Assembly (NCBI GenBank): GCA_028817015.1
Contig: JAPPQJ010000037.1
Span: 1-38,284 of the forward strand
From: Gammaproteobacteria bacterium
GTDB lineage: Bacteria > Pseudomonadota > Gammaproteobacteria > Arenicellales > Poriferihabitantaceae
DNA: 38,284 nt
Reading direction: 5' to 3'
Positions 1-38,284 of this stretch are shown here, in pieces (the first letter of the stretch is position 1; every line of letters begins with the position of its first letter). The position numbers and the translations under genes were made by a program. A model generated the notes under the pieces. That model was not told where the DNA came from and made no database searches. It was given only the letters and a program-made list of their open reading frames with translations.

Positions 1-1
1 T

Positions 2-3000
2 TTCACCGTGCGCATCTCCTCGCCCACCGGCGGCGGCGCGATTGTCGGCAGCGGGCTGACCGTCTCCGACACCGACGATTCGGCGCAGGCGACCATTTCC
101 GCCAGCGACCCGGTCCAAGTCAGCCTCGCCCGGCGCAGCGGCCAGAGCGGCGCGGTCATCGAGGGCAGCAACGCCGAGTTCACCGTGTCCCTGGTTCTCA
201 CCGCGGCCACCAGCACCGCCGCCACCGCCGCCAACCCCATCTGCGTAACTTTCCGCACCGAAATCACCGCCCAGCAGAATCCGTCCGGCATGGCAAACAC
301 CGCATCCAACGCCGATGTGGAAGTGCGCGACTGTGCCGGCATGACAGTCGCCGTCGTCGCCACCGGCCTGACCAACGACGGCGGCGTCATTATTCCGGCT
401 GGCCAATCCTCGGCCACCCTGCGCGTGCTGGCGCGATACGACGACATCGATGAAGGCATGACCGACGAGGAATTGACCGTCCAAATCTCCGCCGCCGCTT
501 TCCAACCGGCCCTCACCGGCGCCACCGCCCCGGTCATCGACACCAACCAGGAGACGGTGTCGGTCGACATCCAAAACACCAACGCCCTGCGCACCATCGC
601 CGCCGAAACCGTGACCGCGACCGTCAACGAAGACGAAACCGCGTTCCTGTTTCGCATCACCTTGAACGGCAACCCGCCGGTGAGTGCGTTCACCGTGCAA
701 TGGAGCGTGACCGACGAGGAAAACAACCCGTCCACCACCGCCGGCGGCCGGGTGACCGCCAGCCACGGCGCGGCCCACGAATTCAACGGCGGGCCCAGCG
801 GCAGCGTCACCTTCCCGGCCGGCGGCACCACACCGGTCAGTATGGATGTCCCGGTCACCGTGCGCAACGACGCCTACAACGAAGGCGCGGAAACCCTGAC
901 CCTGGCCGTCACCGACCCCTGCCCGGCCAGCGGCACCTGCGAAGTCGGCGGCCGCGAATCCACCGACCCGCAAGCCGCGCCGGCCCTGGCCTTGAGCCGC
1001 GCCACCTCCACGGTAAGCGTGGCCGCCAGCGACCCCATCGCCCTCAGCATCGCCGGCGGCCCCACCGCCCTGGTCGCCGGCCAGTTCGCCGAATACCCCC
1101 TCCACTTCGGCTGTGCCAACGGCGAGAGCGGTCCCGGCTGCACCGAGGTCATCCCGACCACCGACTTAACCGTCCCGCTCACCGTCACCGTCGGCGGCAC
1201 CGCCGTAACCGTCCCGGCCCGCGTGGTCGCCCGCGGCTCCCGCACCTTCACCCTCACCGCCGCCGAAATCAACATGGGCGGCGAAAACCACGGCGAAACC
1301 CTGTCCGTAACCCCCGGCACCCCCACCAGCCTGCCCGGCGACGCCACCGCCACCGTCGCCACCGGCACAACCGCCACCGCAACCGCGGTCATGGGCTGGA
1401 CCGTCACCCTGTCCGCGAACCGCACCAGCGCGCCGGAAGGCAGCACCTTCGAGTTCACCCTCACCCTGAACGGCGCGGCGTCCGAACTGGCCGGCGGCGG
1501 CATCAGCGTGCCGTGGGCGATAACCGGCGCCGGCGACAACGCCGTTCGCGTGGATGGCGACGACTTCGAGGGTGCGCGCAGCGGCACGGTGGAATTCACC
1601 CCGGTCTCCCCGGTGAGGCAGACGGTCAGCGTGGTCACTGCGCGCAACGACGACAACAACCCGGACTCCGACACCGAGATGTTCGCCTTCACCATCGGCG
1701 CGCTGACCGGCGGCGACGCCGCGCGCGCCGACATCGTCGGCGAGGACGCGCAGGGCATGTTCGCCCTCACCGCCACCATCGGCCCGCCGGTGGATGAGGA
1801 TGTCGCGGCCCTGAACCGCGTCATCATGCCCGAGGTCGCGCGCGCGATTGCCGACTCGCAGATGCAGGCGGTTTCCGGCCGGTTGCGCGGCGGTTTTGGT
1901 GGTGGCGCGGCGTTGGCGATGAACCTCGGCGGGCAATCCTCGCTGTCCGCGCTGGCGGCGCAGAACCTCCAAGCGCTGGCGGACGATGCGGTCGACTGGA
2001 AACGGATGGCGGACAACTCGGCGTTCCAAATGCCGCTTGGAGTCGGCGGCGGCGGCGGTGCGGCCGGCACTTTCTGGGGCGGCGGCGAATTCCGCGGCAT
2101 CGGCGGCGAGAGCGGCAGCACCAAGTGGGACGGCGATTTGTTCAGCGCCCACTTGGGATTCGACGCGCGGCTGAGCGCGGGCTTGCTCGGCGGGTTGCTG
2201 CTTTCATACAGCGAGGCGGCCATCGAGGATTATTCGCGCATCGACACCACGCGCAGCGGCCGCCCGGCCGTGAAAGGCGACTGGTTGCTGGAGATGACCA
2301 GTTTGAGCCCGTATCTCGGCTGGCGCGGCGACAGCGGCGTGGAAGGCTGGGCGCTGGCCAGTTACGGCAGCGGCGATTTGGACATCGAGGAGCGCGGCGG
2401 GCGGCGGGCCAGCGATGTGACCCTGCAAACCATCGGCGTTGGCATCAGCGGTGCGGTGTCGAAGGCCGGGGACCGCGAGTTGCGCGTGAAGGCCGATGTG
2501 TTCGCCACCCGCGCCGAGGTGGACGACAGCAAAACCGTCAGCGGCGACCAACTCGGCACCATTCTCGGCGATGAGTTGAGCGCCAGCCGCGTGCGCGTGC
2601 TGCTGGATTTGCGCCACACCCGCGCACTGGCCGGCGGCGCCAGTTTGGATTCCAGCGGCGAGTTCGGCGCCCGATACGACAACGGCGACGGCCGCACCGG
2701 TGGCGGCTTGGAGTTGGGCGGCGGCATGAAATACCGCAACGCGGCCCTCGGCCTGACGCTGGAAGGGCGCACCCGCGGCTTAATCGGCCACAGCGCCGAC
2801 TACGACGACTGGGGCATCAGTGGCGCCGTGAAACTGGAAGCGGGCGCAGACGGCCAGGGCCTGTCGTTGTCGCTAAGCCCCGCCTACGGTAACACCGCCG
2901 GCGGCTCGCAGGCGATATGGGACGGCGGGCTGTTCAGTAACGGCGCCGGCGATGACGCCGCGCCTGAACTGCGCGCGCGCATGGATGTCAAGGCCGGCTA

Positions 3001-3202
3001 CGGCGTCAAGGCGTTCGCCGGCACCGGCCTGCTGACGCCGTATAGCGGCGTATCGTTCGGCGACGGCCAGCGCAGTTACCGCCTCGGCGTGGAATGGAAT
3101 TCCGGCGAGCGCCTGCGCCTGAAACTAAGCGGCGAGCGCCTGGAAACCGACGACACCGCGACCACCCACGGCATCCTGTTCAAGGGCGAGATGTGGTTTT
3201 GA
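2..3202 (+). CDS. Calx-beta-like repeat protein with C-terminal autotransporter beta-barrel (5' truncated by window edge)
   Basis: ORF open to the left window edge; repeated modules such as 'TVNEDETAFLFRITLNG' and 'SAPEGSTFEFTLTLNG'; C-terminal ~270 aa of alternating beta-strand pattern starting near 'GTFWGGGEFRG' and ending in a terminal aromatic (GEMWF). Confidence 0.75.
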   Translation, partial: FTVRISSPTGGGAIVGSGLTVSDTDDSAQATISASDPVQVSLARRSGQSGAVIEGSNAEFTVSLVLTAATSTAATAANPICVTFRTEITAQQNPSGMANTASNADVEVRDCAGMTVAVVATGLTNDGGVIIPAGQSSATLRVLARYDDIDEGMTDEELTVQISAAAFQPALTGATAPVIDTNQETVSVDIQNTNALRTIAAETVTATVNEDETAFLFRITLNGNPPVSAFTVQWSVTDEENNPSTTAGGRVTASHGAAHEFNGGPSGSVTFPAGGTTPVSMDVPVTVRNDAYNEGAETLTLAVTDPCPASGTCEVGGRESTDPQAAPALALSRATSTVSVAASDPIALSIAGGPTALVAGQFAEYPLHFGCANGESGPGCTEVIPTTDLTVPLTVTVGGTAVTVPARVVARGSRTFTLTAAEINMGGENHGETLSVTPGTPTSLPGDATATVATGTTATATAVMGWTVTLSANRTSAPEGSTFEFTLTLNGAASELAGGGISVPWAITGAGDNAVRVDGDDFEGARSGTVEFTPVSPVRQTVSVVTARNDDNNPDSDTEMFAFTIGALTGGDAARADIVGEDAQGMFALTATIGPPVDEDVAALNRVIMPEVARAIADSQMQAVSGRLRGGFGGGAALAMNLGGQSSLSALAAQNLQALADDAVDWKRMADNSAFQMPLGVGGGGGAAGTFWGGGEFRGIGGESGSTKWDGDLFSAHLGFDARLSAGLLGGLLLSYSEAAIEDYSRIDTTRSGRPAVKGDWLLEMTSLSPYLGWRGDSGVEGWALASYGSGDLDIEERGGRRASDVTLQTIGVGISGAVSKAGDRELRVKADVFATRAEVDDSKTVSGDQLGTILGDELSASRVRVLLDLRHTRALAGGASLDSSGEFGARYDNGDGRTGGGLELGGGMKYRNAALGLTLEGRTRGLIGHSADYDDWGISGAVKLEAGADGQGLSLSLSPAYGNTAGGSQAIWDGGLFSNGAGDDAAPELRARMDVKAGYGVKAFAGTGLLTPYSGVSFGDGQRSYRLGVEWNSGERLRLKLSGERLETDDTATTHGILFKGEMWF

Positions 3203-3312
3203 AGCCCGGCCGGTGCTTAACTCCTTTACCGCCACGCCGGCGAGTGGGCGGGCGTGGGGATGCCCTTCCACCAGGGCACCCCTGCATATTCTCCCCCACG
3301 CCCCCGGCTTGA

Positions 3313-5691
3313 ATGTCAGAGCATCGCTCTTCGCCGCGGCGGCAGTCGGCGGATGAGCCGCCGCCCCGCGGCTGGCGGGCGGCCGGCGATTCGCGGGTGG
3401 CGGTGCCGGGGCGCATGCTGCTGCTGGAATTCCTCGCCGACAGCAAATGCCCGGTGGCGCCGGCGCGGATTCGCGCGCACTTTAACCTCAACCGCCGGGC
3501 GGCCGCCGAGGCCGTGGCCGGGCGCTTGGAGCGCATGCGCGCCGCCGGCCTGGTGCTGAAAGACCGCAAGGGGCGCTACGCGCTGCCGCGCGAGATGGAT
3601 ATCGTGGCCGGGCGGGTCAGCGGCCACGCCAACGGCTACGGCTTTGTCATCCCCGACGACGCCTCCGGCGATTTGTTTCTGCACCACCGCCAGATGCGCA
3701 AGGTGTTGCACGGCGACCGCGTCCTCGCCCGCGTGAAAAACATCGACTCGCGCGGGCGCAAGGAGGGCGTCGTGGTCGAGGTGATGGTGGACCCGCAGCG
3801 CGAAATCATCGGCCATTTTCATCTGGAAAGCGGCATCGGCTTCGTCGAGCCGGACGACTCGCGATTCGCCCGCGACCTCACCATTCCCGCCGAGCGCCGC
3901 CACGCCGCCGAAGACGGCGACATCGTCGCCGCCCGCGTCATCCGCCACCCGGCCGAGCACCATCACGCGGTCGGCGAGGTGGTCGAGGTGCTCGGCCGCC
4001 AACTGCAGCCGGGCATGGAGACCGACATCGCCATTCGCAAGCACGGCATCCCCGGCGACTGGCCCGGTGAAGTGCGCGCCGAACTGGACGCGATGAAGGG
4101 AGCATTGCAAGGCGTCAAACCCGACCGCGACCGCGATGCCAAAAGCCGGCGCGACCTCCGCGACTTGCCGCTGGTGACCATAGACGGCGAAGACGCGCGC
4201 GATTTTGACGACGCGGTGTATGGCGAGCCGATTTCCGGCGGTGCCGATGGCGGCGGCTGGCGTCTGGTGGTGGCGATTGCCGATGTCGGCCATTATGTGC
4301 GCGCCGGCACGGCCCTCGACCGCGAAGCGTTGAAGCGCGGCAACTCGGTGTATTTCCCGAGCCGCGTGGTGCCGATGTTGCCGCCGGAATTGTCCAACGG
4401 CATCTGCTCGCTGAACCCTTTTGAGGACCGCTACTGCATGGTCTGCGACATGCGCCTGAACGCGCGCGGCGAAATAACCGCCTACCGGTTCTATCCGGGG
4501 CTGATGCACTCCCGGGCGCGGCTGACCTACCGCGCGGTTCACGACATCGTGGCGCGCCGCACCACCGCCGCGCGCCGCCGGTGGAAAGCGGTGGCGCCGC
4601 ATCTCGACCACCTGCGCGAAATCGCCCGCGCCCTCGGCGCGCAGCGCAAAAAACGCGGCAGCATCGACTTCGATTTCCCCGAGGCCTTCATTGAGTTCGA
4701 CAGCGGGCAGAAAATCCGCCGCATCGCCCGGCGCGAGCGCACCGCCGCGCACCGCCTCATCGAGGAATGCATGTTGGCGGCCAATGGGTGCGCGGCACGC
4801 TTTTTGCAGGAGCGCCCGGGGCACGCCGCGATTTACCGCAACCACCACGGGCCGAGCGCCGATTCGTTAGTGGAGTTGCGCCGCTTTCTGAGCGGACTGG
4901 GGTTGACCCTGGGCGGCGGCGACGCGCCGCAGGCCGCCCACTACGCGGCATTGGTGAGCGAGGTGGCGGGGCGGAGCGAGGTCGCGCCGGTGGTGCAGAT
5001 GTTGCTGTTGCGAAGTTTGAGCCAGGCCGAATACGCGGCCGGGTCGGCCGGGCATTTCGCGCTCGCCTGCCCGGTCTATACCCACTTCACCTCGCCCATT
5101 CGCCGATACGCCGACTTGGTGGTGCACCGGCAAATTCGCCGGTTGCTGGGCGCCGGCAAATCGCGCCAGCCGGTCGCGCCGACCGGCGTCAGTTTAGAAA
5201 AAATCGCCGAGCAATGCTCGTTCACCGAGCGGCGTGCAGAGGACGCCAGCCGCGATGTGCTGGCGTGGCTGAAGGCGGAGTTCATGCAGGACAAAATCGG
5301 CGAGGTGTTCGACGGCGTGGTTTCCGGAGTGGCGGAATTCGGCGTGTTCGTGCAGTTGAACGACCTGTTCATCGACGGCCTGGTGCATGTCACCGGACTG
5401 GGCGACGACTACTATCATTTCGACCCGCTGCGTTTCCAACTCACCGGCCAGCGCACCGCCCGCAAATTCCGACTCGGCGACCCCCTGCGCGTCAGCATCG
5501 CCGCGGTCAGTCTGGAAAACGCCAAAATCGATTTCGAGTTGTGCGCCGACGATAACCGCCCGGCACCGGCGGCAAAAAAACGCCGCAAACACCGCAGTGC
5601 AAAAAATCCGCCGGGAGCGGATTTAGGCGCCAGCCCGAAGGGTTTGTATCAGGATGATACGAATAAAAGCAAAAAACGGCCGGCGCGCTGA
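3313..5691 (+). CDS. rnr: ribonuclease R (RNB-family 3'-5' exoribonuclease)
   Basis: 792 aa; RNB motifs 'VTIDGEDARDFDDAVY', 'VVAIADVGHYVRAGTALDREALKRGNSVYFPSRVVPMLPPELSNGICSLNP', 'HFTSPIRRYADLVVHRQI'; C-terminal S1-like domain and basic tail. Confidence 0.97.
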   Translation: MSEHRSSPRRQSADEPPPRGWRAAGDSRVAVPGRMLLLEFLADSKCPVAPARIRAHFNLNRRAAAEAVAGRLERMRAAGLVLKDRKGRYALPREMDIVAGRVSGHANGYGFVIPDDASGDLFLHHRQMRKVLHGDRVLARVKNIDSRGRKEGVVVEVMVDPQREIIGHFHLESGIGFVEPDDSRFARDLTIPAERRHAAEDGDIVAARVIRHPAEHHHAVGEVVEVLGRQLQPGMETDIAIRKHGIPGDWPGEVRAELDAMKGALQGVKPDRDRDAKSRRDLRDLPLVTIDGEDARDFDDAVYGEPISGGADGGGWRLVVAIADVGHYVRAGTALDREALKRGNSVYFPSRVVPMLPPELSNGICSLNPFEDRYCMVCDMRLNARGEITAYRFYPGLMHSRARLTYRAVHDIVARRTTAARRRWKAVAPHLDHLREIARALGAQRKKRGSIDFDFPEAFIEFDSGQKIRRIARRERTAAHRLIEECMLAANGCAARFLQERPGHAAIYRNHHGPSADSLVELRRFLSGLGLTLGGGDAPQAAHYAALVSEVAGRSEVAPVVQMLLLRSLSQAEYAAGSAGHFALACPVYTHFTSPIRRYADLVVHRQIRRLLGAGKSRQPVAPTGVSLEKIAEQCSFTERRAEDASRDVLAWLKAEFMQDKIGEVFDGVVSGVAEFGVFVQLNDLFIDGLVHVTGLGDDYYHFDPLRFQLTGQRTARKFRLGDPLRVSIAAVSLENAKIDFELCADDNRPAPAAKKRRKHRSAKNPPGADLGASPKGLYQDDTNKSKKRPAR

Positions 5692-5695
5692 GGGC

Positions 5696-6484
5696 ATGGG
5701 GGGCTTCGAATCCACTGAAAGCGCCGGGGGCGTCGAGCAAATCGTCTGCGGTTTTCATGCGGTTGAGGCGTGGCTGGCGAGGGAGCCGGCGGCGGTGGTG
5801 GAGGTGGTGGTTGACCGGCGGCGGGGCGATGGGCGGGGGGCGCGACTGCGGCGCGAGGTGGCGCGCGCGGGGGTGGCGGTTCGCCTGGCGGAGCGCGCGG
5901 AACTGGATGAACTGGCGCGCGCGGTCAAGCATCAGGGGGTGGTCGCGCGGGTGCGGCGGGCGGCTTCCGGCGACCCCGGGCAAACCGGCCAGGCCGGGCT
6001 CAATCGCTTGCTGGACGCACTGGACGGCCCGCCGCTGCTGCTGATTCTCGACCGCGTTCAGGACCCGCACAACCTCGGCGCCTGCCTGCGCACCGCCGAT
6101 GGCGCGGGCGCGGATGCGGTGGTTGTGCCGAAGGGCGGCGCGTGCCCGGTGACCCCGGCGGTGACCCGCGTGGCCGCCGGCGCAGCCGGGCGGTTGCCGG
6201 TGTTCCGGGTGTCCAACCTGGCGCGCACCATGGAGGGTCTGCAACAGCGCGGCATCTGGATTACCGGCGGCGATGCGGCCGCCGGGCGCACGCTGTATGA
6301 GGTGGACCTGGGCGCCGCCGCCGCCATCGTGGTCGGCGCCGAAGACCGCGGCCTGCGCCGCCTGACCCGGCAGCATTGCGACCAACTGGCGCGCATTCCA
6401 CTGGCCGGGAGCGTTTCCAGTTTGAATGTGTCGGTGGCCGCCGGGGTGTTTTTGTTTGAGGCGCTCAGGCAACGGCGGCGCTGA
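5696..6484 (+). CDS. rlmB: 23S rRNA (guanosine-2'-O-)-methyltransferase RlmB (SpoU family)
   Basis: SPOUT motifs 'LLILDRVQDPHNLGACLRTADGAGADAVVVPK', 'VVGAEDRGLRRLTRQHCDQLARIPLAGSVSSLNVSVAAGVFLFEALRQ'; ATG at 5696 preceded by GAGGG, directly after rnr. Confidence 0.95.
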   Translation: MGGFESTESAGGVEQIVCGFHAVEAWLAREPAAVVEVVVDRRRGDGRGARLRREVARAGVAVRLAERAELDELARAVKHQGVVARVRRAASGDPGQTGQAGLNRLLDALDGPPLLLILDRVQDPHNLGACLRTADGAGADAVVVPKGGACPVTPAVTRVAAGAAGRLPVFRVSNLARTMEGLQQRGIWITGGDAAAGRTLYEVDLGAAAAIVVGAEDRGLRRLTRQHCDQLARIPLAGSVSSLNVSVAAGVFLFEALRQRRR

Positions 6485-6496
6485 GCAACCCCGTTA

Positions 6497-6513
6497 TCCC
6501 CCCATTGGGGGGA
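6497..6513. terminator. short GC hairpin between convergent rlmB and msrAB (TCCCCCC-ATT-GGGGGGA)
   Basis: perfect 7-bp inverted repeat with 3-nt loop in the convergent intergenic gap; no clear T-tract. Confidence 0.35.
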
Positions 6514-6541
6514 GATGCCGGCAGGGGATCCTGTGGCGGCG

Positions 6542-7729
6542 TTACTCAAACAGCGCCGTGTATTCGCCGTAGCCCTCTTCCTGCAGTTGGCTGGCGGCCA
6601 CGAAACGCAGCGAGGCCGAGTTGATGCAGTAGCGCAGCCCGGTCGGCGCCGGGCCGTCGTTGAACACATGGCCGAGGTGCGAGTCGCCGTATTTGCTGCG
6701 CACTTCAATGCGCGGGAACACCAGTTTGTAGTCGTTTTTCTCGACGATGAATTGCTCGTCTATGGGCCGGGTGAAACTGGGCCAGCCGGTGCCGGAGCGG
6801 TATTTGTCGGTGGACGAGAACAGCGGCTCCCCGGACACGATATCGACATAGATTCCGGGCCTTTTGTGGTTCCAGAATTCGTTGCGAAACGGCGGCTCGG
6901 TGCCGTCGTGCTGGGTTACCCGATACTGTATTTCGTTCAGTTTGCTCTTAATCTCGCCGTCATCCGGGCGGCGGTATGGGGTGTGCAGGGGGTCGGCGTT
7001 GTTGACGCCGCCGGCGCTGCCGGTTTCCATGTCTTCCCGATAAGCGGTGTGCAAGTCCTCGCCCCAGACTTTTTGCAGGAACTGGTCGCGCCCCGAGCCG
7101 TGCCGGTAGATTTTGTAGCGATACGGGTTGGTCTTGTAGTAGTCCTGGTGATAGTGCTCGGCTTCGTAGAATGTTTGCGCCGGGGCGATCTCAATGGTAA
7201 TCGGGCGGTCGAAGCGGCCCGACTGCTCCAGTCGGTCGCGGGATTCGACGGCCAGGGTTTTTTCCCGCTCGTTGTGGTAGTAGATGGCCGGTCGATACAT
7301 GCTGCCACGGTCAACGAACTGCCCATCCGAGTCGGTCGGGTCGATTTCCCGCCACAGATAATGCAACAGGGCCGGGTAGGAAATGCGGGCGGGGTCGTAA
7401 TAGATTTGCACCGCCTCGGTGTGCCCGGTGCCACCGCCGCCGACCTGCTGATAGGTGGGGTTCTCGACATGCCCGCCGGTGTAGCCGGAGACCACCTCGC
7501 TGACCCCGTCGAGTTTCTCAAAGGCGGATTCCACGCACCAGAAACAGCCGCCGGCGAAGGTGGCGACCGACAGGGAGGAGTCGGCATTGGCGGCTTGGGC
7601 GGCGCCGGCCTGGGCGTCTCGTATCGCCGCGTAGTCGGGCCTTTCCCAAAGCAGAAAGGACAGAAAGGAAACCACGGCTATCGCAGCCATTCCGGCAACG
7701 GCGACGCCGGTCATCGACATTCGTTTCAT
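6542..7729 (-). CDS. msrAB: bifunctional peptide-methionine sulfoxide reductase MsrA-MsrB with N-terminal membrane anchor/signal
   Basis: MsrA motif '[31 protein letters not shown]'; MsrB '[12 protein letters not shown]...[30 protein letters not shown]'; hydrophobic N-terminus '[23 protein letters not shown]'; GGGAG RBS before the ATG at 7729. Confidence 0.95.
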
Positions 7730-7888
7730 TTTCGAATCTCCCATTTTGGTGATGAGGGATAGAGTCGCGATTCCCGGTGAGAGTTCCACCGATTTGCGCC
7801 GGCGGCCCGCATTTTAGCGGATAATTGCGCCGCTTTGGGTTACATTTCGGCAACCGCAATCCATCCAGGACCATCCACGAGGCATCCA

Positions 7889-8656
7889 ATGGCGGCGATT
7901 CGGCCAATTTATTTGGGGGTCAATGTTGACCATGTGGCCACCATTCGCCGGGCGCGGGGCACTGCATACCCGGACCCGGTGGAGATGGCGCTGCAGGCCG
8001 AGGAGGCCGGCGCCGACGGCATCACCATGCACCTGCGCGAAGACCGCCGCCATGTGGTCGATGCCGATCTTGAGCGCATGGCCGGGTGCACCCGCACCAA
8101 ACTTAACATGGAAATGGCGGCCACCGATGAAATGCGCGACATCGCGCTGCGCATCAGGCCCGCCGACGCCTGCATCGTGCCCGAGCGCCGCGCCGAGTTG
8201 ACCACCGAAGGCGGGCTTGATGTGGTGCGCCACCGGGCCCGCATCGCCGACCTGGTCGCGGCTTTCAACGACGCCGGCATCCGCACCTCGCTGTTCATCG
8301 ACCCGCACCAGCGGCAGATTGAAGCCAGCCGCGAGGCCGGCGCGCCGGTTATCGAATTGCACACCGGGGGATACGCGGAAGCGGCCGGGGCGGCCAACGA
8401 CCCGGCGAGCACCAGGCGGGAATTGGAGGCGCTGAGCGCCGCCGCCCGATACGCCGGCGAGTTGGGCCTGGTGGTCAACGCCGGACACGGTCTGCACTAC
8501 GCCAACACCCGGGCGGTTGCGGCGCTCCCCGAGATTAACGAGTTGAACATCGGTCATGCCATTGTGGCGCGGGCCCTGGCGGTGGGGTTTGCCCGGGCGG
8601 TCGGCGAGATGAAGCGCCTGATCTGCGATGCGCGGGGCCGGCAGGGGGAAGGGTAG
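7889..8656 (+). CDS. pdxJ: pyridoxine 5'-phosphate synthase
   Basis: '[48 protein letters not shown]' and '[34 protein letters not shown]'. Confidence 0.97.
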
Positions 8657-8665
8657 GCGGTGCGC

Positions 8666-9076
8666 TTAGGCGATCAACGCCGCCACCGCTTTGCGGCCGT
8701 CGCCGGCCAGGATGTTGTAGGTGCGGCAGGCGGCGCCGGTGTCCATCACTTCCAGGCCGATGCGTTGCCGCATCAGCGGGCGGGTCAGGGCGCCTTGCAC
8801 CAGGGCGGCGCGCGTGCCGGTGCCGAGGACCACCACCTCGGCGCCGAGGCCGGCGAGGCGCTCAAAATGCGGGACGCTTAACGCCGAAACCTCATCGACA
8901 TCCCACAATTCCACCGCCCGGGGGGTTAGAATCAAACTTTGCCGATACCAGTCGCCGGCGATTTTGATATGGTAGCGCCGGGCGCGCTGCGCGTCATCGG
9001 CGGCGTGCTCCGGCCGCCCGAGGACGCAGGAATGCACCAACAGGCAATCCGGTCGATTGTTGAGGTGAAGTTTCAT
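8666..9076 (-). CDS. Mth938/DUF498-domain protein
   Basis: 136-aa protein from ATG at 9076; 'ILTPRAVELWDV...VVVLGTGTRAAL...RIGLEVMDTGAACRTYNILAGDGRKAVAALI' typical of the family; longer ORF-track start is antisense to hom. Confidence 0.85.
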   Translation of the reverse strand: MKLHLNNRPDCLLVHSCVLGRPEHAADDAQRARRYHIKIAGDWYRQSLILTPRAVELWDVDEVSALSVPHFERLAGLGAEVVVLGTGTRAALVQGALTRPLMRQRIGLEVMDTGAACRTYNILAGDGRKAVAALIA

Positions 9077-9101
9077 AAAATCGCCGCCCCGCGCTGACCC
9101 T

Positions 9102-9113
9102 GATGGCGCCATC
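9102..9113. promoter_or_regulatory. 12-bp perfect palindrome GATGGCGCCATC in the divergent DUF498/hom intergenic region, followed by TTATAAC
   Basis: direct reading; sequence equals its own reverse complement; -10-like TTATAAC at 9114-9120. Confidence 0.3.
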
Positions 9114-9152
9114 TTATAACACCGATTTTCGCAATAGCACGGTTTTTTAGCA

Positions 9153-10463
9153 GTGAAAGCAGTCAATGTCGGCCTGCTGGGCCTGGGCACGGTCGGCGGC
9201 GGCACCCTCGCGGTGCTGCACCGAAACGCGGATGAAATCAGCCGCCGGGCGGGGCGCGAAATTCGCGTGGCCGCGGCGGCGGTGCGCGACCCCGCGAAGC
9301 GCCGGCCGGTTGACACCGGGGGGCTGCGGTTGACCACTGACCCGCGGGACATCGTCGATGACCCGGGGGTCGACATCGTGGTGGAGTTGATCGGCGGCGA
9401 CGGCGCGGCCAGGCAAGCGGTGTTGCGCGCCATCGACAACGGCAAGCACCTGGTGACCGCCAACAAGGCGCTGATCGCGCTGCACGGCAACACCATTTTT
9501 GAAAAGGCCCAGCAGCGCGGGGTGATGGTCGCGTTCGAGGCGGCGGTGGCCGGCGGCATTCCGATCATCAAGTTGATCCGGGAAGGGCTGGCGGCCAACC
9601 GCATCGAATACCTCGCGGGCATCATCAACGGTACCTGCAACTACATCCTGACCCGCATGCAGGAGGCCGGAGACGGCTTCGACCGGGTGCTCCGGGAGGC
9701 GCAGGATCTGGGCTACGCGGAAGCCGACCCGGCCTTCGACATCGAGGGCACGGACGCCGCGCACAAACTCACCATACTGGCTTCGATTGCATTCGGGATC
9801 CCGCTGCAATTCGAGCGCGTCCATGTGCAGGGCATCACGGCGGTCGGCGCCGAGGACATCGCCTACGCGCGCGAACTGGGCTACCGCATTAAGCATCTTG
9901 GCCTGGCCCGGCGCACCGCAGACGGCATTGAGTTGCGGGTTCACCCGACGCTGATTCCCGAACGCCGGCTCATCGCCAGTGTGGGCGGCGTGATGAACGC
10001 GATTTTGGTGCGCGCCGATGCGCTGGGGCCGACCCTGTATTACGGCGCCGGCGCCGGCGCCGAGCCAACCGCGTCTTCGGTGGTGGCCGACTTGGTCGAT
10101 GTGGTGCGCGCCATTACCACCGACCCGGAAAACCGCGTGCCGCACCTGGCCTTCCAGCCCGGTTCGTTAGCCGCCCTGCCGCTGCTGTCCATTGAGCAAG
10201 TGGAAACCGCTTATTACCTGCGCCTGACCGTGGTCAACCGCCCCGGCGTACTGGCGGCGATCACGCGCATTTTCGGGGACAGCGACATCAGCATCGACAC
10301 CATCCTGCAAAAGGGCCGCGGGCGGCCCAATGAAAATGTAACCGTCATCATGCTGACCCAGGAAACCCGTGAGCGCAACATGAACGCAGCCACGGCGGCG
10401 CTCGGCAAACTGGACACCGTCACCGGTGAAATCGCCCGCATTCGGCTGGAGAGGCTGCCCTGA
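9153..10463 (+). CDS. hom: homoserine dehydrogenase (with C-terminal ACT domain)
   Basis: 'VGLLGLGTVGGGTLAVL', 'VTANKALIALHG', 'FEAAVAGGIPIIKLIREGLAANRIEYLAGIINGTCNYILTRM'; ACT 'YYLRLTVVNRPGVLAAITRIFGDSDISIDTILQKG'; GTG start. Confidence 0.97.
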   Translation: MKAVNVGLLGLGTVGGGTLAVLHRNADEISRRAGREIRVAAAAVRDPAKRRPVDTGGLRLTTDPRDIVDDPGVDIVVELIGGDGAARQAVLRAIDNGKHLVTANKALIALHGNTIFEKAQQRGVMVAFEAAVAGGIPIIKLIREGLAANRIEYLAGIINGTCNYILTRMQEAGDGFDRVLREAQDLGYAEADPAFDIEGTDAAHKLTILASIAFGIPLQFERVHVQGITAVGAEDIAYARELGYRIKHLGLARRTADGIELRVHPTLIPERRLIASVGGVMNAILVRADALGPTLYYGAGAGAEPTASSVVADLVDVVRAITTDPENRVPHLAFQPGSLAALPLLSIEQVETAYYLRLTVVNRPGVLAAITRIFGDSDISIDTILQKGRGRPNENVTVIMLTQETRERNMNAATAALGKLDTVTGEIARIRLERLP

Positions 10464-10479
10464 TCGGCCCCCGCCAGAC

Positions 10480-12255
10480 ATGCCCCACATGCCGCAACCA
10501 GCCAGGCGCATCAGCCGGCGCCGCGCGCAATGCCGCCTGGAGGAAGAGGCGGCCGGCGAGCGCCGCCTGCATCCGCTGCTTCGGCGGATTTTCGAGAACC
10601 GCAATGTGCGAACGCGCGGCGAATTGGATTATGCGCTGAACAATCTGCATGCGCCGGAATCCCTAAAGGGCCTGGATGCGGCCACCGCCATCCTGCACCG
10701 GGCGCTCAGCGAGCGGCGCAAAATCCTCATCGTCGGCGATTACGATGTGGACGGCGCCACCGCCACATCGGTGGCGCTGCTGGGGTTGCGCGCGTTCGGC
10801 GCCGCCCGCGCCGGCTACCTGGTGCCGAATCGCTTCCAGCACGGCTATGGTCTGTCCGAGAGCATCGCGCGCATCGCGCTGCAAAGGCGCCCGGATGTGG
10901 TGATCACCGTGGACAACGGCATATCGAGCGTCGACGGAGTGGCGCTGTTGCGCGCCGCCGGCGTGGCGGTGGTGGTGACCGACCACCATTTGGCCGGGCG
11001 GCAACTGCCCGACGCCGACGCCATCGTCAACCCCAATCAGCCCGGCTGCGAGTTTCCGTCCAAGGCGCTGGCCGGGGTCGGCGTGATGTTCTACCTGCTG
11101 CTGGCGTTGCGCAAACGCCTGCGCGCGGCGGGCTGGTTTGACCCCGGCCGGCGGCCGGCGGTGGCGGAGCCGAACCTCGCCGAGTTGCTGGATTTGGTGG
11201 CGTTAGGCACGGTCGCCGACCTGGTGCCGCTGGACCACAACAACCGCATCCTGGTCGCGCAGGGCATGATGCGGATTCGCAGCGGGCGGTGCCGGCCGGG
11301 GATTAAGGCGCTGGCCGAAATCGCCGGCGGACTCTGCCGCAATCTGGATACATCGGATCTTGGTTTCAAGATTGGCCCGCGCCTGAATGCGGCCGGGCGC
11401 ATGGATCACATGTCGACCGGAATCGAATGCCTGATCGCCGACCACCCGACCGAGGCGATGCGGTATGCCGAGTCGCTCGGTCGGATGAACGCGCAACGCT
11501 ATCAGGTGCAAAGCTCGATGCTGCGCCAGGCCGAGCAAATGGTCTCCAAACTGCTTGAAGGCGGCGATGATTCGGGCGGCGGCCGGGCCGGGTTGTGCCT
11601 GTTTGACGCCGACTGGCACCAGGGAATCGTCGGCCTGGTGGCGTCCCGGATCAAGGATCAACTGCACCGCCCGGTGGTCGCCTTTGCGCCGGCCGATGAC
11701 GGGCGGCTGAGGGGCTCGGCGAGGTCGGTGGCGGGGCTGCATATGCGCGATTTGCTGGAATCCATTTGCACCCGTCATCCCGGCCTGATCCGGCAATTCG
11801 GCGGTCACGCGATGGCCGCCGGGCTGACCATCGATGCGCGGCGGTTCGATGCTTTTTCCGACTGTTTCAGCGAAACGGTTGGCGCGCATTTCAACGGCCG
11901 CCCGCCGGACGGTGAAATCCTCACCGACGGGGAGTTGGCCGCACAGGACTTGACCCTGGAAACCGCCGAACTGGTGCGCGCCGCGTCGCCGTGGGGCCAG
12001 CATTTCCCGGCGCCGTTGTTCGACGGCGAATTCCGGGTCACCGAGCAGCGGGTGGTCGGCGACCGGCACTTGAAGATGGTGTTGCAATGCATCGACGGCT
12101 CCGCGGCGCTCGACGCCATTTTCTTCCGCCGCATCGAGTCCGGTCGGGAAGCGCCGCGCTTCGACCTCGTGAAGGCGGCCTACCAACTCAAGGTCAACGA
12201 GTATCGGGGCCGGCGCTCGCTGCAGTTGGTGGTGGAATATATGCAGCCGTCCTGA
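10480..12255 (+). CDS. recJ: single-stranded-DNA-specific exonuclease RecJ
   Basis: DHH motif 'ILIVGDYDVDGATATSVALL', 'VVVTDHHLAG', 'FKIGPRLNAAGRMDH', DHHA1 'FGGHAMAAGLTI'; start could be 10480 or the overlapping upstream 10426. Confidence 0.95.
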   Translation: MPHMPQPARRISRRRAQCRLEEEAAGERRLHPLLRRIFENRNVRTRGELDYALNNLHAPESLKGLDAATAILHRALSERRKILIVGDYDVDGATATSVALLGLRAFGAARAGYLVPNRFQHGYGLSESIARIALQRRPDVVITVDNGISSVDGVALLRAAGVAVVVTDHHLAGRQLPDADAIVNPNQPGCEFPSKALAGVGVMFYLLLALRKRLRAAGWFDPGRRPAVAEPNLAELLDLVALGTVADLVPLDHNNRILVAQGMMRIRSGRCRPGIKALAEIAGGLCRNLDTSDLGFKIGPRLNAAGRMDHMSTGIECLIADHPTEAMRYAESLGRMNAQRYQVQSSMLRQAEQMVSKLLEGGDDSGGGRAGLCLFDADWHQGIVGLVASRIKDQLHRPVVAFAPADDGRLRGSARSVAGLHMRDLLESICTRHPGLIRQFGGHAMAAGLTIDARRFDAFSDCFSETVGAHFNGRPPDGEILTDGELAAQDLTLETAELVRAASPWGQHFPAPLFDGEFRVTEQRVVGDRHLKMVLQCIDGSAALDAIFFRRIESGREAPRFDLVKAAYQLKVNEYRGRRSLQLVVEYMQPS

Positions 12256-12295
12256 TTCGCCGGGACCCGGATGGGCCGGGTGATTTCACATTGGG

Positions 12296-12327
12296 GCGGC
12301 GTTGCGCCTTTGTTTGCGCGTTGCCGC
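12296..12327. terminator. imperfect hairpin between recJ and rpoE (GCGGC-gtt-GCGC-ctttgttt-GCGC-gtt-GCCGC)
   Basis: symmetric stem with a gtt/gtt internal loop, read directly. Confidence 0.25.
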
Positions 12328-12388
12328 TGATGCACAATAGGCGCCCGGCTGTTTGCTGTGCGGCGGGGTTTGCAAATCGGGGAAATCG

Positions 12389-12964
12389 ATGGAAGACCAA
12401 GGCAACGACAACATCCTGGTGGCGCGGGTCAGGAACGGCGACAAACAGGCGTTTAACCTGCTGGTGGCAAAATACCAATACCGCATCCGGAGTCTGGTCA
12501 GTCGCCTGGTGGCCGACCCGCTGGAGCAGGAAGACATCGTGCAGGACGCTTTCATCAAGGCATACCGCGCGATTAGCCGGTTCCGGGGGGACAGCGCATT
12601 TTACACCTGGCTGTACCGGATCGCGGTCAACACCGCGAAACACCACCTGGTCAACGCCACCCGCCGCCCGCCGATGCAGGACATCGACGCCGGCGACATG
12701 GCCCCGATGCGCACGCCGCCGCGCCTGGTGGAAGACAACACCCCGGAAATGATTCGGCAAAATGACCAACTGGTGCAAACCATCAAGCGGGCCATCGACG
12801 AGTTGCCGGAGGAACTGCGCCAGGCCATCACTCTGCGCGAGTTGGAGGGCCTGAGTTACGAGGATATCGCCGAGGCGATGAATTGCCCGATCGGCACGGT
12901 GCGGTCCAGAATCTTCCGCGCCCGGGAGGCGATCCAGCAGGCCATGGAGCCGCTGCTGGATTGA
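12389..12964 (+). CDS. rpoE: ECF RNA polymerase sigma-E factor (RpoE/AlgU)
   Basis: 'NLLVAKYQYRIRSLVSRLV...EQEDIVQDAFIKAYRAISRFRGDSAFYTWLYRIAVNTAKHHLV' and 'LPEELRQAITLRELEGLSYEDIAEAMNCPIGTVRSRIFRAREAI'. Confidence 0.97.
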   Translation: MEDQGNDNILVARVRNGDKQAFNLLVAKYQYRIRSLVSRLVADPLEQEDIVQDAFIKAYRAISRFRGDSAFYTWLYRIAVNTAKHHLVNATRRPPMQDIDAGDMAPMRTPPRLVEDNTPEMIRQNDQLVQTIKRAIDELPEELRQAITLRELEGLSYEDIAEAMNCPIGTVRSRIFRAREAIQQAMEPLLD

Positions 12965-13068
12965 CGGGCGGCGGGTGCGCAATAAAAAATACTTGGGGAT
13001 GAACTAACGCGCTTGAATGGCGACTAACCGACATGCGGTTTACCGCCACGGTGAAAGGTGAAAGAGCG

Positions 13069-13563
13069 ATGAGCGAGAAGATTTCCGAATTAATCGACGG
13101 CCGGGGCAGCCCCGACCAGCGGCACCATTTGTTCGACCATATCCTGGCCGACCACGGCGCCGGCGAGGCCTGGCGCCACTACCATTTGATCGGCTGCGTG
13201 CTGCGCGGCGAGGTCGCGCAGACCGGCGCCGATCTCAGCGCCCGCATCGGCAGGCGGCTCGAGCAAGAGCCGCGGGTGCTGGCGCCGGTGCCCGGGGCGC
13301 GGCGTCGATTCTCGATGGCGTGGAAATCGGCCGGTGTGGTGGCGCTTGCCGCTTCGCTGGCGCTGATCGCGGTCATCTCTTTGAACCCGGCCCGGGACGG
13401 CGGCGGCACCCCGGTTGCCCAACTCGCCCCCGCCCAGCCGGCCCGCCCCGGGCAGGAATTCAGGGAGATGCTCGCCCAGCACGGCGAATTCGCGTCTTCG
13501 CCCGGTCTCAACGGCCTCATTGTCTATGCCAAACTGGTCGGCAGCCAACCGCTTGACCGCTGA
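13069..13563 (+). CDS. rseA: anti-sigma-E factor RseA/MucA-like
   Basis: N-terminal 'EKISELIDG...WRHYHLIGCVLRGE' anti-sigma domain, single TM 'AGVVALAASLALIAVISL', position directly after rpoE. Confidence 0.9.
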   Translation: MSEKISELIDGRGSPDQRHHLFDHILADHGAGEAWRHYHLIGCVLRGEVAQTGADLSARIGRRLEQEPRVLAPVPGARRRFSMAWKSAGVVALAASLALIAVISLNPARDGGGTPVAQLAPAQPARPGQEFREMLAQHGEFASSPGLNGLIVYAKLVGSQPLDR

Positions 13564-13624
13564 CTCTGGCGTCGATGCCGGCGGCCGGCGGTGTCGGCAC
13601 GCGGCGCGGTGTTGCGGTGCGCCG

Positions 13625-14638
13625 GTGCGCGGCGTTGCGCGCCGTTTCAGCCGTTTCAATCCTTTCAGATTAGCGGGGTTGACCGGCTTGTTGCTGGCCG
13701 GGCTTGCGGAAAGCGCCGGCGCCGACCCGGAAGCGTGGCTGATGAAGATCAACCACGCCGCCGCCAGCGTGAGTTTTTCCGGGGTGTTCGTGAACGCCTA
13801 CGACGGCGAACTCGAGGCCACCCATGTGGTGCACCGGGTCAAGGACCAAATGCTGCAGGAGCGGTTCTATTCCTTGAACGGCGAGACCCGGGAAGTGGTG
13901 CGCGACAAGGACCACATCTGGTGCTATATGCCCGACCAGAAGGTCGGCGTGTTAGATTCCCGCCAGTCCTTGCAGCGCGGTTTCCCGCGCATCGAGGTCG
14001 GCGACCTGGAGCGCATTAAACGCAACTACCGCTTCACCGAAGCCGGCACTGAGCGCATCGCCGACCGCATGGCACAGCGCATCGACGTCACCCCGAACGA
14101 CGATTTCCGCTACGGATACCACCTGTGGGCGGACCTGGAAACCGGTTTGCTGCTGCGCTCCGACCTGGTTGGCCGCGACCGGCGGGTGATGGAAAAATAC
14201 CTGTTCGTGACCATCGATTTTGACAGCGAAATCAGCGACCAGGACCTGCAGGCCGTGACCAGCAAGGACCAACTTAAATGGTATGGCCGCGACGCGCCGC
14301 CGGTTTCCGCCGCCCCGGCCGGGGGGGCATCCGGCGAGTCCAACTGGCAATTCAGCCAACTCCCGGCCGGCTACCGGCTGAACAAACGCATTCGCCGCAT
14401 GTCGCCGGTCGGCGGCTGGGAGATCGAGCATTTGATCTGGAGCGACGGCTTATCCACGCTGTCGGTTTTCATTAAGCCGGCGGGCTCCGGGCACGCCAGC
14501 GTCAGGGAAGGGCTGACCCGGATGGGCGCGGTGCAGGCCTACCGCCGCACTATCGGCGACTACCGCGTCACCGTGATGGGCGAAGTGCCGGCCAGGACGG
14601 TGGAATTCTTTGCCACAGGGATGGTTTACGCACGCTAA
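13625..14638 (+). CDS. rseB: sigma-E factor regulatory protein RseB/MucB-like
   Basis: 'MKINHAAASVSFSGVFVNAYDGELEATHVVHRVKDQMLQERFYSLNGETREVVRD'; position after rseA; GTG start chosen, exact start uncertain. Confidence 0.9.
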   Translation: MRGVARRFSRFNPFRLAGLTGLLLAGLAESAGADPEAWLMKINHAAASVSFSGVFVNAYDGELEATHVVHRVKDQMLQERFYSLNGETREVVRDKDHIWCYMPDQKVGVLDSRQSLQRGFPRIEVGDLERIKRNYRFTEAGTERIADRMAQRIDVTPNDDFRYGYHLWADLETGLLLRSDLVGRDRRVMEKYLFVTIDFDSEISDQDLQAVTSKDQLKWYGRDAPPVSAAPAGGASGESNWQFSQLPAGYRLNKRIRRMSPVGGWEIEHLIWSDGLSTLSVFIKPAGSGHASVREGLTRMGAVQAYRRTIGDYRVTVMGEVPARTVEFFATGMVYAR

Positions 14639-14644
14639 CGGGCG

Positions 14645-15970
14645 CTAAGTTTTCGGTGCGGTTTTGGGGGTTTCGGCGGCCTCCACCGGAGCCGTCCCCG
14701 CGGCGGAAGGCATCTGCGCGTCCGGCCGTCTGCCGGGCGGGCGCTTATGCAGCGCGCCCATCGCATCCAGCACCCTGGTTAGATACTCCTCGGCGGTGAC
14801 CCGGCCCAGCGCGCCGGCCGTGCAATCGGCCTCGTTGTAGCGGCTGACGGCGTCTCGCCGGCCGCCGGGGCTGCCGACCAGCACCGGCACCGGGTCGCCG
14901 GTGTGTTCGCCGCTGAGCGAATCGGTCGAGTGGTCGGCGCACACCCCGACCACGCTGCCGCTCAGGTCGAGGCGCCCCAGTGCGCGGTCAAAGCGGCCGA
15001 TGAAGTCCGCCTTGAGGCGCGGGTTTTTGTCGTGCGCGGCGGTGTCGGTGCCCTTGATGTGTACAAACACCAGGTCATGAGACTCGAGTGCCCGGACCGC
15101 CACCCGGAGTTTTTCGCCGAGATCGGTGTCCGGCAGCGAAGTGAAACGGGGGCTGTTATAGCAGTGGAAATCAAGCAGTTTGGCCAGCCCCAGTACGGTG
15201 GTCTCGCCGGCCACCGCCGCCACCTTGAGGCCGAGATGCGAGAGGCGGGTTTGCAGCGGCTGATGGGCGCCCGCGCTCCTAAGGATTAGCCCGTTGGCCG
15301 CGGGCTGCCCTCGTTCGACGCGCGCGGTATTGACCGGGTGGTCCCGCAACAGTTCGTGGGCGCGCCGGGTCAGGCGGTTGACCGCGTCGGCGGTGGATTG
15401 CGCGCCGGCGTTTTCGGGTACGGCGTCGAGGATGCCGAGGTGCATGGCCGGCCCGCCCGGGTCGGTGTCGCTGACCTGTGCCGACAGTCGGTCGCCGCGC
15501 AACCGCACCACCGCCCGGTGCTGGGTCGCCGGATGCACGCTGGCGGTGATGCCGGGCCCGACTTCCAGGTCTTGGAGCACGGCGCACAGCGACTCGACCT
15601 GGTCGCGAATGCGCCCGGCGCGGCGGTCGAGGATGCGCAGGCCGCGCGCGCTCCTTTCCACACAGGCAAAATTGGCCCGCAACAGGATGTCTCCGGGGCG
15701 AAAGTCCAGTCCGAGTCCGGCCGCCTCGACCGGCCCGCGGCGCAGGCGCACGGCCTCGGCGGGCGGTAATCCGAACAGGATGCCGATGCCGGTGTGGGTG
15801 CCCACCGGCCGGTTCGGCATCAGCGGGTCCATCATCCCGCATTGGTGGCGTTGCGCCAGACCGTCGAGGGTCGGCGTCCGGGCCGCTTGCAGCGGGGTTC
15901 GGCCGCCCAGTTGCGGGCACGGCCGGTCGCCCAGCCCGTCCAGGATGAACACCAGGCCTTTGTTTTTCAC
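14645..15970 (-). CDS. apgM: cofactor-independent phosphoglycerate mutase, archaeal ApgM-type (alkaline phosphatase superfamily)
   Basis: 'FILDGLGDRPCPQLGGRTPLQAARTPTLDGLAQ', 'RRGPVEAAGLGL', 'DHSTDSLSGEHTGDPVPVLV'; overlaps the upstream kinase gene by 4 nt. Confidence 0.8.
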   Translation of the reverse strand: MKNKGLVFILDGLGDRPCPQLGGRTPLQAARTPTLDGLAQRHQCGMMDPLMPNRPVGTHTGIGILFGLPPAEAVRLRRGPVEAAGLGLDFRPGDILLRANFACVERSARGLRILDRRAGRIRDQVESLCAVLQDLEVGPGITASVHPATQHRAVVRLRGDRLSAQVSDTDPGGPAMHLGILDAVPENAGAQSTADAVNRLTRRAHELLRDHPVNTARVERGQPAANGLILRSAGAHQPLQTRLSHLGLKVAAVAGETTVLGLAKLLDFHCYNSPRFTSLPDTDLGEKLRVAVRALESHDLVFVHIKGTDTAAHDKNPRLKADFIGRFDRALGRLDLSGSVVGVCADHSTDSLSGEHTGDPVPVLVGSPGGRRDAVSRYNEADCTAGALGRVTAEEYLTRVLDAMGALHKRPPGRRPDAQMPSAAGTAPVEAAETPKTAPKT

Positions 15971-17160
15971 CGGTATTTGGCCCGCAGCGACGCCAGACGG
16001 CGTTTGTTGTAGGTGGCGGCGATGGTCAAGTTAATGGTTTTGATGATTTCGTTGACCGTTTCTTCGCGGTCGAGGTTGTTCAGAATTTGAATGTCGTCGT
16101 TGTCCGCCTCCGACAGCAGGGCCGACTGCAATTGCCAGATGTCGTCTATTTTTTTCAGGTAGCGCGCCGCCCGGCGCTGGCGGGTTTTCTCCCGCCGCCC
16201 CTTAATGCGGCTAATCAGCGCGTTTTTGTCGAGCACGCACAGGACGCACGGCACGATGACCGCATCGCCTCCGCAAATGTGCGGCAACAGCGTTGGCCGG
16301 ATGTGGACGCCCTCGACAATCATCGACACGCGCTCGTTGATGGCGCGTTGCAACACCGCCTGGCACGCCACTTCCACCAGTTCGCTCTGGCGCTGAAAGC
16401 CGTAGACCAGGTGTTCCTCGTCCTTGACCACATTGAGTTCGGCGCTGTCCACCGCGTTGCCGGCGTTGAATGACGACTTGTGCAGCAGCGGTGAAACGCG
16501 CTCGGGGATGAGAATGCGCATCACCTCCCTTAGCATATCCGTGGACTGCGTGCGCACGATGCCGAGGCTGTTGGCCAGGTCGGTGGCGACGCTGCTCTTG
16601 CCGGCCCCGGGAACCCCGCCGATCAGCACCAGCAGCGGCTGATCGTTGTCGATAAAATCATTCCAAATCAAATAGTAGTCGGCATATTCCTGATGCAGTT
16701 CCTTAACAATAGTTCGGTATGTGACCGAGGTCAGTTCCGCGGTCGTAATCTGGCGCTGTTTGTCGCGCACCAACTTGCTGTGAATGAGGCGGGCGATGGC
16801 GTTGCATTTGCCTGGCGGCAGGGAGCAACTCTCCAGGCGCTGGGCGTGGATGCCCCGGGAAAAGGGCGCGCTGTGGCCGTCGCTGTATACCACCTGGAGG
16901 TTTTCCCGATACAGGTCTTCGCGGCTGTATCGCCGCAGCACCTTGCCGGGGTGCTCTTCGGCGAGGGCGTCGATGATGCGCGCGCGCAAATCCCCGGTGG
17001 TGATGACCTCGGTGTCGTCCAGATCATCGCGAATGTTGGTGGCCAGTTGATAGGCCTCGGTGAATTCCAGGCCGGCATCCTGCAGCGACCTGGTCAGCAT
17101 TCCCCGCAAAAAGGGAACCCGGGCGTCGCGCTGCTCGTCGATTACCAGTAGTTTAGCCAT
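15967..17160 (-). CDS. 2-phosphoglycerate kinase-like protein (ATP-cone-like N-terminus plus P-loop kinase)
   Basis: P-loop 'LLVLIGGVPGAGKSSVATDLANSLGIVRTQSTDMLREVMR' and 'SMIVEGVHIRPTLLPHI'; N-terminal 'LLVIDEQRDARVPFLRGMLTRSLQDAGLEFTEAYQLA' resembles ATP-cone. Confidence 0.8.
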   Translation of the reverse strand: MAKLLVIDEQRDARVPFLRGMLTRSLQDAGLEFTEAYQLATNIRDDLDDTEVITTGDLRARIIDALAEEHPGKVLRRYSREDLYRENLQVVYSDGHSAPFSRGIHAQRLESCSLPPGKCNAIARLIHSKLVRDKQRQITTAELTSVTYRTIVKELHQEYADYYLIWNDFIDNDQPLLVLIGGVPGAGKSSVATDLANSLGIVRTQSTDMLREVMRILIPERVSPLLHKSSFNAGNAVDSAELNVVKDEEHLVYGFQRQSELVEVACQAVLQRAINERVSMIVEGVHIRPTLLPHICGGDAVIVPCVLCVLDKNALISRIKGRREKTRQRRAARYLKKIDDIWQLQSALLSEADNDDIQILNNLDREETVNEIIKTINLTIAATYNKRRLASLRAKYR

Positions 17161-17219
17161 TGCTGTCGGGGTTTGGCCGGGCGCCGATAATAGCAGACAG
17201 TCGCGCCGGGTGAGCGGGA

Positions 17220-18482
17220 TTATGCGCCGCCTGAGTAGGCGCGCCGGACTTCCTCGGCGATGATCCGTATGCCGCGTTCCACCTGGTTTTCATCGGCGGC
17301 GTAGGTCACCCGGATACACTCGTGCCGATGCCGCCAGGGTTGCTCCAGCCCGGGGAAAAAGTGTTGGCCGGCGACCACCAGCACGCCGCGCCGCTTCAGG
17401 CGTTGATACAGGGTTTCGCTGGAAATCGGCAGGTCGGGAAACCACAGCCACAGAAAAATCGCGCCCTCCGAGTTGTGTATCCTGACCGGCAAATCGGCCA
17501 TTTCCTCGTTGACCAGATCGATGGCCCGGCGCGACCGCCGCCGGTAGTAGGGCGCGATGATGTCGCGGCACAACGCCAACAATTCCCCGCTTTGCAACAG
17601 CCGGGTGACCAGCGACGGGCCGAAGCGCCCGGGGGCCAACGTGAAGATCGCGTTGGCGCCGGTGACCCGGCTGATCACATCGGGGTTGGCGACGATAATC
17701 CCGGTTCGAGCGCCCGGCAAGCCCAGTTTCGACAGACTTAAGCACAAGATGATGTGCTCCTCCCACAGCGGCCTGGCCCGGTTGAAGACGATGCCGGGGA
17801 ACGGCGGCCCGTATGCGCCGTCGACGATCAGCGGCAGGCCGGCATCCCGGGTCAGGGCGCACAACCGGCCCATTTCCTGGTCGGTGACCACATTGCCGGT
17901 GGGGTTGGTGGGGCGGGAAATGCACACTGCGCCGACCTCGGCGGCGCACTCGAGATGATCGAAATCCACCCTGTATTTGAAGAAGCGCCCGCCGGTGTCT
18001 TCGATGAGCGGCTTGTGGGCGGCAAAGATCGGCTGCTCGCCCAGCCCGACATCGGCGTAGCCGATGTATTCGGGGGTCATCGGCAGGAGGATTTTTTTGA
18101 AGACGCCGCCCGGATAGCGGCCGGCGAACAGGTTGAACAGCACGCCGAAACCGGATTGGCTGCCGTTGGTGACGGCGATGTTGGCGGGGCCGAGCGGCCG
18201 GTTGAGGCGTTGTGCGAGCAGGGCGGCAAGCGCTTCGATGAAGGCGGCGTTGCCCTGGGGCGCGTCGTAGTTGCCGATCATTTGCTCGAACGCCGAGCCG
18301 TCGGCGAGCATCTTTTCCATTTCGGCGCGGAACACCGCCCCGGCTTCGGGTATGGCGGCCGGGTTGCCCCCACCGAGCATGTGGATGTCGGCGCCGCGGT
18401 TGAGCGCGTCTCCGAGATCGCTCATCAACCGCAGGATGCCGCTGTCGCGCTTGAACTGGCCGGAAAAACGGGAATATTTCAT
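17220..18482 (-). CDS. avtA: valine--pyruvate aminotransferase
   Basis: 'MKYSRFSGQFKRDSGILRLMSDLGDAL...MLGGGNPAAIPE', 'CISRPTNPTGNVVTDQEM', 'LCLSLSKLGLPGARTGIIVAN'. Confidence 0.92.
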   Translation of the reverse strand: MKYSRFSGQFKRDSGILRLMSDLGDALNRGADIHMLGGGNPAAIPEAGAVFRAEMEKMLADGSAFEQMIGNYDAPQGNAAFIEALAALLAQRLNRPLGPANIAVTNGSQSGFGVLFNLFAGRYPGGVFKKILLPMTPEYIGYADVGLGEQPIFAAHKPLIEDTGGRFFKYRVDFDHLECAAEVGAVCISRPTNPTGNVVTDQEMGRLCALTRDAGLPLIVDGAYGPPFPGIVFNRARPLWEEHIILCLSLSKLGLPGARTGIIVANPDVISRVTGANAIFTLAPGRFGPSLVTRLLQSGELLALCRDIIAPYYRRRSRRAIDLVNEEMADLPVRIHNSEGAIFLWLWFPDLPISSETLYQRLKRRGVLVVAGQHFFPGLEQPWRHRHECIRVTYAADENQVERGIRIIAEEVRRAYSGGA

Positions 18483-18606
18483 CGGCTGCGGATGCCGCTC
18501 AATGCGAAACCCGGCCTGGATATTGACGGGGCCGGTTGCCGCAAAAGATCGGCGCGATTTTGTTTTGTCCGGCCCGCAACACAGACGCGGGCGCGGGCCG
18601 GAATTT

Positions 18607-20808
<2,202 letters not shown>

Positions 20809-20830
20809 GTCGTCTATCCGGGAAGATGTT

Positions 20831-20890
20831 TAATCAAGTTTAACCGAGTTTGACCGGGTTTAACCGGGTTTAACCGGGTTTAATCAAGAA
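20831..20890. repeat. 10-bp tandem repeat array, consensus TAACCGGGTT (about 6 units, edges degenerate)
   Basis: units read directly: taatcaagtt, taaccgagtt, tgaccgggtt, taaccgggtt, taaccgggtt, taatcaagaa; lies 23-82 nt upstream of prc ATG (20808). Confidence 0.9.
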
Positions 20891-20953
20891 TCAGCCCGGC
20901 CTGCACTCCCGCCACCGGCAAGCGCGGCGGCGCGGCAGGAGGGCGATTGCGCG

Positions 20954-20973
20954 CCGGTCGGCAAGACGACCGG
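20954..20973 (-). terminator. hairpin just downstream of the ABC-like gene (CCGGTCG-GCAAGA-CGACCGG)
   Basis: perfect 7-bp inverted repeat, 6-nt loop, 4 nt past the ABC ORF end; no T-tract. Confidence 0.35.
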
Positions 20974-20977
20974 TATG

Positions 20978-23593
20978 CTAAAGGTTTTCAATCACCTTTG
21001 ACAATGCCCGGGGTGAATCGTGATGGATCAGTTTGCCCTTTTCCACGACCAAAATCCGGTCAAAGCGCGCCGCCAGCGCCGGGTCGTTCAGCGCCCAAAT
21101 CAAGTTGCGGCCCCGGCGCCGGGCGATGATGCGGTCCAGGATGCGGGAAAAACTCTTGCCGTCCAGCCCTGACAGGGTGTTGTTGATGATGAGGATGTCC
21201 GGGTTTTTAAGCAGCGCCCTGGCCAAAGTCAGTTTCTGCTGGGCGTTGGGCGCCAACTTGGAGCCGCCGGCGCCGGCCGGGCAGTTCAGGCTGGCCAGCA
21301 CGATTTCCTGGTTCAACCCGGTGCTTTTGAGGGTGTTTCTAATGGTTTCGGTGACGCGCGGCTGCAAGTGCCCTTTGGCGTAGGTGATTCTGCCGAACAG
21401 GAGGTTTTCCTGCACCGACATGCCGGGATTATACCGGTTTCGGTCGAAAAACCGGATTTGATCGTTGTCCGCCCCCAATTCGCGCATGAGCTCTTTCCGG
21501 GCGGCCAGCACCTTTTCCTGAATCGGCGGCGTGATCAAATCCAGGCGGTGGCGGGCCGGGCACAGTTTGAAACTGACCGCCGACAACCGGGCCTGCTGTT
21601 GCGGGCTCATCGCGCCTGCACCGCCGGCGCCGGCTTCGGCCACCAGGCGCCGGTAGTCGGGCAGGTCGGCGGCCTTGATGAAACTGAATTGCTCGAATAA
21701 CTCGCTGTCATCGGGCACATCCGAGAACAACTCGACCATCAGGCCGGCCAACTCCAGGCCGATGTCACTGAGGTCCCGGCGCAGGCCGGTGGTGTCCAGA
21801 ATGCCCCCGCCCAGCCGCGGATTGGCGGCCAGGAAATCGGCCACCGGCATGCGCTCCTTGAGCGTGCCGAACAGCAGGTTTTCCTCCACCGTCAGGTTGT
21901 GGATGTATTTGTCCGAGTCCAGCGGCTCGATGATCGCGCCCCCCTCAATCTGGTTGATTTGATCGATCAACTGGCCGCGCAGGGTGACGATCTGGTCGGC
22001 CAGCCGCCCGGGGATGTCGATGTCCCCCTCGGTGCGCAGTGCCAGGGTCAGCAATTCGTCGTCCAGTTCCACGCATTCAATGATGTCCATCACGGTTTGG
22101 CGGAATTGCGCCGGGTCGCCGGCCCCGGACAGGCCGATGTTCACCCAGTCGGCGTCGATGTCCTGGGTGGAGTTGCCGGAGGCGAGGGATTCCTTGATTT
22201 GGGCGCGGCGCGCCGCGGACGCATCGGGGGCGGTTTGCGGCTGGTGTTTCAGGCCGTAATACAGATTGTCGCCAATCGAGGCGTTGAACAGCCGCGAGGT
22301 GGCGGAGCAATAGCCGATGCGCTGGCCGGTCACCGATTCGGGCAGGGCGTGCAGGTCGGCCTCGCCGACGCTGAGCGACCCGGAACTGGGGGTCAGCAAC
22401 CGCGCCAGCAGTTGGGTCAACTCGTCGCCGGCGGTGCCGTCTTTGCTGAGGATAACGCTGTGGCGGTTGCTGTCGGTCTCGAAGTTGAATTCGTCCACCC
22501 GGGTCACGCCGTCCTCGGCGTAACTCAGGCGGTTGGCGTGCAGTTTTCCGGCCAGCGGCTGCGCCGGCGGAGGGGGGTCGGCGGCTTCCAGGGTCTTCGG
22601 GTCGAGCATCCCGTCGGGGGCGAATTGCTCGATGATCTGGGCGTATTTGACCCGGATGTCCTCGGTAATCTGGTAGAACTTAAGCAATTCCTTCCACGGC
22701 GGGGCAATGTCCTTGTATGCGGCCAGCACCGCCACCAATGCGCCCAATGACAACTCGTTGGTCAGCACCAGGTAGCCGCCGATGGAATAGAAAAAGAACG
22801 GGGTCAACTGGGCCAGGAAGTTGTTGAGGAACTTGATGAAAAATTTGCGCCGGTAGATTTCATTGCGCACCCCGAAGATGCCGCCCAGCCGCCGGCTGAT
22901 GTCGGCGCGCTCGAAATGGCCGGTGTCGTTGGCGTGAATGTCGGCGATGCCGGCGACCGATTCGCCGATGCGGTCGGCTAACTTGCGCACCTTCTGCACG
23001 CGCGTTTTGCTGAGTTCATTGACCTTGTGCTGGAGCCGGGGAATCAGGTAGATCTGCGGCGGATACAGCGCGATGGCGGCCAGCCCGAGCCAGAAATCCT
23101 GCACGAAGATGAACGACAGATAGGTGATCAGCAAGCCGCCCTGCATCACCGGCAAGGCCACCGAATCGCCGATAAAACCGCCCAGCGGCTCGGTTTCGGC
23201 GGTCACCATCGGGATGATTTCGCTGGAACTGATGTTTTTGAAATGGGGCAGGGGGAAGCGCAGGATGCGGGTATACAAAGTGTATCGGAAGCGCCGCAGC
23301 ATGCGCTCGCCAAGCACGCCCCGGTATACATTGATGATGTATTTCATCCCGCCGTTGATGATCACCATGGCCAAAAACAGGAAACTGAGCAGCAGCAGAT
23401 ACTGGATTTGAGTCAGTTCATAGCCGAGCACCTCGAAGATCACGGCGCCGCCGCCGATGGCCTTGTTGATGATGAGTTTGGGGATTTCCAGCGAGTAATA
23501 GACCAGCGGCATCGAGGACAAGGTCAGCAACACCAGCCATATCTGATCCTTCCTGGTGTGCCGCAGGATGTATTTGTAAATGGACTTTTCCAT
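20978..23593 (-). CDS. ABC exporter-like protein with TMD and a catalytically degenerate, expanded nucleotide-binding domain
   Basis: N-terminal ~300 aa ABC_membrane-like with several TM helices; NBD-like C-terminus retains fold cues ('LLARLLTPSSGSLSVGEADLHAL', 'LTLARALLKNPDILIINNTLSGLD', 'DPALAARFDRILVVEKGKLI') but lacks canonical catalytic motifs. Confidence 0.85.
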   Translation of the reverse strand: MEKSIYKYILRHTRKDQIWLVLLTLSSMPLVYYSLEIPKLIINKAIGGGAVIFEVLGYELTQIQYLLLLSFLFLAMVIINGGMKYIINVYRGVLGERMLRRFRYTLYTRILRFPLPHFKNISSSEIIPMVTAETEPLGGFIGDSVALPVMQGGLLITYLSFIFVQDFWLGLAAIALYPPQIYLIPRLQHKVNELSKTRVQKVRKLADRIGESVAGIADIHANDTGHFERADISRRLGGIFGVRNEIYRRKFFIKFLNNFLAQLTPFFFYSIGGYLVLTNELSLGALVAVLAAYKDIAPPWKELLKFYQITEDIRVKYAQIIEQFAPDGMLDPKTLEAADPPPPAQPLAGKLHANRLSYAEDGVTRVDEFNFETDSNRHSVILSKDGTAGDELTQLLARLLTPSSGSLSVGEADLHALPESVTGQRIGYCSATSRLFNASIGDNLYYGLKHQPQTAPDASAARRAQIKESLASGNSTQDIDADWVNIGLSGAGDPAQFRQTVMDIIECVELDDELLTLALRTEGDIDIPGRLADQIVTLRGQLIDQINQIEGGAIIEPLDSDKYIHNLTVEENLLFGTLKERMPVADFLAANPRLGGGILDTTGLRRDLSDIGLELAGLMVELFSDVPDDSELFEQFSFIKAADLPDYRRLVAEAGAGGAGAMSPQQQARLSAVSFKLCPARHRLDLITPPIQEKVLAARKELMRELGADNDQIRFFDRNRYNPGMSVQENLLFGRITYAKGHLQPRVTETIRNTLKSTGLNQEIVLASLNCPAGAGGSKLAPNAQQKLTLARALLKNPDILIINNTLSGLDGKSFSRILDRIIARRRGRNLIWALNDPALAARFDRILVVEKGKLIHHDSPRALSKVIENL

Positions 23594-23689
23594 GACGGGG
23601 AATCAGGTCGGGAACTTGAGCCGGCAATCGGGCCGTCTCGCCGTCCGGCGCCGGCAAAGGGTTTTGCACGCCCGCGCCCGGGCGCTCAT

Positions 23690-27473
<3,784 letters not shown>

Positions 27474-27477
<4 letters not shown>

Positions 27478-27956
27478 GCGCGCATGGCCGCGGTATCGAC
27501 ATTGAAACCGACCGCGTGTGCATGGCCGCGGCGTTGGACATGGCGCGCCAGGCGCGGGATGCGAACGAGGTGCCGGTCGGCGCGGTGGTGGCGCTGGACG
27601 GCGAGATCATCGGCCGCGGCTACAACCGCACTGTCGGCTTGTGCGACCCCGGTGCACACGCGGAAATGCTGGCCATCCGCGACGCCGCCCGCGCCCTCGG
27701 CAACCACCGCCTGGCCGGCGCCTGCCTGTATGTGACCCTGGAGCCGTGCGTCATGTGCGCCGGCGCCATCGCCCACGCGCGCATCGACCGACTGGTGTTC
27801 GGCGCGCGCGACCGGCGATTCGGCGCTGCGGGCGGGGCACTGAACCTGCTGGAATCCCCTTTCCTGAACCATCGCTGCCAGGTCGTCGCCGGTATTGAGG
27901 CGCACCAATGCGGTGCGTTGTTGCGCGAATTTTTCGCGTGCAGAAGGAGCGGGTGA
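27474..27956 (+). CDS. tadA: tRNA-specific adenosine deaminase TadA
   Basis: '[22 protein letters not shown]', '[43 protein letters not shown]'; ATG overlaps guaA stop (ATGA). Confidence 0.95.
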
Positions 27957-27966
27957 GGTTGTTCTA

Positions 27967-28018
27967 CAGCCGGGCATGAAATGCTTGAGGCCGGAAGCAT
28001 CATGCCTCTCGGCCGCTG
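27967..28018 (+). terminator. long imperfect hairpin 11 nt after the tadA stop
   Basis: GGCAT-gaa-ATGCTT-(gaggccgg)-AAGCAT-c-ATGCC with outer CAGC/GCTG; no T-tract, so terminator role is tentative. Confidence 0.35.
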
Positions 28019-28279
28019 CAAAAGGGCGGGCCGGGCGGCCAAAAAACGCATCGGCCTGCGGGTGCGGATTCTACCGTTGGGTTTGTTCGGCCGCGAAGGG
28101 TGACGGTATCAGTGCATGGTCCGGCGCAAGCGCCGCGCTGTGATATGCGATGAAGATCACCGCACCAACGCGGCCTTGGGCTCCGCCGGGGTCAGCCGCG
28201 CTGCCCTCCGCACCCGGCGGGCCGGCTGTTGGATGCGCGGACGGGCCGGTTGGCGATGAAAGGAAACCGCATCCATCAT

Positions 28280-30082
28280 TCATTCGCCGGCCTTGAAGTC
28301 AATACCCCAGTTAGGCGGCGGACGGCGGATGTCGCGGGTGCCAAAACGGATTTGCAGGAACTCGAGCGCCCTGGGCTCGGAGAAGGGGTAGATCACATAG
28401 TCTCGCCATGGCATCGACGGGGGCGCGTTGCGGTTGTGCCATAATATCAAGTCGCCCGCCTGTTCCACTTTGGTGTAGCCCGGTTGCGGCTGGCGCCGCT
28501 CGGGCGTGCTCCAATACACCAATTCCCCGCTGTCCGAATCGCCGATTAAGATCGGAAACAGTTCATACCCGTAGTCGGTACGCAATGCATGAGCCGGTTG
28601 TCCTGTCACGGTGTCCCGAACGTTCGCGGGGCTGCCTCCACCCGGGGTGGTTGTGGTGATGATATGGCTGGCATAGTGCTCAGGGCTGAGATCAACGTCC
28701 GCGATTCCTCTCCACACGTGTTGGTCATAGAAAGGAATCTTATGGTGCAGGTAATAATACCCGCCGCTGGTGGCATGAATCTGAGAGGCGTCCAGCACAC
28801 CGGACACGGCGTCGCTTTCGCTCAAACGGCGGTAGAGTTGCAAACTCGGGTCGCGGTTGCGGATGAAACTGTAGTGACTGCTTTCATTGGAAAAACTTCT
28901 GTAGATGTTGTTCTGATACGGGATCGCATTGAGAACGCCGGCCACCGACACCACCGCCACTCCTCCCACCCCCGCGCGGCGTATCCACGCGCCGGCGTTT
29001 GCAAACCGCTTTGCGGCCACCGCAACCACATCGGCATACAGTATCAGCCACAACGGCACGGTGGCAAAGATATAGCGGTATTCGCGGTGTCTGGTCAGCA
29101 GGTGCGGGATCATCACCAGGACCAGCAGCGCGAACACAAACCCGCGCCGCCGGACATGCCCGACCAGCCCCAGCACCGCGACCGCCAGCAACCCCCCGGA
29201 AGCGTGCAACAACAGCCATAACTGCAGGGGCTCGTCCAGGCGGGTTTTTTCCATGGCAAGGTTAAACTTCATGTTGAGCCAGTAGGAATAAAACGGTATG
29301 CCCCAGTTCCAGGTTTCCAGCGCGCCGACTGCGCACAGCACCGCGGCCCCGCCTCCCAACATCGCCAGTCGTCCCTTCGGGTGTGCGTGATAAAACCCGA
29401 ACAGCAGGATCACTCCAATCGCCGGCGCATACTGAAAACGAAACGCCACCGCCAATGCGCCCAGCGCGCCGGCCGCCGCCCATTCACGCCAGCCCCGGGA
29501 CGGAGCGTATAACGGCATCACCGCCAATAGCATGCACATCAGGGCGGTGGCGGCAAATTCGGTCATCGGTTTGTGCGCGAAGGCAACCAGTTCATACCAG
29601 AACACGCCGAACAGCAGCGCCAGGCGTGCGCTGCTCTCGCTCCAGTGACGGCGGCAGAACAGATACATGCCCAGCGGGATCATCAGCGACAGCGCGCAAA
29701 AAAACAGTTTCACCACGGCGATATACGCATGCGGCGAATCCAGCCCGGTGAGTTTGCAGAGATACAACACCCCGGCGACCAGCCCCGGCATGATCCAGGA
29801 CCGCGCACCGTAAAAATATTCCCAGAAGGCCACGCCGTTTCCGAACACCAGACGATGGGCGGGCTCGAGATACTGCATCACCTCATCGGGGTGAAGGAGG
29901 AAATCACCGGTTAGTGCGACCGTTGCACGCAGCACGAATGCGGCCAGCAACACCAGCGGCAGGAGGGCCCACACCGCTTCGGGTTGCGGATACGGGGGCT
30001 TGTTGGCGACTTTCGCCTGGCGGGATGGGGATGGGGGGTGAAGACGTTTACGCTGCCGTTTGGGCCTGGTTTTTTTCGCCAT
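28280..30082 (-). CDS. GT22 (Alg9/PIG-B-like) membrane glycosyltransferase
   Basis: 'HPDEVMQYLEPAHRLVFGNGVAFWEYFYGARSWIMPGL' matches the Alg9-like signature; multiple TM helices; 'HKPMTEFAATALM'; 'TRHREYRYIFATVPLW'. Confidence 0.8.
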   Translation of the reverse strand: MAKKTRPKRQRKRLHPPSPSRQAKVANKPPYPQPEAVWALLPLVLLAAFVLRATVALTGDFLLHPDEVMQYLEPAHRLVFGNGVAFWEYFYGARSWIMPGLVAGVLYLCKLTGLDSPHAYIAVVKLFFCALSLMIPLGMYLFCRRHWSESSARLALLFGVFWYELVAFAHKPMTEFAATALMCMLLAVMPLYAPSRGWREWAAAGALGALAVAFRFQYAPAIGVILLFGFYHAHPKGRLAMLGGGAAVLCAVGALETWNWGIPFYSYWLNMKFNLAMEKTRLDEPLQLWLLLHASGGLLAVAVLGLVGHVRRRGFVFALLVLVMIPHLLTRHREYRYIFATVPLWLILYADVVAVAAKRFANAGAWIRRAGVGGVAVVSVAGVLNAIPYQNNIYRSFSNESSHYSFIRNRDPSLQLYRRLSESDAVSGVLDASQIHATSGGYYYLHHKIPFYDQHVWRGIADVDLSPEHYASHIITTTTPGGGSPANVRDTVTGQPAHALRTDYGYELFPILIGDSDSGELVYWSTPERRQPQPGYTKVEQAGDLILWHNRNAPPSMPWRDYVIYPFSEPRALEFLQIRFGTRDIRRPPPNWGIDFKAGE

Positions 30083-30236
30083 GCGGAGGATTAGCCGGTT
30101 AGTCTGTTGAGGTCAGCGGGCCTGGAATTCCGGGTTGCGTTGTTTTTCAGTGCACGCGGGGGTCGGTGGCTTGACCGGGGCGTCGATGTTCAGCGGTGTT
30201 TTCCGGTTGCGGTCGCCAGCGCAAGGCAGGATGACA

Positions 30237-30262
30237 GCCGGTGCAAGGCCATGCACGCCGGC
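30237..30262 (-). other. hairpin in the leader region upstream of the GT22-like gene
   Basis: GCCGGTGCA-aggcca-TGCAC(gc)CGGC, 9-bp stem with a 2-nt bulge; downstream of TATAAT on the minus strand (30286-30291). Confidence 0.4.
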
Positions 30263-30285
30263 GGAGGCCCGCCTTGTCGAGGTGG

Positions 30286-30291
30286 ATTATA
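30286..30291 (-). promoter_or_regulatory. TATAAT -10-like element upstream of the GT22-like gene
   Basis: exact TATAAT on the minus strand in a 360-nt noncoding gap; -35 not recognised. Confidence 0.3.
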
Positions 30292-30442
30292 GCGAAAACA
30301 TGCTCGCATAATTTCGCCGCCCGGTCAATGTATGCCGGCGGCGGCGGATTCAACGGTGAAGTGCAACACGGGGGATGTGCGGTTTGATACCGAATAATAC
30401 CTGATGGGGCGTTTTCAATTGGAGATGCGCGCGCCGCGCGGC

Positions 30443-31369
30443 TTACCGGTAAAACGGCGGCTCGCCCTCAGCCCGTGTTTTGAAACGCCGGTGTGACCAG
30501 AAGTATTGCGCCGGGGCGTACTCGATCAGGGTTTCGATGGCGCGGTTCATGGTGGTGGCGTCCAGCACCGGGTCTCCGCTTGGATAGTCGGCCAGCGGCT
30601 GTTCGAAGATGATTTCAAACCCCAGACCCCGGGGCAATATCCGGGTCATACAGGGGATCACCTGAGCGTCGCTCATGCGGGCGATCCGGCCCAGGGTGGC
30701 AAAGGTGGCGGCGGGCAGCGAGTAGAACGGCGCGAACACGCCTTTGTTTCGCCCGGGGTCCTGGTCGGGCAGATAATAGAACTGGCAACCCCCGCGAATC
30801 GATTTAATCAGGGCCCCGGGCACGCTCCCCCGGACATATTGAACGCCGCCGAAGCGCGACCGGTACCGCTTAATCAACGCATCCATCAGCGGATTCTTGT
30901 TGGGCCGATACATGCTGACCGTCGGTGCCATCATGGACAGGCAGATGCCGCCGTGTTCCAGGCCGACAAAATGCGGGGCCAGGAGGATGATGTTCTCGCC
31001 CCGGGCCCTGGCTTGGTCATAAATTTCGCGGTTTCGGAAACGCACCAGCCGTCTGAGGCGGGTTTTGCCGCCCCACCACGACACGCCGCTGGCCAATACT
31101 GCGATCATCAGGATGCGGAAATGCCCCCTGGCGAGGGCGCGGATTTGCGCCTTGTTCTTGTTCGGGAAACAAGCGCTTAAGTTGCGCCAGACAATTTTGC
31201 GCCTGGGGTGGTGCAGGCAGTAGGCGATGTCCCCGGCTATCCGGCCCAGCCCGTAGATCGCCGGCAGCGGCAGCCAGGACAGCAATTTCAGCAGCCCGGC
31301 CATCAACCACACCGGCCAAAAGCGCGCGCCGGGAAATTGCTTAAGCAGGGCGGTCGGCGATGGCTGCAT
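30443..31369 (-). CDS. lipid A biosynthesis acyltransferase (LpxL/HtrB family)
   Basis: 'IILLAPHFVGLEHGGICLSM', 'MYRPNKNPLMDALIKRYRSRFGG', 'YYLPDQDPGRNKGVFAPFYSLPAATFATLGRIA', 'YFWSHRRFKTR'; start ATG 31369 or upstream TTG 31420. Confidence 0.92.
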   Translation of the reverse strand: MQPSPTALLKQFPGARFWPVWLMAGLLKLLSWLPLPAIYGLGRIAGDIAYCLHHPRRKIVWRNLSACFPNKNKAQIRALARGHFRILMIAVLASGVSWWGGKTRLRRLVRFRNREIYDQARARGENIILLAPHFVGLEHGGICLSMMAPTVSMYRPNKNPLMDALIKRYRSRFGGVQYVRGSVPGALIKSIRGGCQFYYLPDQDPGRNKGVFAPFYSLPAATFATLGRIARMSDAQVIPCMTRILPRGLGFEIIFEQPLADYPSGDPVLDATTMNRAIETLIEYAPAQYFWSHRRFKTRAEGEPPFYR

Positions 31370-31480
31370 GGGTTGATGAGCGGTGTAAGGCGCGCCGGGA
31401 AGCGGGCGTCCGGCTTCCAATGTTTCTTTTCACGCGGATAAAAAAGCGGCGAATTGTTCAGCGGTTCGACGCATTGATGT

Positions 31481-31486
31481 TATAAT
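31481..31486 (+). promoter_or_regulatory. TATAAT -10-like element upstream of the SLC13-type transporter
   Basis: exact TATAAT with weak TTCAGC 18 bp upstream; implies a ~170-nt leader. Confidence 0.35.
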
Positions 31487-31661
31487 CCGTCATCTCCCAA
31501 TGCGCACGGATTGTAGCCCGGCCCGGCCTTGAATAATCAGTAAAAAGTCCCAAACGAGTTGCTGCGTTGACCGAAAATCCCCCTCTCTTTTGCGCGATGC
31601 GCCCTTTCTCCCCCGCACAGGCAGAGCCGCGCCCGGCGCGCCCGGCTGTTTGGAGCGCCGA

Positions 31662-33521
31662 GTGACCGAGATCATACAACTTAGCCCCGAGATGATGGGG
31701 GTCATGGGCATATTGGCGTTCACCATCTATTTGTTCACTTTCGAGGTGGTTCGGGTCGATGTGGCCGCCATTGTCGTGATGGTTCTGATCGGCCTGACCA
31801 GCATCATCCCGGGCTACGACGGGCTGGTCGATTCCGAGCAGTTGTTCAGCGGATATTCCAGCAACGCGGTCATCTCCATCGTCGCCGTCATGATCATCGG
31901 CGCCGGCCTCGACCGCACCGGCATCATGGGGCAGTTGGCCGGCAAGATCCTTAAACTAAGCGGCGCCACCGAAGGCCGGGTGATCGTGTTCATCTCCAGC
32001 GTGGTCGGCATCCTGTCCAGTTTCATGCAGAATATCGGCGCCGCGGCGCTGTTCCTGCCGGTGGTCAACCGCATCGCGCGGCGCGGCAACCTGGCCAGTT
32101 CCCGGTTGCTGATGCCGATGGGATTCTGCGCCATCCTGGGCGGCACGGTCACCATGGTCGGCTCCAGCCCGCTGATTTTGCTCAACGATTTAATCGAAAA
32201 TTCAAACAACGCGCTGCCCGCCGGCATCCCCAGGATGGAAACCTTCGGGCTGTTTTCGGTGACTCCGGTGGGGATCGCGCTGCTGCTTCTCGGGGTTTGT
32301 TATTTCGTGTTCCTGGGCCGCTTCGTGCTGCCCGTCATTAAGCACAAACCGGGAGAGTCGGGCAGCATGCTCAAGTATTTCAAGGAAGTTTACGGCATCG
32401 CCGGGGAGGTCTATGAATGCAAGATGACCCGCGAAAGTTCGCTGGTCGGCAAAACCCTGTCGGATGTCGATGCGGCCGGCCGGGCCGGCTGGATCGTCGC
32501 TTTGCGCACCGGTGACGACTTGCGGGTGGCGCCCAGGGGGGATTCGGAATTCCGGGAAGGCAGCGAAATGGCGATCATGGGAAGGCGCCGGGAGGTGTTC
32601 GACTTCGCCGAGGAATACGCGCTTCGAATCAAGAATGAAATGGACGTGTTCGCTGATGTGCTGAGCACCACCAACGCCGGGATCGCGGAAATTGTCATTA
32701 TGCCGGACTCAGCGATGATCGGAAAGAGCATCAAAGAGGCGGAAATCCGAAAGAAATACGGCGCCACCGTGCTGTCGGTGTTCCGGGCCGACGATGTGAT
32801 CGACCAGGGGCTGGGCGATCTGGTCATGCAGTCCGGCGACACCCTGGTGGTGCACATTCGCTGGGGCCAGTTAATCCCGATAGCCGACCAGCGCCACGAT
32901 TTCGCGGTGGTGACCGATTTTCCCAGAGAGGACATCCGCCCGGAAAAAACCAAATACGCGGCGGCATTTTTCTTCCTGGCGTTGTATTTAGTGCTGTTCA
33001 CCGACATGCGCCTGTCGATCGCGTTGATGACCGGCGCCGCGGGCATGATCCTGTCCGGAGTCATTAAAATCGAAGAGGCCTACCGGGCCATCGGCTGGCA
33101 AAGCGTATTTTTGCTGGCGAGCCTGATTCCGCTTGGCATGGCGATGGAAAACAGCGGCACCGCCGCATGGATGGCCCAGCAGATCCTGCTGATGTTGGGG
33201 GGGGTGCCGGTGTGGGTGTTGCAAGCGGTGATCGCGGTCATGGCGACGGTCTTTACCCTGCTGATGTCCAATGTCGGGGCGACCGTGCTGCTGGTGCCGC
33301 TGGCCGTCAACATCGCCATCGGCGCCGGCGCCAACCCGGCCGTGTTTGCCCTGACCGTGGCGCTGGCGACCTCCAACTCATTTTTAATCCCGACCCACCA
33401 GGTGAACGCGCTGATCATGGGGCCGGGCGGTTACCGGGTGTCCGACTTCTTAAAGGCCGGCAGCATCATCACGGTCATGTTTCTGGTGGTCATGATCGCG
33501 ATGCTGACCCTGTTTTACTAA
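31662..33521 (+). CDS. SLC13/DASS-type anion transporter with central RCK_C (TrkA_C) domains
   Basis: TM-rich halves; central soluble part 'ESSLVGKTLSDVDAAGRAGWIVALRTGDDLRVAPRGDSEFREGSEMAIMG' and 'DSAMIGKSIKEAEIRKKYGATVLSVFRADDVI...QSGDTLVVH'; GTG start chosen. Confidence 0.88.
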   Translation: MTEIIQLSPEMMGVMGILAFTIYLFTFEVVRVDVAAIVVMVLIGLTSIIPGYDGLVDSEQLFSGYSSNAVISIVAVMIIGAGLDRTGIMGQLAGKILKLSGATEGRVIVFISSVVGILSSFMQNIGAAALFLPVVNRIARRGNLASSRLLMPMGFCAILGGTVTMVGSSPLILLNDLIENSNNALPAGIPRMETFGLFSVTPVGIALLLLGVCYFVFLGRFVLPVIKHKPGESGSMLKYFKEVYGIAGEVYECKMTRESSLVGKTLSDVDAAGRAGWIVALRTGDDLRVAPRGDSEFREGSEMAIMGRRREVFDFAEEYALRIKNEMDVFADVLSTTNAGIAEIVIMPDSAMIGKSIKEAEIRKKYGATVLSVFRADDVIDQGLGDLVMQSGDTLVVHIRWGQLIPIADQRHDFAVVTDFPREDIRPEKTKYAAAFFFLALYLVLFTDMRLSIALMTGAAGMILSGVIKIEEAYRAIGWQSVFLLASLIPLGMAMENSGTAAWMAQQILLMLGGVPVWVLQAVIAVMATVFTLLMSNVGATVLLVPLAVNIAIGAGANPAVFALTVALATSNSFLIPTHQVNALIMGPGGYRVSDFLKAGSIITVMFLVVMIAMLTLFY

Positions 33522-35369
33522 GCATCGGTCCAGTCGTTCCAGGGCCGCCGCGTGTTCCCGCTCGGGCACCGCCCCGGCCACCAGAATATCCTCTATCAAC
33601 TGCCCGGCGGGTTTGCCTTGCCCGGCCTCCCGGTTGCCCAGCGCCGCTGACAAGCGCTCGATTTGCAGGGCCATCCGCTGCCTGGAAAACGCCGCCGGGG
33701 AATCCACTTCCACCAGTATTTCCAGTTGCAGCAACCGCGCATGCAACACCTCGACATGGGCCGGTATTGAAGCGCGCAGGCGCTGCAAAGCGGCCGCATC
33801 GACGATGGCCGCACACGCCAGCCGGTAGCGCTCGCCGATCGCCTGTTCAAGATCGCCGGGCAGCGGCGGCAGCGCCTTCCATCTGTCGCTTAATCGGTCC
33901 GGGTCCCCCGCACCCCGGCCGCCGCATCCACCGGCCAGGGCTTGCGCCTCGAGGCGCGCGCACAACAGTGATTTTTGCCGCAGCAGGTTGTGCCGCCGGA
34001 TTTGCTCGTCCAGCGCGGTTTTGTCGAACATCCTTTGCGCCCGGCGCATGGCATGCCGGTAGCGCTTGTTGATTTTTTCGGCCGAGGCTTTCGGCGCCTC
34101 GCCCAGTTCATCCCAGCGCGCCCGCCACCGCTTCAAGTGCGCGCCAATCTCTAAATGGGTTTGCGAATCACTCCGGCAGCGGGTTTCGATTTCGGCGCAG
34201 AGGGACTCTCTGGCGGCGAGGTTTTCCCGCAAAGTGCGCTTGAGATCCTCCCGCTCGCGGTCGCGTTTTGCAAAAACCTTGTCGCAGGCGTCGGTAAACC
34301 GTTTCCAGATCTCCCGCTCCCGGCGGTGTGACGAGGTGACCGTCGGCGCCCACTTTTTCTTCAGCACCTGCAGTTCGGCAAGCGCCGCCCGGGTGTTTTC
34401 ACTCTGTGCCAGTTGTTCGATATCCGCGATGAGTTTTTCCCGCATCTTGTAGTTCCGCCGCCGTTCGCGGTCCAGCGGATCATTGAACTTTTCCATGATC
34501 GCGTCAAAGCGCCGCTGCAGTATCTTGCGCAATTTGTATTCCGCCGGCCCGACGCTGTGCCATTTGCCGGTCTGGCTGCGCACCAGTTGCTGCAGTTTCT
34601 TCCAGTCGATGGCGCGCCATTCGATGCGGCTGAACTCCTGTTCCAGGAACAGGCAAATTTGATCGCGCGCGCGGCTGTTTTGCCGGTGCCGTCGTTTTTG
34701 TTCGTCAAAGTGGGCTTGGCAGGGCCGGTAGGCCGTGGTGCACTCGTGCTCGAAAAGCGCCTGCAGTTTCCTGCTTGCGCCTTCTCCCGCCTGGTCCCAA
34801 TCTCGCCATTCCTGGCGGGCTTGGCGGATGCGCCGCGCGATTTCTTCCAGGGTCGCGCCTGATTTGTGAATGTCCCTGATTTCCCGGATCATTTTCTCTC
34901 TGGCCTGTATCGTGCCCCACCTTCGCCAGCCGCTAAGTTTGTGCAGTTCCGGCTGCAGCGCTTCCAGTTCGGCGATGACTTTCCGGCGGCGCTGCTTCGA
35001 CAACCTGGTGATCTGGTCGAGCGCTTGCATGACGGTCTTTTCCAGTTGCCGGGCGCGTTCGAGATCGCCGTTGCTTAAACTGGCGCGCAGTTGCCGCAGG
35101 TGTTCTTCCACCTGCGCGAATTGTTTTTCCCGCAACTCAACCTGGCTGTGAACGCGCTCGCGCAGCCGCTCAAAAAGGGCGGCCAGCGCGCTGTCCTCGC
35201 CGCCCGCATCCTGACATAACAGGCGCTGTTTGCGCAGGCGCTTGGCGCGGCTTTCGTCGATCCCGTCCGGGCATTCAAGCAGGGCGCGGATTTCCCGGTG
35301 CAGTTCCGACTCCACGCCGCCCGGGGGGGCGGGCGGCGCCGGCGTGTGGTCCGCTTTGGGGGTTTGCAT
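33450..35369 (-). CDS. DUF349-domain protein
   Basis: repeated helical modules with 'W...G' spacing ('LQQLVRSQTGKWHSVGPAEYKLRKILQRRFDAIMEKFNDPLDRERRRNYKMREKLI', 'VLKKKWAPTVTSSHRREREIWKRFTDACDKVFAKRDRERED'); ATG at 35369. Confidence 0.85.
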   Translation of the reverse strand: MQTPKADHTPAPPAPPGGVESELHREIRALLECPDGIDESRAKRLRKQRLLCQDAGGEDSALAALFERLRERVHSQVELREKQFAQVEEHLRQLRASLSNGDLERARQLEKTVMQALDQITRLSKQRRRKVIAELEALQPELHKLSGWRRWGTIQAREKMIREIRDIHKSGATLEEIARRIRQARQEWRDWDQAGEGASRKLQALFEHECTTAYRPCQAHFDEQKRRHRQNSRARDQICLFLEQEFSRIEWRAIDWKKLQQLVRSQTGKWHSVGPAEYKLRKILQRRFDAIMEKFNDPLDRERRRNYKMREKLIADIEQLAQSENTRAALAELQVLKKKWAPTVTSSHRREREIWKRFTDACDKVFAKRDREREDLKRTLRENLAARESLCAEIETRCRSDSQTHLEIGAHLKRWRARWDELGEAPKASAEKINKRYRHAMRRAQRMFDKTALDEQIRRHNLLRQKSLLCARLEAQALAGGCGGRGAGDPDRLSDRWKALPPLPGDLEQAIGERYRLACAAIVDAAALQRLRASIPAHVEVLHARLLQLEILVEVDSPAAFSRQRMALQIERLSAALGNREAGQGKPAGQLIEDILVAGAVPEREHAAALERLDRCLVKQGQHRDHDHQKHDRDDAAGL

Positions 35370-35437
35370 GGATACGCAGCGGTGAAATTGATTTACAATG
35401 CAATTATATGAATTCTGACCACAGGCGGTAAGGCGTC

Positions 35438-37861
35438 TTGCGCATCCGCCGGCGCAACAACCCGATTGCTTTAAGTCTGGCCGCTTTGCTTGGCGGCCTG
35501 GCGGCGGCGCCCGCATTCGCCCATCATCTGCTGGCGCAGCACGATCTTAAATGCAGCGCCAATTTCCCCTGCCCGCCGGAGATTAGGCCGCGCGTGCACT
35601 TTTGGATCGAGGTGTTCCGGAGTTGGGGCAAAGAAACCGCCGTTTTGCACGACCCGGCCCGGCCGGAGCGCGTCTATGCGGTCTTCAAAACCGGCCGGGG
35701 CTGCAGTCGCGCGGTGCGCTCAAAGGTCAAGCGCAAACGCGACCAGGTTAAGAAATCCCTGCGCTCGGTGGCCGCCAAGATCGAGTCCGGAAGCCGGATC
35801 ACCCGCCGCGATGAACGCCATTTAGCCGCGTTGTTTGCATCCGCAACGCCACGGGAAATCCGCGCGGCGGCCGACAATATCCGCTGCCAAAGCGGGGTGC
35901 GGGACGGGTTCATTCAAGGGCTGAAGCGCTATGACCGCTATCGCCCGATGGTCGATGACATTCTCGCGGAAAACAACTTGCCGGCGGAGATTCGCTATCT
36001 GCCTTTCGTCGAGTCCGCCTACAATCCGGCGGCCTATTCCAAAGCCGGGGCGGCCGGGATGTGGCAGATCATGCCAAAAACCGCCCGCGTGCTGGGGCTG
36101 GAGTTGAACGCCACGCTGGATGAGCGCCTCGACCCCGAAGCGGCCACGCGGGCCGCGGCGGAATACCTAAAGCGCTCCGACCGGAGCCTGACCGCCGCGG
36201 CGCAAAAGCGCAAGCCGGCCATCACCCGCGCGCAACTCAACCCGTTCATTATCACCTCCTACAATTACGGCGTGAACGGCATGAAGCGGGCCATTCACCA
36301 GCAGGGGCCGGATTTCATGAAGGTGCTGGAGCGCTACAAATCGCCGAGTTTCCAGATCGCGGTGAAAAATTTCTACGCCAGTTTTCTTGCCGCCCGCCAT
36401 GTCGCCGTCAACGCCGAACGCTATTTCGGCGCCCGCCCCGCGGTGGCCGCGCCGCAATACCAGACCGTGGTGTTGCAGCACCCGGCTTCAATCGCCACCA
36501 TCACCTCCGTTTTCGGTTTAAGCGAGGCGCAGTTGCGCCCGTTGAACCGCGCGCTGACGCGGTTCGTGTGGCGGGGGTGGCGGCTGATTCCGGCCGGCTA
36601 TCGCCTGCGTCTGCCGGCCCGGGCCGACCGCTGGCGGGCGCAGCGCCTGCAACTGGCGTCGCTGCGCCCGGAGGCGGTCATTTCCGGGGGCGACCGGTAT
36701 ACGGTGCGCCGCGGCGATACCGCCTGCGGCATCGCCAGGGCGGTCAAGGTCAATTGCAGCGAGTTGATCCGTTTGAACCGACTGGGCGGCAAAGCCGTCA
36801 TCCGGGTCGGCCAGAAACTCCTGATTCCCGGCCAGCCGGCGGCTGACTCCAGGGCCGATGGCGCCCGCACCTACCGCGTGCGCCGCGGCGATTCGGCCTG
36901 CGCCATCGCCAGTCGTTTCGGCGTCAACTGCCGCACCCTGATCGGTTTCAACCGGCTGGGGCGCACCGCGCTGATCCGCCCCGGGCAGATGCTGTCCATT
37001 CCGCCCGCCCCGCGCATCGGCGGCCTCAACGCCGACAATCAATATATCGTGCGCAAAGGCGACAGCGCCTGCCGCATCGCGCTGCGCTTTTCGGTGCACT
37101 GCGAGGCGTTGCGCGAACTGAACCAACTGGACCGCAAGGCGGTCATCCACCCGGGGCAGAAACTGAAAATCCCCGGATTGGAGGTGCCGGACACCAGCGA
37201 AACCGCGCAACAACTGGCGCGCGTCGATGAAATTCAACCGCCGGCCCCGGCCAAACCGCCCGCCGCCCCAGCCGGCGAAGCGGACTCCGCGCAAGCGGGT
37301 GAAGCGGATGTGACCCCGGCTGGCGAGGCGATTGTGCCGCCGGCTGCCCGAACAACCGCGGGCGTTGAGTCGACCGCCGAGGCCGGCCAGTTGCGCAACC
37401 TGCTGGACACGCTGCCCGACCTCGGCATCCGCGTGGCCGATGCGGCCGGTGAGCCGGTGTATACCATTCGCGTCGAGGCTGAGGAGACCCTCGGCCATTT
37501 CGCCGACTGGCTGGGCATCGGCGGCGCCGGTGCGTTGCGCGATCTGAACCGGCTGCGCTATGGCCGCGCCATCGCCATCGGCCAGCGGTTGCGGCTGCCG
37601 GTCGAAAACGCCCGGATGGCGCAACGTTTCGAGCAGCGCCGCACCGACTATCACCAGGTGCTGATCGAGTCGCTTAAAGAGCACTACAACCTGGCGGGCA
37701 TCCAATCCTACACGGTGAAGAGGGGCGACTCGCCGTGGACGCTGTCCGACCGCCTGGGCTTCCCGGTGTGGCTTCTATACCGCCTGAACCCGGTGTTGCA
37801 CAGCGCCCAACTTAAACCGGGACAGACGTTAGTGCTGCCGAAATTAAGCGAGCGCTCTTAA
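35438..37861 (+). CDS. mltD: MltD-like membrane-bound lytic murein transglycosylase with multiple LysM domains
   Basis: SLT motif 'LPAEIRYLPFVESAYNPAAYSKAGAAGMWQIMPKTARVLGL', 'ITSYNYGVNGMKRAI'; LysM modules; signal peptide; TTG start. Confidence 0.93.
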   Translation: MRIRRRNNPIALSLAALLGGLAAAPAFAHHLLAQHDLKCSANFPCPPEIRPRVHFWIEVFRSWGKETAVLHDPARPERVYAVFKTGRGCSRAVRSKVKRKRDQVKKSLRSVAAKIESGSRITRRDERHLAALFASATPREIRAAADNIRCQSGVRDGFIQGLKRYDRYRPMVDDILAENNLPAEIRYLPFVESAYNPAAYSKAGAAGMWQIMPKTARVLGLELNATLDERLDPEAATRAAAEYLKRSDRSLTAAAQKRKPAITRAQLNPFIITSYNYGVNGMKRAIHQQGPDFMKVLERYKSPSFQIAVKNFYASFLAARHVAVNAERYFGARPAVAAPQYQTVVLQHPASIATITSVFGLSEAQLRPLNRALTRFVWRGWRLIPAGYRLRLPARADRWRAQRLQLASLRPEAVISGGDRYTVRRGDTACGIARAVKVNCSELIRLNRLGGKAVIRVGQKLLIPGQPAADSRADGARTYRVRRGDSACAIASRFGVNCRTLIGFNRLGRTALIRPGQMLSIPPAPRIGGLNADNQYIVRKGDSACRIALRFSVHCEALRELNQLDRKAVIHPGQKLKIPGLEVPDTSETAQQLARVDEIQPPAPAKPPAAPAGEADSAQAGEADVTPAGEAIVPPAARTTAGVESTAEAGQLRNLLDTLPDLGIRVADAAGEPVYTIRVEAEETLGHFADWLGIGGAGALRDLNRLRYGRAIAIGQRLRLPVENARMAQRFEQRRTDYHQVLIESLKEHYNLAGIQSYTVKRGDSPWTLSDRLGFPVWLLYRLNPVLHSAQLKPGQTLVLPKLSERS
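36698..37174 (+). repeat. three tandem 132-nt (44-aa) LysM modules with conserved Cys pair
   Basis: 36698-36829 YTVRRGDTACGIA..VNC; 36872-37003 YRVRRGDSACAIA..VNC; 37043-37174 YIVRKGDSACRIA..VHC. Confidence 0.9.
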
Positions 37862-37924
37862 ATTTGTCATACCGGTGACTTTCCTGCACCGCCCTTTTCC
37901 GAGGAGGAGGGGCAAGCGCAACAT

Positions 37925-37963
37925 TTCCCTCTCCCTCCGGGATAGCGATAAAGGGAGAGGGAA
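37925..37963. terminator. 12-bp perfect inverted repeat between convergent mltD and the DAHP synthase gene
   Basis: TTCCCTCTCCCT-(15 nt)-AGGGAGAGGGAA read directly in a convergent intergenic gap. Confidence 0.5.
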
Positions 37964-37974
37964 TCCAACCCCGT

Positions 37975-38284
37975 CTATATTTTCCCGGCGCTTTTTGCGG
38001 GTTGCGCCGCCTGCTGCTGCCCGGCCAGCCGCTTGCGCTTGAGATACGCTTCCCTGGCCAGGTGGATGTCCTCGACATAGTGAGCCAACTCGTCCAGGGT
38101 GAGCGCTTGCGGGCCGTCCACCAGCGCGGTCGCCGGGTTGGGGTGGAAATCAATGAGCACCATGTTGGCGCCGGCGATGATTCCCTGGGCGGTGGCGTGG
38201 AATAAATCCAGCAGCCCGTCCGGGGCGCGCTCGCGGTTGCCGACCGAGTGCGACGGGTCGATGCACACCGGCATGTGGGTCAGG
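37975..38284 (-). CDS. 3-deoxy-7-phosphoheptulonate synthase (DAHP synthase), C-terminal part; truncated by window edge
   Basis: 'MPVCIDPSHSVGNRERAPDGLLDLFHATAQGIIAGANMVLIDFHPNPATALVDGPQALTLDEL' matches the DAHPS C-terminal signature. Confidence 0.85.
   Translation of the reverse strand, partial: LTHMPVCIDPSHSVGNRERAPDGLLDLFHATAQGIIAGANMVLIDFHPNPATALVDGPQALTLDELAHYVEDIHLAREAYLKRKRLAGQQQAAQPAKSAGKI

Follow-up and report, generated by a model that had tools for sequence, protein, structure and literature searches.

An 871-amino-acid protein encoded in the 38,284-nt stretch of DNA analysed here (the window) shows a type IV ABC exporter fold, with an ABC_membrane transmembrane domain (TMD) and a nucleotide-binding domain (NBD) fold, yet fails every catalytic feature of ATP-driven exporters that we tested. 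ATP-driven transport is what defines ABC exporters; the family to which this protein belongs keeps its TMD under strong selection and has lost the ATPase. In our judgement there is an even chance that the protein belongs to a surface-glycan pathway as a membrane component, with a non-catalytic NBD and with control coming from a cyclic-nucleotide-binding (cNMP) partner.

Table 1 Features of the pseudo-ABC exporter locus in window coordinates.
Feature	Residues	Position	Strand	Basis
871-aa pseudo-ABC exporter gene		20978..23593	minus	Uninterrupted ORF, ATG start
Transmembrane domain, most conserved part	1-325	22619..23593	minus	Pfam PF00664; TMD identity above NBD identity
Walker A position, SKDGTAGDE	383-391	22421..22447	minus	BmrA alignment
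Q-loop position, RIGYCSA (Gln to Ala431)	425-431	22301..22321	minus	BmrA alignment
Repeat copy 1, post-Q-loop segment	~425-520	22034..22321	minus	hhalign of family sub-alignments
Repeat copy 2, within insertion, LTVEENLLFG	~542-614	21752..21970	minus	hhalign
Repeat copy 3, MSVQENLLFG, runs into signature region	~702-770	21284..21490	minus	hhalign
ABC signature position, LAPNA	780-784	21242..21256	minus	BmrA alignment
Walker B position, DILIINN, and preserved D-loop, SGLD	799-805; 808-811	21161..21199	minus	
H-loop position, RNLIWALND (His to Asn836)	829-837	21083..21109	minus	
cNMP-binding-domain protein gene, ~170 aa		23690..24211	minus	Pfam PF00027, 2e-18

Pairwise alignment with BmrA placed the strings quoted in the original prediction at the Walker A, Q-loop, signature, Walker B and H-loop positions, in agreement with its claim that all five catalytic motifs of the NBD are replaced. 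The Walker A Lys and Ser/Thr have become Gly389 and Asp390, the Walker B Asp-Glu pair is Asn804-Asn805 (INN, residues 803–805) and the H-loop string IWALND spans residues 832–837. Walker A, LSGGQ, the Walker B Asp and catalytic Glu, the H-loop His and the Q-loop Gln are therefore all missing. The D-loop and the transmembrane half persist in the open reading frame, as predicted: Asp811 is retained, and Pfam detects ABC_membrane (PF00664) at 65.6 bits (7.8e-18), above its cut-off, together with a weak ABC_tran match (PF00005, 32.5 bits against a 25-bit cut-off). The original prediction had allowed that canonical motifs might lie elsewhere in the protein. A string search of all 871 residues for GxxxxGK[ST], LSGG, hydrophobic-DE and [AS]H[RD] found none, indicating that the catalytic motifs have not been relocated. 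That the protein is not an autonomous ATPase is well supported.

Not foreseen in the original prediction was an insertion (residues ~448–712) that splits the NBD between the Q-loop and the signature and holds two extra copies of the ‘NLLYG’ segment found after the Q-loop. Using hhalign on three family sub-alignments, we obtained scores of 36 (copy 1 versus 2), 36 (copy 1 versus 3) and 81 (copy 2 versus 3), compared with a maximum of 18 among 100 column-permuted alignments per pair. An AlphaFold2 model of the NBD alone (pLDDT 80.6) superposes on the solved ComA NBD with a TM-score of 0.74 by target length. The structural comparison with exporters proposed earlier also agreed with the assigned fold, as the full-length model, in which the TMD is of low confidence, matches P-gp, TmrAB and BmrA (Foldseek E 1e-12 to 1e-14). 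Both the insertion and the low confidence of the TMD keep its global TM-scores against full transporters poor.

Searches of GTDB contigs gave 9 loci with relatives, and 321 plasmid records, mostly from Rhizobium and Sinorhizobium, also contain them; the family spans Alpha- and Gammaproteobacteria with intact orthologues in many orders. With the window’s own genome counted each time, it is present in 30/40 close relatives, 4/274 genomes of the class and 22/299 of the phylum, one of the last (G423) carrying a TMD-only version. Homologues carry a plain ABC transporter annotation, no NCBIfam model accepts the 871-aa protein (best score 109 bits against a cut-off of 725), and a literature search, with most subscription journals outside its coverage, returned no description of such a family. 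We considered whether the Sinorhizobium meliloti copy is msbA2/SMb21191 and rejected this, the msbA2 operon lying near 938 kb of pSymB and the homologue at 842 kb.

Among 59 aligned family members, none has the full catalytic set. No member keeps more than 5 of 8 canonical features, and 19/59 keep none. The Walker A Lys is retained in 17/59 and the Walker B Glu in 15/59, while the Walker B Asp (12/59) and the H-loop His (3/59) are rarer; some Gammaproteobacterial members retain GxxGSGK[DE]E and LIxNE. Homologues with intact motifs, which according to the original prediction would point to recent local degeneration, thus exist, with the motifs partly intact, and the lack of any complete set argues that motif loss is not recent local decay. 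A TMD-only tree requires at least 8 changes of the Walker A Lys and at least 10 of the Walker B Glu, suggesting that the ATPase site was repeatedly lost or altered. The most canonical members (L058 and L032) keep the Walker A Lys and Ser and the Walker B Asp and Glu; their signature is altered and the H-loop His is absent.

These counts bear on the idea that nucleotide is still bound or slowly hydrolysed through non-canonical chemistry. The preserved NBD fold and the members with a Walker A Lys or Walker B Glu are in its favour, and relatives that keep both residues may still bind ATP. Against it, the clade of the 871-aa protein lacks both. A compensating swap, with an acid at the Walker A Ser/Thr and Asn at Walker B, was suggested by raw counts but was not supported by a tree-based test. 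We therefore judge non-canonical chemistry very improbable for this protein.

Selection on the gene is purifying. Compared with the nearest relative, dN/dS (NG86) was 0.115 overall, 0.053 in the TMD and 0.10–0.21 in parts of the NBD, and compared with the next relative 0.24 overall, at dS values of 0.7–1.3 that are moderately saturated. Mean identity among 22 members from the relatives of the 871-aa protein was 70% in the TMD and 42% in the NBD, the TMD being higher in 100% of pairs. MsbA, analysed as a control in 30 genomes of the same relatives set, gave the reverse (TMD 42%, NBD 59%; TMD higher in 3% of pairs). Across the whole 59-member set the TMD is more conserved in 99.8% of pairs, and 76 of its 325 columns are at least 90% conserved. 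The data show a conserved system that can do without the ATPase but not without its membrane part. Together with the orthologues in many orders and the motif losses shared with the two nearest relatives, the low dN/dS supports the predicted selection for a non-ATPase role. As the prediction had also held, a decaying pseudogene is scarcely credible: although frameshifts or stops interrupt the gene in a few relatives (G004, G005 and G011; loci L039, L037 and L033, all draft assemblies), the idea is largely refuted by the intact frame, the dN/dS value and the breadth of intact orthologues.

The original prediction had also suggested pairing with an active ABC protein. The 871-aa protein would then be the degenerate half of a heterodimer of the TmrAB or TM287/288 kind, with the gene for its canonical ABC half-transporter located elsewhere. 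Exporters of this kind, in which one site of the heterodimer is degenerate, are well documented (for example, PMC12038006 and PMC5216877), and the window’s own genome holds ~90 other ABC_tran matches. Gene context does not support such a pairing. The genes flanking the ABC gene encode the cNMP-binding protein and a tail-specific protease, no ABC half-transporter gene is adjacent to it in the window, and in most genomes the family is represented by one copy. Fused members bear a cNMP domain, not a second NBD. Moreover, although TmrAB, TM287/288 and TAP likewise combine an ABC exporter fold with a degenerate nucleotide site, they have one active site, a canonical subunit and a known partner, whereas all examined members of this family are degenerate, and no partner gene adjoins the ABC gene here. 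We consequently consider a heterodimer quite unlikely. One ORF of the same genome (C109) at first resembled a second split NBD; the layout of its motif matches, ~800 aa apart, suggests UvrA.

The cNMP and glycosyltransferase links, neither of which featured in the original prediction, are more informative about function than the heterodimer idea. The cNMP gene lies upstream of the ABC gene on the same strand, separated by 96 bp; its start is uncertain, with the open frame running on to 24721. Its product shares the PF00027 domain and an intact GE...R binding motif with CRP/FNR proteins but differs from them in architecture: Pfam identified PF00027 alone and no HTH family, and the match to the CRP model ends at position 139 of 214. 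Homologues are likewise single-domain proteins or transporter-fused domains, with no DNA-binding domain found. In most loci examined they adjoin the ABC gene, upstream or downstream, or are fused to it, the fusions being at the ABC C-terminus (including L007, L075 and L073). The binding motif is well preserved, with Gly and Arg each in 45/45 sequences, Glu in 38/45 and Asp in 5 more. Related genomes with the ABC gene usually have the cNMP gene too, sometimes at a distance. The search among them found none in G004, G005 and G017, a partial match in G003 and, at the strict threshold, none in G019; in G004 and G005 the ABC copy is itself broken. Taken together, the cNMP protein very probably works together with the pseudo-ABC exporter.

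Neighbouring genes in relatives encode 2–4 glycosyltransferases, a histidine phosphatase, a polysaccharide deacetylase and a nucleotide-sugar dehydrogenase. Two glycosyltransferases recur from Rhizobium to Gammaproteobacteria: GT_A, the orthologue of Rhizobium etli redB, and GT_B, that of redA. Full-length ABC, GT_A (E < 1e-120) and GT_B (E < 1e-119) occur in the same 21 of 299 phylum genomes, own genome included. GT_A was found in 21/21 genomes with the full-length ABC gene and 0/278 others (Fisher p ~1e-32, kinship ignored), with no other genome of the 299 reaching 1e-70, and GT_B has weaker matches (E above 1e-76) in just 3 other phylum genomes. The TMD-only genome G423 has neither. In the class sample, GT_A is present in 3/3 further ABC genomes and is matched weakly in one other (G301). 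Of the close relatives, 30 carry ABC together with GT_A, one (G009) carries GT_A alone and 9 carry neither. In the window’s own genome, GT_A and GT_B lie apart from the ABC locus, on contigs C62 and C211, and the link there consequently comes from co-occurrence only. Earlier work on the locus may exist, given the redA/redB names in R. etli; a literature search for these genes in rhizobia, with most subscription journals outside its coverage, found nothing relevant. On the rhizobial plasmids L069, L070, L072 and L074, the cluster is preceded in conserved order by a peptide-type ABC importer (ATPase, binding protein and two permeases).

On the basis of these observations, the protein most likely translocates a glycan intermediate, or controls such translocation, with the cNMP protein as input. 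The transmembrane half would be the working part of the pseudo-ABC exporter; the NBD has kept its fold, lost its ATPase and acquired three copies of the post-Q-loop segment. The small cNMP-binding protein, adjacent or fused, would act with the membrane protein in the service of a glycan pathway that has dedicated glycosyltransferases. The membrane protein most likely lets a glycan or lipid-linked sugar pass, or gates or controls its passage, taking its control input from cyclic-nucleotide binding in place of ATP hydrolysis. In a bolder form of this scheme, which we regard as rather unlikely, both NBDs of a dimer would be dead and the protein would be a cyclic-nucleotide-gated, ATPase-independent translocator or channel for surface glycans, controlled by the adjacent or fused cNMP domain.

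The data show the loss of the catalytic residues, purifying selection, reversed conservation, the pattern of neighbours and fusions, and the co-occurrence; we infer the physical contact, the ligand binding, the substrate and any transport without an ATPase of its own. Since substrate movement belongs to this inferred part, a serious rival, if a somewhat unlikely one, is that the protein moves nothing and instead serves in the membrane as a sensor or scaffold, holding or regulating glycosyltransferases, with the TMD as anchor and the cNMP protein as input. The dead NBD, the cNMP neighbour and the near-obligate co-occurrence with two glycosyltransferase families would all suit such a role, but the number of strongly conserved TMD columns exceeds what a simple anchor would need. 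The family offers a direct test of whether an exporter fold that lacks an ATPase of its own can still work or signal, and it has members in the tractable rhizobia R. etli and S. meliloti.

The 871-aa protein shares the PF00664 TMD, NBD fold, domain order and detectable sequence similarity with MsbA, BmrA and P-glycoprotein (ABCB) but differs from them in its missing catalytic motifs, tripled post-Q-loop segment, large insertion, reversed TMD/NBD conservation and cNMP-binding partner. It scores 107 bits against the MsbA lipid A flippase model (TIGR02203; curated cut-off 602), whereas a separate MsbA in the same genome (L091) scores 661. PglK/Wzk-type ABC glycan flippases share the exporter fold and the association with glycosyltransferase genes but possess ATPase motifs, and the match of the 871-aa protein to NCBIfam PglK is just 49 bits (cut-off 1000).

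Roseobacter plasmids and two of the sampled genomes carry TMD-only relatives, which end shortly past the last helix. One, of 434 aa and without any NBD, lies on the conjugative Phaeobacter inhibens plasmid pP83_b (L071:11773-13077), flanked by genes for a plastocyanin-like copper protein and c-type cytochromes; further Roseobacter plasmids gave matches to the TMD alone. Their position among copper and cytochrome genes suggests that the TMD may serve other roles.

Elsewhere in the window, a 1064-aa ORF at its edge (8-3202, plus strand) matches no Pfam family at 1e-4 and could be either a genuine gene or a spurious frame. On the minus strand (14645-17160), a phosphoglycerate mutase gene (PhosphMutase/Metalloenzyme) lies beside one encoding an ATP-cone plus an AAA_33/zeta-type kinase, a pair that we take to resemble the archaeal 2-phosphoglycerate kinase arrangement.
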